From contig JAJZIR010000002.1 in the NCBI GenBank assembly GCA_021810505.1, positions 1 to 64,000 of the forward strand: a stretch of 64,000 nt of DNA, written 5' to 3'. Positions 1-64,000 of the stretch are shown here, piece by piece. Numbering within the stretch: the first letter of the stretch is position 1; each line of letters opens with the position of its first letter. Below the pieces are notes generated by a model, which saw nothing but the letters and a program-made list of their open reading frames with translations, was not told the DNA's origin and did no database searches. The translations under genes were made by a program, and so were the position numbers. The stretch is from a bacterium (lineage in GTDB: Bacteria; Deinococcota; Deinococci; Deinococcales; Deinococcaceae).

Positions 1-125
<125 letters not shown>

Positions 126-129
<4 letters not shown>

Positions 130-446
130 GCCCCCGTATCCGCATCCGCTTGCGCGGTTTCGACCACAAGAGCCTGGACCAGAGCGCCAGCAAGATCGTG
201 GACACGGTGCGGCGCACCGGGGCCCACGTGAGCGGCCCGGTTCCCCTGCCTACCCGGGTGCGCCGCTTCACCGTGCTGCGCTCCCCCTTCGTGAACAAGG
301 ACAGCCGCGAGCACTTCGAGATCCGCACCCACAACCGTCTGGTGGAGATCGAGAACCCGACCAAAAAGACCATCGACAGCCTGATGACCTTGGATCTCCC
401 CACCGGCGTCGATATCGAGATCAAGACCGTGGGGGGTGGGCAGTGA
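126..446 (+). CDS. rpsJ: 30S ribosomal protein S10
   Basis: The 106-residue protein opens with [17 protein letters not shown] and carries the conserved loop signature [17 protein letters not shown], both typical of S10, a 30S head protein that also takes part in NusB-dependent antitermination. Length is normal for the family. The ATG overlaps the tuf stop by 4 nt and the TGA overlaps the rplC GTG by 4 nt, so both ends fit translational coupling. It is the first gene of the classical S10 gene order. Confidence 0.98.
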
Positions 447-1063
447 AGGGCCTGCTCGGCACCAAAGTGGGGATGACCCAGATCTGGCAAGGCGACAAGG
501 TCATCCCGGTGACGGTGGTCTTGGCCGGTCCCTGCCCGGTGGTCCAGCGCAAGATGACCGCTACCGACGGCTACGACGCGGTGCAGCTGGGCTTCGGCGA
601 GCAGAAGGAGCGCAGGCTCACCCGCCCCGAACTGGGTCACCTGCACAAGGGGGGCGTCCCGCCGGTGCGTTACCTGCGCGAGTTCCGCGACTTCCAGGCC
701 TCGGGCAGCGTGGTCCGTGCCGATATCTTCGCCGCCGGCGAGTACATCAAAGTGACCGGGACTTCCAAGGGTCATGGCACCGCCGGCGTGATGAAGCGCT
801 GGCACTTCAAGGGTGGCCCGGCTAGCCACGGCTCCAAGAAGTGGCACCGCCGCCCCGGGTCGATCGGCCAGCGCAAGACGCCGGGGCGAGTCTACCGGGG
901 TAAGCGCATGGCCGGTCGTGACGGCGGGAGCCGGGTGACGGTCCGCAACCTGTTGGTCGTCGACGTCCGGCTCGAGGACGACCTGATCCTGATCAAGGGC
1001 GGTATTCCAGGCCCTAAGGGCGGCCTGCTGGTGCTGTCCGGACTGCATGAGAGGGGGGCTTGA
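443..1063 (+). CDS. rplC: 50S ribosomal protein L3
   Basis: L3 (206 residues) is an early-assembling 50S protein whose central loop reaches the peptidyl transferase centre. The start [14 protein letters not shown] and the loop region with [15 protein letters not shown] are diagnostic. The start codon is GTG, overlapping the rpsJ stop as GTGA; no other start fits the family N-terminus. The stop TGA shares its last base with the rplD ATG. Length is as usual for bacteria. Confidence 0.98.
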
Positions 1064-1689
1064 TGACCCAAGTTCCAGTGCTGGGCAAGAACGGGGGGCG
1101 CACCATCGACCTCGACCTGCCTGAGGTGAATCCTGGGCTCCTGCACGAGGTGGTAGCCTGGCAACTGGCCAAGCGGCGCCGGGGGACGGCCAGCACCAAG
1201 ACCCGCAGCACGGTGAACCGCACCGGCCGCAAGCTCTACAGCCAGAAGGGGACCGGCAACGCCCGCCATGGGGACCGCAGCGTTCCCACCTTCGTGGGCG
1301 GCGCCGCGGCCTTCGGCCCCCACCCCCGCAGTTACGGCTTTACCCTCCCCAAGAAGGTGCGCCGCTTGGGCTTGGGGATGGCTTTGGCTGACCGCCTGGC
1401 CGAGGGCAAGCTGCTGGCGGTCGACGGTTTCGAGCTGGATGGCAAGACCAGGAGCTTCGTGGAGTGGGCCAAATCCCATGGCCTAGACGGCTCGGAGCGG
1501 GTGTTCCTGATCACCGACGACGACCTGGCCAGGCGATCGGCCAGAAACCTCCCCTGGGTGACCGCGTTGCCGGTGGCTGGCCTCAATGTCTACGACATCC
1601 TGCGCCACCAGCGCCTGGTGATCGATGCGGCCGCTCTGGAACCGGCCAAGGAAGAAACCCCAGCCGGGGGCGCGGAGGACCTGCGATGA
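1063..1689 (+). CDS. rplD: 50S ribosomal protein L4
   Basis: L4 (208 residues) binds 23S rRNA and its long loop lines the peptide exit tunnel. Visible signatures are the basic loop [34 protein letters not shown] and the FGPHPRSY stretch. I take the ATG at 1063 rather than the in-frame TTG one codon upstream, because it lies on the rplC stop (TGATG) and ATG is preferred. The stop overlaps the rplW start. In enterobacteria L4 also represses its own operon; nothing in this sequence shows that here. Confidence 0.97.
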
Positions 1690-1973
1690 GCCCTTATGAC
1701 GTGATCCGGGCCCCCCTGCTCTCCGAGAAGGCGTACAGCCGTTTCGACCGGGGCGTCTACAGCTTTTGGGTGCACCCTCAGGCTACCAGGACCGACGTGA
1801 AGGTGGCGGTCCACCAGGCCTTTTCGGTCGACGTGGTCTCGGTCAACCTGCAGACCGTCCGCGGTAAGGTCAAGCGGGTGGGGCGCACGCAAGGTCAGCG
1901 CATCGGGCGCAAGAAAGCTATCGTGACCCTTAAGCCCGGCCAGAAGATCGCCGCGCTGGAAGGCCTGGCCTAA
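1686..1973 (+). CDS. rplW: 50S ribosomal protein L23
   Basis: A 95-residue L23, which sits at the exit tunnel rim and docks trigger factor and SRP. The N-terminus [16 protein letters not shown] is the family hallmark, followed by the basic VKRVGRTQGQRIGRKKA segment and a C-terminal beta strand (AIVTLKPGQKI). The ATG overlaps the rplD stop (ATGA). After its TAA there is an AAGGAG Shine-Dalgarno for rplB, so the next gene has its own ribosome entry. Confidence 0.97.
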   Translation: MSPYDVIRAPLLSEKAYSRFDRGVYSFWVHPQATRTDVKVAVHQAFSVDVVSVNLQTVRGKVKRVGRTQGQRIGRKKAIVTLKPGQKIAALEGLA

Positions 1974-1985
1974 AGGAGAGCTGCC

Positions 1986-2816
1986 ATGGCACTGAAGAGA
2001 TACCGCCCTTACACGCCCTCTAGGCGCTACATGACCACGGCCGACTTCTCCGGCCTCAGCAAGGTCCGCCCGGAGCGCAGCCTGACCGAGCCTCTGCCCA
2101 AGAGTGGCGGGCGCAACAACCGCGGCCGGGTGACCAGCCGCTTCCGCGGCGGCGGCCACAAGCGGCTCTATCGCAGGATCGATTTCCGCAGGCGGGACAA
2201 GGCTGGCGTGCCCGCCACCGTGGCGACGCTGGAGTACGACCCCAACCGCAGCGCCAGGATCGCCCTGCTCCACTACGCCGATGGCGAGAAGCGCTACATC
2301 CTGGCTCCCGAAAACCTGGAGCTCGGCGGTAAGCTGACCTCCGGGCCGGAGGCCGAGCCGCGCAGCGGCAACGCGCTCCCGCTGCGCTTTATCCCGGTCG
2401 GTACGGTGGTGCACGCCGTGGAGCTGCAGCCCGGTAAGGGGGCGCAGCTGGCCCGCAGCGCCGGGACCTCGGTGCAGCTGCAGGGCAAGGAGGGCGACTA
2501 CGTGGTCCTGCGCCTGCCTTCCGGGGAGCTCAGGCGGGTGCATATGGAGTGCTACGCGACCGTTGGGGTGGTCGGCAACGCCGAGCACAAGAACGTGGTC
2601 GGCGGTAAAGCTGGCCGGACCCGCTGGTTGGGTCGCAAGCCGCACGTCCGCGGCAGCGCTATGAACCCGGTAGACCACCCCCACGGCGGCGGCGAGGGGC
2701 GCACCGGCGTGGGCAGACCCCCGGTATCTCCTTGGGGCCAGCAGGCCAAGGGCCTCAAGACCCGCAAGCGCCGTAAGGGCTCCAGCCAGTTCATCCTCAC
2801 CAGGCGGACGCGCTAG
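1986..2816 (+). CDS. rplB: 50S ribosomal protein L2
   Basis: L2 (276 residues) is the core 50S protein needed for subunit joining and peptidyl transfer. Signatures: [14 protein letters not shown] at the N-terminus, [20 protein letters not shown], and near the C-terminus [18 protein letters not shown], which holds the conserved histidine near the catalytic centre. An AAGGAG ribosome binding site lies just before the ATG. Length matches the family. Confidence 0.98.
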
Positions 2817-2839
2817 GTGTGGGGTAGCAAGGAGAGGGC

Positions 2840-3127
2840 ATGCCACGTAGCCTGAAGAAAGGTCCCTTTGTGGACGAGCACCTGCTGAGGAAAGTCGATG
2901 TCCAGAACGCCCGCAACGACAAGCGGGTGATCAAGACCTGGAGCCGCCGTTCGACGATCGTTCCGGAGATGATCGGCCATACTATCGCCGTCCACAACGG
3001 CAAGCAACATCTCCCCGTCTTCATCTCCGAGAACATGATCGGCCATAAGCTGGGCGAGTTCTCGCCTACCCGTATCTTCAGGGGCCACGGCGGCGAGAAG
3101 GCTGCCAAGGCCACCAAGAGGAAATGA
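2840..3127 (+). CDS. rpsS: 30S ribosomal protein S19
   Basis: A 95-residue S19, a 30S head protein that contacts S13 and the A-site finger of the 50S subunit. The N-terminal [15 protein letters not shown] and the C-terminal [16 protein letters not shown] are unmistakable. The ATG at 2840 has an AAGGAG motif shortly upstream and follows the 23-nt gap after rplB. Its TGA overlaps the first of two consecutive ATG codons of rplV. Confidence 0.98.
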
Positions 3128-3498
3128 TGCAGGGCCGCGCCACTGCCAAGTACATCCGGATCACCCCGCGCAAGGTGCGCCTGGTGGTCGATGCCATCCG
3201 GGGCAAGTCGGTCAAGGAGGCCGAGGACCTGCTGCGCTTTCTGGCTAGGGGCGCCTCTGCGCCGGTCGGTAAGGTCTTGGGGAGCGCCAAAGCCAATGCG
3301 GTCAACAACTTCAATCTGCTCGAGGACCGGCTGGTTGTCGCTGAAGCTTTTGTCGACGCTGGACCGACCCTCAAGCGCATGATGCCGCGCGCGCGCGGCC
3401 GGGGGGACATCATCAAGAAGCGGACCAGCCACATCACTATCGTCGTCGCCGAGGGCGAGACGGCTCCGGCCGGCCGCAGGGGGCGTCGTGGGCAATAA
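3124..3498 (+). CDS. rplV: 50S ribosomal protein L22
   Basis: L22 (124 residues) lines the nascent peptide tunnel; its beta hairpin is the usual site of macrolide resistance mutations. Signatures: [20 protein letters not shown], and [21 protein letters not shown] near the C-terminus. Two ATG codons in tandem (3124 and 3127) both overlap the rpsS stop, so the protein may begin one residue later. The 3' end overlaps rpsC by 11 nt. Confidence 0.97.
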
Positions 3499-4243
3499 GA
3501 TCAATCCTTCGGGCCTGCGGCTGGGCATCACCCACGACTGGAACAGCCGTTGGTACGCCCCCAAGCGCCAGTACGCCCAGTTATTGGTGCACGATGAGAA
3601 CATCCGCAAGTTGGTACGCCGCGAGCTGAGCCACGCCGGCTTGGCCAGGATCGAGATCGAGCGGGCTGGCCACCAGGTCAATGTGGTGATCTCGGCGGCC
3701 AAGCCGGGAGTGGTCATCGGCCGCGGTGGCGAGACCATCAAGCGGCTGCGCGAGAGCATCGAGCGGTTGGTCGGCAACGGGGTGGTGGCTGTCAACGTCG
3801 CCGAGGTGCCCAACCCCAACCTCAGCGCCCCCTTGGTGGCCCTGCGGGTGGCCGAGCAGATCGAGCGGCGCTTCGCTTTCCGCCGAGCGATGAAACAGGC
3901 CGCCCAGCGGGTGATGGAATCGGGGGCCAGGGGCGTCAAGGTGGTGCTGGCTGGCCGGCTAGGCGGAGCCGAACAGGCCCGGCGCGAGAAGGTCTTGGAG
4001 GGCCGGGTGCCGCTCCACACCCTGCGCGCCGATATCGACTACGGGACAGCCTTGGCTCGCACCACCTACGGGGTTATCGGCGTGAAGGTGCTGGTGTTCA
4101 ACGGCGAGATCATCGGCAAAAATCCGGCAGCCCGCCCGGCGCCGGCCCCGCGCCGCCAGCCTCGCGCCGCCGAGGACCGCGGGGGTGCCCGCCGCAGGCC
4201 CAGCGCGCGTCGCCGCAGAGGGGGAGAGGATGCTGCTTCCTAA
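3488..4243 (+). CDS. rpsC: 30S ribosomal protein S3
   Basis: S3 (251 residues) forms part of the mRNA entry channel and has helicase activity together with S4 and S5. The start [19 protein letters not shown] and the KH domain loop [15 protein letters not shown] (about residues 75-95) identify it. The GTG start lies inside the end of rplV. The last 40 residues are a low-complexity Arg/Ala/Pro tail, longer than in many bacteria, probably disordered and rRNA-binding. It overlaps rplP by 14 nt. Confidence 0.97.
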
Positions 4244-4655
4244 GCGCACCAAGTACCGCAAGCAATTCCGTGGCCGCATGCAGGGGGACGCCAAGGGTGG
4301 CGACTACGTCGCCTTCGGTGACTTCGGCTTGGTCGCCCAGGAGCCGGCTTGGATCACTTCCAACCAGATCGAGGCCTGCCGGGTGGCGATGAGCCGGCAC
4401 TTCCGCCGCGGTGGCAAGATCTACATCCGCATCTTTCCGGACAAGCCGGTGACCAAGAAGCCGGCCGAGACCCGCATGGGGAAGGGCAAGGGAGCGGTGG
4501 AGTACTGGGTGGCGGTGGTGCGCCCCGGCCGGGTGATGTTCGAGGTCTCGGGCGTCTCCGAGGACCAAGCCCAGGAAGCCTTCCGCCTGGCTAGCCATAA
4601 GCTCCCGATTCAGACCAAGGTGGTTCACCGCGAGGTGTACGATGAAGCTCAGTGA
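4230..4655 (+). CDS. rplP: 50S ribosomal protein L16
   Basis: L16 (141 residues) organises the A-site region of the 50S subunit. The true N-terminus is [16 protein letters not shown], so the ATG at 4230, directly behind GGGGAGAGG, is the start; the open frame runs further upstream but that part has no family similarity. [17 protein letters not shown] is the conserved loop. It begins inside rpsC and ends inside rpmC, each overlap being 14 nt. Confidence 0.97.
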
Positions 4656-4842
4656 GATGCGCGAGCTGGAGATCTCCAAGCTCGACGCCGAGGTGGTAGA
4701 TCACAAAAAAGAACTCATGGAACTGCGCTTCCAGAGCGCTATCGGCCAACTCGCCAACCCGGCTAGGGTCAAATTGTTGCGCAGAGAGGTAGCCAGGTTG
4801 CTCACTGTGAAGCGGCAAAAATCCTCGAACAAGGAGAGTTGA
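4642..4842 (+). CDS. rpmC: 50S ribosomal protein L29
   Basis: A 66-residue two-helix protein of the exit tunnel rim. The motifs [14 protein letters not shown] and [19 protein letters not shown] are the usual L29 pattern. Its ATG lies 14 nt before the end of rplP, and its TGA sits between an AAGGAG site and the rpsQ start. Length is normal. Confidence 0.96.
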
Positions 4843-4844
4843 CC

Positions 4845-5099
4845 GTGCCCAAGAAGACGTTGCAAGGCGTGGTCGTGAGCGATAAGGCGCAGAAGACCAT
4901 CACCGTGTTGGTGGTACGCCGCTTCATGCACCCGCTGTACGGTAAGGTGGTGACCCGCTCCAAGAAGTACGCGGCCCACGACGAGCAGGGAAGCTGCCAT
5001 ATGGGCGACACCGTGGAGATCCGCAGCGTCCGTCCCATCTCCAAGACCAAGGCCTGGGCGGTGTCCAAGGTAGTTGGTCGGGCTAGGGAGGAGGCATGA
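4845..5099 (+). CDS. rpsQ: 30S ribosomal protein S17
   Basis: S17 (84 residues) is a primary 16S rRNA binder with an OB fold. [34 protein letters not shown] and [17 protein letters not shown] are diagnostic. I choose the GTG at 4845 because AAGGAG at 4831-4836 is then 8 nt away; the in-frame TTG at 4839 would be only 2 nt from it. The protein is shorter than the Thermus S17 I know, lacking the long C-terminal tail. Confidence 0.96.
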
Positions 5100-5500
5100 T
5101 CATGCCCTTTACCCGCCTCGACGTCGCCGACAACAGCGGGGCGCGCGAGATCATGTGCATCCGGGTCCTCAACGGTGGGGTCGGGAGTAAGGGCCTCACC
5201 AAGGGCGGTGGGGGGACCAAGCGCTACGCTGGCGTCGGTGACGTGATCGTCGCCTCGGTCAAGGAAGCCACCCCGCGCGGCGGGGTCAAAGCTGGTGAGG
5301 TGGTCAAGGCCGTGGTGGTGCGCACCTCCAAGGAGATCCTGCGCAGCGACGGCAGTGCGATCCGCTTCGACCGCAACGCGGCGGTGATCATCAATAACCA
5401 GGGCGAGCCCCGGGGTACCAGAGTCTTCGGGCCGGTGGCCCGCGAGCTCCGTGACCGCCGGTTCATGAAAATCATCTCCCTGGCCCCGGAGGTGCTCTGA
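5096..5500 (+). CDS. rplN: 50S ribosomal protein L14
   Basis: L14 (134 residues) lies at the subunit interface next to L19. It matches the family in [19 protein letters not shown] and in the ending [10 protein letters not shown]. It contains a glycine-rich insertion of roughly ten residues ([18 protein letters not shown]) absent from Thermus L14 but present, as I recall, in Deinococcus. This is one of the better pointers to the lineage. ATG 5096 overlaps the rpsQ stop; a second ATG two codons later is possible. Confidence 0.97.
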
Positions 5501-5838
5501 TGGTCAAGGCGGTCCGTAAGGTCCCTAAGCTGCACGTCAAGAAGGGCGATCTGGTCTACGTCTCCCGGGGCCGGGACAAGGGCACGACTGGTAGGGTCCT
5601 GATGGCTCTGCCCAAGCAGCAGCGGGTGGTGGTGGAAGGCGTGGGGGTGGTCAAGCGCCACGTCAAGCCCTCGCAGTCCAACCCCCAGGGGGGGATCGAG
5701 AGCCGTGAAGCGGCTATCCACGCCTCGAAGGTACGCCTGGTGGATCCCGAGACTGGAAAGCCGACCAGGGTGCGCCACGTAGTGGTGGAGGGCAAGAAGG
5801 TCCGCGTGGCCGTCAAGAGCGGCAAGGCCATCGACTAG
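5500..5838 (+). CDS. rplX: 50S ribosomal protein L24
   Basis: L24 (112 residues) initiates 50S assembly. It has the KOW motif [20 protein letters not shown] near the N-terminus and the conserved [16 protein letters not shown] stretch. The C-terminal [11 protein letters not shown] resembles deinococcal L24. The ATG overlaps the rplN stop by one base. An AGGAGG overlapping its own TAG stop serves the next gene. Confidence 0.96.
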
Positions 5839-5846
5839 GAGGCGAT

Positions 5847-6386
5847 GTGGACGCGTTGCGAGAGAAGTACCTCACCGAAGTGCGAGCCCAGCTGACCAAG
5901 CAATTCGGCTACGGTAGCGTGATGGCGGTGCCCCGCCTGGAAAAAGTGGTCATCAACGAGGGGATCAGCGCGGCCCGCGAGGACGCCAAGGTGCTGGAGC
6001 GGGCCAGCCGGGAACTGGCGCTCATCGCCCTGCAGAGGCCGGTGGTGACCAAAGCCCATCGCAGTATCTCCAACTTCAAGCTGCGCGAGGGCATGCCGAT
6101 CGGCCTGAAGGTCACCCTGCGCGGGGAGCGGATGTTCGTGTTCTTGAACAAGCTCATCAACATCGCCCTGCCCCGGATCCGTGATTTCCGCGGCATGAGC
6201 GCCAATTCCTTCGACGGCCGGGGGAACTACAGCTTGGGTGTTCGCGAGCAGCTGATCTTTCCGGAGATCACCTACGACATGGTCGACGCGGTGCGAGGTA
6301 TGGACGTTTCCATCGTGACCACGGCTCGCAGCGATGAGGAGGCCAGAGCCCTGCTCTCGGCTCTCGGATTCCCTTTCCGGAAGTAG
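5847..6386 (+). CDS. rplE: 50S ribosomal protein L5
   Basis: L5 (179 residues) binds 5S rRNA and the P-site tRNA elbow. Diagnostic parts: [47 protein letters not shown] and the C-terminal [18 protein letters not shown]. The start is GTG at 5847, four bases behind AGGAGG; an overlapping ATG at 5845 is out of frame and has no reading frame of note. Confidence 0.97.
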
Positions 6387-6399
6387 CCAAAGGAGTCCC

Positions 6400-6585
6400 A
6401 TGGCAAAGCGTTCCAAGATCGTCAGGGCCAGCCGCGAGGCCAAGTTTCCGGTACAAAACCATCACCGTTGCAGCCGTTGTGGCCGCTCGCGCGGGTTTTA
6501 TCGCTACTTCGGTATCTGCCGGATCTGCCTGCGCGAGATGGCCCACAAGGGTGAGCTCCCCGGCCTGAAGAAAGCCAGCTGGTAG
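6400..6585 (+). CDS. rpsN: 30S ribosomal protein S14, zinc-binding (type Z)
   Basis: A 61-residue S14 of the short, zinc-binding form: two CxxC pairs (CSRC and CRIC) flank [12 protein letters not shown]. The ATG at 6400 follows AAAGGAG; the open frame extends upstream into rplE but that part is not S14. The zinc form was replaced in many bacteria by a longer Cys-free paralogue; here the ancestral form is kept, like the zinc form of L36 further on. Confidence 0.97.
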
Positions 6586-6655
6586 GGAGGCGGGTGCGGA
6601 CGCGGCGCACGCTGCGTGACCCCTCGCAGTCCTTTCGGAATAACAGGAGAATATG

Positions 6656-6677
6656 CGCCGCTCCGGCGTGAGCGGCG
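6656..6677 (+). promoter_or_regulatory. Hairpin in the rpsN-rpsH spacer
   Basis: CGCCGCT (6656-6662) and AGCGGCG (6671-6677) form a perfect 7-bp stem with an 8-nt loop, in the 110-nt gap before rpsH, the longest gap in the cluster up to infA. It has no T run. In other bacteria S8 regulates the spc operon by binding mRNA; whether this hairpin is such a site is only a guess. Confidence 0.4.
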
Positions 6678-6695
6678 AACGGAGGAGCAGGAAAA

Positions 6696-7091
6696 ATGCT
6701 GAGCGATCCCATTGCAGACATGTTGACGCGTATCCGCAACGCGACCCGGGTATTCAAGGAATCGGTCGATGTCCCGGCTTCCAACTTCAAAGAGGATCTG
6801 GCCAAGCTGCTGGTCGGAGAGGGCTACCTCAAGAGCTGCGAGCGAGTGCAGGTGGACCGCTTCCCGGTGCTGCGGCTGGGCCTGAAGTACGGTCCGCGCC
6901 GCGAGCAGGTGATCAAGCACTTGGAGCGCATTTCCAGGCCCGGTCGGAGGGCCTACGTGCGCCACCGCGACCTTCCCAGGGTGCACAACGGGATGGGTTT
7001 GGCCGTGGTCTCGACCTCCAGAGGCCTCTTGGCCGACCAGGAGGCCCGCAAGAGCGGTCTCGGCGGCGAGATCGTCTGCGTGGTCTGGTAA
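6696..7091 (+). CDS. rpsH: 30S ribosomal protein S8
   Basis: S8 (131 residues) binds the centre of the 16S rRNA central domain. LSDPIADMLTRIRNAT opens the protein, KYGPRREQVIKHLERISRPG and the closing VVSTSRGLLADQEARK..GGEIVCVVW are S8 signatures. GGAGGAGCAGGA stands just before the ATG. Length is normal, and the sequence runs close to the deinococcal S8 I remember. Confidence 0.97.
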   Translation: MLSDPIADMLTRIRNATRVFKESVDVPASNFKEDLAKLLVGEGYLKSCERVQVDRFPVLRLGLKYGPRREQVIKHLERISRPGRRAYVRHRDLPRVHNGMGLAVVSTSRGLLADQEARKSGLGGEIVCVVW

Positions 7092-7103
7092 GGAGCGCCC
7101 CTG

Positions 7104-7670
7104 ATGTCAAGGATTGGAAGACAGCCCATCGCGGTACCGACCGGCGTCAGCGCGGCCCTGGAAGCTGGTCGGTTCCAGGTCCGCGGCCCCAAAGGCCAGC
7201 TCGAAGTCTCGGTGCCCCAGGATCTCCGCGTCGAGATCGCTGCTGACCAGGTCCGAGTGCTGAGATCCAGCGATCGCCCCCAGCACCGGGCCCTGCACGG
7301 CTTGACCAGGACCCTGATCTCCAATGCGGTGATCGGTGTCAGCCAGGGCTACACCGTGCAGCTCGAGCTCAGCGGCGTGGGGTACCGAGCCCGCCTGTCC
7401 GGGAGCACCCTGGAACTGAGCGTGGGTTACAGTCACCCGGTGAACGTCGAGCCACCCGTGGGCGTGCGCTTCGCGGTGCCCGAGCCCACTCGGGTGGATG
7501 TGATCGGTATCGACAAGCAACAGGTCGGCCAAGTGGCGGCCAATCTGCGCCGGGTGCGCCGTCCCGACGCCTACCACGGCAAGGGCGTCCACTTCGTCGG
7601 CGAGAAGCTCACCCTCAAGGCGGGTAAGGCCGGAGCTGCCGGCGCCAAGGGTGGAAAGGGTAAGAAATGA
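7104..7670 (+). CDS. rplF: 50S ribosomal protein L6
   Basis: L6 (188 residues) has two similar domains and binds near the sarcin-ricin loop. [16 protein letters not shown] and [19 protein letters not shown] are the conserved N- and C-terminal signatures. The C-terminus ends in a Gly/Lys/Ala-rich tail. AAGGAG precedes the ATG. The stop overlaps the rplR start as ATGA. Confidence 0.97.
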
Positions 7671-8005
7671 GCGTCGCAGAGCGTACCCGTCGCCGCAAGC
7701 TGCGGCACCGCAAGCTGGCGCACCAGTCGCCGAGGCTGCGGCTCAGCGTTTTTCGTTCCTGCAAGTACATCTACGCCCAGGTCATCGACGACGTGCAGGG
7801 GCGGACCCTGGTCCAGCTGGGTAGCAAGGCGTTGGCCGTCTCCGGGAGCAAGGTGGAGGCTGCCCGGGCGCTCGGTCTGGCCATTGCCGAGGCGGCGCTG
7901 GCCAAGGGGATCAAGCAGGTGGTGTTCGACCGTGGGGCCTACGCCTACCACGGCCGCGTGAAGGCGCTCGCAGAGGCGGCGCGGGAGGGTGGTCTTGACT
8001 TCTAA
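7667..8005 (+). CDS. rplR: 50S ribosomal protein L18
   Basis: L18 (112 residues) links 5S rRNA to the large subunit. The conserved [20 protein letters not shown], the [20 protein letters not shown] helix and the final [23 protein letters not shown] identify it. The 3' end overlaps rpsE by 11 nt and contains the GGGAGGG ribosome binding site for that gene. Confidence 0.97.
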
Positions 8006-8492
8006 TCGCCGCGATCGGGACAGCCGGGAAACCGGCGAATTCGAAGAGAAGATGATCAGCGTCAACCGGACCGCTAAGACCTATCAGGGCGGGCGCCGCT
8101 TCCGCTTCGCCGCTCTGGTGGTGATCGGCGACCGCAACGGCCGGGTCGGGATGGGAATCGGGAAGGCCAAAGAAGTTCCAGTGGCGATCGAGAAAGCCAA
8201 GACCATCGCCCGCAAGCACATGATCACCGTGCCGGTCGAGAACGGGACGATCCCGCACGACATCGTGGGTCAGAGTACCAGCAGCCGGGTGATCCTGCGC
8301 CCGGCTGGCCCGGGTACCGGTGTCATCGCCGGCGCGGTGCCGCGGGCCATCGCCGAGCTGGCTGGAATCAGCAACCTGCTCTCCAAGGAGTTAGGGAGCC
8401 GTAACCAGATCAATACCGCCTACGCGGTGTTCGACGGCCTCAAGACCCTGCGTACCCAGCAGCAGGTGCGCAGCCTCAGGGAGCCCGAATGA
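7995..8492 (+). CDS. rpsE: 30S ribosomal protein S5
   Basis: S5 (165 residues) is part of the accuracy centre and mRNA entry. The core [34 protein letters not shown] and [15 protein letters not shown] is typical. I place the start at TTG 7995: GGGAGGG lies 5 nt upstream and the resulting N-terminus ([11 protein letters not shown]) resembles deinococcal S5. The in-frame GTG at 7989 would overlap that site. The stop overlaps the rpmD ATG. Confidence 0.94.
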
Positions 8493-8656
8493 AGGTCCGA
8501 CTGGTTCGCAGCTTGATCGGCCGCACCGAGGAGCAGATCCGCACCGTCCACTCCTTGGGCTTGCGCAGGGTGGGGGATAGCCGCGAGCTGCCCCCGAGCA
8601 AGACGCTGCTCGGCATGGTCGAGAAGGTCAAATTCCTGTTGGAGGTCAAATCGTGA
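8489..8656 (+). CDS. rpmD: 50S ribosomal protein L30
   Basis: A 55-residue L30: [20 protein letters not shown], then [13 protein letters not shown], the standard short L30 layout. It reads from ATG 8489, overlapping the rpsE stop, to TGA 8654-8656, which in turn overlaps the GTG of rplO. It is easy to miss because of its size, but its place between S5 and L15 is the classical one. Confidence 0.96.
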
Positions 8657-9108
8657 ACCTCGGAGATATCAGGCCCAACAAGGGTGCGCGCCGCCCGGCT
8701 AAGCGGGTCGGGCGCGGCCCGGGCGGCACCGACAAGACCTCGGGGCGCGGCCACAAGGGCCAGCAGAGCCGCAGCGGCTCCAGCCGGAAGCTGAACAGCG
8801 CTTATGGGACCTGGGGTGGACAGGTCCCCCTGATCCGCAAGCTACCCAAGCGGGGATTCCGCCATCAGGGCCCGGACTACCAGCTGATCCAGGTCGGCGC
8901 CCTGTCCGCTTTCCCGGCCGATGCCAGGATCGACCGCGCCGCCCTGGAAGCGGCTGGGCTGGTGAGAGGCCGCCGGCCGATCAAGCTGCTCGCGGTCGGG
9001 GAGATCTCCGCGGCGTACCACGTCGAGGCGGATCTGGCCAGCCGCGCGGCCAAGGCCAAGGTCACCGCCTGCGGGGGGACGGTCACCGAGACGGCTAGGG
9101 AGGATTAA
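8653..9108 (+). CDS. rplO: 50S ribosomal protein L15
   Basis: L15 (151 residues) is a late-assembly core protein. The N-terminus [20 protein letters not shown] and the glycine-rich GRGHKGQQSRSG segment are typical. The start GTG overlaps the rpmD stop and the TAA shares one base with the secY ATG, so L15 and SecY synthesis should be coupled, as in many bacteria. Confidence 0.97.
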   Translation: MNLGDIRPNKGARRPAKRVGRGPGGTDKTSGRGHKGQQSRSGSSRKLNSAYGTWGGQVPLIRKLPKRGFRHQGPDYQLIQVGALSAFPADARIDRAALEAAGLVRGRRPIKLLAVGEISAAYHVEADLASRAAKAKVTACGGTVTETARED

Positions 9109-10439
9109 TGCTGCGCGCCTTCCGCGATGCTTTTCGTGTTCCGGACCTGCAGCGGAAGTTTCTGTTCACCATCTTGCTGATCGGTGTCTACCGCCTCGGC
9201 AACGCCATCCCTACCCCCGGAATCAACCCGCAGACCATCAGCCAGGCGTCCGGAACGGCCGGCGGTTTGCTCAACCTGATCAGCGCCATCTCGGGGGGTA
9301 ACCTGGCCCAGTTCAGCATCTTCGCTCTGGGGGTGCTGCCCTACATCACCGCCAGCATCATCTTCCAGCTGGTCACTACCGCCATCCCCGCCCTGGAGAA
9401 GCTCTCTAAAGAGGGCGAGGAGGGGCGCAAGAAGATCAACCAGTACACCAGGTACGCCGCCATCATCATCGGGGCGCTGCAGTCCTTGTTCCTGTCCATC
9501 TTTGTCTTGCAGTCCAGCAACGGCCTGTACCTGCTGCCGGGCTGGTCACCGGGCCTCAGCTTCACCATCAGCGTGGTGATCACCCAAGTCGCCGGGGTGG
9601 CCCTGGCCATGTGGATCGGCGAGCGCATCTCCGAGGTGGGGATCGGTAACGGGATCAGCCTGATCATCTTCATCGGGATCGTTTCCCGCTTCCCCCAAGC
9701 TTTCTCCTCGATCTTCGTGCTCTACCATACCGGCCAGGTCCCACTGCTCTCCCTGGTCGCTTTCATCGCCATCCTGCTCGCGGCGGTGGTGGCCATCGTC
9801 TGGGTTTACCAGGCCGAGCGCCGCCTGCCGGTGCAGTATGCCAGGAAGGATGTTCCCGGCCTCAGCCGGCGTTCCAGCGGCCAGCAGACCTACCTCCCCG
9901 TCAAATTGAACATGGCTGGAGTGATCCCAGCCATCTTTGCCGCCGCGATGCTCTCCATCCCCAGCATCGTCCAGAACGCCACCCAGGTGAGCCACCCCCA
10001 GGTGGCGGACTTCATCGCCCGCTGGCTCAGCTTGACCTCCAGCACCGGTGTGGTCTTGGAGGTCCTGCTGATCATCGGCTTCACCTACCTGTACAACAGC
10101 ATCCAATTCGATCCCAGGCGGATCGCTGAGAGCCTGCGCGAGGCCGGTGGCTTCATCCCTGGGGTTCGCCCAGGCCAGGCCACTGCCGATTACCTCTCCG
10201 CGGTGAGCAACCGTATCTCGCTCTGGGGCGCTCTGTTCCTGGGTGCCCTGGTGCTCATCCCGCAGCTGCTCCAGAACGTGACCGGAATCTCTGGAGCAGC
10301 CAGCTTCGCCTTTTCTGGGACTGGCCTGCTGATCGTGGTCGGCGTGGCGCTAGATACCCTCAAGCAGGTGGAGGCCCAGCTGACGGTACGCCGCTACGAC
10401 GGCTTCATCTCCAAGGGAAGGTTGCGCGGTGGGCGCTGA
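9108..10439 (+). CDS. secY: Preprotein translocase subunit SecY
   Basis: SecY (443 residues) forms the protein-conducting channel in the inner membrane, with SecE and SecG and driven by SecA or the ribosome. Ten hydrophobic segments are visible. Family marks are FTILLIGVYRLGNAIPTPGI at the first helix, LPYITASIIFQL, GERISEVGIGNGISLIIF, and the cytoplasmic VQYARKD..G..TYLPVKLN loop that contacts SecA. Its end overlaps adk by 11 nt. Confidence 0.98.
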   Translation: MLRAFRDAFRVPDLQRKFLFTILLIGVYRLGNAIPTPGINPQTISQASGTAGGLLNLISAISGGNLAQFSIFALGVLPYITASIIFQLVTTAIPALEKLSKEGEEGRKKINQYTRYAAIIIGALQSLFLSIFVLQSSNGLYLLPGWSPGLSFTISVVITQVAGVALAMWIGERISEVGIGNGISLIIFIGIVSRFPQAFSSIFVLYHTGQVPLLSLVAFIAILLAAVVAIVWVYQAERRLPVQYARKDVPGLSRRSSGQQTYLPVKLNMAGVIPAIFAAAMLSIPSIVQNATQVSHPQVADFIARWLSLTSSTGVVLEVLLIIGFTYLYNSIQFDPRRIAESLREAGGFIPGVRPGQATADYLSAVSNRISLWGALFLGALVLIPQLLQNVTGISGAASFAFSGTGLLIVVGVALDTLKQVEAQLTVRRYDGFISKGRLRGGR

Positions 10440-11019
10440 GACCCCTTTGGCTCTGGTCTTCTTGGGCCCACCGGGAGCGGGGAAGGGGACCCAGGCCCAG
10501 CGCTGGGCCAGCGCCCTGGGGATGACCAAGATCAGTACCGGGGATATCCTCCGCCAGGAGATCGCCGCCGGTACAGCTCTGGGGCAGCAGGTGCAGGGTG
10601 TGATGCGCCAGGGGAAGCTGGTCTCGGACCAGCTGCTGATCGAGCTGATCGAGGGCCGCCTCTCCCGGCTCTCTCCGGTCAGAGCCATCTTCGATGGCTT
10701 CCCGCGCACCGAGGTCCAGGCTGAGGCCCTGCACAGCTTGTTGCGAGAGCGCGGAGTACCCCTGCGGGCAGTGCTGCTCCTGGAAGTCCCCGAGGCGGTG
10801 TTGATCGAGCGGATCGCCTCGCGGGGCAGGGAAGGCCGCGATGACGACGCCATCGAAGTCGCTCGCAAAAGACAACAGGTCTACCGCCAAGAGACCGAGC
10901 CGTTGGTCTCCTACTACGCCCAGCGCGGCCTGCTCAGGCGGACCGACGGGGTGGGTTCTCCGGATCAGGTCTACGCCAGGATCGCGTCCGAACTTGAACA
11001 GGTGCCGGGAATCTGTTAA
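10429..11019 (+). CDS. adk: Adenylate kinase (short form)
   Basis: Adenylate kinase (196 residues) converts ATP + AMP to 2 ADP in the cytosol. LGPPGAGKGTQAQ is the P-loop, TKISTGDILR the AMP-binding part, and FDGFPRT the conserved Arg region. The lid is the short type: between EVPEAVLIERIASRG and QETEPLVSYYAQRG there is no long zinc or beta insertion. The GTG start lies inside secY, behind AGGGAAGG. Its last codons contain a promoter for infA. Confidence 0.97.
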   Translation: MGAETPLALVFLGPPGAGKGTQAQRWASALGMTKISTGDILRQEIAAGTALGQQVQGVMRQGKLVSDQLLIELIEGRLSRLSPVRAIFDGFPRTEVQAEALHSLLRERGVPLRAVLLLEVPEAVLIERIASRGREGRDDDAIEVARKRQQVYRQETEPLVSYYAQRGLLRRTDGVGSPDQVYARIASELEQVPGIC

Positions 11020-11022
11020 GAT
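10994..11022 (+). promoter_or_regulatory. Promoter for infA-rpmJ-alpha genes inside adk
   Basis: TTGAAC (10994-10999) and TAAGAT (11017-11022) with a 17-bp spacer match the housekeeping sigma consensus well; the -10 box contains the adk stop codon. It would give the translation factor IF-1 and the downstream rpsM-rpsK-rpsD-rpoA-rplQ genes a start of their own besides readthrough from the spc genes. Confidence 0.7.
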
Positions 11023-11054
11023 TTCCCCTTGCTGGCGTGCACGCCGGAGGTTGA

Positions 11055-11309
11055 GTGGCCAAGCGGAGAAAAGATGTCCGCGAGAAGCGGGAAAAACGAG
11101 AGTCTGACACGGTACGGGCCGAAGGGGTGATCACGGAATCGCTGCCCAACACCACCTTCCGGGTGCAGCTGGACACCGGCCACGATATCCTCGCCTATAT
11201 CAGCGGCAAGATGCGCATCCACTATATCCGCATCCTGCCCGGGGACCGAGTGGTCCTGGAGATCTCTCCTTACGATCCGACCCGGGGCCGGATCGTCTAC
11301 CGGAAATAG
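11055..11309 (+). CDS. infA: Translation initiation factor IF-1
   Basis: IF-1 (84 residues) is an OB-fold protein that binds the 30S A site during initiation. [38 protein letters not shown] and [13 protein letters not shown] are the family core. The GTG start follows CCGGAGG. A short Arg/Lys/Glu-rich N-terminal extension precedes the usual start of similarity. Confidence 0.97.
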
Positions 11310-11336
11310 CTGGGCGCAAGATCCCTCAGGGGTCGA

Positions 11337-11356
11337 GCGCCGCCGCATGGCGGCGC
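11337..11356 (+). promoter_or_regulatory. Hairpin in the infA-rpmJ spacer
   Basis: GCGCCGCC (11337-11344) and GGCGGCGC (11349-11356) form a perfect 8-bp GC stem with a 4-nt loop, ending a few bases before the GAAGGAG ribosome binding site of rpmJ. It could be a processing or attenuation site, or an mRNA target of a ribosomal protein such as S4; the sequence alone does not decide. Confidence 0.45.
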
Positions 11357-11369
11357 GAAGGAGCGAGAC

Positions 11370-11483
11370 ATGAAAGTCAGAACTTCCGTGAAGCGTATCT
11401 GCGACAAGTGCAAGATCGTGCGCCGACATGGGCGCGTGCTGGTCATCTGTGAGACCGCCAAGCACAAGCAGCGGCAGGGCTAG
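11370..11483 (+). CDS. rpmJ: 50S ribosomal protein L36, zinc-binding
   Basis: A 37-residue L36: [20 protein letters not shown] followed by [13 protein letters not shown]. The CxxC...C...H zinc ligands are intact. The ATG follows GAAGGAG. It sits between infA and rpsM as in most bacteria with a classical alpha cluster. Confidence 0.97.
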
Positions 11484-11491
11484 GAGGCGTC

Positions 11492-11872
11492 ATGGCTAGG
11501 ATTGCAGGTGTCGACATTCCCAGGGAGAAGCGGGTCGAGGTCGCCTTGACCTACATCTACGGCGTCGGTCTCAGCCGGGCTAAGCAGGCGTTGGCGAAGG
11601 CCGGGGTGCATCCGGATACCCGGGTGAAGGCCCTCACCGAGTCGGAGGTGACCCGCCTGCGCGACGCGGTCGAACGCGAATACAAGGTGGAGGGCGATCT
11701 GCGCGGGGAAGTGGGGCAGAACATCAAGCGCCTGATGGATATCGGGGCCTATAGGGGTCTGCGCCACCGCCGCGGCTTGCCGGTGCGCGGCCAGCGCACC
11801 AAGACCAATGCCCGTTCCCGTAAAGGCGCGCGCAAGACGGTAGCCGGTAAGAAGAAGGCGGCGAGGAAGTAA
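11492..11872 (+). CDS. rpsM: 30S ribosomal protein S13
   Basis: S13 (126 residues) at the top of the 30S head contacts the 50S subunit and P-site t[43 protein letters not shown] and [18 protein letters not shown] are S13 signatures. TAGGAGG, overlapping the rpmJ stop, precedes the ATG. The TAA shares one base with the rpsK ATG. Confidence 0.98.
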
Positions 11873-12264
11873 TGCCCAAAGCGACGCGCCAAGCTAAGGC
11901 CAAGCGGGTTCGGCGCAACATCCCGCACGGTCGCGCCTACATTCACGCCTCCTACAACAACACCATCGTCACCATCACCGATCCCGAAGGCAACAGCGTG
12001 GCCTGGTCCTCTGGCGGCACCATCGGCTACAAGGGGAGCAAGAAGGGGACGCCCTACGCTGCGCAGCTGGCTGCCGCTGACGCGGTGAAGAAGGCGCAGT
12101 CCTTTGGGATGGGCCAGGTGGAAGTGATCGTCAGGGGGACCGGATCGGGCAGGGAGCAGGCCATCCGGGCCATTCAGGCCAGCGGGATCGAGGTCAAATC
12201 GATCATGGACGACACCCCGGTGCCGCATAACGGTTGCCGGCCGGCTAAAAAGAACAGGATGTGA
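11872..12264 (+). CDS. rpsK: 30S ribosomal protein S11
   Basis: S11 (130 residues) is part of the platform near the mRNA exit. [39 protein letters not shown] and the C-terminal [17 protein letters not shown] motif are diagnostic. It starts on the rpsM stop codon. Four bases separate its stop from the rpsD start. Confidence 0.98.
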
Positions 12265-12268
12265 TCTG

Positions 12269-12886
12269 GTGGGACGTTATCTTGGTCCAGTTGTCAAGCT
12301 CTGCCGCCGCGAGGGGGCCAATCTGGCGGAGACCGAGAAAGTCCAGCGCTACCTGGATAAGCGGCCCTACGCGCCCGGTCAGCACGGCCAGCGCCGCCGC
12401 GGCCGGGTCAGCGACTATGCGGTCCGCTTGCGGGAAAAGCAGAAACTAGCTCGCATCTACGGTTTGGGGGAGCGCCAATTCCGCAACCTGTTCGAGCGCG
12501 CCTCGTCGGTGAACGGGGTGACCGGAACGGTATTCCTGCAGATGCTGGAGTCCAGGTTGGACAATGTGGTCTTCCGCTTAGGGATCGCGGCCACCCGCCG
12601 CCAGGCTCGCCAGATGGTCGGCCACGGCCATATCACGGTCAACTCCCGGCGTACCGACATCCCTTCCTATCAGGTGCAACCCAGCGATGTCATCGCGGTG
12701 GCGGAGGGCAGCCGCCAGCTGCCCTTGGTGGTGGAGAACCTGGAAGCAGCCAAGCGCCGGAGGGTCAGCCCCTGGCTCAGCTTCGACCCCGCCGAGTTCT
12801 CGGGGCAGTTTCTCCGCCTCCCTGCCCGGGAAGATCTAGCCCTGCCGATCACCGAAAACTACATCATCGAGTACTACTCACGTTAA
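12269..12886 (+). CDS. rpsD: 30S ribosomal protein S4
   Basis: S4 (205 residues) nucleates 16S rRNA folding. [15 protein letters not shown] at the start, [20 protein letters not shown], and the S4 RNA-binding fold with [20 protein letters not shown] are the family core. It starts with GTG. No zinc ligand cluster (as in Thermus S4) is visible at the N-terminus; only one cysteine is present there. Confidence 0.97.
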
Positions 12887-12897
12887 CGGAGGACGTC

Positions 12898-13851
12898 GTG
12901 GAGATCAAGAGGCCACAGCTCAGAGCCCACATTGAAGGGAATTACGGCGAATTCGTGTTGGAGCCGCTTGCCCGGGGCTATGGCGTGACCCTGGGGAATC
13001 CGCTCCGGCGTATCCTGCTGTCCAGCATCCGCGGGACCGCGGTCACCAGCGTCTACGTCGAAGATATCTACCACGAGTTCTCGACCATTCCGGGCGTCGT
13101 GGAGGATGTGATCCAGATCATCCTGAACCTCAAAGAGTTGGTCGTGAAGTTCCACGCCGAGGGGCCTAAGACGCTCACCCTACGCGCTCAGGGCCCGGCG
13201 GTAGTCACGGCCAAGGACTTCGAGGTTCCTAGCGACGCCGAGATCGTGAACTCTGACCAGCACATCGCCACCCTGTCCGAGGGCGGCAGGTTGGTCATGG
13301 AGGTGCGAGTGGAGGAGGGCGAGGGCTACAGCCCGGCTGATAAACACTCCACCAAAGACCGGATCAACAGCATCCCGGTCGATGCGATCTTCACGCCGAT
13401 CCGGCGAGTGGCTTACCACGTCGAAGATACCCGGGTAGGTCAGCAGACCGACCTGGACCGCCTGATCCTGCGCATCTGGACTGACGGTAGCGTCGACCCG
13501 CAGTCGGCCCTGGACCGAGCGGTGGCCATCCTCCAGGGACAGCTCAGCGTCTTCTCTGCCCCGCCGGAAGTGGCTAGAAACGGTGCCGAGATGAGCCTAG
13601 ATCCTGGCTACCTCGGTTTCTCAGTCAACCCCGAACCCCTGCCCGAGCTGGAACCCCCGCGGGTGACGCTGGAGGGCTTGGGCTTGACCACTAGGGTGCT
13701 CCACTCGCTCAAGGAAGAGGGTATCGACTCGGTCGACGCCCTGCTCGCTCTCTCGGACCGCGATCTCAAGAAGGTCCCGGGCATCGGCGAGCGCTCCTTG
13801 GACGAGATCAAACAACAGCTTGCCCAGCACGGGCTGGAAATGCGCAACTGA
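12898..13851 (+). CDS. rpoA: DNA-directed RNA polymerase subunit alpha
   Basis: The alpha subunit (317 residues) dimerises to start polymerase assembly. The N-terminal domain carries RGYGVTLGNPLRRILLSSI and the middle part VDAIFTPIRRVAYHVEDTRV; the C-terminal domain with LTTRVLHSLKEEGID and LKKVPGIGERSLDEIK binds UP elements and activators. GTG start behind CGGAGG. Length fits the family. Confidence 0.98.
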   Translation: MEIKRPQLRAHIEGNYGEFVLEPLARGYGVTLGNPLRRILLSSIRGTAVTSVYVEDIYHEFSTIPGVVEDVIQIILNLKELVVKFHAEGPKTLTLRAQGPAVVTAKDFEVPSDAEIVNSDQHIATLSEGGRLVMEVRVEEGEGYSPADKHSTKDRINSIPVDAIFTPIRRVAYHVEDTRVGQQTDLDRLILRIWTDGSVDPQSALDRAVAILQGQLSVFSAPPEVARNGAEMSLDPGYLGFSVNPEPLPELEPPRVTLEGLGLTTRVLHSLKEEGIDSVDALLALSDRDLKKVPGIGERSLDEIKQQLAQHGLEMRN

Positions 13852-13886
13852 CGGCGACCTGCGCCTAGCGTTCCTGGGAGGAATCC

Positions 13887-14237
13887 ATGCATCACGGAAA
13901 GTCCGGGCGCAAGCTCGGTAGAACTCAGAATGCCCGGCGCTCGCTGGCCAGGGCTCAGGCCACCGCCCTGCTGCGCAGCGGTCGGATCCAGACTACCCTG
14001 GCCAAGGCCAAGGAGCTGCGCGGTTTTGTCGAGGAGCTGATCACCACCGCCAAGGGCGGTGACCTCCATGCCCGCCGGCAAGTGCTCCAGGACCTCCAGG
14101 ATGTGACCGTGGTCAGAAAGCTCTTCGATGAGCTGGCCCCTAAGTACCGCGACCGTCCGGGCGGGTACGTGCGGGTCCTCAAGGTGGGTTTCCGCCGCGG
14201 TGACGCCTCAGAGGTCGCCCTGGTCGAACTGGTCTAG
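13887..14237 (+). CDS. rplQ: 50S ribosomal protein L17
   Basis: L17 (116 residues), the last gene of the cluster: [20 protein letters not shown] and the [12 protein letters not shown]-type helix are characteristic. GGAGGAATCC stands before the ATG. Behind the stop there is no strong terminator; only weak repeats (TACCGC...GCGGTA) with T-rich stretches at 14244-14283 are seen, so I do not call one. Confidence 0.97.
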
Positions 14238-14329
14238 AGACGATACCGCTCGCTTAGCGTGATTTTGGCCTGATTTTGCGGTAGAGCGCTCGCTGGGATG
14301 GCAGGGGGCATGGACGTAAAGGAGGTGGG

Positions 14330-14764
14330 GTGCCGGAGACAAGGGGTCTGCTGGAGGCCGCGCTCTACGTCGAAGATATGGACCGTGCCGTCGCCTTCTT
14401 TGCAGGTGTGCTCGGGTTTCGGTGCATGGACGCTGGAAGCCGGCTCTCTGCCTTCGATCTGGGGCGGAGCGGTGTCCTCTTGTTGTGTACCAGAGGAGCT
14501 TCTCGTACCGACCTGATCAGCGACGGAGGAGTCATCCCGGGCCACGATGGATTTGGGCCGCAACACATCGCCTTCGCCATCGAAGCAGACGGCTACGCTT
14601 CCTGGCGAGCCCACCTGCAATCCCGCGGTGTGATGATTCGCAGCGAAGTAGTCTGGCCTAGCGGCGCGCGGAGCCTGTATTTCGAAGACCCCGATGGTCA
14701 TATCCTCGAATTTGCTACCGTTGGGGTCTGGCCTAATTCGCCTGGCTTGTCGGCTCGCTGGTAA
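14330..14764 (+). CDS. VOC superfamily protein (glyoxalase/dioxygenase fold)
   Basis: A 144-residue single VOC module: LYVEDMDRAVAFFAGVLGFR forms the first beta-alpha-beta unit, GPQHIAFAI carries the usual metal-binding histidine and FEDPDGHILEFAT the usual glutamate, so a metalloenzyme is likely. The substrate cannot be told; the family includes lactoylglutathione lyases, extradiol dioxygenases and thiol transferases. The GTG start follows AAAGGAGG at 14317 closely. It is the first gene after the ribosomal cluster and stands alone. Confidence 0.8.
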   Translation: MPETRGLLEAALYVEDMDRAVAFFAGVLGFRCMDAGSRLSAFDLGRSGVLLLCTRGASRTDLISDGGVIPGHDGFGPQHIAFAIEADGYASWRAHLQSRGVMIRSEVVWPSGARSLYFEDPDGHILEFATVGVWPNSPGLSARW

Positions 14765-14989
14765 CCGAAGTGTGTATGCTGTAAGACCAGCCACAGCCCC
14801 CTTCCGGGGCAGCAGGCCGCTTCTGTGGGGCAGGAACCCGCCGAAGCCGTTCAGGATCTTCCACCCTGAACACCCGCCGGAATCCCCGTGAACAGGAGGG
14901 TGTCAACTTTCTCCGGATGACGTAGCGGTCCCATCAACCTCTCTGGCGCATATTATTTCTCGCTCCAGCTCATCGCGCCGTCTCCTCGA

Positions 14990-15133
14990 CCAGGGCGTGT
15001 GGAAGGGCTTGGACCTGGAAGGTCAGGGATCTCCACGCGCCCAGGGCTTAGGGGTACCTGGGCAGTCTGGAAGAAGTCCAGCTGCTGCCCTTACCCCTCC
15101 ACTCCGTTGCGGACGGGGGTACTCCTGACCGCA
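14990..15133. ncRNA. Candidate structured RNA segment (strand unknown)
   Basis: Two neighbouring composite hairpins stand out. In the first, 14993-15003 pairs with 15032-15042 (11 bp, one G-U) and encloses a small GACCT/AGGTC stem. In the second, 15050-15056 pairs with 15092-15098, 15060-15065 with 15085-15090 and 15067-15071 with 15077-15081: 18 pairs with small internal loops and an AGAAG loop. A weaker TGCGG/CCGCA stem follows (15108-15133). I find no RNase P, tmRNA, SRP or T-box core motif. Either an unknown RNA or hairpins of a dead mobile element. Confidence 0.3.
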
Positions 15134-15762
15134 GACCGGGCAAGTAGGCCCAGCGCGGAGCGCCGGCAGTCCAGCTGAAAGCCCCCGGTCCCACTCAGCT
15201 CTGTTTCTTATCAGGATTTTCGCCTAGCACTTAGAGCCCTTCTAAGGCCTTCCGCTTCCGTAATGAAACTCAGTTTGATCGGCGGTCTGGTGAGAGCTGC
15301 TCCGCTGCTGCCTACAACCGAGGAGGGATCTCCGGCCTTCCCCGGCAACAGAGAGCCGCCTTCAGCTTCCCCGAAGGGGGAAGTGTCCAGTAGGAATCTT
15401 CAGTTTTCCCCCCTCTACGGGACCAACGGGGCGGTGCAGGCAGCTGAGCACCTGGTGCGCCGAGGGGGCAGCAGCACGACCTTCAAGGCTATCCCCTGCT
15501 GTGGGGACCTCAGGGCAGCCGCTCTTTGGCCCAGGTAGCTTCAGGGCCCGTGCCTAGGCCGATGGCGGAACGAGCGATGCGGCGCCTGCTTTCGAGTTGC
15601 TCCCTCAAAGCCTTAGCCGCGAAGAAAACCCTGCTTGTAGGGCGTACTTGGCGTCGCTTCCGCGCGCCTCACCTGCAGGCGTGGCTGGCTCGGTGTTCGA
15701 TTTCACGCTGCTAGTCGAGGGGGAAGCTCTAGCTGGTCCTCCGCTGCCGCCTGCACCTGATC

Positions 15763-15875
15763 GGCGACGGAAAAGCCGGGGGTATCCAGCCCAGGGTCAT
15801 CCGGCGCAGCGCGCACGGCTTCCGCAGCTATATCCCAGCTTCTGTGTCGCTATCCTGTTCCGCTGCGGCGAGCTT
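15763..15875 (+). pseudogene. Remnant of an ISL3-like transposase, C-terminal end
   Basis: From 15763 the + strand reads GDGKAGGIQPRVIRRSAHGF and RSY, and after a frameshift AILFRCGEL. This closely resembles the end of ISL3-family DDE transposases, which read roughly NGKxEGIxxKIRxIRRxAxGFRSxxxYRxRxLFxCG. The catalytic glutamate position is replaced by glycine and at least one indel breaks the frame, so it is dead. The upstream part of the element is not recognisable, nor are its ends. Confidence 0.5.
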
Positions 15876-16212
15876 GATCCCTTTTCAGTTGGCCACCGGG
15901 CTCTGGCCAGGCCCTGACCCGACCGGAAAACTGGAAGAACCAAAAATCTTTCCAGCCTCTCCGGTGCAAGCGCTGGACCGACTCCACTAAAGCTTTGGGG
16001 ATGAGCCGACAAGGCCGGTACTTCTTCCGATTCGTTCCCCTCAATGCTGCCAGGCCTGCGCCTTCGACTCCCGGCCAGGCGTTTACCCCCTAGCGCGCTC
16101 GCGAGCGGGTTCCTGGACGGGTACTTAAGGAAAACTCGGTACAGCGATCCCCAGAGCCCGTTCTCACCTGGGGCCTGCTCGCTGAGCTGGTAAGAGAGTT
16201 CGCCGGCGCTTC

Positions 16213-17841
16213 CTAGCCTTCTTTGCGCGGTGGCTGATCGGCCGCCGCGGTATTCAGCAGGTCTTCGGGCCCCAAGCCGGCCTTACGGGCCATCCAGACA
16301 CCGTAGCGCAGGTCATCTAAGCCGGACAAGCTGTGGGCATCGGTGTTGACTGCGAAGCGTAGCCGCTTCCGCCAGCGCAGGGCCAGGCGCCAGTCCAGAT
16401 CCAAGCGGTGGGGGTTGGCGTTGATCTCGATGATGGTTTTACTGCTCAAGGCAGCTTCCAAGACGGCTCCCAAGTCGGCCTGGTAACCAGGGCGCCGCAG
16501 CAGCAGGCGCCCGCTGGGGTGGCCTAGGATGGTGACCAGCGGGTGCTGGACGGCCCGAATCAGCCGCTCGGTCTGAGCCGCCTCGGTCAGGTCGAAGTGG
16601 CTGTGGACGCTGGCGACCACGTAGTCCAACTCTGCCAACACCTCATCGGGATAATCGAGCGACCCATCCGCTAAGATATCGACCTCGCTCCCCGCCCAGA
16701 TTTGGTACCCCTCGCCCTGCAGGGCCCGGATCTCTTGCAGCTGTGACCTGAGCGCCGAGACGCTGAGCCCGTGGGCGTAGCTGGCCGAGCGGCTGTGATC
16801 GGCGCTGCCCAGCGCGCAGCCTCGCTGCCGCGCCGCTTCGGCCAGCTCCCTCAGGGTAGGAGTCCCGTCGGAGGCCCGACTGTGCACGTGCAGGAGCTGC
16901 CGGATAGCTCCGGTCTCGACTAGGGTCGGCGGGTCCTCGGGCCACCAGGCGGTGTGCTCCGGCTCGCGCAACTCGGGAGGCCAGCCCCCTAAACCTAGCA
17001 GCGCGAGCAATTCCTCCTCGCTACCCACCTCGACCAGCTCGGCCCCTTTCCAAAGCCCACGGTCATCCAAGCGCAGGCCGAGCTGTTCGGCCCGTCGGCA
17101 GGCCAGAGCGACGAATTCAGCTGAGCCGCTCAGTACCAGCTGCTGCGCCGCCCGCCCGCCCGCCCGCTGAGGGTGGAGCGTGACGGGGTAGCCCCGGAGC
17201 GTGCCCTGCCACGCCCCGTGCGGCAATTTTTCCCAGTTGCCTTCCTCTGGGGGGTGTGTACCCAGGAATTCCAGCGCTCCCACCAGCTCCAGCCGCCGCC
17301 GGAGCTGGCCGACCGGAAGGCACGAGGGATCGCCGGCCTGCACGATCTGCGCGAGCTGCTCGGCCTGCGCGATGCGCAGCTGCCCCGCGCTGGCTAGGAA
17401 GAATTCCGCTGCCGCCTGCAGGGCTGCCTGCTTCTTGGGCCCGAAACCGGGGAGCTGCGCGACCTGGCCGGAGCGACAGGCTTCGAGCAGCGCCTGCGGG
17501 CCGGCGATATCGGCTTCCCAGAGCGCCCTGGCCGTTCCGGGCCCCACTCCGCGCAGCCCGAGCAGCTCGCGCACGCCCTCAGGGACCTGGGCTTTGAGCT
17601 CTTCCAGCAGGCCCAGGTGGCCGCTGGACCACAGCTCGCTCAGCTGGGCGGAGAGCTGCGGACCGATCCCGCTGACCTGGAGGAAACGCCCAGCGGCCAA
17701 CTCCTCTGCGCTAAGTGAGCTGCTCTTCAGCTGGCGTGCTGCCCGGCGGTAGCTAGCTACTCGGAAAGAGCTGTCGCCAGCTACTTCCAAGAGATCGGCG
17801 ACTTCTTCCAGCGCGGAGATCAGCTCGCCCAAGTCGGTCAC
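16213..17841 (-). CDS. polX: PolX-like protein with intact PHP domain but degenerate polymerase palm
   Basis: Bacterial PolX joins a family X DNA polymerase to a C-terminal PHP phosphoesterase and acts in base excision repair. The 542 residues keep the order: 8-kDa-like region, three helix-hairpin-helix motifs (VSGIGPQLSAQL, LRGVGPGTARAL, LPGFGPKKQAAL) and a PHP domain with HVHSRASDG, SADHS, GSEVDI, SVHSHF, LGHPSGR and NTDAHS. In the palm, the GDIDxL-type motif reads LVGALEFLG and the third Asp motif (xVDLRV) reads PVTLHP, so all three catalytic aspartates appear lost. Likely a structure-specific nuclease or phosphatase only. The GTG start overlaps the hisJ stop. Confidence 0.85.
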   Translation of the reverse strand: MTDLGELISALEEVADLLEVAGDSSFRVASYRRAARQLKSSSLSAEELAAGRFLQVSGIGPQLSAQLSELWSSGHLGLLEELKAQVPEGVRELLGLRGVGPGTARALWEADIAGPQALLEACRSGQVAQLPGFGPKKQAALQAAAEFFLASAGQLRIAQAEQLAQIVQAGDPSCLPVGQLRRRLELVGALEFLGTHPPEEGNWEKLPHGAWQGTLRGYPVTLHPQRAGGRAAQQLVLSGSAEFVALACRRAEQLGLRLDDRGLWKGAELVEVGSEEELLALLGLGGWPPELREPEHTAWWPEDPPTLVETGAIRQLLHVHSRASDGTPTLRELAEAARQRGCALGSADHSRSASYAHGLSVSALRSQLQEIRALQGEGYQIWAGSEVDILADGSLDYPDEVLAELDYVVASVHSHFDLTEAAQTERLIRAVQHPLVTILGHPSGRLLLRRPGYQADLGAVLEAALSSKTIIEINANPHRLDLDWRLALRWRKRLRFAVNTDAHSLSGLDDLRYGVWMARKAGLGPEDLLNTAAADQPPRKEG

Positions 17842-18623
17842 GGCCGTTCCCCCACCTCTACCGGCTGGCGGCCCAGGAAATGGACTAGCCGGCCGCCCAG
17901 CTGTTCGACCTCGGCTGCGGCTTCTGGGAAAGCCCAGCCGACCTCCGCCGGCCTGTGCGCGTCGCTTCCCAGAACTAAAGGGATCTCGCGGGCGATGGCC
18001 TCCTGCAGCAGCACCCTTCCCGGGTAGACCTCCTTGGCCGGTTTACGGAGGCCGGCAGTGTTGTAGTCCAGGGCCAGCCCTGCCGCTGCGATGGCGTCCA
18101 GCGCCGCCAAGGCCGCTTTGCTGGCCGGGTAGTGCTGCCCGAATTTTTTGGGTAGGTCCAGATGGCCCACGGCATCAAACAGCCCCGAGCGAGCCGCGGC
18201 GATGACCACCTGGTAGTAAGCCTGATCGAGCTCTTCTAGGTCACGCTGGCCGAACTCCTCTTTCCACTGAGGGTCGTCGAGGCCCCAGGCGCCGATGTGG
18301 TGCACGCTCCCGATCAGGTAGTCCCAGGAGGCGGCCCCTGCGAGCTGCGCCACCGGGCGATCGGTCCCTGGGTGATAGTCCATTTCCAGGCCGATGCCCA
18401 CCCTGAGGATCCCCTTCGCCTCTCCGACCCATGCGAGGTAGCGGGGGAGATCCCCTGGGCGCATCCTGGAACCAGGATCAAACCAGCCCGGCATCGGGGC
18501 GTGCTCGGTGAAGACTAGACCGCTCAGGCCACGCTCCTGCGCAGCCTTGGCGAATTCAGCCGGTGACCCGGCGGCGTGGCCGCAGAGCGGGGTGTGCAGG
18601 TGGGAATCCCACAGACCGCTCAC
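17838..18623 (-). CDS. hisJ: Histidinol-phosphatase, PHP (HisJ) family
   Basis: HisJ removes phosphate from L-histidinol phosphate in histidine synthesis. The 261 residues hold the PHP metal motifs [50 protein letters not shown] and [11 protein letters not shown], the usual HisJ set. I start at GTG 18623, which overlaps the thioesterase stop as GTGA; the frame runs further upstream but only as an antisense-like shadow of that gene. Its end overlaps the polX-like gene. The three genes form one operon. Confidence 0.88.
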
Positions 18624-18988
18624 TGATGTGCGCGTTCGGGCAGGCGGGGCACCGGTGTGGGCCTGCCCTGATCGTCGACGGCCACGAAGATGAACCGCCC
18701 TCCGGTGGCGAGCTGCTGCTCTCCGCTGGCTAAGTGCTCGCGGTAGACGTCGACCTGGATGGTCATGCTGGTACGGCCAACGCTGACTAGGTACGCGTGC
18801 AGCGCGATGGCGTCCCCGACTCGGATGGGGACGTGAAATTCGATGGCGTCCATCCGGGCAGTGACCACTGCACCGTGGCAATGCCGCACTGCAGCGATGG
18901 AGGCGGCTTTGTCCATCAAACTCAGGATGTAGCCGCCGAAAGCAGTTCCCAGGTAATTGGTGTCCCTCGGGAAGACCACTTCGAGCAT
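18620..18988 (-). CDS. Acyl-CoA thioesterase, hotdog fold (YciA/BFIT type)
   Basis: A 122-residue single hotdog domain: [20 protein letters not shown], with the Asn/Gly and the catalytic-region Asp, then [19 protein letters not shown], matches the acyl-CoA hydrolases that release CoA from medium or long acyl-CoA. I start at ATG 18988 because GGAGGT lies 9 nt upstream and the family begins here; a GTG at 19030 is in frame but has no ribosome site. It heads the operon with hisJ and polX. Confidence 0.82.
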
Positions 18989-19072
18989 ACGGGCTTCACC
19001 TCCAGGTGGGAGGGCAGGGGAGTCATCCACCGGACCATTAGATCACGCTGCCCCGGCCCAGGCGCAGGAGCG

Positions 19073-19090
19073 TTTGAAACCGGTTGCAAA
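19073..19090. promoter_or_regulatory. Near-palindrome, possible second LacI-family operator
   Basis: The 18 bases TTTGAAACCGGTTGCAAA are palindromic except for one pair and have a central CCGG, the usual form of LacI/GalR-family operators. It lies in the divergent gap (18989-19300), about 200 bp from the operator at the lacI start and close to the thioesterase promoter region, so it could allow looping or control of the leftward operon. The remaining bases of this gap hold no gene that I can support. Confidence 0.5.
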
Positions 19091-19243
19091 CACCTGAACC
19101 ACAAAGCTGCAAGACGCGCTTGTCGCCCTGCGAGAGGCGCGGATTTTCTGTGCCTGGTACCCTATTGCCTTCTATTAGAATTTTTGCTCTATAGGGACAT
19201 TATTCACTACTCCTGATCGCCGGTACCGAGGTCCTATCAGCTC

Positions 19244-19291
19244 TTGACAAGGGCGACCTGGGCTGAGTAAGATCTCTTGTAACCGATTACA
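19244..19291 (+). promoter_or_regulatory. Promoter and LacI-type operator of the sugar-uptake operon
   Basis: TTGACA (19244-19249) and TAAGAT (19268-19273), 18 bp apart, form a near-consensus promoter. Immediately downstream TGTAACCGATTACA (19278-19291) has perfect TGTAA/TTACA arms around a central CG, a classical LacI-family operator lying on the transcription start. Its place before lacI and the transporter genes suggests autoregulation and sugar-induced expression. No Shine-Dalgarno precedes the lacI ATG. Confidence 0.8.
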
Positions 19292-19300
19292 GAAACCGCC

Positions 19301-20284
19301 ATGAAAAAGATCACCATTCAGCACATTGCAGAGCGAGCTGGAGTTTCCAAAGGAACGGTCAGCCGGGTCTTCAACGCACACCCGGCGGTAGCGGGCCCGA
19401 CCCGCCGGGCAGTGCTGGAGGCTATGGAGGAGCTGGGCTATGTCCCCGACCTGGCGGCTCGGGAGCTCTCGATGCGCTCAGAGCACACCCTGGGCGTCAC
19501 CATCGACCAAGCTGACCGGCGGCTTTCCCCCTACTTTGTGCTGTTCATGCAGGCGCTCTCCAAGCGATTGCAGCAGGCTGGAATCAGCCTCGTTGACCTG
19601 GATGGGTCGCTGGAGGGGTATCGCCAGCTGCCTAGCGCGGTCTTGGTCTTCGGCGTGCGGGAGTCCGATCCCCGGCTGGAGGTGTTGGGCAGCCGCGAAG
19701 TGCCTGCCATCCTGATCGGCCACCAAGCTGAGCACGCCTGGGTGGCCCCGGCCGACTGGGAGGGGGCGCACCAGGCCACTGCCCACCTCATCGCCTTAGG
19801 CCACCGCCGGATCGCCCACCTGAGTGGCTTCACCCAGAACCAGGCCTTTCAGGACCGCTACCTGGGCTACTACGCCGCCCTAGAGGAAGCCGGAATCGCG
19901 CCTAAGCGCCACTTTGTCCTAGACGGCGCCTTTAACACCATAGGAGGCTACCGGGCGGTGCGCCGGGCCTGGGAGCAGGGCCTACGTTTTACCGGACTCT
20001 TCGCCGCCAGCGATGAGATGGCCATCGGTGCCATCGCCGCCTTGGAAGATCTCGGGGTCAAGGTGCCCTGGGACGTCTCGGTAGTCGGCTTTGACGGCTT
20101 GCCGAGCCTTCCCTGCGCACTCACCACCGTCGAGCAGGACATTCCCAGAATCGCCGCTACTGCGCTGGAACTGGCGCTGGAGCGGATCGGTGGCCAGCCT
20201 CCCAGAGGAGTGGTGGTCCCGGTTCGTCTGCGCGTCCGAGAGACCTCGGCGCGCTGTCTCGGTCCCTTGGAGGAAGAGCCATGA
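19301..20284 (+). CDS. LacI family transcriptional regulator
   Basis: 327 residues: a LacI helix-turn-helix at the very N-terminus (TIQHIAERAGVSKGTVSRVF, hinge region up to about residue 60) and a periplasmic-binding-like effector domain with HLIALGHRRIAHLSG, FAASDEMAIGAIAALEDLG and DVSVVGFDG, all typical. It should repress the ABC transporter and glycosidase genes that follow and release on binding their sugar. The bound sugar cannot be read from sequence. The stop overlaps the next start (ATGA). Confidence 0.92.
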   Translation: MKKITIQHIAERAGVSKGTVSRVFNAHPAVAGPTRRAVLEAMEELGYVPDLAARELSMRSEHTLGVTIDQADRRLSPYFVLFMQALSKRLQQAGISLVDLDGSLEGYRQLPSAVLVFGVRESDPRLEVLGSREVPAILIGHQAEHAWVAPADWEGAHQATAHLIALGHRRIAHLSGFTQNQAFQDRYLGYYAALEEAGIAPKRHFVLDGAFNTIGGYRAVRRAWEQGLRFTGLFAASDEMAIGAIAALEDLGVKVPWDVSVVGFDGLPSLPCALTTVEQDIPRIAATALELALERIGGQPPRGVVVPVRLRVRETSARCLGPLEEEP

Positions 20285-21537
20285 AGCACTACAGCCCGTC
20301 CGCCCTCAAGTTCGCCGCCCTGCTCGCTCCCCTCGCTCTGGCCGCCGCTCAGGCTAAGCAGATCACCATCACCCTGGCCGGTTACAGCAACGACACGCCC
20401 ATCGTCCAGACCCTGCTCAAGCGCTACGTGAACGGCAAGATCCCTGGCGTCACCGTGAAGTGGGAGCCGATCACCGGCAACTTCACCCAGTTCATCACTA
20501 ACGCCTTGGCAGCCGGGACCGCCCCGGATATCTTCTACCTCGACACCTTCATCGCCAAGCCCCTGGTCCAGAGCGGTCAGATCCTGCCGCTCAATGGCTT
20601 CTTCGCCAAAGATCACTTCCACGAGGGCAGCTTCTTGACTCCCTTGATCCATGCTTTCACCTTCCACGGCAAGCTCTACGGCGTCCCGAAGGACTTCAAC
20701 TCGCTGGTGACCTTCTACAACAAGGACATGTTCAAGGCCGCCAAGGTACCCTACCCGAATGCCAAGGACACCTGGGCGAGTTACGAGGCCAAGATCGCCA
20801 AGGTGAACGCCTACCTGCAGAAGATCAGCCACGAGGCGCACGGCATGGTCATCAGCAACGACTCCGCCCGCTTCATGGAATTCGCCATCGCCGATGGGGG
20901 CAAGTTCTTCTCCTCGCCGACCAGCGCCAACAGCGTCACTGCTGCCCCCTGGGTTCGCGCTACTCGCTTCTTCGCCAGCTTCCAGAAGCGCGGTCTTAGC
21001 GTCCAGCCCCCGCAGATCAGCCAAGGCTGGGCCGGTGCCGCCTTCGCCAAGAACCTGGCCGCAGCAGTTTGGGAGGGTGGCTGGATGATCGGCTACCTGG
21101 CCCAGAACAACCCGACCCTGCAGTACGGCACCGCGCCGCTCCCGCTGGCACCGAACGGCAAGCGCTCTAACTTCCTGTTCACGGTCGCCTACGCCATCGC
21201 CAAGGATTCTCACCACCCCAACACCGCCTTCAAGGTGATCCAGCTGCTGACCAGCCTGCCCTCGGAGAGCTACATCCTCAACGCTGGCTTGGCGATCCCT
21301 TCGCGCAAGGCTTTGCAGAATGACCCTTACTTCAAGGAGAAGAATCAGGCGGCCAGGGCGACTCTAGCGGTCTTTGACGCCACCAAAGGGGCAGTCCCCT
21401 ACCGCTTTGCCGACCTTGGCGGCAAGTACGTCAGCGCCATGAACGACGTTCTGACCGAGGTCATGGGCGGCAAGATGAGCGCCAAGGCTGCCCTTCAGCA
21501 GGCGGCCAAGACCATTGACGCGGCCCTGCAGCCCTGA
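20281..21537 (+). CDS. ABC transporter sugar-binding protein (CUT1 family)
   Basis: A 418-residue extracellular solute-binding protein of the maltose type (SBP family 1). Residues 1-25 are a signal peptide ending near LAAAQA; there is no lipobox cysteine, so it would be free or anchored by its signal. AAGTAPDIFYLDTFIAKPLV, LYGVPKDFNSLVTFYNKDMF and AAAVWEGGWMIGYL are typical. It binds the sugar outside the membrane and delivers it to the two permeases downstream. No ATP-binding subunit is in the operon, so a shared MsiK/MalK-like ATPase elsewhere is likely. Confidence 0.9.
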   Translation: MKHYSPSALKFAALLAPLALAAAQAKQITITLAGYSNDTPIVQTLLKRYVNGKIPGVTVKWEPITGNFTQFITNALAAGTAPDIFYLDTFIAKPLVQSGQILPLNGFFAKDHFHEGSFLTPLIHAFTFHGKLYGVPKDFNSLVTFYNKDMFKAAKVPYPNAKDTWASYEAKIAKVNAYLQKISHEAHGMVISNDSARFMEFAIADGGKFFSSPTSANSVTAAPWVRATRFFASFQKRGLSVQPPQISQGWAGAAFAKNLAAAVWEGGWMIGYLAQNNPTLQYGTAPLPLAPNGKRSNFLFTVAYAIAKDSHHPNTAFKVIQLLTSLPSESYILNAGLAIPSRKALQNDPYFKEKNQAARATLAVFDATKGAVPYRFADLGGKYVSAMNDVLTEVMGGKMSAKAALQQAAKTIDAALQP

Positions 21538-21557
21538 GCATCTGAGCGAGGAGGAGT

Positions 21558-21582
21558 CGGGTTGGGGCTAGGCCCCAACCCG
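21558..21582 (+). promoter_or_regulatory. Strong hairpin between binding protein and permease genes
   Basis: CGGGTTGGGGC (21558-21568) and GCCCCAACCCG (21572-21582) make a perfect 11-bp stem with a TAG loop, without a T run. Hairpins at this place in ABC operons are known to protect the upstream binding-protein mRNA or reduce readthrough, giving more binding protein than permease. That role is inferred from position here. Confidence 0.7.
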
Positions 21583-21590
21583 CACATCAC

Positions 21591-22682
21591 ATGCGACGAC
21601 TGCGCTCCCACTTGACCGCTTACCTCTTTTTGGCTCCGATGCTGATCGTTTTGTTGCTGTTCTTCGTTCTAGGCCTGCTGCGAACGGTCTACTTCAGCTT
21701 CACCAAATACGACTTCTTCCAGCCGCCCAAGTGGGTGGGCCTGGCCAACTACGCCCGGCTGTTCAGCCGCCCGCTGTTCCTGGATGCCCTGCGCAACACC
21801 CTGTTTTACGCGGTCGGTACCACCTTGATCCAGACTGTATTTGCCCTAGCCCTGGCGGTGGCGCTGAACCGCAAGATGTCCGGCCGCTCCTTCTTTCGAA
21901 CAGCTTTCTACCTGCCTTCGGTGATGTCCTCGGTGGTAGTTACCCTCATCTTTATCCTGATCTTTCGGCAGACTGGGACGCTCAACTACCTGATCACCCA
22001 GGTGGCCAGGGGCAGCCCCTTGCTCGCCCTGTTCTTAGCCGTCGTTGTCCTGGCCCAGGCAGCCCAGGTTTGGGCAGAGCGCCGCCGAGGGCTGCCGGCT
22101 GGCGCGGCGGATCCCCTGCTGCTGCTCAACTCCGCTCTGATCGGCCTGATCGCTTTGGTCCTGAACGCGGCCCTGGGTTTGATCCACCCCGCTGCGGTGC
22201 CCACTGTCCAGCTGGCCTGGCTGACCACTACCAGGAGCGTCTTGGGTCCCCTGCACGTCCCCATCCCGCTGATCGCGATCATGTTGCTCAACATCTGGAC
22301 CACCGCCCCCACCTTTATGATCTTTTTCTTGGCTGCTTTGCAGGACGCGCCGCCCAGCCTCTACGAGGCGGCGGCTTTGGACGGCGCTACTCCCTGGCAA
22401 CAGTTCCGCTACGTCACGATGCCCTTCCTGCGCCCGGTGCTGTTTCTGGTACTCACCCTGGGGATCATCGGGACTCTGGCCCTGTTCGATCAAGTCGCGG
22501 TTCTGGGCGGCTTAGCTCCGCTCAAGTCGACGGTGACCTTGGCTTATTACATCTACAACACCATCTTCCCCTCGGGGGCCACCCCGGAGGTCGGCCTGGC
22601 CTCGGCTGCCTCGGTCTTCTTAGCGCTGGTCACGCTGGTGTTCGTGGCGGTCAATCGCCTCAGCCTGCGGGAGGAATCGTGA
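21591..22682 (+). CDS. Sugar ABC transporter permease, MalF/UgpA-like, with extra membrane segment
   Basis: 363 residues of a CUT1 permease. It starts LTAYLFLAPMLIVLLLFFVLG and carries the EAA loop YEAAALDGATPWQQFRYVTM near residue 257, which docks the ATPase. Compared with the usual about 290 residues, an insertion of some 70 residues (about 145-215) contains an additional hydrophobic pair with LAQAAQVWAERRRGLPAGAA between. Such added helices occur in some CUT1 permeases. The stop overlaps the GTG of the next permease. Confidence 0.88.
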   Translation: MRRLRSHLTAYLFLAPMLIVLLLFFVLGLLRTVYFSFTKYDFFQPPKWVGLANYARLFSRPLFLDALRNTLFYAVGTTLIQTVFALALAVALNRKMSGRSFFRTAFYLPSVMSSVVVTLIFILIFRQTGTLNYLITQVARGSPLLALFLAVVVLAQAAQVWAERRRGLPAGAADPLLLLNSALIGLIALVLNAALGLIHPAAVPTVQLAWLTTTRSVLGPLHVPIPLIAIMLLNIWTTAPTFMIFFLAALQDAPPSLYEAAALDGATPWQQFRYVTMPFLRPVLFLVLTLGIIGTLALFDQVAVLGGLAPLKSTVTLAYYIYNTIFPSGATPEVGLASAASVFLALVTLVFVAVNRLSLREES

Positions 22683-24052
22683 GCGCGGCGGCGGTGCCCA
22701 AGTTGGCCGGCCCGGACTTGGCGCTGTGGCTGGCCAGGCGGCGGCTGATCCGGGCTGCCTGGCTGTACCTGCTCCTCTTGGCCATCACTTTGCTGATGAT
22801 GGGCCCCTTCGTCTATTCCCTGCTGCTCAGCGTCAGCGCCCAGCCCACCCATTACCCCCCCATCTTGATTCCCAGCAATCTGCAGCCCTCTAACCTGATC
22901 GCCGCCTACCGCTTAGGCGAGGAGGGATCGGGTAATGGTTTCATCGGAGGTTGGGATCCGGGGCACCGGGTCAGCTTGCAGCTCAGTTTTATCTCCAAGG
23001 GGGCACCGGTCACCCCGCAGGTCGCCGTTCTCAAGGTGCTGGGCGGAACTCAGATCGCCAGCCTGATGACCCGAAGCGCCCCTCAGGTCACCCGGGTTTC
23101 CCCCCCACAGCTGCTGAGCAAGCGTCTCCTGCCGGGCGGCCGTGATCTGGTGACCTACCGGTTCGGTTTTCGGCAGGTCGGCAGCTACCCGGTTTCCACC
23201 CTGCCGGTAGAGATCACCGTCCCTATCACCATGCGCTACGCTTCCGGCACCGAGACGCCCACCGTCATCCAGAACCGCTTCATTCAGTACGCCCTGGATT
23301 ACGACTCGTTGACGGCTGGAGCCCTCCCACTGCTGTTTGGAAATTACCAGAACGCGGTTTCGACTTTCCGGCTCGGTAACGGCCAACCAGCCTTCCTGCG
23401 CTGGATCGGCAACTCGGCGCTGCTCGCCTTGGTGATGGTTTTGGGCAACGTGCTGTTCGGATCCATGGCCGGCTTCGCCCTGGCCAGGCTGGACTTTCCG
23501 GGTAAGTGGTTTATCTTCTACGCCTTCGTGATCTTCTCGCAGATGCTCCCAGCCCAGGTGATGATGCCGAGCAACTACTTGGTGATCAAGAGCGGCCTGT
23601 TCGGCCTGACCCCGGATCTGCTGAACACCTACTGGGCGGTCATCTTGCCCACCCTGGTGGGTGGTTTCTCCGCCTTCATCATGCGGCAGTTTTTCCTGGC
23701 GATCCCCAAGGAGGTCGAGGAGGCCGCGCGCATCGACGGGGCGGGGACCTGGCAGATCTACTGGCAGATCATCCTGCCGATGTCCAAGCCAGCCCTGATC
23801 GCGCTCACTATCCTCAGCTTCCAGAGCTCCTGGAACAACTTCTTTTGGCCCTTCGTGGTCTATACCCGGCAGAGCATGTACACCCTGCCCATCGGCCTGA
23901 ATTTTTTCAAGACTTACTACACCTCCGGCCTGCCCAACTGGGGCCTGATCCTCAGCGGGGCGGTGATCTCGGCGGTTCCGGTGGTCTTGGTCTTCTTCTT
24001 CTTCCAGCGCTACTTCGTCGAAGGTGTATCGTTCAGCGCGCTCAAGGCCTGA
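22679..24052 (+). CDS. Sugar ABC transporter permease, MalG-like, with large periplasmic insertion
   Basis: 457 residues, against about 280 for a usual MalG-type permease. After the first membrane helix (about 25-48) there is a soluble, beta-rich stretch of roughly 180 residues before the transporter core resumes with FLRWIGNSALLALVMVLGNV; it should lie outside the membrane. The core has the EAA loop EAARIDGAGTWQIYWQIILP near residue 350. The GTG start overlaps the previous stop; the same frame stays open upstream but is a shadow of the first permease. Confidence 0.88.
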   Translation: MSAAAVPKLAGPDLALWLARRRLIRAAWLYLLLLAITLLMMGPFVYSLLLSVSAQPTHYPPILIPSNLQPSNLIAAYRLGEEGSGNGFIGGWDPGHRVSLQLSFISKGAPVTPQVAVLKVLGGTQIASLMTRSAPQVTRVSPPQLLSKRLLPGGRDLVTYRFGFRQVGSYPVSTLPVEITVPITMRYASGTETPTVIQNRFIQYALDYDSLTAGALPLLFGNYQNAVSTFRLGNGQPAFLRWIGNSALLALVMVLGNVLFGSMAGFALARLDFPGKWFIFYAFVIFSQMLPAQVMMPSNYLVIKSGLFGLTPDLLNTYWAVILPTLVGGFSAFIMRQFFLAIPKEVEEAARIDGAGTWQIYWQIILPMSKPALIALTILSFQSSWNNFFWPFVVYTRQSMYTLPIGLNFFKTYYTSGLPNWGLILSGAVISAVPVVLVFFFFQRYFVEGVSFSALKA

Positions 24053-25869
24053 TGGGAGCTTCTGTGTCGAGATCCGTTTTGAAAGATAACCAGCTATTCT
24101 TGGTGGGGGACGCAGATTTCCAGGTTGAAGGAGGGGAGGCAGGCCTCTACCGGCATGACACCCGCTACCTCTGCAGCTACCGCTGGGAGCTGGATGGTCA
24201 GCCGATCTGCTGGCTATCCAAGTACCTCAGCTCGCCGGCCCAGCTGCGCCAGTACGGGACCAACCACGACCTGGGCTATCTGATGAAGACCGGTATCCGC
24301 CGTTCGCTGCGCGCTTCCGGCATCGAGCTCTGCGACCGCTTGGAGTTGAGCTGTCACTCCAGCGGAGAGCGGACCTTGCGGCTGCACTTCGCCGCCGATT
24401 TTGCCGACATCTTCGAGGTCCGCGGCCACCCGGCCGAGCCGCGCGCCTTCACGTCGGAGCCCTCCCTTGGAGGTGTCCGGTTGGTCCGGAAGGGCCTGGA
24501 CGGGCTGCTCCGAGTGGCCGAGATCCGTTCGGATCCTCCGGCTGCCCTGGAGGAGGGAGCCCTGTGCTGGAGAACCTCTCAGGACCTGCACGTGACCGTC
24601 CGGACCCAGCTGCTCGAAGGAGAGGAGCGCTTCACCCCTGAAGACCGCTGCGAGCTGCCGCCTCCGACCTCCCCGGTCGAGATTGCCAGCCCCAGGGATC
24701 GGCAGGTAGTCCAGCGTGGCCTAGAAGACCTGCAGTCCCTGCTCTTCGATACCGAGTCGGGGCCTTTCCCGGCTGCGGGGATTCCCTGGTTCGTCGCTCC
24801 CTTCGGTCGAGACGCCCTGATCATGGCCCACCTGGCTCTGCCGTACCGCCTGGACCTGGCCCGGCAGGTGCTGCGCTTCCTGTCGCTCAAGCAGGGGAAG
24901 CGCAGCGACCCGTTCACGCTGGAAGCTCCCGGCAAGATCTTGCACGAGGAGCGCTACGGCGAGCTGACCAGGACTGGGCGGACCCCGCACCGGCCCTACT
25001 TTGGGACGGCCGACGCGACTCCGCTCTATCTCTGGCTGATGGGCCGCTACCTGGAGGCCAGCGAGGACTTGGCCATGGTCCTGGAGCTGCGGCCGCACTG
25101 GGAGGCGGCGCTGGCCTGGCTCGAGCGCGAAGGGGACAGCGATGGAGACGGCCTGCTGGACTACCGGCCGCACTCGGGTGGCCTCACCAACCAAGTCTGG
25201 AAGGACTCGGCTGACAGCGTCTTCGACGAGTTCGGTCGGGAACCCGAGGGTCCGCGGGCCATCGTGGAGCTGCAGGGTTACGGTTACGCGGCCTACCGCG
25301 CGGCGGCGCAGCTCTACCGGGCCTGCGGCCAGCCCGCTTTGGCCGGGGAGGCCGACCAACGGGCTAGCCGGCTGCAGGACGACTTTGAGCGGCTGCTGTA
25401 CTGGCCCGAGCTGGGCTACTACTACCACGGCTTGGCCGGTGGACGCCCGCTGCGGGTGGTCACCAGCAACCCGGTCCACGCGCTGTGGTCCGGGATCGCC
25501 TCCCCTCGGCGAGCCGAAGAGGTGGCCGCCCTGGCTTTGCACCCCAGGATGTTCAGCGGCTGGGGCTTGCGTACCTTGGCCGATGATCAGCCTCGCTATA
25601 ACCCGGTCTCCTACCACAACGGCTCGGTCTGGCCGCACGACACCGCCATCGCCGCCTTGGGCCTGGCCCGCTATCACCTGACCTCTCCGGCCGCCACCCT
25701 GGCCCGAGCGCTCTTCGACGCTGCCGGTTGGGCTAGCGACTTGCGCTTACCTGAGCTGTTCGCCGGTTATCCCAGAGAGGAGGGACCGCCGGTCCCTTTC
25801 CCTGCGGCCTGCCACCCTCAGGGCTGGGACACGGTGGTTCCTTTGGCTCTGGCCTCCCTACTGTCCTGA
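24052..25869 (+). CDS. Glycogen debranching/amylo-alpha-1,6-glucosidase family glycosidase
   Basis: 605 residues. The N-terminal 200 (DNQLFLVGDADFQVEGGEAG, GLYRHDTRYL) match the glycogen-debranching N-terminal domain; the C-terminal part is an (alpha/alpha)6 barrel with PWFVAPFGRDALI, YFGTADATPLYLWLMGRY, DYRPHSGGLTNQVWKDS and YHNGSVWPHDTAIAALG, where the acidic residues should be catalytic. There is no signal peptide, so it acts on imported oligosaccharides in the cytoplasm. The ATG overlaps the permease stop; GTG 24064, behind GGGAG, is an alternative start. True substrate unknown. Confidence 0.82.
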   Translation: MGASVSRSVLKDNQLFLVGDADFQVEGGEAGLYRHDTRYLCSYRWELDGQPICWLSKYLSSPAQLRQYGTNHDLGYLMKTGIRRSLRASGIELCDRLELSCHSSGERTLRLHFAADFADIFEVRGHPAEPRAFTSEPSLGGVRLVRKGLDGLLRVAEIRSDPPAALEEGALCWRTSQDLHVTVRTQLLEGEERFTPEDRCELPPPTSPVEIASPRDRQVVQRGLEDLQSLLFDTESGPFPAAGIPWFVAPFGRDALIMAHLALPYRLDLARQVLRFLSLKQGKRSDPFTLEAPGKILHEERYGELTRTGRTPHRPYFGTADATPLYLWLMGRYLEASEDLAMVLELRPHWEAALAWLEREGDSDGDGLLDYRPHSGGLTNQVWKDSADSVFDEFGREPEGPRAIVELQGYGYAAYRAAAQLYRACGQPALAGEADQRASRLQDDFERLLYWPELGYYYHGLAGGRPLRVVTSNPVHALWSGIASPRRAEEVAALALHPRMFSGWGLRTLADDQPRYNPVSYHNGSVWPHDTAIAALGLARYHLTSPAATLARALFDAAGWASDLRLPELFAGYPREEGPPVPFPAACHPQGWDTVVPLALASLLS

Positions 25870-25902
25870 GGGGAGTTGCAGCGCTCGGCCGGCCGGCGTA
25901 AA

Positions 25903-25923
25903 CTTGACAGAGTGGGACTCAGA
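25903..25923 (+). promoter_or_regulatory. lon promoter region with HAIR-like (HspR) inverted repeat
   Basis: CTTGACA (25903-25909), seven bases, then ACTCAGA (25917-25923) fits the HspR operator CTTGAGT-N7-ACTCAAG in 10 of 14 positions, with the same spacing. The left arm also contains a perfect TTGACA -35 hexamer; a good -10 is not clear. HspR is known to control heat-shock and protease genes in Deinococcus and actinobacteria, and lon is a known target type. Confidence 0.5.
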
Positions 25924-25959
25924 TTTCTTGAAAACCAGAGAGTTCCCTCCGAGGAGACT

Positions 25960-28374
25960 ATGCCGAGCGAGGCCAACGAGAGTGCAGTAGGGGGTGAGGC
26001 TGGCCAACAGCTGCCAGTCTGCCCGGTGCGCGGATCGGTCATCTACCCGACCATGGTCCAGCACATCGACGCCGGCCGGGCTTCCAGCATCCGGGCGATC
26101 GAGGCGGCTCTGGCCGGATCTAAGACGCTCCTGATCGTCTCCCAGAGAGATAAGGAGGTCGAAGCGCCGCAGCCTGCCGACCTCTACCAGGTCGGCACTG
26201 CCTGCAACGTCCTCAGGGTGCGCAAGAACGCTGACGGGAGCGTACAGATTCTGGTCAGTGCGCTGACCAGACAGCGGGTACTGCGCTACTTGGGGGAGGA
26301 CCCGCTGTTCGCCGAGACTGCAGAGCTGCCCAGCGACTCAGGGGACGGGGAGGAACTGGAAGCTCTGTCCCGCCTGCTGCGGCGGCGCGTCACCGAGGTG
26401 ATCGGCGGGGGGCAGCTGCTCCCGGCCGAGGTGGTGCAGCTGATTGGAAATCTGGAAGACCCCGGCCAGCTGGCCGACGCAGTCGCCTTCCACATGGACT
26501 TCAAGCTGGCCGACAAGCAGGCCGTCCTGGAAGCCAGCTCGGTCCCCGAGCGCATCCGTATCGTGCTGGCCCTGCTGGACAGAGAAGCTGAGCTGCTGGA
26601 GGTGCAGCGCCAGATCCAGCAGCAGGTGCGCGAGCGCATCGACCGCCATCAGCGCGACTTCTATCTCCGGGAGCAGCTCCGGGCCATCCAACGAGAATTG
26701 GGTAGCGCCGACGCCGAAGAGAGCGAGGTCGAGGAATTCCGCCGCAAGATCGAAGCCTTGGAGCTGCAAGGTGAGGCTAAGCGGGAAGCGGAGCGCGAGC
26801 TGGGCCGGTTGGCCAAGATGGGCCAGGATTCGGCCGAGGCCACGGTGATCCGCACCTATCTGAGCTGGCTCACCGAGCTGCCCTGGAATCGCCGCAGCGA
26901 GGATCACCTGGATCTCGGGGAGGCTGAGCGTATCTTAGAGCGCGATCACTACGGCCTGCACAGGGTCAAGGACCGGATCCTGGAGTTCCTGGCGGTGCGC
27001 CGGCTCAAGCAGCTGCGGGTCGAGCAAGGAGACCTTCTTCCAGAGGAGCTGCACCGCGGGCCGATCCTGGCCTTCACCGGACCTCCTGGTGTGGGTAAAA
27101 CCAGCATCGCCCAGGCGATCGCCCAGGCGATGGGGCGCCGTTATGTCCGGGTCGGTCTGGGCGGCGTGCGGGATGAATCGGACATCCGAGGCCACCGCAG
27201 GACCTACATCGGGGCCATGCCCGGACGGATCGTGCAGGGAATCCGGACGGCCGGGACCAAAAACCCGGTCTTCTTGCTGGATGAGGTGGACAAGCTCGGC
27301 AGGAGCCAGCAGGGGGATCCGGCCAGTGCCCTGCTGGAGGTTCTCGATCCAGCCCAGAACCACAGTTTTGGCGATCACTACTTGGGCGTCCCCTTTGACC
27401 TCTCCGAGGTCATGTTCATCGCCACCGCCAACTACCAGGAGCAGATCCCTGAACCTCTGCTCGACCGGATGGAGATCATCGAATTTCCCTCCTACATCGA
27501 GCAGGAGAAGCAGGAGATCGCCAGGCGCTATCTATGGCCCCGCCAGGTCTTGGCCAACGGCCTGAAGCCCAATCAAGCCGCTCTGAGCGACGCGGCCCTG
27601 GAAGGCCTGATCACCGGCTATACCCGGGAGGCTGGGGTGCGTTCCCTGGAGCGCGAGCTGGGCGCTCTGGCTCGCAAGGTGGCCAGAAGGATTGCGTCCG
27701 GTGAGCTGAAGCGAGCCAAGATCGCTGAGCGCGACCTCACCCGCTACCTGGGCCCCCCACGCTTCAGCAAAGAGCTGGAGGCGGCCGAGGACGCGGTCGG
27801 GGTGGCGACCGGCATGTTCTACACTCCGGTCGGTGGCGATATCCTGTTCGTCGAGACCACGGTGATGCCCGGCAAAGGCCTAGTTCTGACCGGCCAGCTG
27901 GGCGAGGTGATGCGCGAGTCGGCGAGGGCGGCCCTGAGCTTTGCTAAGGCCAACAGTTGGCGCCTGCAGCTGGATTCCGAGCGGATCGAAGCTTCCGAGA
28001 TCCACATCCACGTCCCGGCTGGGGCGGTGCCCAAGGAGGGCCCCAGTGCCGGCGTGACCATGGCCTGCAGCCTGATCAGCGCTCTCAGCGGGATCCCGGT
28101 GCACCGGGACGTGGCCATGACCGGGGAGATCACCCTGACTGGCCGGGTGCTGCCCATCGGTGGCCTCCGCGAGAAGGTCCTGGGAGCTAGGCGCGCCGGT
28201 ATCCGCAGGGTTTTGCTGCCGGCCCAGAACCTTAAAGACCTTGAGGAGATCCCTGCAGCGTTGCGCCAGGGCATGGAATTTCATCCCTGCGCCACCTTGG
28301 ATGAAGTGCTTGGAGTAGCGCTGGTCGGCGGTTTTCCTGGGAGCGCCGGCCTCTCCAAGCGAGCGACCGCTTGA
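25960..28374 (+). CDS. lon: ATP-dependent protease Lon (LonA type)
   Basis: Lon (804 residues) is a cytosolic AAA+ serine protease for damaged and regulatory proteins. Order: N-terminal substrate domain (from [16 protein letters not shown]), coiled region, AAA module with Walker [13 protein letters not shown] (near 373) and Walker [11 protein letters not shown], then the protease domain with the Ser of [11 protein letters not shown] (about 695) and the Lys of [13 protein letters not shown] (about 738). ATG 25960 lies 3 nt behind GAGGAG; the frame is open 28 codons further up but across the promoter. Confidence 0.96.
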
Positions 28375-28398
28375 TACCCTTGACTGCTGGCCTAGAAT
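28371..28398 (+). promoter_or_regulatory. Promoter for a leaderless dehydratase mRNA
   Basis: TTGATA (28371-28376) and TAGAAT (28393-28398) are 16 bp apart, and the -35 box overlaps the lon stop. The -10 box ends 7 nt before ATG 28406, so transcription should begin at or next to the start codon. Confidence 0.7.
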
Positions 28399-28405
28399 GC
28401 GGCCC

Positions 28406-29356
28406 ATGTCCGCTCCAGCCGCGCCCATCGACCCTGACCGGATCCTAGCTACTCGGCACAGGATCTCCCCCTACCTGCGCCGCACCCCGCTGTTGCGGGT
28501 GGAAGCTTCTGACTTCGGCCTGTCCCCTTCTCCGCTCTCTTTCAAGCTGGAACTCCTGCAGCGCAGCGGGTCGTTCAAGGTGCGGGGGGCCTTCGCCCAT
28601 CTGCTGCTCCGCCAGATTCCTGCCGCCGGTGTCGTCGCGGCCTCCGGCGGCAATCACGGGGCTGCGGTCGCGTATGCTGCCAGGGTGCTGGGGGTGCGGG
28701 CCACCATCTTCGTGCCCAGTGTCAGCTCCCCGGCCAAGATGGAGCGTATCCGCAGCTATGGGGCCGAGCTGGTCGTCTCCGGAGACCGCTACGCCGAGGC
28801 GCTGGAAGCCAGCCAGCGCTGCGCCGAGGAGACCGGGGCTCTGAGCGTCCACGCCTATGACCAGGACGAGACCCTCTTGGGCCAGGGTACCTTGGGGCCT
28901 GAGTTGGAGGAGGACGCTCCGGAGCTGGACAGCTTGCTGGTCGCGGTGGGGGGTGGGGGGCTCATCGGGGGAATCGCGGCCTGGTACCGGGGCCGGGTCA
29001 AAGTCGTCGCCGTGGAGCCCGAGGCAGCTCCGACGCTGCAGCGCGCCCTGGAGGCCGGCCGGCCGGTGGACGCGCCGGCCGGCGGGATCGCCGCGGATAG
29101 CTTGGCACCCAAGCGGGTGGGCGAGCGGATGTTCGGGCTCGCCAAGGCCTTTGTGGACCCTCGGGTGGTGCTGGTGACCGACGACCAGATCCGCCGAGCC
29201 CAAGAGGCTCTATGGGATCAGCTGCGCTTAGTCGCTGAACCGGGTGGCGCCGCCGCCTTCGCGGCTCTGTTCTCCGGACGCTACCAGCCCGGTCCGGGCG
29301 AGCGGACCGGTGTGTTGATCTGCGGCGGCAATTCCGAAGCAGTCCACTTCAGCTGA
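28406..29356 (+). CDS. Threonine/serine dehydratase (PLP fold type II)
   Basis: A 316-residue PLP enzyme of the threonine ammonia-lyase family, which turns threonine to 2-oxobutanoate and ammonia. SGSFKVRGAF holds the Schiff-base lysine, ASGGNHGAAVAYAA and VGGGGLIGGIA bind the cofactor phosphate and substrate. There is no C-terminal ACT-like regulatory domain, so it is the short catabolic-type form; serine dehydratase or serine racemase activity is possible. I prefer ATG 28406 because of the leaderless promoter; ATG 28397 lies inside the -10 box. Confidence 0.85.
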   Translation: MSAPAAPIDPDRILATRHRISPYLRRTPLLRVEASDFGLSPSPLSFKLELLQRSGSFKVRGAFAHLLLRQIPAAGVVAASGGNHGAAVAYAARVLGVRATIFVPSVSSPAKMERIRSYGAELVVSGDRYAEALEASQRCAEETGALSVHAYDQDETLLGQGTLGPELEEDAPELDSLLVAVGGGGLIGGIAAWYRGRVKVVAVEPEAAPTLQRALEAGRPVDAPAGGIAADSLAPKRVGERMFGLAKAFVDPRVVLVTDDQIRRAQEALWDQLRLVAEPGGAAAFAALFSGRYQPGPGERTGVLICGGNSEAVHFS

Positions 29357-29374
29357 ATTCCCGGGCCGAATTCA
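29354..29374. terminator. Palindrome spanning two convergent stop codons
   Basis: TGAATTC (29354-29360) and GAATTCA (29368-29374) are perfect arms around CCGGGCC. The left arm begins with the TGA of the dehydratase and the right arm ends with the TGA of dnaG read on the other strand. It may act as a small bidirectional terminator, though without T runs. Confidence 0.4.
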
Positions 29375-31126
29375 GAGGCGCAGCGCCTGCTTGCGCCCGC
29401 GGCGCTCAGCCTCGACGGCCAGCTGCAACCCCTGGATCTCCGCAAGCAAAGCGCGCTGCTGATCGGCGGCGGCCTCGGGCAGCTGGGCTCTCAGCTGGCG
29501 GATGCGTTGGCGCAGCTGATCTTCGCTGAGCCTGGACTCGGTCTCGCGCAAGCTCTCCTCCCGGCGGCTCTGCAGCTTCTGGATCAGGTCCTGGTTCTTG
29601 TCGCTGGGTAGGAGGTGTGCGGTGACGTCCTCGAACAGGGCCTGGTAGAGCAGCGGCTCTTCGGGGCGGCCCCGGAAGTGGTCCAAGACCCCTTCCCTGG
29701 AACCGCAGCGGCGCGCGACTTCGATGATCTCGCAGACTAGCTCGGAGTGGAAGGCGGTCTTACCGTCCAGTTTCTGCAGCAGGCTGGGGTCTTGTAGGAT
29801 CTGCTGGGCCAGAAACCACTCCCGCTTGACCTCGCCGGAGGGAACCTGGCGCAGGCCTTCGAGCTGGATGGCATCGGGTTTGGCGTTGCCCCGCTGGCTG
29901 AACACCCAGGCGTTGAGCTGCTCCTCGCGCAGGCCGAGCAGCTCCGCGGTCCGCTCCCTGACCCGCCTGGCCACCTCGTCCAAGGGATCTCGGCTGCGCA
30001 TGCGAGGCAGCAGAAATTGCAAGATACTCCGCTGGCCGCTGGGGCTGTGGCGGTCGAACTGCTCGAGGGCCAGGTGGATCCGCACCTCGACTTCGTCCAG
30101 TCCATGCTCCAAAGCCTGGTCGACCGCTTGCCGTCCCTGACCCATCAGCACTTCGGCCGCGTCCTTGCCGCCGGGCAGCTCCAAAGCTCGCACCTGGAAT
30201 CGGGCGCCGATCACTTGATTGAGGCCGGCCAGAGTCGCCCGGCGCCCGGCCGCGTCACGGTCGAACATCAGGGCCACCCGGCGCAGACCGGCCCGCTCCA
30301 GCAGCGCGGCGTGATCGCTGGTCAGCGCCGTCCCCAGCGTGGCTACGGTCTGAGGGAAACCGCATTGGTGCATGGCCAGCACGTCTAGGTAGCCTTCGAC
30401 CACCAGGATCTCTTCTTGGAGCTGCTTGCGGGCCAGGTGGTAGCCGTAGAGCAGTTTTCCCTTGGAGAAGATGGCGGTCTCGGGGGAGTTGAGGTACTTG
30501 GGGTTGCCGTCCCCTAGGACCCGGCCCCCGAAGCCGACCAACCGCCCCAGGGCGTCCCGGATCGGGAAGATCACCCGATCGCGGAAGCGGTCGAAGCGCC
30601 GCTCTTGGCTTTCGGAGAGCAAGCCGGCCTCGGCGAGCAGCCGCTCCGGCAACCCGCGGTTGCGGGCAAAGCTGAGCAGCCCGTCCCAGCGCCCGGGGGC
30701 GTAGCCGACCTCGAAGCTAGAGGCAGTTTCTCGGGATATCCCCCGGCTGGCTAAGTAGTCGAAGGCCACTGCCCGCTCCTGCTGGAAGTAGTTCAGGGCC
30801 AACTCGTTGACCTGGAAGAGGTCTAGGTCCTCCCGCTTGGTCCGGACTTCCAGGTTCACCCCGACCTGGGCGGCCAGCTTCTGCAGCGCCTCAGGGAAGC
30901 TGAGCTGCTCTATCGCCATCAGGAAACTGAAGGCGTCGCCGCTGGCCTTGCAGCCGAAGCAGTGGTAGTACCCAGCTTCCAGGTCGACCTGGAAGCTGGG
31001 TGTCTTCTCATGGTGGAACGGGCAGAGGCCTTTTAACCGCTTGGGTCCAGCCGGGCTCAGCTTGACGTAGGCACCGATCAGCCCGGCGAGATCAATTCTG
31101 GCCCGCACCTCCTCCTTGCCGCCCAT
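29372..31126 (-). CDS. dnaG: DNA primase
   Basis: DnaG (584 residues) makes RNA primers at the replication fork. The zinc-binding domain has CPFHHEKTPSF then YYHCFGCKASGDAFSF; the core has EEILVVEGYLDVLAMHQCG and the TOPRIM acidic motif VALMFDRDAAGRRATLAG. The C-terminal 180 residues should hold the helicase-binding domain. ATG 31126 follows GAGGAGG. In many bacteria dnaG sits with rpoD and rpsU; here it ends a run behind ruvB. Confidence 0.96.
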   Translation of the reverse strand: MGGKEEVRARIDLAGLIGAYVKLSPAGPKRLKGLCPFHHEKTPSFQVDLEAGYYHCFGCKASGDAFSFLMAIEQLSFPEALQKLAAQVGVNLEVRTKREDLDLFQVNELALNYFQQERAVAFDYLASRGISRETASSFEVGYAPGRWDGLLSFARNRGLPERLLAEAGLLSESQERRFDRFRDRVIFPIRDALGRLVGFGGRVLGDGNPKYLNSPETAIFSKGKLLYGYHLARKQLQEEILVVEGYLDVLAMHQCGFPQTVATLGTALTSDHAALLERAGLRRVALMFDRDAAGRRATLAGLNQVIGARFQVRALELPGGKDAAEVLMGQGRQAVDQALEHGLDEVEVRIHLALEQFDRHSPSGQRSILQFLLPRMRSRDPLDEVARRVRERTAELLGLREEQLNAWVFSQRGNAKPDAIQLEGLRQVPSGEVKREWFLAQQILQDPSLLQKLDGKTAFHSELVCEIIEVARRCGSREGVLDHFRGRPEEPLLYQALFEDVTAHLLPSDKNQDLIQKLQSRREESLRETESRLSEDQLRQRIRQLRAQLPEAAADQQRALLAEIQGLQLAVEAERRGRKQALRL

Positions 31127-31163
31127 GCTGACCGCCTCCTCGGGACCCGCCCGGTAGACAGCC

Positions 31164-31169
31164 AGTATA
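31164..31169 (-). promoter_or_regulatory. -10 box for dnaG
   Basis: TATACT on the minus strand lies 38 nt before the dnaG ATG in the 58-nt gap after the DUF4388 gene. A matching -35 at normal distance is weak, so the box alone is called. It would let dnaG be expressed apart from the oxidase-ruvB run. Confidence 0.45.
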
Positions 31170-31184
31170 GCGCAAGTGCTCGGT

Positions 31185-32228
31185 TCACCGGGGCCGGCGC
31201 ACTATCTTGGCCAGGCGGTCCAGTAAGATACCCTCTTCCACGGGCTTTTCTAGCAACTGGACGCCGCGGGGCAGCCTGGGGTGGCCGCGGCTCAGGACCA
31301 GGAAGGGGAGGTGCTGCCGCCCCCTTAGGCTGCGCAGCCTGGAGATGGTCCGCTCCGGCTCGCCCTCGTCCAAGATGACCAAGCTCACCATGGTCTTGGC
31401 CAGGATCTCGCTGGCCTGGGCCGGGGTGTCGGCCAGCAGCGGCTGGTAGCCGCCCTTGCGCAGCATCAGGCCGCCCAACCTGCGCAGGGTCGGGCTGCTG
31501 CTGAGCAAGAGGACGGCCGGATCCTCGGGCTGGATTCCGGCGTCGATCAGCAGGCCCCGGCTGACCAGCTGATGGAGCCGGTGGTAAATCTCGGCGGCCG
31601 GAAGGTCGAACTCTGCAGCGATGCTGGCGCAAGACCGCCTCCCATCGACCAGCGAGAGCAGTTCCCAGCTGCTCAGATCGGCGTCCGGCTCTGCGCCCTC
31701 CCTGGGCTTGAGCACCTGCCAGCCCTCCACCTGGCCGCGCGACCACTCGTCGCGCTCCCTGGTCGTTTCGAGCAGCAGCGCCTCGGGGTCGAAGTGCACC
31801 TCGGTGGGGACCTGAGAGCGGTGGACCCCTAGGCCTTCGAAACGGAAGTGCACCGATTCCGACTCGGTCCAAGAGAGGATCTCGTGCAGGGTGTCCCCGA
31901 TCTGCGCCCTGAGGGCGTCCTCCAGCTGCTCCTGGTCGATCAGGCCTTGGCGGCGCGCCAGCAAGCCCAATGGGCTGTGGGGATCCTCGACCCGCTGCTG
32001 TGCGACCAGCTGCTGCAGGTCGAGCTGACCGATCAGGTCCATCCGCACCAAGTATTCACCCAGATTGGCCCCGTCCTTCACCCGGCCGTAGACCAGCTGT
32101 CCGGCCTCAAAGTGCAGCCGGGCTTCCCGCTCACCGGCGGACAAGAGGAGCAATCCGGACTTGCGGCCGAAACGGAGGCTGCGCAGCAACTCGGCGAGCT
32201 GTAGCTCGCGCAGATCGCCCTCTAGCAT
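31185..32228 (-). CDS. DUF4388 (PATAN) protein with a degenerate response-regulator receiver
   Basis: 347 residues. The N-terminus (LEGDLRELQLAELLRSLRFG, SGLLLLSAGEREARLHFEAG) is the DUF4388/PATAN domain common in Deinococcus and cyanobacterial signalling proteins. A middle winged-helix-like part follows (SCASIAAEFDLPAAEIYHRL). Residues about 240-345 fold like a receiver: the phosphorylatable Asp survives in VILDEGEPE and the Lys in LLEKPVEEG, but the N-terminal acidic pair reads LLLSSSP, so metal-dependent phosphorylation is doubtful. It starts directly after the ruvB stop and is cotranscribed with it. Function unknown. Confidence 0.75.
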   Translation of the reverse strand: MLEGDLRELQLAELLRSLRFGRKSGLLLLSAGEREARLHFEAGQLVYGRVKDGANLGEYLVRMDLIGQLDLQQLVAQQRVEDPHSPLGLLARRQGLIDQEQLEDALRAQIGDTLHEILSWTESESVHFRFEGLGVHRSQVPTEVHFDPEALLLETTRERDEWSRGQVEGWQVLKPREGAEPDADLSSWELLSLVDGRRSCASIAAEFDLPAAEIYHRLHQLVSRGLLIDAGIQPEDPAVLLLSSSPTLRRLGGLMLRKGGYQPLLADTPAQASEILAKTMVSLVILDEGEPERTISRLRSLRGRQHLPFLVLSRGHPRLPRGVQLLEKPVEEGILLDRLAKIVRRPR

Positions 32229-33205
32229 TTAAACCTGGTCCAGGCTGGGGACCGGCAGGCCCAAGTGCTGATAGGCTCCCTGGGTGGCCACTCGGCCGCG
32301 CGAGGTCCGCTGCAGCAGGCCGAGCTGGATCAAGAAGGGCTCTTGGACCTCTTCGATGGTGTCGGGGTCTTCGCTGAGCGCGGTGGCTAGGGTATCCAAT
32401 CCCACCGGCCCCCCGGCGAAGTGGTGCACGATGGTGTGCAGCAGGCGCAGGTCGCGCTCGTCTAAGCCCAAAGGATCGATGCCCAGGTGGTCCAGGGCGG
32501 CCCTGGTAATCTCCAGAGTCACCCCGCCATCCCCATGCACTTCGGCGTAGTCGCGCACCCGCCTAGCCCAGCGCCTGGCGATCCGCATGGTTCCCCGGGA
32601 GCGCTGCCCGATCTCCAGAGCGGCCTCGGGATCTAGCCGAAACCCCAGGAGCTCAGCTACCCGCAGCAGGCCGCTAGCCAGCTCTTCGGCACCGTAGAAT
32701 TCCAGGTGCTCGATGATGCCGAAGCGGCTGCGCATCGGCCCGGTGATCAGACCGGGTCTGGTGGTGGCGCCGATCAGGGTGAAGCGCGGGACCGGGAGCT
32801 CCAGGGTGCGGGCTGCTGGTCCCTGTCCCAAGACGATGTCGAGCTTGAAATCCTCCATCGCCGGATAGAGGTGTTCCTCGGCGAGGCGACCTAGCCGGTG
32901 GATCTCGTCGATGAACAGGACGTCGCGGTCCTCCAGGCTGTTGGTCAGGATCGCCGCCAGATCTCCCGGCTTCTCGATGGCTGGCCCGCTGGTGACCCGG
33001 ATCCCGACGCCCAGCTCGTTGGCGATGACGTAGGCCAAAGTGGTCTTGCCCAGCCCGGGAGGGCCGAAGATCAGGGTGTGGTCGAGCGGCTCGCCTCTAG
33101 CCTTGGCTGCCTGCAAGGAGATAGAGAGCTTCTCCTTGAGCCGGTTCTGGCCGACGTATTCCCCGAGCGAACGCGGCCGCAGGGCGGGGTCGAGCTCCAC
33201 GCGGT

Positions 33206-33209
<4 letters not shown>
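32229..33209 (-). CDS. ruvB: Holliday junction branch-migration ATPase RuvB
   Basis: RuvB (326 residues) drives branch migration with Ruv[20 protein letters not shown], Walker [51 protein letters not shown] and the C-terminal winged helix ending [18 protein letters not shown] are all present. Its ATG overlaps the stop of the SCO-like gene (ATGA), tying a DNA repair gene to the cytochrome oxidase run, which is an uncommon neighbourhood. Confidence 0.97.
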
Positions 33210-36210
<3,001 letters not shown>

Positions 36211-37284
36211 CTAGATCTGCGGGAGCGACCTGAAGTTCAGGCCTGGGAGCTTGAGGCTTTCCAGGTAGAGGGCCAGATCTCTGACCTGCTGGGCCGAGAG
36301 CTGGGTGAAGGGGGGCATGTGCGAGCCGGGTTTGACCGCCGGCGAGTCGTGGATCCAGGGCTCCAAGTACTTGAGCTTATTGGGCCATACCCCTGCGCCC
36401 ATGGTGGTGCGGCTGCCGAAGTAGGAGAGGTCCGGGCCGATGCGGCCATTGGCCGAGGTGCCTTGGATACGGTGGCAGGCCGAGCAGGTTGCCATGAATA
36501 GCTTGTACCCCCGCTTCTCTGCGGCGGTCTTCGGTTGGGGGGCGGCGTAGGCCTTGGCTTCCTTGATGAAGGTCTGGTACTCGCTCTGGGGGACCGCCAG
36601 CACCCGGAAGCGCATGTTGGCGTGCCCAGCTCCGCAGAGTATGTTGCACTCTCCGTAGTAGCTCCCCACTTTGGGTGCAGTGATGGTGAACTTGTTGATG
36701 CTGCCGGGGATCGCCTCGCGCTGTTGACCCAGGCTAGGGACCCAGAAGGCGTGGATCACGTCGGCGCTGGTCAGCTCGATCTCCACCGGCCGGTTCACCG
36801 GGACCACCAGCTCGTTGGAGTTGCGGACATTGGAGCTGAGATAGCGGTAGTCCCAGAAAAACTGGTGCGCAGTGACCCGGACTCTCAAGGATCCCTTGGG
36901 GATGGCCGAGACTTTGGCCAGAGTCGCAGCGGTCATGAAGGTGAGGACTCCGACCAGGATGATCGGGACGATGATCAGGGTGGTTTCCAGCTTGGGGTTA
37001 TCGCGGAATTGGGGCGGTTCCCCGGTGGTATCCGCTCTGGCTCGGAAGCGGTGGACCACGTAGAAGAGCGTGCCTGCGACCCCACAGAACACCACCACCG
37101 ACATGACCAACGCTACCCACAGCAGCGGTGCGATGTCTTTGGTGTAGGGCGAGGCCGGGTTGATCACGTTGATGTAGCGCGCCAGAGCGAGCGGGCTGAG
37201 CAGGCCGGCGAAAGCCAGGGGCCAACGGACTTTTGCGAGCATGGGCATGATCGGACCTCGGTGGGAAGAGCGGACGAGTCTCAT
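36211..37284 (-). CDS. ctaC: Cytochrome c oxidase subunit II with fused cytochrome c domain
   Basis: 357 residues: signal/first helix, second helix ([20 protein letters not shown]), cupredoxin domain with the CuA site, and a C-terminal cytochrome c with CSACH and the axial Met in GSHMPPF, the caa3 layout. CuA ligands: His in [12 protein letters not shown], then [12 protein letters not shown]. In the usual CxExCGxxH the Glu gives only its backbone carbonyl; here it is Ile. ATG 37284 overlaps the ctaB stop; internal ATGs at 37248 and 37242 are alternatives. Confidence 0.95.
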
Positions 37285-38177
37285 AACAGGTGCATCCGGT
37301 CGATGGCCATGGCGCTGAACAGCAGGGCCAGGTAGAGAAGAGAATACAGGTAGAGGGCCAGAGCGTGTTGGCGGTCGGGCTGTCTCCTCAGCTGCAGCGC
37401 CCGCCAGAGCAGCAGCGCGTCCAGCAGGACGGCGGCGACCAGGTAGACGAGGCCCACTGAGAGGGTGATCAGCGGCAGCAGCGAGAACAGCGCCGTCAGG
37501 ATGGCGTACAGCCAGATCTGGATGGCGGTCAGCTCGCTGCCGTACACCACCGGCAGCATGGGGATGCCGGCCTCGGCGTAGTCACCTTGGATCAGCAGGG
37601 ACAGGGCCCAGAAATGCACCGGCGTCCAGAAGAAGATGATGGCGAAGAGGTCCCAGGGCAGCAGGCCGAGCCCGCCGGTCACTGCCGCCCAGCCGACTAG
37701 GGGTGGAAAGCAGCCGGCTGCCCCGCCGATCACGATGTTCTGCCAGGACACCCGCTTGAGCAGCTTGGTGTAGACCAGGACGTACACCGCGAGTCCGGCC
37801 ATGGCTAGGCCGGCGGTCAGCGGGTTGGCGGCGGCGCTCAGCAGCAGGACCGAGCCCGCAGCCAGGGCTGAGCCGAACAGTAAGGCGTGGGCGGTGCTGA
37901 CCCGGCCGGAAGCGGTGGCCCGCTTGGCCGTCCGGTGCATGCGCTGGTCGATGTCGCGGTCCAAGACCATGTTGAAGACCGAGGCAGCGCCCGCGGCCAT
38001 GTAGCCCCCCAGCGCCACGGCCAGCAACAAACCCAGCGGTGGGAGGCCGCGCTGGGCCATCAGCATGGCTGCCAGGGTGGTGAAGAGCAGCAGGCTGACC
38101 TCCCTGGGCTTGGTCATGGCCAGGTAGTCCCTCCAACCCGCCCCCCGCTCCAGCGGGCTGGGAACCTGGAGGTTCAT
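37281..38177 (-). CDS. ctaB: Protohaem IX farnesyltransferase (haem O synthase)
   Basis: CtaB (298 residues, about nine membrane helices) adds farnesyl to haem b, the first step to haem A for the oxidase encoded next. The prenyl-diphosphate motif [18 protein letters not shown] and [14 protein letters not shown] are diagnostic. In Thermus it is fused to haem A synthase; here it stands alone and no ctaA is in the window. It heads the leftward run, with GAGGAGCAGG before its ATG. Confidence 0.95.
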
Positions 38178-38410
38178 CCTGCTCCTCGGGAGGGATGTAC
38201 TGGACCCGATCTGTTCACGTATACTCCTAGGGCGCGCTCAGCCCGGTGTCTGTGGAGGACCCTCTGCCTACCCAACCACTGTATTCTAAATTGGCTCTCA
38301 GATGTATCTGGAGACAATTGTCCTAGGTGCCTAGCCGCGCTCGCGGCAGGCTTGTGGTTTGGGCCTCAGACGTGGCGGGCCGCGCGTTGCAATCTGGCTG
38401 GGGGTGCGAG

Positions 38411-38950
38411 ATGGCGCTGAAGCTTGGGGAAATCGCTGCGGAGTGGTCGGTTATCTGTATTCTGGCCAGCGCCTTGGTGCTGAGCGTCGGGGTGGTCTTG
38501 ATCCGCCTCGGCCACCGCGAGTGGCATATGCGGGCCATGCTGACCGCCTCCGGCCTGGCGGTCCTGTTCCTGGTGCTCTATCTGACCAAATTGGCCCTCG
38601 GAGCGGGCCGGCACTACGTAGGTCCTCCCAGCCCGCTGCGGACCGGGTACTTCGCTATCCTCCTGGTTCACACCATCTTGGCCACCCTGAACGTGTTCCT
38701 GGCCGGGGTGGTGCTCTACAACGCCCTCAAGGGGCGTAGCCTGGCCCGGGGCCTCACCCGCACCCGGGAGGGTCCAGCCCGGCCCTACTTTGCTCGGCAC
38801 AGGGCCTGGGCCCGCTGGACGGCTCCGGTCTGGATCATCGTCGCGCTGAGCGGCTGGTTGGTCTTCCTGATCCTGATCCATCACGGCGCCCTAGACACTG
38901 GCGTCCACCTCCTGCACCGCGCTCTCGTGGCTGCTGGAGGGAGGCAATGA
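38411..38950 (+). CDS. DUF420 membrane protein (YozB/CtaM-like oxidase assembly factor)
   Basis: 179 residues with four to five membrane helices and conserved histidines (RLGHREWHMRAML, LLVHTILATLN, RHRAWARWTAP). DUF420 proteins of Gram-positives (YozB/CtaM) are needed for haem A-type oxidase activity, and the position divergent to ctaB fits that role. The frame is open from 38327, but ATG 38411 gives the usual DUF420 N-terminus. The stop overlaps panB. Assignment of function is by family and context. Confidence 0.75.
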   Translation: MALKLGEIAAEWSVICILASALVLSVGVVLIRLGHREWHMRAMLTASGLAVLFLVLYLTKLALGAGRHYVGPPSPLRTGYFAILLVHTILATLNVFLAGVVLYNALKGRSLARGLTRTREGPARPYFARHRAWARWTAPVWIIVALSGWLVFLILIHHGALDTGVHLLHRALVAAGGRQ

Positions 38951-39768
38951 AGCCCTCGCTCAAGGAGCTGCGCGCCCGCAAGGGCGGGGAGCGGCTCGCC
39001 CTGGTGACCGCCTACGACGCTCCGGGGGCCAGGCAGGCCGAGCTGGCCGGGATCGACGCTGTCCTGGTGGGAGATAGCCTCGGCATGGTGGTGTTGGGGT
39101 ATTCCTCGACCACCCAAGTGACCTTGGCCGAGATGCTCCACCACCTCCGGGCGGTCTGCCGGGGGGCGCAGGACACCTTCGTGATCGCCGATGTCCCCTT
39201 CGGGTACTTGCAGAGGGGGAAGAGGGCGCTGGCCTCGGCCTGCGTCGAGCTGATCCAGGCCGGTGCCGACGCGGTCAAGATCGAGGGCGGGTTGGAGGCA
39301 GCGGCGGCGGTGCGCTGGTTGGTCGAGCGCGGGGTTCCGGTGGTGGGCCACCTGGGACTGACCCCCCAGACGGCTACCGCCCTGGGGGGTTACCACGCCC
39401 AGGGCCGCGACCTGGCTTCGGCGCGGCGCATCTTTGAGGCCGCCCTCGCTCTGGACGCAGCTGGTGCTTTCGCTCTGGTCCTGGAGGCGGTGCCGGCTAC
39501 CTTGGCCGCCAGGATCCGCCAGCGCTGCCAGGCGCTGACCATCGGGATCGGCGCCGGTGCCGACTGCGATGGGCAGATCTTGGTCTACCATGACCTGCTG
39601 GGAATCTTCGACCGCTTCACTCCCAAGTTTGTGCGCCGCTACGCCGAGCTGGGCGAGGAAGCGGTGGCCGCGCTGCGCCGTTACCGCGAAGAGGTGCGCG
39701 GCGGGGGTTTTCCCACCCCCGCACATAGCTTTTCTGCACCCCCTTCTCTCCTGGACGAGCTGGAATGA
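38947..39768 (+). CDS. panB: 3-methyl-2-oxobutanoate hydroxymethyltransferase
   Basis: PanB (273 residues) makes ketopantoate from 2-oxoisovalerate and methylene-tetrahydrofolate, the first step to pantothenate. Marks: VTAYDAPGARQAELAGIDAV, VGDSLGMVVLGYSSTTQVTL (Mg-binding Asp), DAVKIEGG, PVVGHLGLTPQ and IGIGAGADCDGQILVYHDLLG. A TIM barrel of normal length. It overlaps DUF420 upstream and the MFS gene downstream by 4 nt each; no panC is nearby. Confidence 0.96.
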   Translation: MKPSLKELRARKGGERLALVTAYDAPGARQAELAGIDAVLVGDSLGMVVLGYSSTTQVTLAEMLHHLRAVCRGAQDTFVIADVPFGYLQRGKRALASACVELIQAGADAVKIEGGLEAAAAVRWLVERGVPVVGHLGLTPQTATALGGYHAQGRDLASARRIFEAALALDAAGAFALVLEAVPATLAARIRQRCQALTIGIGAGADCDGQILVYHDLLGIFDRFTPKFVRRYAELGEEAVAALRRYREEVRGGGFPTPAHSFSAPPSLLDELE

Positions 39769-40949
39769 GGCTCAGGCCCGCCCAGATCTTGCTGATGGCT
39801 GTCGCCTGTGGTCTGTGCGTAGCCAACCTGTACTACCTGCAACCGCTCCTGGCTGAGGTAGCTAAGAGCCTGGGGGTAGGGGCCGGGGAGGCTGGGCTGC
39901 TGGTCACGCTGACCCAACTGGGCTACGCCCTGGGTCTGGTCGCATTGGTGCCCCTGGGAGACCTGTTCGACCGCCGCAGGCTGGTACTCGGCTTGATCGG
40001 GATCATCGCTGTTCTGGAGGCCTTGACTGCGCTCTCGGGGAACTGGGCCCTGCTCGGCCTCAGCCTGGTCGGGCTCGGTTGCGTCTCGGTCGCCGCTCAG
40101 GTGCTGCTGCCTTTGGCCGCGACCCTGGCAGCTCCTGAGCAGCGAGGGCGGGTGGTGGGCCAAGTGATGAGCGGCCTGTTGCTCGGGATCTTATTGGCCA
40201 GGACGGTTTCCGGCTTGGTGGCCCAGCTGTGGGGCTGGTCGGTCATCTACTGGGCTGCTTCCGGTGGGACTGTGCTGCTGCTGCTCACCCTGATCCGCTG
40301 GCTGCCGGCCGACCTGGGCAAGCCTCCCCTGCGCTATCGCGACCTGGTCAGCTCCCTGCCGGCCCTGCTGCGGATCCCCCTGTTGGCTTACCGGGCGGCC
40401 TACGGGGCGTTGGCCTTTGCCGCCTTCAGCCTGCTCTGGACCAGCCTGGCTTTCCTGATGAGCGGTCCGCCCTATTTCGCCAAGCCGGCGACGATCGGGC
40501 TCTTCGGCTTAGTGGGCGCCGCTGGGGCGGGGGTGGCGGCGCTGTCCGGGCGTTTCGCCGACCTGGGGCTCGCCAGGCGCAGCACCCTGGTCTTTGCGTT
40601 CCTGATCCTGGCGTCCTTCGGTGCCCTGGCCCTGGGAAAGGACTCCCTGCTCTGGCTGATCGCCGGCACCGTGCTCCTGGATATGGGCGTGCAGGGCCTA
40701 CAGATCACCAACCAGAGCGAGATCTACCGCCTGGCCCCGGAGCTGCGCAGCCGGATCACCACCGTGTACATGGTCTGTTACTTTCTGGGGGGTACGCTCG
40801 GATCGGCCCTGTCGGCTGACCTCGAGGCACGGCTGGGCTGGTTGGCGGTGTGCACCGCCGGTGCGGCTTGCGGCCTGCTGGCCCTGCTGCTCTGGTTGGT
40901 CGTCGAAACGCGCAGCTCCCCGCTCCACCTGGAAGCGACCGACTCCTGA
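39765..40949 (+). CDS. MFS transporter (YnfM/AraJ-like)
   Basis: 394 residues with twelve membrane helices. CGLCVANLYYLQPLLAEVAK at helix 1 and VPLGDLFDRRRLVLG between helices 2 and 3 place it in the DHA-type exporter branch of the major facilitator superfamily. It is coupled to panB by an ATGA overlap, but that does not define a substrate. Its end faces the TPR gene, 7 nt apart. Confidence 0.85.
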   Translation: MRLRPAQILLMAVACGLCVANLYYLQPLLAEVAKSLGVGAGEAGLLVTLTQLGYALGLVALVPLGDLFDRRRLVLGLIGIIAVLEALTALSGNWALLGLSLVGLGCVSVAAQVLLPLAATLAAPEQRGRVVGQVMSGLLLGILLARTVSGLVAQLWGWSVIYWAASGGTVLLLLTLIRWLPADLGKPPLRYRDLVSSLPALLRIPLLAYRAAYGALAFAAFSLLWTSLAFLMSGPPYFAKPATIGLFGLVGAAGAGVAALSGRFADLGLARRSTLVFAFLILASFGALALGKDSLLWLIAGTVLLDMGVQGLQITNQSEIYRLAPELRSRITTVYMVCYFLGGTLGSALSADLEARLGWLAVCTAGAACGLLALLLWLVVETRSSPLHLEATDS

Positions 40950-40956
40950 GCGCCGT

Positions 40957-42387
40957 TCAATTCAGGATTCGGCCCGGGCCCGAGGGGAAGTCGCGCGCGC
41001 GCTTCAGGTAGGCGCTGAGGGTGAGCGTCCACTCGTCACTGGGGTCGGTGAAGGCCAGCGCCTGCTCGGCATGCTGGGCGATCTCGCTGATCCGGGTGAA
41101 GCCCTGCTGGGCCAGGATGCTCGCCAACATTTGGTGCGCGGTGATCCACTCCTGGCTCCCAGAAATCGCGTGCTCCAAGACCCGCGCGTAGTGCTCCTCG
41201 GCCTCCTCCAGGTTGTAGTAATCGAGCGCGATCGCTCCCAGGATCAGGCTGGCGGCTAGGGTCGCTCCCTGGGCCAGGGCGTACTGCGCGCTCACCTCCG
41301 CGGTGGCCAGGTCGCCGATGCGGTACTGGGCTTCGGCTAGATCAGCGTAACCCTCGGCTAGGAAGGGGTAATCCTCATGGCTCAGCGCCTGTCGGATGAC
41401 TTCCTGCGCCTCGACGGTCGCGTCCATTTCCAGGTACGCGACCCCCAGCTCGTGCAGGGCGTAGGGACGATCTACCGGTGAAGCCAGCCTGACCGCCGAC
41501 TGGAACTGTTGACAGGCCGCGTCGAAGCGCCCCATCTGGCTGTAAACCTGGCCGCTGAGCAGGGACAGCGTGTACCCCATCAGCTGCTTTTGGTCCAGCT
41601 CCCTGGCCTGTTCCAGGTGGCCTTGGGCCGCTTCTAGCTGGCCCTGGGCGAATTGCAACTGGGCTTCCAGATACTCCCAGTTGGCCCAGTCTAGGTCGCT
41701 GAGGCCATGCTGTAAGCCTAACAGCTGAGCCTGGTCCAGAATCTGCTGAGCGCTTCCCGTCTGGTCGAGCTGCAGGTTGACCGCCGCTTGTTCCATCAGC
41801 ATGATCGCCTGATCCGCGTCGGGAGCGCTGCGCGCAGCCTGCCGGTAGGCCTCGGCCGCCTCTTCGAGCTTGCCGGCGTTCTCCAGGCAGCCGGCCAGCC
41901 AGGAGAAGTAGCGCCAATGCAGGTAGCTGGGCAGCTTGGCGATGTCCAGTGCTAGGAAAGCCGCTAACGCCTCCTTGAAGTCACCCAAGTTGGTGAGGGC
42001 ACAGCTGGCGTGGTAGCGGGCTTGCGCCGGTCCCCCTAGGGCGTGCAGCGCTTCCTGGCGCGCCTGTTGCGCTAGCTGGGGCTGCTCCTCGGTCAGATAG
42101 GAGAGGAGTTCGGCCCGGAGCGACAGGAAGAAAGGGTCGCGCTCCAGGCTGCGCTGCTTGCCCAGGGCCCACTCCAGAGCTTTCAGGCCCACGTCGACAC
42201 CGCGCTCACCGCTCAAGCTGTACAGCTCGGCCTTCCAGAGGGCCAGGGTCGCCTGGGTCTCATCGGCCGCCGACGAGGAAGCGTGGTCCAATAGGGCTAG
42301 CGCCTGCTCCACTCCGCCCCGCCTCAGGGCCTTGAACAGCTGTTTGCGCAGCGGTCCGAGCTTGGAGACGGCCGAAAAGAGCGTCAT
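40957..42387 (-). CDS. TPR repeat protein
   Basis: 476 residues of helical repeats without signal peptide or membrane segment. Units such as AGKLEEAAEAYRQAARSAPD, MGRFDAACQQFQSAVRLA and YNLEEAEEHYARVLEHA have the tetratricopeptide pattern; perhaps eight to ten repeats are present. No catalytic or DNA-binding domain is visible, so it is likely a scaffold, or the sensor half of a regulator. It is a single gene with its own promoter, convergent with the MFS gene. Confidence 0.75.
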   Translation of the reverse strand: MTLFSAVSKLGPLRKQLFKALRRGGVEQALALLDHASSSAADETQATLALWKAELYSLSGERGVDVGLKALEWALGKQRSLERDPFFLSLRAELLSYLTEEQPQLAQQARQEALHALGGPAQARYHASCALTNLGDFKEALAAFLALDIAKLPSYLHWRYFSWLAGCLENAGKLEEAAEAYRQAARSAPDADQAIMLMEQAAVNLQLDQTGSAQQILDQAQLLGLQHGLSDLDWANWEYLEAQLQFAQGQLEAAQGHLEQARELDQKQLMGYTLSLLSGQVYSQMGRFDAACQQFQSAVRLASPVDRPYALHELGVAYLEMDATVEAQEVIRQALSHEDYPFLAEGYADLAEAQYRIGDLATAEVSAQYALAQGATLAASLILGAIALDYYNLEEAEEHYARVLEHAISGSQEWITAHQMLASILAQQGFTRISEIAQHAEQALAFTDPSDEWTLTLSAYLKRARDFPSGPGRILN

Positions 42388-42420
42388 CGATCACTCCATG
42401 GAGCCAGCGACATCGCCGTC

Positions 42421-42447
42421 AGTATAGCGCGGCTGCTCCCTGGTCAA
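42421..42447 (-). promoter_or_regulatory. Promoter of the TPR gene
   Basis: On the minus strand TTGACC (42447-42442) and TATACT (42426-42421) are separated by 15 bp, a short but workable spacing, and lie 34 nt before the TPR ATG. On the plus strand a possible -10 TACACT for ftsH lies at 42502-42507, without a good -35. Confidence 0.5.
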
Positions 42448-42553
42448 GGGGTAGCGCGGCCCCGCTGTGACCCTTGCCACTGCGCTCTCACGCCGCTCTG
42501 CTACACTCGCTTCAGTTCCGGTCGTTGCGTTGCTTACGGCCGAGGAGGTCAGC

Positions 42554-44401
42554 TTGAATCGCATCAATCCTTGGCTCATCATTTTGCTGGTGCTCGGCGT
42601 GCTCCTGCTAGTAGTCAATGGGGGGTTCGGCGGCGCTCCGCAGGTTCCCTACAGCCAGTTCCAGTCCATGCTGGAGAGCGGCCAAGTGCAGTCGGTAGTT
42701 TTGAGCAGCAACAGCGCCAACGTGACGCTGAAGTCGCCGCAGCAGATCAACCTGCCCGGCGGCGCCCAGACTCTGAGCCAGTTCTCTACCCTGATCCCGA
42801 GCAACGCTGCGATTCCGGATACCTCGCTGATCCCCACGCTGGAGAAGGAGCACGTGCAGTTCAGCGTCCAACCGCCGAATCCCTGGCCTAGCTTGCTGAT
42901 CAACCTCCTGCCGGTGCTGCTCCTGCTGGGATTCTTTTACTGGATCTTCATGCGGGCCCAGGGCGGGCAGAGCCAGGTGATGCAGTTCGGTCAGACCAGG
43001 GCGCGGCGCTTCGGCAAGGAAAACAAGGTCTCCACCACCTTCCAAGACGTGGCCGGACATGAGGAAGCCAAGCACGAGCTGGTCGAAGTGGTCGATTTCC
43101 TCAAGTACCCTCAGCGGTATCTGGCCATCGGCGCCGAGATCCCCAAGGGCGTCCTGTTGGTGGGCCCTCCCGGGACCGGTAAGACCCTGCTGGCCAGGGC
43201 GGTAGCCGGCGAAGCGGACGCGCCCTTCTTCGCCGTCAGCGCCTCAGAGTTCATGGAGATGTTCGTGGGTGTAGGGGCCAGCCGGGTGCGCACCCTGTTC
43301 GAGGAAGCCCGCAAGGCTGCCCCTGCGATCATCTTCATCGATGAGATCGACTCGATCGGCCGCAAGCGCGGTGCTGGGATCGGTGGGGGACACGATGAGC
43401 GGGAGCAGACCCTCAACCAGATCCTCTCCGAGATGGACGGCTTTGATAAGTCCAGCTCGGTCATCGTGCTGGCTGCGACTAACCGTCCAGATATCTTGGA
43501 CTCTGCCCTGCTCCGCCCCGGCCGCTTTGACCGGCAAGTCACCATCGATCTTCCCAACCTCAAGGAACGCGAGGCGATTTTGCGCGTCCACACCCGCAAC
43601 AAGCCGGTATCGGCCAGCGTGGACATCCCGGAGATCGCCCGGGCCACTTCCTACTTCAGCGGGGCGGATCTCAAGAATCTGGTCAATGAAGCGGCCCTGG
43701 AGGCTGGGAGAAAGGTGAAGTCGGTCATCGAGATGACCGACTTCTACCGTGCCCTGGACAAGATCACCCTCGGGCTTGAGAACAGCAGCCTGACCGTCAC
43801 CGATCAGGAGAAGCGGGCCATCGCCTACCACGAAGCTGGCCACGCGGTGACCGCGGCGGTGCTGCCCGGAACCGACCGGCTCCAGAAAGTCAGCATCATC
43901 CCCAGGGGCCGCGCCCTGGGCGCCGCCTTCTACCTCCCGGAAGAGCAGGTTCTGATGAGCAAGGAGCGGCTCGAGAACCAGCTGGTGGTGGCGTTGGGTG
44001 GCCGCGCCGCCGAGGAGTCGTTCATCGGGACCATCACCTCGGGGGCGGCCGATGACTTCCGCAAGGCTACCCAGATCGCCAAGCGCATGGTCTTGGAGTG
44101 GGGGATGGGCGATAACTTCCAGCACATGGCCCTGGGTTCCGACACCGGACCGGTGTTCTTAGGGGAGGATCTGGCCCACCGCAAGGACTTCAGCGAGCAC
44201 ACCGCCCAGTTGGTCGACGAGGACGTCAAGCGCATCCTCGATAAGGCCTACCAGCGCTCCAGAACCTTGGTGCAGCAATACGCTCAGGCCATGCACGAGG
44301 TGGCCGAAGCGCTGCTCACCCACGAGCTCATCACCGGCGATGTGGTCCGCAACGCAGTCGCCAAGCTGACTCCGGCTCCGATCGGTGGCTTGGGGGTCTA
44401 G
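42554..44401 (+). CDS. ftsH: ATP-dependent zinc metalloprotease FtsH
   Basis: FtsH (615 residues) degrades membrane and cytosolic proteins. Two membrane helices ([39 protein letters not shown]) flank a periplasmic domain; the AAA domain has [33 protein letters not shown] and the [14 protein letters not shown]; the protease site is [13 protein letters not shown] (HEAGH). Start TTG 42554, five bases behind AGGAGG, gives the usual N-terminus; the frame is open to 42467 but crosses the leader. Confidence 0.96.
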
Positions 44402-44477
44402 CGGCCGAAACTGATCTCTGGGATATGTGGGAGGGGGAGCCGGCCGGCCTGAGGGTCAAGGACTGGAGGGAGGCTGC

Positions 44478-45041
44478 TTGGAAACTCGGCCTAGAATCAT
44501 CCTCTTGAACGGCGTGGGGAGTGTGGGGAAAAGTTCGGTGGCCCGCGCGCTACAGGACATCCTCCCTGAACCTTTCCTGCACCTAGAGATGGACGTCTTT
44601 CTGGACATGTTGCCGCACAAGCTGCTCGGCCAGCCGGAGGGATTACTCTTCCAGGCGACCCTGGACCAGGGCCGTCCGTCCGTAGCCATCAGATCGGGTC
44701 CGGCTGTCTTGCGGACCATGCTGGGTATGCGCCATGCGGCCTTGGCTATGGCCGCACAGGGGAATAACCTGATTATCGATGAAGTCATGTTGGGTGGGGT
44801 CCAGCTGGAGCAGTACTACCGCGCCCTCTTCGCGCCGTTCGGCATCCGCCTGGTCGGCCTCTTCGCCCCCTTGGAGGTCCTAGAGGCCAGAGAGCGCATG
44901 CGCGGAGACCGGGAAATCGGTCTGGCGCGCTGGCAGTACCAGCGCGTCCACCGCGGTGTCACCTACGATCTGGAGATCGACACCGCGCTGGTGCCCCCCT
45001 CGGAGATCGCCGTCAGGGTCCGGGACGCCTTTGGGCTTTGA
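44478..45041 (+). CDS. Chloramphenicol phosphotransferase-like P-loop kinase
   Basis: 187 residues with P-loop IILLNGVGSVGKSSVARALQ, then LEMDVFLDMLP and NLIIDEVM, and FAPLEVLEARERMRGDREIG followed by YDLEIDTALVPPSE; this is the order of CPT-like proteins. True chloramphenicol kinases come from Streptomyces; most relatives have unknown small-molecule substrates. I start at TTG 44478, behind GGAGGGAGG; GTG 44427 is possible. It stands between ftsH and minD and ends in a hairpin. Confidence 0.72.
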   Translation: METRPRIILLNGVGSVGKSSVARALQDILPEPFLHLEMDVFLDMLPHKLLGQPEGLLFQATLDQGRPSVAIRSGPAVLRTMLGMRHAALAMAAQGNNLIIDEVMLGGVQLEQYYRALFAPFGIRLVGLFAPLEVLEARERMRGDREIGLARWQYQRVHRGVTYDLEIDTALVPPSEIAVRVRDAFGL

Positions 45042-45059
45042 GCGTGCTCAAAGCCCAAA
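45030..45059 (+). terminator. Hairpin over the CPT-like stop codon
   Basis: TTTGGGCTTTGAGC (45030-45043) and GCTCAAAGCCCAAA (45046-45059) form a perfect 14-bp stem with a minimal loop, and the stop codon TGA is within the left arm. There is no T run after it. It probably ends the ftsH-side transcript before the minDE genes. Confidence 0.65.
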
Positions 45060-45193
45060 CCGGAAGACCGTGTGCCTGGCGCCAAGCTATCCCAAGGGAT
45101 AGACCCCAGCGGCTCTGGCTGCGCTGAGGGGTACTTGCACGAACTGCTTCGCCGCAATCTCCATTCAGCCCAGGCGCAGGCCTGGAGCGCAGC

Positions 45194-45221
45194 TTGGGGA
45201 CTCGCGGCTCAGTGCTAGACT
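45194..45221 (+). promoter_or_regulatory. Possible minDE promoter
   Basis: TTGGGG (45194-45199) and TAGACT (45216-45221) with a 16-bp spacer lie about 55 nt before the minD start. The -10 is fair, the -35 moderate. The rest of the 237-nt gap after the CPT-like gene shows no gene. Confidence 0.4.
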
Positions 45222-45278
45222 GGTGGCGCACGTTGCTGAGCGCGCAAGGGCGATGGAATTGCTGCTCTGGGGGGTAAA

Positions 45279-46079
45279 TTGGACGCCAAGGTCATCGTCA
45301 TCACGTCGGGTAAGGGAGGGGTTGGCAAGACCACCACCACCGCCAATCTCGGAGCTGGGCTAGCCAAATTGGGGGAGAAGACCGCCATCATCGACGTCGA
45401 TGTCGGTTTGCGCAACCTGGACGTCGTGATGGGTCTGGAGAGTCGGGTCGTCTTTGACCTGATCGACGTAATGGAAGGGCGCTGCCAGCTGCGCAAAGCG
45501 CTCATCCGCGACAAGCGCTTGGAGAACCTGTTCCTCCTGCCCGCCTCGCAGAATCGCGACAAAGACGCCCTCAATCCCCAGGTCATGCAGGAGCTGCTGG
45601 ACCAGCTGCTCGGCCAGGAGGGATTTGACCGGGTCTTGGTGGATTCGCCGGCCGGCATCGAGCGCGGCTTCCAGGTAGCTACGACCGGGGCTCAGGGCGC
45701 TCTGGTGGTGGTTAACCCCGAGGTATCCAGCGTCCGGGACGCCGACCGGATCATCGGCCTGCTGGAATCCAAGGAGCTCGGCGCCACCCGGCTGGTGGTG
45801 AACCGCCTCAGGCCCAAGATGGTGGCTAGCGGAGACATGCTGTCCGTCGACGATGTCGTGGAGATCCTGGGGATCCGGCCGGTCGGTATCATCCCCGAGG
45901 ACGAGGGAATCCTGGTCAGCACCAACGTCGGTGAGCCGGCGGTGTTGGGCGGCAGCCGCGCTGGCCAAGCTTTCCTGGACACGGCCAGGCGTATCCGGGG
46001 CGAAGAAGTTCCCTTTCCAGACCTGCGGGTCAGCTCTGGCTTCTGGGCTGGCCTGCGCAGGCTTTTCGGGGGTGCCTGA
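45279..46079 (+). CDS. minD: Septum site-determining ATPase MinD
   Basis: MinD (266 residues) binds ATP and the membrane and, with MinC, blocks division away from midcell. The deviant Walker A VITSGKGGVGKTTTTANLGA, DVDVGLRNLDVVMG and VDSPAGIERGF are diagnostic; the C-terminus (GFWAGLRRLFGG) is the amphipathic membrane-targeting helix. Start TTG 45279 lies 4 nt behind a GGGGGG run and gives the standard N-terminus. minC is not seen in this window. Confidence 0.96.
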   Translation: MDAKVIVITSGKGGVGKTTTTANLGAGLAKLGEKTAIIDVDVGLRNLDVVMGLESRVVFDLIDVMEGRCQLRKALIRDKRLENLFLLPASQNRDKDALNPQVMQELLDQLLGQEGFDRVLVDSPAGIERGFQVATTGAQGALVVVNPEVSSVRDADRIIGLLESKELGATRLVVNRLRPKMVASGDMLSVDDVVEILGIRPVGIIPEDEGILVSTNVGEPAVLGGSRAGQAFLDTARRIRGEEVPFPDLRVSSGFWAGLRRLFGGA

Positions 46080-46330
46080 TGTGGTGGCGGGGGAGGCGGA
46101 GCAAGGAGACCTTGCGCAACCGGCTGGAGCTGGTGCTCAGTTACGACCGCGCCGAGATTCCCCCCGGGAAGATCGACGCCCTGCGCAAGGAGCTTATGTC
46201 GGTAGTCAGCCGCTACTTCCCGGGCGCTGAGAGCGGTGAGGTGCAGGTCGAGCAGCAGGGTGGGTCGGTGGTGTTGGTGGCCAGTATCCCGTTAGACGGC
46301 GCTAGGGTCAAGGGTGCTGACCTGCACTGA
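46079..46330 (+). CDS. minE: Cell division topological specificity factor MinE
   Basis: MinE (83 residues) stimulates MinD ATPase and makes the Min pattern. After a Trp/Arg-rich N-terminus (MWWRGRRSKETLRNRLELVL), typical of the membrane-binding helix, comes SYDRAEIPPGKIDALRKELM and VVSRYFPG, the MinD-binding and dimer regions. The ATG shares one base with the minD TGA. Confidence 0.95.
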   Translation: MWWRGRRSKETLRNRLELVLSYDRAEIPPGKIDALRKELMSVVSRYFPGAESGEVQVEQQGGSVVLVASIPLDGARVKGADLH

Positions 46331-46380
46331 CGCCCTGTTGGCCCGGGCCGCTGCGTCTAGCGATATGGCGCCCGGGCGAT

Positions 46381-46386
46381 TAGGAT
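46381..46386 (+). promoter_or_regulatory. TANNNT -10 box for leaderless rodA
   Basis: TAGGAT ends 6 nt before the GTG of rodA, so the mRNA would begin at the start codon. There is no Shine-Dalgarno in the six bases between, and no clear -35. Confidence 0.6.
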
Positions 46387-46392
46387 ACCTCC

Positions 46393-47445
46393 GTGCGCAG
46401 CCTAGATTTTAGCCTGCCGACCATCACTGCCCTGCTGCTGGTGATCGGCCTGGTAGCGGTCAGCTCCGCGGCCTCGCCTTTTGACTTCCATAAGCAGGTC
46501 TTGGGGGTTCTGGCTGGAGGAGCGCTCTGGTACGGGACTTGGAAGCTGGGTAAGGAACGGATCTACCGGCTGGCCCCCTGGCTCTACGGCCTCTCCATCC
46601 TGCTGTTGGGTGCGACCCTGGCGGTCGGTCGGGTGGTCAACGGCTCCCGCAGCTGGCTGGCGGTGGGGCCCTTGCAGTTCCAGCCCATCGAGATCGCCAA
46701 ACTCGGCCTCATCCTGCTGCTCGCTGCGGTGATGCGGGGGGGATACCGGGGCCTGAAGTCTTACCTCTTGCCCTTGGCGGTGTTCTTGCCGGTCCTGGCC
46801 CTGGTGATCAAGAACGACTTCGGCGGCGGGACAGTCATGGTGGCTTTGTTCCTGGCCATGCTGTTTGTCTGGAGGATGCCCTGGTGGCACCTGGCCCTGG
46901 TCATCGCCATCGGGGCTGTCGCTTTCCCCTTGGCGGTCTTCCCCCATCTGGCACCTTACCAGAAGGCTAGGCTGACCATTTTCATGGATCCGCTCAAGCA
47001 TCCGCTGACCACCGGCTACCAGACCCTGCAGTCGATGATCGCCATCGGATCCGGTGGCGTCTCCGGCAAGGGGTACGCCAAGGGTACCCAGGTCCACGAT
47101 GGCTTCGTCTACAGCCAGTTCAGCGACTTCATCTTCGCCAGCTGGTCTGAGGAGCAGGGCTTCATCGGGGCGACGCTGCTCCTCCTGCTGTTCGGAGCGC
47201 TGTTCTGGAGGATGATCAGTATGGCCAACCAGTGCCCCCAGCTGCGCGACCAACTGGTCATCACCGGTATCCTGAGCCAGCTGGCCGCCCAGGTGATCGA
47301 GAATGTCAGCGCCTCGATGTCCCTGTTGCCGCTCACTGGGATCACCCTGCCGCTAATCTCCTACGGCCTCAGCTCGCTGCTGTCCATCCTGCTGGCGTTA
47401 GCGGTAGCTTACGTGGTCTACCACCACCGCGTCGAGGAGACCTGA
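46393..47445 (+). CDS. rodA: SEDS peptidoglycan glycosyltransferase RodA
   Basis: RodA (350 residues, about ten helices) polymerises glycan strands in the elongation complex. NGSRSWLAVGPLQFQPIEIAK, the catalytic-Asp loop VIKNDFGGGTVM, SQFSDFIFASWSEEQGFIG and TGITLPLISYGLSSL are SEDS signatures; the shorter length and sequence favour RodA over FtsW. It starts with GTG directly behind a -10 box. Its 3' end overlaps the convergent hflX gene by 28 nt. Confidence 0.93.
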   Translation: MRSLDFSLPTITALLLVIGLVAVSSAASPFDFHKQVLGVLAGGALWYGTWKLGKERIYRLAPWLYGLSILLLGATLAVGRVVNGSRSWLAVGPLQFQPIEIAKLGLILLLAAVMRGGYRGLKSYLLPLAVFLPVLALVIKNDFGGGTVMVALFLAMLFVWRMPWWHLALVIAIGAVAFPLAVFPHLAPYQKARLTIFMDPLKHPLTTGYQTLQSMIAIGSGGVSGKGYAKGTQVHDGFVYSQFSDFIFASWSEEQGFIGATLLLLLFGALFWRMISMANQCPQLRDQLVITGILSQLAAQVIENVSASMSLLPLTGITLPLISYGLSSLLSILLALAVAYVVYHHRVEET

Positions 47446-49139
47446 TTCGCTCCAGCTCCCAGATCCGGATCCTTATCCTGGAGTGCGGCGGAGATGGCCG
47501 CGCGGACGGCGTCCAGGCTGGCCGGATCCTTCATCGAGACCGGTAGGGCTTGGAAGTGGGTCAGGGTATCTTCCCAGCTCCCGGCTACTTGCCCCCCTTC
47601 CCTGGCATCCCACTTGCTGAACAGGATCAGCTCTCGCTTCTCCGGAATTCCCTGCTGGCTCAGGATGCTGCGTACCGCCCGGAGCCGCTCGGCCCAGCCA
47701 CTGGACGAGACATCTACTAGGTGCAGCAGCAGATCGGAGCTGGCGATCTCTTCCAAAGTCGCCTGGAAAGCCCAGCGTAACGGGGAGGGGAGCTCCTGGA
47801 TGAACCCTACCGTGTCCGAATAGATGACTGGGCCGGTTCCCAGCAGCCAGCCCCGGCGGCTGGTCGGGCGCAGGGTGGCGAAGAGCTGGTTCTCGGCCAA
47901 GACGGCCCGCTGGGGGCCTAGGTGCCCCAAGGCGTTGAGCAGCGTGCTCTTGCCGGCGTTGGTGTAACCGATGATCGAGATGACTGGCTCTGCGCTGCGA
48001 CTTCGCCCCCTACGCCGCTCTCCTCGCTGCGCGCTCAACTCGTCCACTTGCCGCTGCAGCTCGGCGATGCGGCGATTGATCCGGCGCCGGTCGATCTCCA
48101 GCTTGGTCTCGCCGGGTCCCCTGGCGCCGATCCCGCCGCCCTGGCGCGAGAGGGCGGTGCCTTTGCCCAGCAGCCTGGGTAGCAGGTAGCGCAGCTGGGC
48201 CAACTCCACCTGTAGCTGACTCTCTTTGCCCTGGGCATGCTGGGCGAAGATATCCAAGATCAGCTGGGTGCGGTCCAGGACGCGTAGCCGGGTAGCCTCC
48301 TCAAGGTCGCGGGCTTGGGTGGGACTCAGATCCTGCCCGACGATCAGCAGGTCAGCGTCTTGGTGGTAGGCCAGGCTGGTCAGCTCTTCTAACCGCCCCC
48401 TGCCGAAAGCCGAGCTGCGATCCCGCAGCTCGGCCAGCTGGCTACCTACCACCTCAGCGCCGGCTGTCCTGGCCAGCTCGGCCAGCTCAGCTAGGCGCTC
48501 CTCGCCTTCCCCCCGGTGCTCCGGCTGCAGCAGGACTGCCCGGGCAGACGAGCCACTCCCACTCCCCCCCCTCGTCAGCTTGCGCGCGACCAGCTCCTGC
48601 TCCAGGGCTCGCAGCCGCCCGCCCAGGTCGAACTGCTCCGCCTCGAGGACCGACATGGGCGGGTAGATCCGCCAGTCCTCCTCGTCGGCGTTGGAGCCGG
48701 GTGGTGTCAGCTGGGCCAGGTGGACTACCCCCGGTTGGTCGCCTGCGACCTCCACGGCCACGATCGCATCCAGGCGCTTGAGAAAAAGAGTCGACAGATC
48801 TGCTCGGCTTAGCTTGCCTCTCCTGGGGTGGCTGTGCAGCAAAGTGAGGCCGGCCAGCCGCTGCCGGTCGGAACGATCGGGGATCTCCACCTCGAATGCG
48901 TCACAGACGCTGACCCTGCTGACCCGCCCCCGCCGGTCCAGGAGCAGGCTGATCTCGCGGTGCAGCTCGCCGCTGAGCTCGGCCAATTCCCTGGCCAGCT
49001 CGCGGCTCAGCAGAGCCCCCGGGGTCAGGCGCCTGCGATAGAGGTAGCTGAGTTTCTTGACCTGCAGGCTCTTCAGCCCGCCGAGGTTGCCGAATACGGT
49101 ATCGATGGTAGGTCGTCCTCCGTGCTCCCATGGTAGCAC
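47418..49139 (-). CDS. hflX: HflX GTPase with N-terminal JAMM/RadC-like extension
   Basis: HflX binds 50S subunits and splits stalled ribosomes. The core (about residues 200-573) has GGGIGARGPGETKLEIDRRR, G1 IGYTNAGKSTLLNALG, G3 SDTVGFIQELP and G4 as LFSKWD. The N-terminal 190 residues are extra: REISLLLDRRGRVSRV and LLHSHPRRGKLSRADL show E62, H102, H104, S111 and D114 in the spacing of JAMM/RadC metal sites. The start is unsure: GTG 49139 is the only standard one, yet GGAGG lies inside its first codons, before a possible ATC start at 49106. Confidence 0.9.
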   Translation of the reverse strand: MLPWEHGGRPTIDTVFGNLGGLKSLQVKKLSYLYRRRLTPGALLSRELARELAELSGELHREISLLLDRRGRVSRVSVCDAFEVEIPDRSDRQRLAGLTLLHSHPRRGKLSRADLSTLFLKRLDAIVAVEVAGDQPGVVHLAQLTPPGSNADEEDWRIYPPMSVLEAEQFDLGGRLRALEQELVARKLTRGGSGSGSSARAVLLQPEHRGEGEERLAELAELARTAGAEVVGSQLAELRDRSSAFGRGRLEELTSLAYHQDADLLIVGQDLSPTQARDLEEATRLRVLDRTQLILDIFAQHAQGKESQLQVELAQLRYLLPRLLGKGTALSRQGGGIGARGPGETKLEIDRRRINRRIAELQRQVDELSAQRGERRRGRSRSAEPVISIIGYTNAGKSTLLNALGHLGPQRAVLAENQLFATLRPTSRRGWLLGTGPVIYSDTVGFIQELPSPLRWAFQATLEEIASSDLLLHLVDVSSSGWAERLRAVRSILSQQGIPEKRELILFSKWDAREGGQVAGSWEDTLTHFQALPVSMKDPASLDAVRAAISAALQDKDPDLGAGANQVSSTRWW

Positions 49140-49214
49140 CAGCCGCCATTGTTGGTGCCCACGGCAGACTGCTCACTCCACGGAATCCGTGAAATTTCTT
49201 TAAAGTATCTGATA

Positions 49215-49231
49215 ACTTGATGAACTCAAGT
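49215..49231 (+). promoter_or_regulatory. Inverted repeat before the hydrolase gene
   Basis: ACTTGA (49215-49220) and TCAAGT (49226-49231) are perfect arms with a 5-nt centre, next to the AT-rich TAAAGTATCTGATAAC. It lies between divergent hflX and the hydrolase gene and is a likely regulator site; the arms share CTTGA with HAIR elements but the spacing differs. Confidence 0.45.
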
Positions 49232-49298
49232 GGCCCCAGAGCGCCTTGACCAGAGCTGTGTTCGGGGGTGTACTGGCAAGGGAATACAGGAGGTGTGC

Positions 49299-51095
49299 AT
49301 GGGGAAGATCTGGAAAGGCTCACACCGGGCAGCTTGGATCGTTTTGTGGGTAGCGGTGGCTCTGGTGATCCTGGGTGGCGTGATCGCCAACCTGGCCCAG
49401 ACGGTAGGCGGCACGGTAGTGGTGCGGCCGGTGCGCTTCGCTGGTACTGACGGCACCATGATGTACGGCCTGCTCTACCGTCCGGTCAGCGCGACCACGA
49501 AAAACCCTGCTTGCGGGGTGCTGGCCATTCACGGCTACATCAACTCCCACGACACCATGGACGGTTTCGCCATCGAGCTGGCCAGGAGGGGCTGCGTCGT
49601 CTTGGCGGTGGATCAGACCGGTCACGGCTTCTCGCAGCCCCCAGCCTTCGCCAACGGCTACGGTGGTCCGGACGCCCTGGCCTACCTGGCCTCGCTGAAC
49701 TTCGTGCGCAAGGGAGATATCACCCTGATCGGACACTCCATGGGTGGCTGGGCCTCGGTGATCGCCGCCTTCAGCCACCCCAAGGACTATCGTTCTCTGA
49801 TTCTGGTCAGCTCCTCGACCAGCACCCCGGGCTTGGAGCCCATCCCCGGCTCGCCGACTTTCCCCAAGAACACCGAGGTGGTGGAGGCCAAGGAGTCGGA
49901 ATTCTCGCAGCTGATGTGGGTAGAGCCGGAAGGAAAGCTGTTCCCGCAGTCGCCCAGGATGGAACAGCTCTTTGGCCTGAAGCAACCGATCCAGGTAGGG
50001 CGGACCTACGGCTCGGTCTCCTCAGGGACTGCCCGGCGGTTGGAGCTGGTCAGCTCCACCCACCCCGGTATGACCTTCAGCCCGGCAGCCATCGCCTACG
50101 CCGTCTCCTGGGTACAGCGCACCCTCAGCGGCGTGGGGAGCTTGAACCCGGGCAATCAGATCTGGATGTGGGACGAGGTCGGTACTCTCATCGCCTTGAT
50201 CGGCGTAGTCACCTTGATCTTCCCGGTAGGCCAGCTCCTGCTGGACCAACCTTTCTACGCCGAGCTGAAGCAGCCCCTGCCAGAAGCGCGCCCTCTGCGT
50301 GGGGCCGGCTGGTGGCTCGGCTTGGTTATCCTGGTGGCTGTCGGCTTGCTGACCTACTTCCCGCTGCAGCTGCTGGGCAACCGCTGGTTCCCCGCCAGTG
50401 CCCTCTTCCCCCAGACCGTCACTAGCGGCGTAATGGTTTGGGGGCTGGGAAACGCCTTGATTGGGCTCATTCTCTTCTTGCTCTGGCACTACCTCGGTAA
50501 CCGCCGCGCTGGGGCTAGTGCGGCCAACTACGGACTCGTCGACCAAGCCGGACAGCTGGAGTGGCGCCGAATCGGCAAAGCCGCGCTGCTGGCTATCACC
50601 ATCTTGCTGGCCCCCTACGCGGCGCTCGGTTTCCTGAACTGGGCTTTCGCGACGGACGCCAGGATCTGGATCTTCAACGCCAAGGTGATCACGCCGGTGC
50701 ACTTCCAGATCGCCTTGTCCTACGTGCTGCCCTTCTTGGCCTATTTCTTGATGCTAGCGGTTCTGCTGCACGGCCAACTCCGCTCCCCGAAACCGTCTTT
50801 GGGGAGGGAGCTGCTCAAAAATGTGGCGATCATGGCTGGGGCCTACATCCTCTTTTTGCTGATCGAATATATTCCCCTGCTGGCGGGCGGCACCCTGACC
50901 ACCGCCAGCCAGCCCCTGCTGGCCATCATCGCCTACCAGTTCGTGCCCATCTTGGGAATCGCGGCGGCCATATCGACCTTTTTCTACTACCTGACTGGAC
51001 GGATCTACCTGGGCGCCATCCTCAACGCTTGCTTCCTCACCCTACTGATGGTGGCCAGCACGGCGACCCAATTCGGCGTGCACCGCTGGCTGTGA
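49299..51095 (+). CDS. Membrane-anchored alpha/beta hydrolase with C-terminal helix bundle
   Basis: 598 residues. A first helix (AAWIVLWVAVALVILGGVIA) is followed by an alpha/beta hydrolase domain (about 50-290) with AIHGYINSHDTMDGFAIELA, DQTGHGFSQ and the nucleophile elbow IGHSMGGWASV (Ser near 147). The last 300 residues hold about six membrane helices. This combination is found in uncharacterised proteins; the hydrolase should face the outside if the first helix is an uncleaved signal. Substrate unknown. AGGAGG lies 5 nt before the ATG; the frame is open to 49230. Confidence 0.78.
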   Translation: MGKIWKGSHRAAWIVLWVAVALVILGGVIANLAQTVGGTVVVRPVRFAGTDGTMMYGLLYRPVSATTKNPACGVLAIHGYINSHDTMDGFAIELARRGCVVLAVDQTGHGFSQPPAFANGYGGPDALAYLASLNFVRKGDITLIGHSMGGWASVIAAFSHPKDYRSLILVSSSTSTPGLEPIPGSPTFPKNTEVVEAKESEFSQLMWVEPEGKLFPQSPRMEQLFGLKQPIQVGRTYGSVSSGTARRLELVSSTHPGMTFSPAAIAYAVSWVQRTLSGVGSLNPGNQIWMWDEVGTLIALIGVVTLIFPVGQLLLDQPFYAELKQPLPEARPLRGAGWWLGLVILVAVGLLTYFPLQLLGNRWFPASALFPQTVTSGVMVWGLGNALIGLILFLLWHYLGNRRAGASAANYGLVDQAGQLEWRRIGKAALLAITILLAPYAALGFLNWAFATDARIWIFNAKVITPVHFQIALSYVLPFLAYFLMLAVLLHGQLRSPKPSLGRELLKNVAIMAGAYILFLLIEYIPLLAGGTLTTASQPLLAIIAYQFVPILGIAAAISTFFYYLTGRIYLGAILNACFLTLLMVASTATQFGVHRWL

Positions 51096-51111
51096 GGAGA
51101 CCTTAGATCCG

Positions 51112-51136
51112 CGGGCGGGCGCGGCGCGCCCGCCCG
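51112..51136 (+). terminator. GC hairpin after the hydrolase gene
   Basis: CGGGCGGGCGC (51112-51122), loop GGC, GCGCCCGCCCG (51126-51136): a perfect 11-bp stem 17 nt behind the hydrolase stop. Only a short GGTTTCT follows, so the T run is poor, but position and strength favour a terminator. Confidence 0.65.
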
Positions 51137-51187
51137 GCAGGGTTTCTAAAAATTCAACCATATGGTGACAACTGGGTGGCTCTGCGC

Positions 51188-51232
51188 CTAGGGGTGGAGA
51201 TCGGGCAGTTTCGGCCCGATCTCCACCCCTAG
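51188..51232. repeat. Perfect 19-bp inverted repeat (hairpin)
   Basis: Bases 51188-51206 (starting CTAGGGGTGGAG) are the exact reverse complement of 51214-51232, with a 7-nt AGTTTCG loop. It lies between two convergent genes, 93 nt after the hydrolase and 139 nt from the M24 gene, and has no T run on either side. It may be a bidirectional terminator or a small mobile or repeated hairpin. The rest of the 275-nt gap holds no gene. Confidence 0.8.
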
Positions 51233-51370
51233 ACCTCGCTGCGAAGGTAGTGGTCCTGCAGATGCGCGGCCTATCCGGTGCGGCCTTGGCAACACCTCAG
51301 CCCGACTTGGGCGCCATCGCCCAGACCTTCAGTGGTCTCCTGCTCACCTGAATTCTGCCTCCGGGCCAGC

Positions 51371-52561
51371 TCAGGGCCAGATAGTCAGATTACCTAGATC
51401 CCTGGGGTAGTAGGTCAGCATCTCGACCCCGCCCTCGGTCACCAAGACGGTGTCGGAGTGGCGGAAACCGCCCAGCTCGGGCACGTAGATGCCAGGCTCG
51501 ACGGTGAAGACCATCCCAGCCTCCAGAGGGGTGGGATCGCCGACGTCCAGGAACGGGGATTCGTGATAGCGGAAGCTGATGCTATGGCCGCTGTGGTGGC
51601 GCCACAGCTGCTCTAAATGATGGCGCTCCATATAGGCGCGGACCTTCTGGTCGACCTCCGCGCAGGTCGCCCCCGGGCGCATGGCCGAGAGGGCGGTGTC
51701 CTGCGCCCCCAACATCAGGTCGAAGTAGCGGACCTGCTCGTGGGTGGGTTTGCCGATGACCATGGTGCGCTCCAGCTCGCTGAGGTAGCCCAAGACCGGG
51801 GCGGCTGCCCCGGTGACCAGCACGTCGCCTTCTGAGAAGGTCGCGTTCATCGCCAGGGCGTGAGGGATCGCGGCGTTGCGCCCGATCTGGCCGCGGTAGC
51901 CGGCGTGGGCCCCGGATTGCCAGCGGCTGTTGGCCCGGTGGTAGGGGGAGAGCGCCTCCATCATCGTTACCGTAGCTTCCTGAGAAGCCCGCATGGAGAC
52001 TTCGGTTTCGGTCAACCCCACCTTGGTGTAGCGCTGCAGCAGGCGGTGGGCCAAGTGGCCCCAGCGCACGCTCTCCCGGATCAGCTCGAGCTCTAGGGGG
52101 CTCTTCACCGCGATGAGTTGGTCGACTGCTTTGCTGATGCGCTGCAACTTGCCCCCATGGCGCTCGGAGAGCGGTGGGCCGTCGTAGCCGAAGACTGGGG
52201 GATAACCGTCGTAGTCGATGCCCAGACTGCCGGTCAGCCCGCTCCCCTGCAGCAGTTTGGACAGCACCTCCATGGGGTGGACCGGCCCTGGGTATTCCTG
52301 GTAAGAGCTGACCTGTTCGGCGTGGCTGCCGTGCCGGGCATGCTCCAGCTCCAGCCTAGGGACCAGCAGGTGGCGCTCCCCCTCCCTGGTCACGATCAGG
52401 GCGATGGGTCGCTCGGTCGGGATGAAGGCGAAGTCGGTGAAGTAGAAGATGTACTGGTCGTCGAACAGGACGCAGCCATCCAGGCCGCGCGGCTTGAGGA
52501 CGCGCTCGGTCAGCCGGTCGATGCGCTGCCGGGTCTCTGGGGGGTCGATCTGCTGGATCAT
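51371..52561 (-). CDS. M24 (pita-bread fold) peptidase-like protein with altered metal ligands
   Basis: 396 residues: creatinase-like N-domain and M24 C-domain (proline dipeptidase/aminopeptidase P group). Of the five usual ligands, His (HHSGHSISFRYHE) and one Glu (FTVEPGIY) remain; the first Asp motif reads GDVLVTGAAAP, the second SELERTM instead of SDxTRT, and the last RHSDTVLVTE instead of RxEDxVxVTE. So it may be a metal-free creatinase-like hydrolase. ATG 52561 follows GAGGT; upstream frame is noise. It is last in the dipeptide transporter operon, 107 nt behind dppC. Confidence 0.82.
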   Translation of the reverse strand: MIQQIDPPETRQRIDRLTERVLKPRGLDGCVLFDDQYIFYFTDFAFIPTERPIALIVTREGERHLLVPRLELEHARHGSHAEQVSSYQEYPGPVHPMEVLSKLLQGSGLTGSLGIDYDGYPPVFGYDGPPLSERHGGKLQRISKAVDQLIAVKSPLELELIRESVRWGHLAHRLLQRYTKVGLTETEVSMRASQEATVTMMEALSPYHRANSRWQSGAHAGYRGQIGRNAAIPHALAMNATFSEGDVLVTGAAAPVLGYLSELERTMVIGKPTHEQVRYFDLMLGAQDTALSAMRPGATCAEVDQKVRAYMERHHLEQLWRHHSGHSISFRYHESPFLDVGDPTPLEAGMVFTVEPGIYVPELGGFRHSDTVLVTEGGVEMLTYYPRDLGNLTIWP

Positions 52562-52668
52562 CGGGTACCTCGTAGGGGTAGAGAAGGGGAGAGGGCTGGG
52601 CGAGGAAGCTTCAGGCCTCAGGGCGCGGGGCCGCCCCAGCGCGGTCTGGGAGGGGCCGCGCCCGCCAC

Positions 52669-53526
52669 TCAGCGCCCCGCTCTGGGGTCGAGCAGGTCGC
52701 GCAGCCCGTCGCCGACCAGGTTGAAGGCGGTCACCGTCAGCACGATGGCCAGACCGGGGAAGACCGAAGTCCACCAGTCACCGATCAGGATCTGATTGCG
52801 CCCCTCGTTGATCATGGCTCCCCACTCCGGGGTGGGGGGTTGGGCGCCTAGGCCGATGAAGCCGAGCCCCGCTGCCAGCAGGATGGTGAAGCCCATGCCC
52901 AGGGTGGCGCGGATCAGGACCGGCGCCAGCAGGTTTGGCAGGATCTGGCGCAGCAGGATCTGGCGGTTGGGTGCCCCCAGCGCCCGCGCCGCCTCGACGT
53001 AGGCCTGTTCGCGCAGGCTGAGGGTGGCTCCGTAGGCGATCCTAGCGTAGCCGGCGATCCCCACGATGCTCAGGGCCAAGATGGCGTTGCTCAGGCTGGG
53101 GCCCAGCACCGAGGCCAAGACGATCGCGAAGACGATGTCCGGGAAGGCCAGCAAAAGGTCCATCAGGCGCATGATCACCGTGTCCGCCGTCCCGCCGAAG
53201 AAGCCGGCGATCATGCCCAGGGGGGTGCCCACTCCGGCGGCTAAAAGAACGGCCAAGACCGCCATGGTGAGGTCGTAGCGCGTCCCGTAGAGCACCCGCG
53301 AGAGCACGTCCCGCCCGTACTGGTCGGTGCCGAAGGGGTGGTGGGCCGAAGGTGGGCTCAGCCGCGCCCCGATCGCGATTGCGGTGGGGCTGTGCGGCGC
53401 GATCCAGGGCGCCAGCAGCGCTATCAGTACCAATAGCAGCAGCAGCAGCGAGCCGGCCAAGTTGAGGCGGTTGCGCAGCAGCCGCCTGGCCAGCAGGCGG
53501 CTTCGGGGCAAGTCTGCTCTGGTCAT
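52669..53526 (-). CDS. dppC: Dipeptide/oligopeptide ABC transporter permease, DppC-like
   Basis: 285 residues, six helices. HPFGTDQYGRDVLSRVLYGT near the N-terminus and the EAA loop [20 protein letters not shown] are the DppC/OppC signatures. It pairs with DppB to form the inner-membrane channel. ATG 53526 overlaps the dppB stop by 4 nt. The ATPase genes dppD and dppF are not in the window. Confidence 0.9.
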   Translation of the reverse strand: MTRADLPRSRLLARRLLRNRLNLAGSLLLLLLVLIALLAPWIAPHSPTAIAIGARLSPPSAHHPFGTDQYGRDVLSRVLYGTRYDLTMAVLAVLLAAGVGTPLGMIAGFFGGTADTVIMRLMDLLLAFPDIVFAIVLASVLGPSLSNAILALSIVGIAGYARIAYGATLSLREQAYVEAARALGAPNRQILLRQILPNLLAPVLIRATLGMGFTILLAAGLGFIGLGAQPPTPEWGAMINEGRNQILIGDWWTSVFPGLAIVLTVTAFNLVGDGLRDLLDPRAGR

Positions 53527-54536
53527 GCGTAGCGGATCCTGGGGTCGATGGCGGCGAAGAGTAGGTCGGTGATCAGGTTAACCACCGCGAACAGCAGAGC
53601 GAACAGCAGAGTCGCGCCGAGCACGGCCGGGTAATCGAGATTCTGGACCGACTGGATCAGGTAGAGGCCGAGTCCCGGCCAAGCGAAGACGCTCTCCACC
53701 AAGACGTTGCCGCCCAGCAGGTAGCCGAATTGGACGCCGACCACGGTGAGCGTGGGGATCAGGGCGTTGCGCAGGGCGTGTTTGTAGAGCACGCTGCGCT
53801 GGGGCAGCCCCTTGGCCCTAGCCGTGCGCAGATAGTCTTGCCCCGAGACCTCCAGCAGGCTGGAGCGCAGCATCCGCACCACCGTGGCGATGAGCCCCAG
53901 GGCCACGGTGATCGCCGGCCCGATCAGATGGTGCAGAGCGTTCCAGAAGGTGCCCATGCGCCCGCTGAGCAAGGCGTCCAGCACCAGCATCCCGGTGATC
54001 CTGGGGGGGCTGTGCAGGCCGAAGCTCAGCTGGCCGTCCCCGCCGGTGAGCCAGTGCAGTTGCGCGTTAAATAGAAACAGCAGCACCAGGCCCAGCCAGA
54101 AGCTGGGGACTCCCAGCAGGACCAGGGTAACTGCCCGGATGACGTGGTCGGCCGCTTTGCCCTGGCGGTTGGCGGCGATGATCCCGATCGGGATGCCGAT
54201 CAGGATGGCCAGCAGCGTGCCGGCCAAGGTGAGCTCTAGCGTGACTGGGAAGCGCCGTAGTAGCTGGTGCACCACCGGTCCGCCGGTCCGGAAGGAGACG
54301 CCCAGGTCTCCGTGCAGCAGCCCCCAGAGGTAATAGAGGTACTGGATCGGGAGCGGCCGGTCCAGTCCCCACTGCCGGTCCAGCGCCGCCAACGTCGACC
54401 CGCTGACCGCTTGGCCGCCGTAGTACAGGGCCGCGGGGTTGCCAGGGATCAGGTGCAGCAGGAGGAAGGTGACCGCGCTGATCCCGATCAAAAGGACCGG
54501 CAGAGCCAACAGGCGCCGCGCGGCGTAGACCAGCAC
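53523..54536 (-). CDS. dppB: Dipeptide/oligopeptide ABC transporter permease, DppB-like
   Basis: 337 residues with LVYAARRLLALPVLLIGISA at the start, HLIPGNPAALYYGG, the EAA loop YLRTARAKGLPQRSVLYKHA and the closing FAAIDPRIRYA, all typical of DppB/OppB. The GTG start comes 7 nt after the binding-protein stop. A longer periplasmic loop (about 155-200) contains LTGGDGQLSFGLHSPPRI. Confidence 0.9.
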   Translation of the reverse strand: MLVYAARRLLALPVLLIGISAVTFLLLHLIPGNPAALYYGGQAVSGSTLAALDRQWGLDRPLPIQYLYYLWGLLHGDLGVSFRTGGPVVHQLLRRFPVTLELTLAGTLLAILIGIPIGIIAANRQGKAADHVIRAVTLVLLGVPSFWLGLVLLFLFNAQLHWLTGGDGQLSFGLHSPPRITGMLVLDALLSGRMGTFWNALHHLIGPAITVALGLIATVVRMLRSSLLEVSGQDYLRTARAKGLPQRSVLYKHALRNALIPTLTVVGVQFGYLLGGNVLVESVFAWPGLGLYLIQSVQNLDYPAVLGATLLFALLFAVVNLITDLLFAAIDPRIRYA

Positions 54537-54542
54537 CGCCGG

Positions 54543-56123
54543 CTAATTACCCTTGTAGACGCTGTTGAAATACCAGTCCCCAGCCGGATAGAGCGCCCAG
54601 CCGTGGACCCAGCTGCCCTGCAGGTAGGGGATACTCTCGTTGTACAAGAAGGCCTCTGGCAGCGTCTTGGCCAGCAGCTGTTGGATCTGGTTCATCAGCT
54701 GCTGCTGAGCGGCCGGTCGCACCGCCAGGTCTAGCTTCTTGGCCAAAGCGTCCAACTGGGCGTTCTTGTAGAAAGCGTAGTTACCCCCTGCGCCGGCACT
54801 GCTGGAGACGAAGTTCTGGTCGACGTAGAGCTGGGGGATGGGCGGGTTGAGGTTGCTGACCACGAACATCGGCATGGTCCCGGTCTGGAAGCCGTTGACG
54901 AAGCTGGGCCAAGCCATAGAACGGACCTGGGCGTGGATCCCAACTGCAGCCAGCTCGGCCTGTGCGGTCACCGCGGTCTCCTGGCGCTCGCTGTTCCCGC
55001 TGTTGTAGTAGACGGTAGTGGAGAAGCCGCTCGGGTATCCTGCTTTGGCCAGCAGGGCCTTGGCCTTGGCCGGGTCGTAGCGGTAAGGCCAATAGCGATT
55101 GCTATAACCAGGCAGGTCCTTGGGGAAAGCGCTGTGAGCCGGGCTGCCCACCCCGCCGGTGGAAGCCAGCGAGATCTGCTCTGGATTGAGGGCGTACATG
55201 ACCGCTTGGCGCACTAAGACGCTGTTGAAAGGTTTTTTCTGGTTGTTCATGTATAGGATCTGATTACCGATCACCGGCTGCTCGCGCACCCGCAGATTGG
55301 GGGTGTGGGCCGCCTGCGCTACCAGGTCCGAGGCCGGGTTGTAGATGACGTCTAGCTTGCCCTGCTTGAGCAGCAGGTACTGGCTGGAGACGCTGGGGAT
55401 CTCCCGGAAGGCCACCTCCTTCAGCTTAGGCGCCTGGCCCCAGTAGCCCGAAAAGGCCTTCAGAACGTACTTGACCCCCGGCTTCCAGCTGCTCAGCAAG
55501 AAGGCGCCGGTCCCATCCTCGTGGTCGGTCATCCAGCGGTTGGTCTTGCCCGGCTGCACTCCGCCGTGGGCCATTACGTAGGACTTGCTGACGATGGATC
55601 CAGTATTGGGTAACGCCAGCAGCTGCAGGAAGTATGGGCAGGGACTCTTTAAGTGCACGGTCAGCTGCAGCGGTCCGGTGACCTGGATACCCGCGGGGTC
55701 CAGACAGGTCTTGAGCGCCTGGGCGGGGGCTAGGTTGATCTCCAGGACCCGGTCCAAGGAGAACTGGACGTCCTGGGCAGTCATCTCGCCGCCGTGGTGG
55801 AACTTGACCCCGGAGCGCAGGTCGAAGGTGTAGGTCCTGCCATTTTTGCTGACCCGATAGGATTTGGCCAGCCAGGGCTGCAGCTTGGAGGTTCCGACCA
55901 GCTTGCCGTGCACTTCGGCCGATCGGTAGCGCACCAGCGTCTCGTAGACGTTGTCGTCGATCCACATCCCGGCCCAGTCGTTGATGGCGTGCGGGTCGAT
56001 GTTGGAGATCCCGAAGTAGATTCCGAAGTTGAGAGTCCCCGGATCGGGCACATTCTGGGCCCAGGCCAGGCCCAGCGCGCAGGGGAGGAGTAGAGCTCCG
56101 AGCCGCCTTAGGGTGGTATGCAT
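54543..56123 (-). CDS. dppA: ABC transporter dipeptide/oligopeptide-binding protein, DppA-like
   Basis: 526 residues of solute-binding protein family 5. A signal peptide (TTLRRLGALLLPCALGLAWA) ends before about residue 23; its cysteine is followed by ALG and is not a clear lipobox. YETLVRY, LAKSYRVSKNGRTYTFDLRS, GVKFHHGGEMTAQDVQFSLD and GTGAFLLSSWKPG are typical. It captures peptides (or related cations) outside the membrane. AAGGAGGA precedes the ATG. It opens the operon, divergent from the IclR gene. Confidence 0.9.
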   Translation of the reverse strand: MHTTLRRLGALLLPCALGLAWAQNVPDPGTLNFGIYFGISNIDPHAINDWAGMWIDDNVYETLVRYRSAEVHGKLVGTSKLQPWLAKSYRVSKNGRTYTFDLRSGVKFHHGGEMTAQDVQFSLDRVLEINLAPAQALKTCLDPAGIQVTGPLQLTVHLKSPCPYFLQLLALPNTGSIVSKSYVMAHGGVQPGKTNRWMTDHEDGTGAFLLSSWKPGVKYVLKAFSGYWGQAPKLKEVAFREIPSVSSQYLLLKQGKLDVIYNPASDLVAQAAHTPNLRVREQPVIGNQILYMNNQKKPFNSVLVRQAVMYALNPEQISLASTGGVGSPAHSAFPKDLPGYSNRYWPYRYDPAKAKALLAKAGYPSGFSTTVYYNSGNSERQETAVTAQAELAAVGIHAQVRSMAWPSFVNGFQTGTMPMFVVSNLNPPIPQLYVDQNFVSSSAGAGGNYAFYKNAQLDALAKKLDLAVRPAAQQQLMNQIQQLLAKTLPEAFLYNESIPYLQGSWVHGWALYPAGDWYFNSVYKGN

Positions 56124-56217
56124 GGGGGATCCTCCTTGGGGAGTGGACTGGGTGGGCTGGACTTGGGCTGCTTGACTTTTTACCTGGCAAAAAAATCTTT
56201 TCGCTGTGCAACCACAT

Positions 56218-56223
56218 TATAGT
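56218..56223 (+). promoter_or_regulatory. TANNNT -10 box for leaderless iclR
   Basis: TATAGT ends 6 nt before ATG 56230; the six bases AGGTGC do not give a usable ribosome site. The AT-rich stretch just upstream (56178-56200) would be the control region shared with the dppA operon. Confidence 0.65.
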
Positions 56224-56229
56224 AGGTGC

Positions 56230-57060
56230 ATGCAGGTTGTCAACGACCAAGAGCCGGGGGTGGGCCGCGGCCCGGATTACCAGGTGCAAGCTCTAGTGCG
56301 CGGTTTAGAGGTCCTGCAGCTGGTCGCAGCGGAGCCGGAGACCTCCCTCTCCGAAGTGGCCAGAAAGCTGCAGCTCAGTGTCAGCCAAGCCTTTCGCCTG
56401 CTGGCGACCTTGGAGGCGCAGGGCTATGTCAGCAAGAGGCCGGGTAAGCGCTACGTGGCGGGACCAGCTGCGCTGGTCTTGGGTCACTGGGCGGTAGCCG
56501 GCCACCCGCTGCGCCAGCTGGCCGCGGCGGTTCTAGACCGCTTGGCCGATCAGACCAGGGAGAGCGTCCACCTAGTGGTCCGTGAGGGCCTCTCCACCGT
56601 CATCGCCGACGTTCGGGAATCCCCCCAGGCCGTGCAGGTGGTCTCGCCGCTGGGCAAGCGCGGTGCCCTGCATGTCGGGGCCAGCGGCAAGCTGTTCTTG
56701 GCTTTCGAGTCCCCCTCGTTGCTGGAGAAGGTCCTAGCGGCTCCTCTGGAGCGCTTCGCCCCCTCGACCACCTTAGAGCCAGGTGCGCTGCGCGCCGAGT
56801 TGCGGCGGGTGGCCGAGCAGGGAGTCTGCCTGGCGATCGACGATTTCGAGCCGGGAGCCTACGCCATCGGAGCTCCCATCTTCGCTGCCGGGAAGCGCAT
56901 CCTGGCCGCCCTAGCAGTCGCCGGGCCGGTCAGCCGCCTGACCAGCGAGGCGGCCGCGCGCTACACTTCACTGGTGCGCGCGGCCGCCGGCCAGCTCAGC
57001 GCCGCTCTGGGCGGGGACGACGGCCGGGAAGCGATCCAGAGAGATGTAAAGTTTACTTGA
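56230..57060 (+). CDS. IclR family transcriptional regulator
   Basis: 276 residues: winged helix ALVRGLEVLQLVAAEPETSL, EVARKLQLSVSQAFRLLATL, YVSKRPGKRY; then the IclR effector domain with LHVGASGKLFLAF and VCLAIDDFEPGAYAIGAPIF. The usual cysteine-rich or GYA..EE motif is changed (AIDDFEPG). It is divergent from the dppABC-M24 operon and probably controls it. I start at ATG 56230 because of the -10 box; the open frame runs on to 56206. Confidence 0.88.
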   Translation: MQVVNDQEPGVGRGPDYQVQALVRGLEVLQLVAAEPETSLSEVARKLQLSVSQAFRLLATLEAQGYVSKRPGKRYVAGPAALVLGHWAVAGHPLRQLAAAVLDRLADQTRESVHLVVREGLSTVIADVRESPQAVQVVSPLGKRGALHVGASGKLFLAFESPSLLEKVLAAPLERFAPSTTLEPGALRAELRRVAEQGVCLAIDDFEPGAYAIGAPIFAAGKRILAALAVAGPVSRLTSEAAARYTSLVRAAAGQLSAALGGDDGREAIQRDVKFT

Positions 57061-57085
57061 CTTTAAGTCAAATAAGCTGTACTTT
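57046..57085 (+). promoter_or_regulatory. Promoter with two palindromes for a leaderless operon
   Basis: TTGACT (57057-57062), 17 bp, TACTTT (57080-57085), then six bases and ATG 57092: transcription would start at the ATG. The -35 lies inside a perfect palindrome TTGACTT-T-AAGTCAA (57057-57071), and a second one, GTAAAGTTTAC, is directly upstream (57046-57056). Repressor binding there, perhaps by the Xre protein encoded in the operon, would block the promoter. Confidence 0.7.
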
Positions 57086-57091
57086 TGATCC

Positions 57092-57478
57092 ATGCCACCG
57101 AAGCTCAGATATTACCTCTGGCAGCTGGCGATCTCCATGCTCTTATACGTCATCCTGGTGCTGGCCAGCATCCTTTTGGTCAACGCGCTCCACCCGGTAC
57201 CGGCTCTCCGGACTGCTTTGGCCTTGTTACCCTTGGCTGCGGTGATTTGGGAGGTGCTGGCTCTACGCGGCTTTCTGGGTGCCGTGGACGAGTTAGCCCT
57301 GCGCATGCACCTGCAGGCTTTCGCGGTGGCGGTCCTGGTGACTTCTCTGCTCAGCGTCGGCTACGGCCTGCTGCAGCTCATCGCCCACTACCCCCCGGTG
57401 AACGCCATCTGGGCCTTTATCTCGCTGGACGCCATCTGGGCTTTATCTCTTCCTTTCGTCGCCCGGCGCTACCGGTGA
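57092..57478 (+). CDS. Small four-helix membrane protein
   Basis: 128 residues with four hydrophobic segments (LWQLAISMLLYVILVLASIL; TALALLPLAAVIWEVLALRG; LQAFAVAVLVTSLLSVGYG; AIWAFISLDAIWALSLPF) and a short basic C-terminus. Conserved-looking acidic residues follow helix 2 (FLGAVDELALRMHLQ). I do not recognise the family by name, but small membrane proteins of this kind are commonly paired with the type of short Xre regulator that follows, with a GTGA overlap. Confidence 0.7.
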   Translation: MPPKLRYYLWQLAISMLLYVILVLASILLVNALHPVPALRTALALLPLAAVIWEVLALRGFLGAVDELALRMHLQAFAVAVLVTSLLSVGYGLLQLIAHYPPVNAIWAFISLDAIWALSLPFVARRYR

Positions 57479-57684
57479 AGAACCGCCTCCGGGTGCTCCG
57501 GGCTGAGCGGAGCTGGACCCAGGCCGACTTAGCGAGTCAGGTAGGGGTTTCCAGGCAGACCATCCACGCCATCGAGGCGGGCAAGTACGACCCTAGTCTC
57601 CCTCTGGCCTTTTCCTTGGCTGCTGCTTTCGGCTGCGCCATCGAGGAGCTGTTCCAACCGGATCCTGGCAGCCGGCCAACCTGA
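57475..57684 (+). CDS. Short Xre family transcriptional regulator
   Basis: A 69-residue protein that is almost only a helix-turn-helix: LRVLRAERSWTQADLASQVG, VSRQTIHAIEAGKYDPSLPL, AFSLAAAFGCAIEELFQPD. This is the YozG/SinR-like minimal repressor type. GTG 57475 overlaps the membrane-protein stop; the same frame is open far upstream but that is not coding. It likely controls its own operon through the palindromes at 57046-57071. Confidence 0.85.
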   Translation: MKNRLRVLRAERSWTQADLASQVGVSRQTIHAIEAGKYDPSLPLAFSLAAAFGCAIEELFQPDPGSRPT

Positions 57685-57699
57685 AGCCCGCTCCCGCGC

Positions 57700-57705
57700 T
57701 ACTAT
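57700..57705 (+). promoter_or_regulatory. TANNNT -10 box for leaderless fucosidase mRNA
   Basis: TACTAT ends 5 nt before GTG 57711, in the 26-nt gap after the Xre stop. The ATG contained in it (57704) opens a different, short frame without similarity. Confidence 0.55.
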
Positions 57706-57710
57706 GCAGC

Positions 57711-59204
57711 GTGCCCTCCTTCTCGCCGAGCTGGGCTTCCCTGGCTGCCTACCGTGTCCCAGACTGGTTTCGGGACGCCAAGTTTGGGATCTTCTCCCAC
57801 TGGGGAGTGCAGAGCGTACCAGCCTGCGACGGCTGGTACGCCCGCCTGATGTACCAGCAGCACGGGGCTCCTTGGGGGGACGCCTACGCGCACCACCTCC
57901 GGCACTTCGGCCATCCCTCCCGTTTCGGCTACAAGGACCTGATCCCCCAGTGGCGGGCTGAGCGCTGGGATCCTGGCGAACTGATGGCTACCTTCCAGGC
58001 TGCCGGGGCCCGCTACTTCGTGCCCGTCGCTGTGCACCACGATAATGTCGACCTCTACGCCTCCAGTTTTCAGCCTTGGAACAGCCTCCGCTTAGGGCCT
58101 AAGCGCGACGTCGTCGCCGCCTGGAAGCAGGCGGCGCAGGCGAGAGGGTTGCGTTTCGGGGTGTCCTCGCACTGCGACCGCACTTGGGAATGGCTCTCGC
58201 TAGCCTTCCGAGCCGACACCGATGGTCCCTGGCAGGGGATCCCTTATGACGGCCGATTGACTCGGGAAGACGGCCGGGGTCAGTGGTGGGAGGGTTTGGA
58301 CCCAGCGGATCTCTACACCAGGCCGCACTCCCCAGCGGAGCCACCGGACACCGCCTACTGCGCCGGCTGGCTGCAGCGTACCCTCGAGCTCATCGAACGC
58401 TACCAGCCGGACCTGCTCTACTTCGACGGCCCTTTGCCCATCGTCTGCGCTGGTGAGGCCTGCCGCCAGGACCGGGCCAGGTTGGAGCGCTACGGCTTGG
58501 AGGTGGCAGCGCACTTCTACAACCAGAACCAGCTCTGGCACGGAGGTGCGCTCGAGGCAGTGCTCAATGTCAAGAACTGGGAGCCGGGCAGCGTCCCGGA
58601 CGCGGGCGCGGTGGTGCTCGATATCGAGAAGGGCGTGAGCGGCGAGCTCAAGGTCCAGCCTTGGCAGACTGACACCTCGCTCGATCCTCAGTGGTTTTAC
58701 TCCGCTTCCCCTCTGGCTTTCAGCTCCCCAGCCCTGATCCATACCCTGGTAGACATCGTCAGCAAGAACGGCAACCTGCTCCTCAACGTCTCCTTGACCG
58801 CTGAGGGCGAGCTTCCGGCAGAGCAGCGCAGCGTTTTGGCAGAGATCGGCGCCTGGCTATCGGTCCATGGCGAGGCGATCTACGGGAGCCGCCCTTACCG
58901 GATCTTCGGGGAAGGGCCTACCGAGGTTCCTGGCGGCGACTTCAGCGAGCGGAATCTCCCCTTTACCTGGCGGGACGTCCGCTATACGGCAAAGCCCGGC
59001 CGCATCTACGCCACCGTCCTCGGAGACCCGCAGGGGAACCCGGTCCGCTTGCCGGCTCTCTCCTCCGAGCCGGTCGCCCGGGTCTCCCTCCTGGGGGCAG
59101 GGCCGCTGCCCTGGCGCAGAGAGGACTCCGGCCTGACCGTGGACTTGGGCCGGTTCTCCCCCGGGCCAGCTTTTACCCTACGGCTCGACCTGGCTGGGGC
59201 GTGA
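57711..59204 (+). CDS. Alpha-L-fucosidase, glycoside hydrolase family 29
   Basis: 497 residues. GH29 retaining fucosidases cut terminal alpha-L-fucose. PDWFRDAKFGIFSHWGVQSV, GARYFVPVAVHHDNVDLYAS and LLYFDGPLP (nucleophile Asp) are the conserved barrel motifs; SKNGNLLLNVSLTAEGELP and a beta-sandwich C-domain follow. The general acid cannot be placed, as is usual for this family. No signal peptide, so it acts inside the cell on imported sugars. A fucose-containing substrate for the CUT1 transporter upstream is possible but unproven. Confidence 0.88.
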   Translation: MPSFSPSWASLAAYRVPDWFRDAKFGIFSHWGVQSVPACDGWYARLMYQQHGAPWGDAYAHHLRHFGHPSRFGYKDLIPQWRAERWDPGELMATFQAAGARYFVPVAVHHDNVDLYASSFQPWNSLRLGPKRDVVAAWKQAAQARGLRFGVSSHCDRTWEWLSLAFRADTDGPWQGIPYDGRLTREDGRGQWWEGLDPADLYTRPHSPAEPPDTAYCAGWLQRTLELIERYQPDLLYFDGPLPIVCAGEACRQDRARLERYGLEVAAHFYNQNQLWHGGALEAVLNVKNWEPGSVPDAGAVVLDIEKGVSGELKVQPWQTDTSLDPQWFYSASPLAFSSPALIHTLVDIVSKNGNLLLNVSLTAEGELPAEQRSVLAEIGAWLSVHGEAIYGSRPYRIFGEGPTEVPGGDFSERNLPFTWRDVRYTAKPGRIYATVLGDPQGNPVRLPALSSEPVARVSLLGAGPLPWRREDSGLTVDLGRFSPGPAFTLRLDLAGA

Positions 59205-59251
59205 GGCCAGCCCTTCCGCGCCCCGGCTCGGCTGGTAGGGGCCCCGGCCTG

Positions 59252-59614
59252 TCAGAGCTCTTCCAAGAACTCGATCCGGTTGCCGAAAGGGTCGGCCGTG
59301 TAGAAGCGCCGGTAGCCCTCCAGAGGTAAATCCTCGGTTACCGGATACCCTAAAGAGGCTAGGCGCGCAGCCAGGGCGCTGAGCCCTGAGACCAGAAAAG
59401 CCGGATGCGCCTTCCTGGCTGGAGTGAAGTCGGATTCCACGCCTAGGTGGAGCGCGGATTCCCCGCAGACGAACCAGCACCCACCCCGCGCAGCTAGCTG
59501 CGCAGGTTTGGCCACTTCCCGAAACCCCAGAACGTTTCCGTAGAACTGCCTAGCTCGCTCTTCGCCGCCAGCGGGCACGGCCAGCTGTACGTGGTGGAGT
59601 TGGCGGATCGTCAT
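59252..59614 (-). CDS. VOC superfamily protein (glyoxalase-like)
   Basis: 120 residues: TIRQLHHVQLAVPAGGEERA, RQFYGNVLGFREV, SALHLGVESDFTPARKAHPA and FYTADPFGNRIEFLEEL. The first His, the HLGVE segment and the final Glu correspond to VOC metal ligands. Fosfomycin-resistance-like and lactoylglutathione-lyase-like enzymes share this pattern; the activity is open. Its -10 box overlaps that of a small divergent ORF. Confidence 0.82.
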   Translation of the reverse strand: MTIRQLHHVQLAVPAGGEERARQFYGNVLGFREVAKPAQLAARGGCWFVCGESALHLGVESDFTPARKAHPAFLVSGLSALAARLASLGYPVTEDLPLEGYRRFYTADPFGNRIEFLEEL

Positions 59615-59620
59615 GCTGCC

Positions 59621-59630
59621 AGCTTAGACT
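59621..59630. promoter_or_regulatory. Overlapping divergent TANNNT boxes
   Basis: The ten bases AGCTTAGACT contain TAAGCT on the minus strand (59626-59621), 6 nt before the VOC ATG at 59614, and TAGACT on the plus strand (59625-59630), 7 nt before GTG 59638. The boxes share two bases, so polymerase could serve only one direction at a time. Confidence 0.5.
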
Positions 59631-59637
59631 TTCCTGG

Positions 59638-59916
59638 GTGCCCCGTCCTTATTCCAACTGCGGGCGTCTCAGCCGGCTGGCCTGCACGGGGCACTGCGCT
59701 CTGGAGCACTGCCGCCGAATCAGCGGCGCGCTTCCACCGGGTGGGCACGGCGCTGTGCGGCCTCGGGCACAGCGGTGGGCAGGCGCCCGTAAGTCTCCGC
59801 CCGAGCGGGTGGCCGCACCCGCTTCGCAGAAGCGCACCGAAGCCCCGGGAGATCCGATGCCCTCAACTGCTCCTGCTCTAGGACGGGCGCTTCGTGGAGC
59901 CAGAGGTCGGATTTGA
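59638..59916 (+). CDS. Small Cys-rich ORF, possible zinc-finger protein
   Basis: 92 codons starting GTG 59638 behind a TANNNT box. The N-terminal 26 residues contain four cysteines in SNCGRLSRLACTGHCALEHC (C-x7-C-x3-C-x4-C), which could bind zinc; the rest is Pro/Arg/Ala-rich and low in complexity. The frame ends inside the tRNA-Thr gene on the other strand (19-nt overlap), which counts against it. I do not recognise a family. If it is not translated, the 283 bases 59615-59897 hold no gene. Confidence 0.3.
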   Translation: MPRPYSNCGRLSRLACTGHCALEHCRRISGALPPGGHGAVRPRAQRWAGARKSPPERVAAPASQKRTEAPGDPMPSTAPALGRALRGARGRI

Positions 59917-59969
59917 ACCGACGACCTACCGATTACGAATCGGTTGCTCTACCGCTGAGCTACACTGGC
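59898..59969 (-). tRNA. tRNA-Thr (anticodon CGT)
   Basis: The minus strand folds as a cloverleaf: acceptor GCCAGTG/CTCTGGC with one U-U mismatch, D arm GCTC/GAGC, anticodon stem ACCGA/TCGGT with loop TTCGTAA (anticodon CGT, reads ACG), T arm GTCGG-TTCAAAT-CCGAC, discriminator U. No CCA is encoded. It is last in a three-tRNA transcript. Confidence 0.93.
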
Positions 59970-59981
59970 CAGTTGGTGTGG

Positions 59982-60054
<73 letters not shown>

Positions 60055-60061
60055 CCATTGG

Positions 60062-60134
60062 CGGTCCGGACGGGACTTGAACCCGCGACCTTCTGCGTGA
60101 CAGGCAGATATGCTAACCACTACACTACCGGACC
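60062..60134 (-). tRNA. tRNA-Asp (anticodon GTC)
   Basis: Minus strand: acceptor GGTCCGG/CCGGACC, anticodon stem TCTGC/GCAGA with loop CTGTCAC (anticodon GTC), T arm GCGGG-TTCAAGT-CCCGT, discriminator G, 73 nt. It is the first of the three tRNAs in transcription order, about 54 nt behind the -10 box. Confidence 0.96.
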
Positions 60135-60187
60135 AAGACCAGACCAAGATATCGCTGCGCTCTCGCACTCTGGCTGGAGCGCGCCTG

Positions 60188-60216
60188 ATCATATCCAAGC
60201 CCTCAGACCTTGTCAA
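60188..60216 (-). promoter_or_regulatory. Near-consensus promoter of the tRNA cluster
   Basis: On the minus strand TTGACA (60216-60211) and TATGAT (60193-60188) are exactly 17 bp apart, the best sigma-70-type promoter in the window, as expected for stable RNA. The -35 box overlaps the stop codon of the HAD gene. Confidence 0.88.
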
Positions 60217-60920
60217 CTTGCGCTTTGGGCCTCGGCAGCGCGCAGCGGGGCTTCTAGCTGGGCTAAGTCGTCCAGGTAGGCCGCAGCCTCGCCCGGCGCG
60301 CTCTTCCCGGGAGAGCTGACGGCCAGCTCAGAGCGCTCCCGCTCCCAGGTGGCCAGGTAGCCCGGTCGCCCTCCCGGCCCTACCCACACCGCTCTGAGCC
60401 CAGCCGCCAGCGGTCCTTGCACGTCGCTGAGCGGCGAGTCCCCAGCGTGCAGAGTTCCTTCGGGGAACTCCTTCCAGAACCTGGGGTCGCGCTTGAGGCA
60501 TCCGGTCGCTTCTGGGCTAACCAGGCCGCTCAAGCTCTCCAGCAGCCCTAGGGCTTTCAGGGCTTCGCTCTGGAAGGCTAAGTAGCCGTCGGTGGCCAAG
60601 AAGACGGGGATCTGGTGCGATTCTAGGTAGCGCAGCAGGCCCCTCAGCCGCATGCCCTCGGCGGCAAGCTCGGCTCGCCGCCTGCCTAAGGCCCTGCGGT
60701 AGGCGCCAGCTACGTCTCTCCCGCTCAGGGTGCTCCAGTCGTAGGCTAAGGGGTCTCCAGCGCGCAGCAGCTCTCGCTGCCTAGCCCGCAGCGATTCCAG
60801 AGCGCTCTCGCTGAGCAGCTCTCCGAGCGCCTCTTGGAACAGCTGTGGGGTGAGCGCAGAGATGGTGCGGTCGAGGTCGAGGCTGACCGCCTCCGGCAGG
60901 GTGGTACCCAGGGAGCTCAC
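60213..60920 (-). CDS. HAD superfamily hydrolase
   Basis: 235 residues of a HAD-type phosphatase: motif I VSLDLDRTIS (DxD), motif II VFLATDG, the lysine in TGCLKRDPRFW and motif IV LHAGDSPLSDVQGPLAAG. The alpha-helical cap between motifs I and II (about 25-100) makes it a subfamily I member. Substrate unknown; phosphoglycolate or nucleotide phosphatases are similar. GTG 60920 lies 6 nt behind a TANNNT box. Confidence 0.8.
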   Translation of the reverse strand: MSSLGTTLPEAVSLDLDRTISALTPQLFQEALGELLSESALESLRARQRELLRAGDPLAYDWSTLSGRDVAGAYRRALGRRRAELAAEGMRLRGLLRYLESHQIPVFLATDGYLAFQSEALKALGLLESLSGLVSPEATGCLKRDPRFWKEFPEGTLHAGDSPLSDVQGPLAAGLRAVWVGPGGRPGYLATWERERSELAVSSPGKSAPGEAAAYLDDLAQLEAPLRAAEAQSAS

Positions 60921-60926
60921 CCCTCC

Positions 60927-60932
60927 AGCGTA
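60927..60932 (-). promoter_or_regulatory. TANNNT -10 box for leaderless HAD gene
   Basis: TACGCT on the minus strand, then GGAGGG, then GTG 60920. The six bases look like a Shine-Dalgarno but touch the start codon, too close for that use; a leaderless start fits better. Confidence 0.45.
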
Positions 60933-60994
60933 GTCCCTCCCCGCCTGCGCTCCTGCGGGTATGGTGAGCTGGGCCAGGCAGCCCCGGAGGTCGG

Positions 60995-61795
60995 ATGGAC
61001 AAGGAACTCCTAGAAATTACCGGACGCTTTCCCGGCCAGGTCGGCCTAGTCGCCGAGGATCTCGTTTCCGGCGAGCGCTTCTCCCTGGAAGCAGCCGAGG
61101 TCTTCCCGGCAGCCTCGACTATGAAGCTCTTCGTCCTGGGGGCCATCCTAGAGGCCGGCGCTGACCTCACCGAGCAGCTCCCCCTGCTGGCCTCCGAGCT
61201 CGCCAGCGGCTCCGGCGTCCTCAAAGACCTGACCGTAGGGAGCCTCTACTCCCTCAGAGACCTGCTCACCCTGATGATCACGGTCAGCGACAACACCGCG
61301 ACCAACCTGCTGCTCGAGCGCTTCGGTTTCCCTTTTTTTCAGGATTACCTCGGTCGCCACGGATTTTCCCAGACCCGGATCGAGCGCAAGCTCTCGCACC
61401 CTGGCTCGGCCGATTGGACTGGGGCCAACCTCACCTCACCGGCTGACTTGGCTGGCTTCCTGCGCGGCCTGTGGAGCGGGCAGCTGCTCGGGGAGCCTGC
61501 CCGCTCCTTGGCCCTGGACATCCTGAGGCGCCAGCATTACCTCAACCTGATCCAGGCCCTCCCGGTGGATGGCGACCAGATCGAAGACGGCGAGGACCCT
61601 TTGGTGGTCTACAGCAAGTCCGGCAGCCTCCGCCGGGCCCGGCACGACTGCGGGATTCTGGTCCGAGGGAACCGCTCGACCTTGCTCGCCGTGATGAGCC
61701 GGGCCGACCTGGACCTCTCCTTCAACTCCGTCAACCCTGGGGCGCAGCTGCTCTGGGAGGTAGGCGCCTGGGCTTACCGGCGCTGGCTGTCTTGA
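60995..61795 (+). CDS. Serine beta-lactamase-fold protein without signal peptide
   Basis: 266 residues of the class A-like serine hydrolase fold: S41-T-M-K44 in FPAASTMKLFVLG, S98-D-N100 in LMITVSDNTATNLLLERFG and K208-S-G in VVYSKSGSLRRARHD. All three motifs of an acyl-enzyme hydrolase are intact. No signal peptide precedes them, so it would be cytoplasmic, unlike secreted beta-lactamases; a peptidase or esterase role is possible. CGGAGG lies 4 nt before the ATG. The end overlaps the convergent lysA by 22 nt. Confidence 0.82.
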   Translation: MDKELLEITGRFPGQVGLVAEDLVSGERFSLEAAEVFPAASTMKLFVLGAILEAGADLTEQLPLLASELASGSGVLKDLTVGSLYSLRDLLTLMITVSDNTATNLLLERFGFPFFQDYLGRHGFSQTRIERKLSHPGSADWTGANLTSPADLAGFLRGLWSGQLLGEPARSLALDILRRQHYLNLIQALPVDGDQIEDGEDPLVVYSKSGSLRRARHDCGILVRGNRSTLLAVMSRADLDLSFNSVNPGAQLLWEVGAWAYRRWLS

Positions 61796-62967
61796 GCAGC
61801 GGGCGCCGTGGCCTGCGCCTCCCCGGCCCACAGCGCGCTGAACTCTTCAGGTCTTCTCCAGATCTCGAAGCCCTGGCCGTCGAAGCCCAGTTCCAGCGGT
61901 CTGGGATGATCTAGATAGCTTGAGCTCATGCTGGCACCGTAGGCTCCGACCTCCAGGATGGCCAGCGCGTCTCCTACCCGCGGTGTGGGGAGCAGGGCCT
62001 CTCTGGCCAGAACGTCCCCTCGCTCGCAGGCGGGACCGGCCAGGTCGAAGTGCTCCAGCTCCCCTCCCGAGTAGAGCGGGAGGACGGGGTGTTCGGCCCC
62101 GTAGAGCATGGGCCGGATCAGCTCGGTCATGCCGGCGTCCAGCAACAGGTAGCGCCTTCTGGTACGCTTGATCCCCCAGCAGCGGGTGACTAGGACGCCG
62201 AAAGCGGCGGTGACGCTGCGGCCCGGCTCTACCCACAGCTCCGCTCCCAGCTCCTCGGTCAGTTTCAGGGCGGACGTGGCCACCCGCTCTAGGTCGGCCT
62301 CCGGCCCGAAGCCGCCGCCTAGGTCCAGCACCCGGAAGGGCCCGTGCCGCTCCGCGATCTCCCCAGCCCTCTGGTAGGCTCTGAGCAGGTCGGCCGTACC
62401 CAGCAGCGAGCCGGCGTGCAGCTGTAACCCTAGGACCCTAAGGCCCCTGGCTGACTGCAGCGCTCGCCGCAGGTCTTCTTCTAGGATTCCGAACTGACTT
62501 TCCCCTTGGCCGGTGGCCAGGTGTCCGTGGGTGGAGACCGGCAAATCCGGGTTGATCCGCACGAGCACCGCTGCGCCGGGGCACTGGTCGGCGATGCGCT
62601 CCAAGTCCGCGACCGAGTCGGCGGCCAGGATGGGTAGACCGGTTTCTTGCAAGTGCCTCAGCGTCGCTGGCGTCTTGACCGGCCCGCTGAGCAGAACCTC
62701 ACTCGGTGGGAAGCCGGCGGCGTAGGCCCTGCCCACCTCCCCGACCGAGACCGCCTCGGCGCCGAGGCCGAGCGCGCGCAGAGCGCCGAGCAGTCGGAGC
62801 CTGGGATTGGCCTTGAGCGCGTAGAGGAGTTTTCCCCCGGCGAAGAGGTCGCGGAGCTGGCAGGTCCGCTGCTGGATGGCCGGCAGGTCGTAGGCGTAGA
62901 AAGGGGTCTCGAACTGGTCCAAGGCCTGGTGCAGCGCAGCCTCGAATTCGGGCCGGAGCGCTTTCAC
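61774..62967 (-). CDS. lysA: Diaminopimelate decarboxylase-like PLP enzyme
   Basis: 397 residues of the fold III PLP decarboxylases. LLYALKANPRLRLL holds the cofactor lysine; HAGSLLG, LDLGGGFGP, VEPGRSV, GPACERGDVLA (catalytic Cys) and GAYGASMSSSYL are conserved. LysA makes lysine from meso-diaminopimelate. Deinococcota are known for the aminoadipate route to lysine and ornithine in the wall, so the actual substrate deserves doubt; other amino-acid decarboxylases share these motifs. The GTG start overlaps the menA stop. Confidence 0.85.
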   Translation of the reverse strand: MKALRPEFEAALHQALDQFETPFYAYDLPAIQQRTCQLRDLFAGGKLLYALKANPRLRLLGALRALGLGAEAVSVGEVGRAYAAGFPPSEVLLSGPVKTPATLRHLQETGLPILAADSVADLERIADQCPGAAVLVRINPDLPVSTHGHLATGQGESQFGILEEDLRRALQSARGLRVLGLQLHAGSLLGTADLLRAYQRAGEIAERHGPFRVLDLGGGFGPEADLERVATSALKLTEELGAELWVEPGRSVTAAFGVLVTRCWGIKRTRRRYLLLDAGMTELIRPMLYGAEHPVLPLYSGGELEHFDLAGPACERGDVLAREALLPTPRVGDALAILEVGAYGASMSSSYLDHPRPLELGFDGQGFEIWRRPEEFSALWAGEAQATAPAAQDSQRR

Positions 62968-63887
62968 AGCCGGAGTTGCCCTAGCAGCACACCCAGGGTC
63001 AGCAGCAGGCCGAGCGCCAGGTGCAATCCCGAGGTGCCCCGCACCACCCGGTTGAGCGCTATCCGCCCGCTGCTACCGGCTACCTCGCGGTATAGGCGCA
63101 GGGCCAGAGCGGCGCTGGCTAGGCTGAGCAGCGCCCAGGGGCTGATCTGGCGGGCCAGGACCAGCGCGGCCACCACGGCGTAGCTAGCCCACAGCAGCGA
63201 GCGGTAGAGCCGAATTGCCCTCCGGCGGCCGACCAGGATGGCCAGCGTCCTGCGCCCACCCAAAGCGTCGCCTTCCAGATCCCTGATGCTGTTGGCCAGC
63301 AGGATAGCTGCCACCAAAAAGCCGATAGGCAGGGAAGCCAGCAGGGGTAGGGCGCTGAGCTGATGGGTCTGCACCGCGTAGGAGAGAGTGACGATCAGTG
63401 GCCCCATAGAGAGGAAGACGGTCAGCTCCCCGAAAGGGGTGTAGGCGATCGGCCGCGGCCCGCCGCTGTACAGGTAGCCGGCTAGGGCGGCCAGCAAGCC
63501 GAGCCCTAAGACCAAGGCCCCTCCCTCGAAGACCAGGTAGAGGCTGAGCAGCGCGGCCGCAGCGTAGGTCCAGAGCGCGCTGCGCAACACCGCCCGCGCT
63601 TCCAGCCGACCCGAAACGATGCTGCCGGAGATGCCGACCGAGTCGCTGGCGTCCAGGCCGCGCACGGCGTCGTAGTACTCGTTAAACATGTTGGTGGCAG
63701 CCTGGATCAGCAGGCTGGCTAACAGCATGGCCAGGAAGGGGAGCGGCAGAAACCGGAATCTACCTGCGGCCAGAGCGGTGCCCAGCAGCACCGGTACGGC
63801 CGCGGCTGTCAGGCTGAACAGGCGGGTGAGCCGCAACCACTCCCGCAGGGTGAGCCGGTGGTGCGGGGGTGCCGGGGATGCGTCCAT
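62964..63887 (-). CDS. menA: UbiA prenyltransferase, probably 1,4-dihydroxy-2-naphthoate prenyltransferase
   Basis: 307 residues with eight to nine helices. The two Mg-diphosphate motifs are NMFNEYYDAVRGLDASD and ANSIRDLEGDALGGRRTLA; the first, with its tyrosines, and the length are those of MenA, which attaches the isoprenoid tail in menaquinone synthesis, feeding the respiratory chain. Other men genes are not in the window. ATG 63887 lies 6 nt behind TAGACT. Confidence 0.88.
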   Translation of the reverse strand: MDASPAPPHHRLTLREWLRLTRLFSLTAAAVPVLLGTALAAGRFRFLPLPFLAMLLASLLIQAATNMFNEYYDAVRGLDASDSVGISGSIVSGRLEARAVLRSALWTYAAAALLSLYLVFEGGALVLGLGLLAALAGYLYSGGPRPIAYTPFGELTVFLSMGPLIVTLSYAVQTHQLSALPLLASLPIGFLVAAILLANSIRDLEGDALGGRRTLAILVGRRRAIRLYRSLLWASYAVVAALVLARQISPWALLSLASAALALRLYREVAGSSGRIALNRVVRGTSGLHLALGLLLTLGVLLGQLRL

Positions 63888-63893
63888 GCCCCC

Positions 63894-63899
63894 AGTCTA
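63894..63899 (-). promoter_or_regulatory. TANNNT -10 box for leaderless menA
   Basis: TAGACT on the minus strand is followed by GGGGGC and the menA ATG at 63887. No -35 of note is seen upstream. Confidence 0.55.
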
Positions 63900-63931
63900 G
63901 CAACGCCGGGTGCACGCTCCCCCGGCAGTGG

Positions 63932-63937
63932 TACCAT
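63932..63937 (+). promoter_or_regulatory. TANNNT -10 box of the last gene
   Basis: TACCAT, six bases (CAGGGT), then ATG 63944. Together with the menA box it forms a short divergent promoter region of about 60 bp. Confidence 0.45.
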
Positions 63938-63943
63938 CAGGGT

Positions 63944-64000
63944 ATGGCCGACGTGCAGGCCGCGGTAGCGGTCGCGGAGAGAGATAGTCAGGTGCAAGCC
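63944..64000 (+). CDS. Start of an unidentified gene (partial)
   Basis: Nineteen codons from ATG 63944 to the window end (MADVQAAVAVAERDSQVQA), a helical, Ala/Val-rich start without a recognisable motif. It is divergent from menA, where a polyprenyl diphosphate synthase or another men gene often lies, but nothing here proves that. Called because of the -10 box at the right distance. Confidence 0.4.
   Translation, partial: MADVQAAVAVAERDSQVQA

Follow-up and report, generated by a model that had tools for sequence, protein, structure and literature searches.

Here we report that the N-terminal ~180 residues of a long-form HflX protein from Deinococcota are a conserved, previously unrecognised domain without a family name, and we lean slightly towards reading it as a divergent JAB/MPN domain that binds metal, is probably no peptidase and would serve HflX as a docking or regulatory module. 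HflX splits ribosomes, rescues those that have stalled and adds to macrolide resistance. The gene analysed (Table 1) is carried by the window, the whole 64,000-nucleotide stretch of DNA under study, and is the only hflX copy in its genome; its membership of the HflX family follows from the TIGR03156 score, which lies above a cut-off of 216.75. Residues are numbered from the GTG of the mechanically called open reading frame, and 11 should be subtracted if the ATC discussed below is the start. Pfam, NCBIfam and PHROGs gave zero matches for the N-terminal ~180-190 residues, and sequence searches of the PDB with single and profile queries for the domain returned nothing relevant. In the open-access literature searched, no description was found of HflX with a JAMM/JAB domain or with a non-AUG start.

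Table 1. Coordinates of the long-form hflX gene, its start region and its predicted protein elements in the window.
Feature	Position	Strand	Basis or remarks
hflX, long form	47418..49106	(-)	TIGR03156 (376.8 bits), with Pfam GTP-bdg_N, GTP-bdg_M and MMR_HSR1
hflX, mechanical ORF	47418-49139	(-)	Upstream end at GTG 49139; 573 aa
Probable true start codon, ATC	49104..49106	(-)	Residue 12 of the mechanical ORF; lines up with the ATC/ATA/ATT/ACG/TTG/GTG starts of relatives
Shine-Dalgarno sequence GGAGG	49117..49121	(-)	10 nt 5' of the ATC
JAB/MPN-like N-terminal domain (predicted) and linker helix	48570..49106	(-)	Residues 12-190; AlphaFold, Foldseek, homologues in four phyla
Helix alpha1, before the first core strand	48963..49004	(-)	Residues 46-59; DSSP of the AlphaFold model
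R61, E62 and beta hairpin	48906..48959	(-)	Strands 63-68 and 72-78; R61 faces the JAMM Glu in hhalign
H102-S103-H104, predicted metal ligands	48828..48836	(-)	End of a core strand; H102 in 62/63 and H104 in 63/63 Deinococcota
S111-x-x-D114, with D114 as third predicted metal ligand	48798..48809	(-)	Start of the next helix (112-120 in the model)
HflX core: ND1, helical domain, GTPase	47484..48536	(-)	Residues 202-552; TIGR03156

The domain is present in 57 of 61 near relatives of the window, and its profile matched 106 of 111 genomes of Deinococcota, 177 of 189 of Myxococcota, 148 of 198 of Desulfobacterota and 82 of 194 of Cyanobacteria, with three additional sequences from Hydrogenedentota; group labels beyond the window's own phylum are those of the seed loci. 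It was found in open frames of HflX length, the few short frames being apparently cut by contig ends, and this front domain of the long form is common to at least four bacterial phyla. It is absent from 112 of the 194 cyanobacterial genomes, and many of the listed ones among these are small (about 2 Mb).

The initial annotation had proposed a JAMM-like and RadC-like metal site in this extension, and the predicted fold bears out the JAMM part, as two independent AlphaFold models both match JAMM/MPN proteins first. Model 1, built on the window's domain with 58 sequences (pLDDT 92.1, pTM 0.88), runs in the order helix, hairpin, HxH strand, D114-bearing helix and two further strands. Its Foldseek search against the PDB is led by CSN5 (E 5e-4) and SRU_2040 (probability 0.99), followed by more CSN5, AfJAMM, proteasome-lid and AMSH chains, and its matches among viral models include JAB, MPN, RadC-like and metalloprotease entries. 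Model 2 (pLDDT 89.1) was built on a Desulfobacterota core, using an alignment of Myxococcota, Desulfobacterota and Hydrogenedentota sequences only, and places SRU_2040, PfJAMM1 and AfJAMM near the top at E-values that are all 0.001 or higher. Over both models the best PDB matches include CSN5, SRU_2040, AfJAMM, PfJAMM1, Rpn11 and AMSH. The models support a JAB-like fold, with a superposition that is loose and a kinship to JAMM that is distant, since the TM-scores of the JAMM matches are 0.27-0.51. Cytidine deaminases also match model 2, and the JAMM fold itself resembles that of cytidine deaminase (PMC300881), so that a deaminase-like alpha/beta sandwich of unrelated function, carrying HxH by coincidence, would agree with these matches and with the weak sequence similarity to JAMM. 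However, JAMM/MPN proteins top both PDB searches, and the HxH and the D occupy corresponding places, at a strand end and a helix start, and we regard this reading as very unlikely. A JAB/MPN-fold domain is the preferred assignment, and its fusion to HflX may date from early in the history of bacteria.

All five residues named in the initial annotation are present in the open reading frame (E62 at 48956-48954, H102 at 48836-48834, H104 at 48830-48828, S111 at 48809-48807 and D114 at 48800-48798). As in JAMM proteins, the window has the HxH ligand pair and an Asp on the following helix, and the spacing is HxH-x6-S-x2-D, with x6 in nearly all aligned relatives, against HS/THx7SxxD in the published JAMM motif (PMC300881). 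By itself, the motif string is weak evidence: HxHx5-8[ST]xxD has 4 matches in the six-frame open reading frames of the window and 28 in 455,740 residues of other open reading frames, and arises in 0.25% of the shuffled versions of residues 1-195. Conservation was scored on 252 domain sequences, comprising the best matches and an even draw of weaker ones. H102, H104 and D114 are all intact in 170 of the 252, and their conservation in 168 of the 184 relatives outside Cyanobacteria shows that HxH and D exceed chance. By group, the triad is intact in 62/63 Deinococcota, 50/60 Myxococcota, 53/58 Desulfobacterota and 3/3 Hydrogenedentota, both histidines being conserved in Myxococcota and Desulfobacterota as well; D114 is kept in 62/63, 58/60 and 58/58 sequences of Deinococcota, Myxococcota and Desulfobacterota, respectively, and position 111 is Ser or Thr in most relatives. 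The two strand histidines and the Asp of the next helix, judged from this conservation and the predicted fold, would form a metal site, and the domain would bind a divalent metal, probably zinc.

The remaining part of the claimed signature, the catalytic Glu, did not hold up among relatives, as only 12 of the 252 sequences have Glu at position 62 (7/63 Deinococcota, 2/60 Myxococcota, 1/58 Desulfobacterota and 2/68 Cyanobacteria). Myxococcota and Desulfobacterota have Gln at this position, and most Deinococcota and Cyanobacteria have Pro; E62 itself occurs in the family of the window, in one sister family and in five scattered others, and the tree requires six changes to account for it. In an hhalign comparison of the domain with a profile of stand-alone JAMM proteins from the same order, the HxH was in register and the JAMM Glu stood opposite R61, a pairing taken from the printed alignment. 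The score was 22.9 against 19.7 for the best of 60 column shuffles, with a probability of 7.7% and no Pfam match; the register of R61 and E62 read from so weak an alignment could be shifted by one residue. Position 61 holds Arg in 118/118 sequences from Myxococcota and Desulfobacterota, and Arg or Lys in 57/63 of those from Deinococcota. At the family level a catalytic Glu is mostly lacking at the start of the strand that follows alpha1, and in the window itself either R61 or E62 may take this place. The alternative E58 was rejected as the catalytic residue, because cyanobacterial domains that have lost the ligands still keep it, and it is not linked to the site. A stand-alone JAMM protein with a classical HSHPQGPAALSARD motif (PF14464, E 5.9e-12) is encoded separately in the genome, at L170 (G000:C22:38722-38997).

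These residues bear directly on the proposal in the initial annotation that the domain is a metal-dependent peptidase or isopeptidase. For the family this activity is not supported, given the lack of a conserved E62 and the pairing of the JAMM Glu with R61, and the basic residue at 61 disfavours peptidase chemistry. An active JAMM-type metalloprotease or isopeptidase, cleaving a protein on ribosomes that have stalled or been split, could still be imagined in the window's lineage, where the JAMM-like predicted fold is accompanied by the full residue set, both in the window and in five out of six close relatives with E62, with HxHP being classical for JAMM. Two sequences that branch early in the cyanobacterial clade also combine E62 with HxHP, and the full set may be ancestral, although the tree is unrooted. 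The sixth close relative with E62 (L087), however, lacks both H102 and D114, E62 is missing in about 95% of the relatives that retain the metal ligands, and both the alignment of R61 to the JAMM Glu and the x6 spacing instead of x7 speak against the idea. We consider an active protease quite unlikely; peptidase activity would be possible only in the few E62 lineages, the window included. Under the preferred reading of a metal-binding, docking domain, the catalytic Glu would be mostly replaced, by Arg followed by Gln, Pro or Glu, and the domain would most likely cut no peptide because that Glu is mostly absent.

The likeness to RadC likewise did not survive comparison. The domain shares with RadC (PF04002) an H-x-H-P motif and a strand pattern that is similar by eye, but it has no PF04002 match, and its hhalign similarity to RadC falls under the best column shuffle, a match obtained with Deinococcota sequences only being out of register; kinship with RadC was rejected. 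The JAMM and RadC profiles themselves align with 93% probability. A search of 31 genomes of the window's order found no RadC. The domain resembles the JAMM/MPN+ proteins (AfJAMM, PfJAMM1, CSN5 and Prok-JAB, PF14464) in its predicted fold, in the HxH at a strand end, in the Asp on the next helix and in the Ser/Thr three residues ahead of that Asp, and differs from them in lacking a conserved catalytic Glu, with probably Arg instead, in an HxH-Ser spacing one residue shorter, in its fusion to HflX and in having no Pfam match.

The MPN-minus domains, among them eIF3h, Rpn8, CSN6 and Prp8 Jab1, offer another comparison, as they too have a JAB fold, are probably inactive as peptidases and lie within large RNA or protein machines; the metal ligands are usually absent from them and are kept in most HflX domains. 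A metal-free scaffold of this type, whose HxH and D would make contacts to rRNA, to the nucleotide site or to the HflX core, would fit the cyanobacterial domains, which persist although the triad is broken in 66 of 68 (intact in 2/68). It would also fit R69, G71, P87 and D124, which are invariant or nearly so whether the triad is present or lost, and the eIF3h-type chain and EMC subunit found among the weak fold matches of model 2. HxH and D could indeed be kept for a reason other than metal. Yet exactly H, H and D, arranged as in JAMM, are near-invariant across three phyla and are lost jointly in cyanobacteria, and a metal-free domain appears unlikely for the family. With a metal-binding domain as the favoured reading, a docking or regulatory module would lie immediately ahead of ND1, which displaces 23S helix 69. 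In oxygenic cyanobacteria the ligands are lost and the domain is retained, as would fit a scaffold role. In mycobacteria, the N-terminal extension of HflX, likewise N-terminal to ND1, touches uL16 and the H69-H71 junction and favours the disordering of rRNA; it has 39-58 residues and is not described as a folded domain, against ~180 residues here (PMC12493154). This precedent and the position next to ND1 make an effect of the domain on splitting a sensible thing to test first. The HflX protein of Deinococcus radiodurans (long or short form) increases after mitomycin C in both the wild type and an irrE mutant (PMC8533742).

The start codons of these genes are a stronger lead than the catalytic claim. 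Protein conservation among relatives begins at one codon, corresponding in the window to ATC 49106-49104 with GGAGG at 49121-49117, and the window's hflX probably starts there and not at GTG 49139; this GTG lies 11 codons upstream, so the ATC is not forced in the window itself. The best-placed starts of 171 long-form genes were ATC in 71, ATA in 25, ATT in 22, ACG in 7 and CTG in 1, with the canonical TTG in 25, GTG in 13 and ATG in only 7; two codons either way were allowed, and single assignments are noisy, mainly in Myxococcota. In 84 of the 171, no ATG, GTG or TTG occurs in the stretch from the in-frame stop to the second codon after the start (10 Deinococcota, 30 Desulfobacterota, 33 Cyanobacteria, 8 Myxococcota and 3 Hydrogenedentota), and the next canonical codon in long-form genes is often tens of codons inside the domain; at L252 and L260 a stop codon immediately precedes the ATT or ATC. 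Most of the 84 outside Cyanobacteria have a Shine-Dalgarno match, and many cyanobacterial genes have no clear one. This start-codon pattern was recorded over the window (49104-49121, minus strand), L083-L141, L002-L043 and L172-L261. Among controls, a canonical start was available in 29/29 stand-alone JAMM and 20/20 radC genes (0/49 without). As a positive control, infC of the same order often begins with ATA, ATC or ATT; the infC of the window's genome reads TAG-ATA, and the ATA of a Thermus-like infC corresponds to Met1 of IF3 in the solved structure. One relative (G006) has an IF3 nearly identical to that in PDB 5lmn, which we take to be from Thermus thermophilus.

Short-form hflX genes have an upstream canonical codon in 34 of 38, and the E. 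coli hflX start is TTG. Five short-form loci (L045, L046, L047, L051 and L058; several Syntrophomonas and one Chloroflexi) show a Shine-Dalgarno sequence followed by ATT, ATA or ATC, and the non-canonical start may extend beyond the long form. At L097, L105, L108, L119, L128 and other Thermus-like loci, a TATACT box stands about 9 nt before the TTG, a position suggesting that the hflX mRNA has no leader or almost none. Nine loci of Nostoc-like cyanobacteria (L206, L208, L211, L212, L216, L217, L223, L227 and L228) share a conserved GGGGGGCCA...TGGTC...AAACGCCT-ATA arrangement, with a small inverted repeat beside the ATA start that is a possible regulatory hairpin.

Starts of the AUU/AUC/AUA class are described for infC, pcnB and sigR (GTC in sigR), (PMC5472188, PMC1780047), and those of infC and sigR are repressed by IF3 (PMC5472188); hflX is not described there, and its feature spans several phyla. 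By analogy, IF3 may control hflX. We tentatively propose, as a serious possibility that falls somewhat short of being probable, that hflX is a second widely conserved gene, alongside infC, with an IF3-discriminated AUU/AUC/AUA start, such that this splitting factor would go up when free IF3 falls, and that its long form carries a metal-binding JAB domain for sensing or docking during splitting. A metal-binding JAB fold would link a bacterial ribosome factor to a fold used by eIF3 and the proteasome, and it offers a concrete test of the role of the long-form domain. The non-AUG start, if true, would be a regulatory wire between IF3 and HflX, two subunit-splitting or anti-association factors, and many annotated hflX starts are probably wrong.
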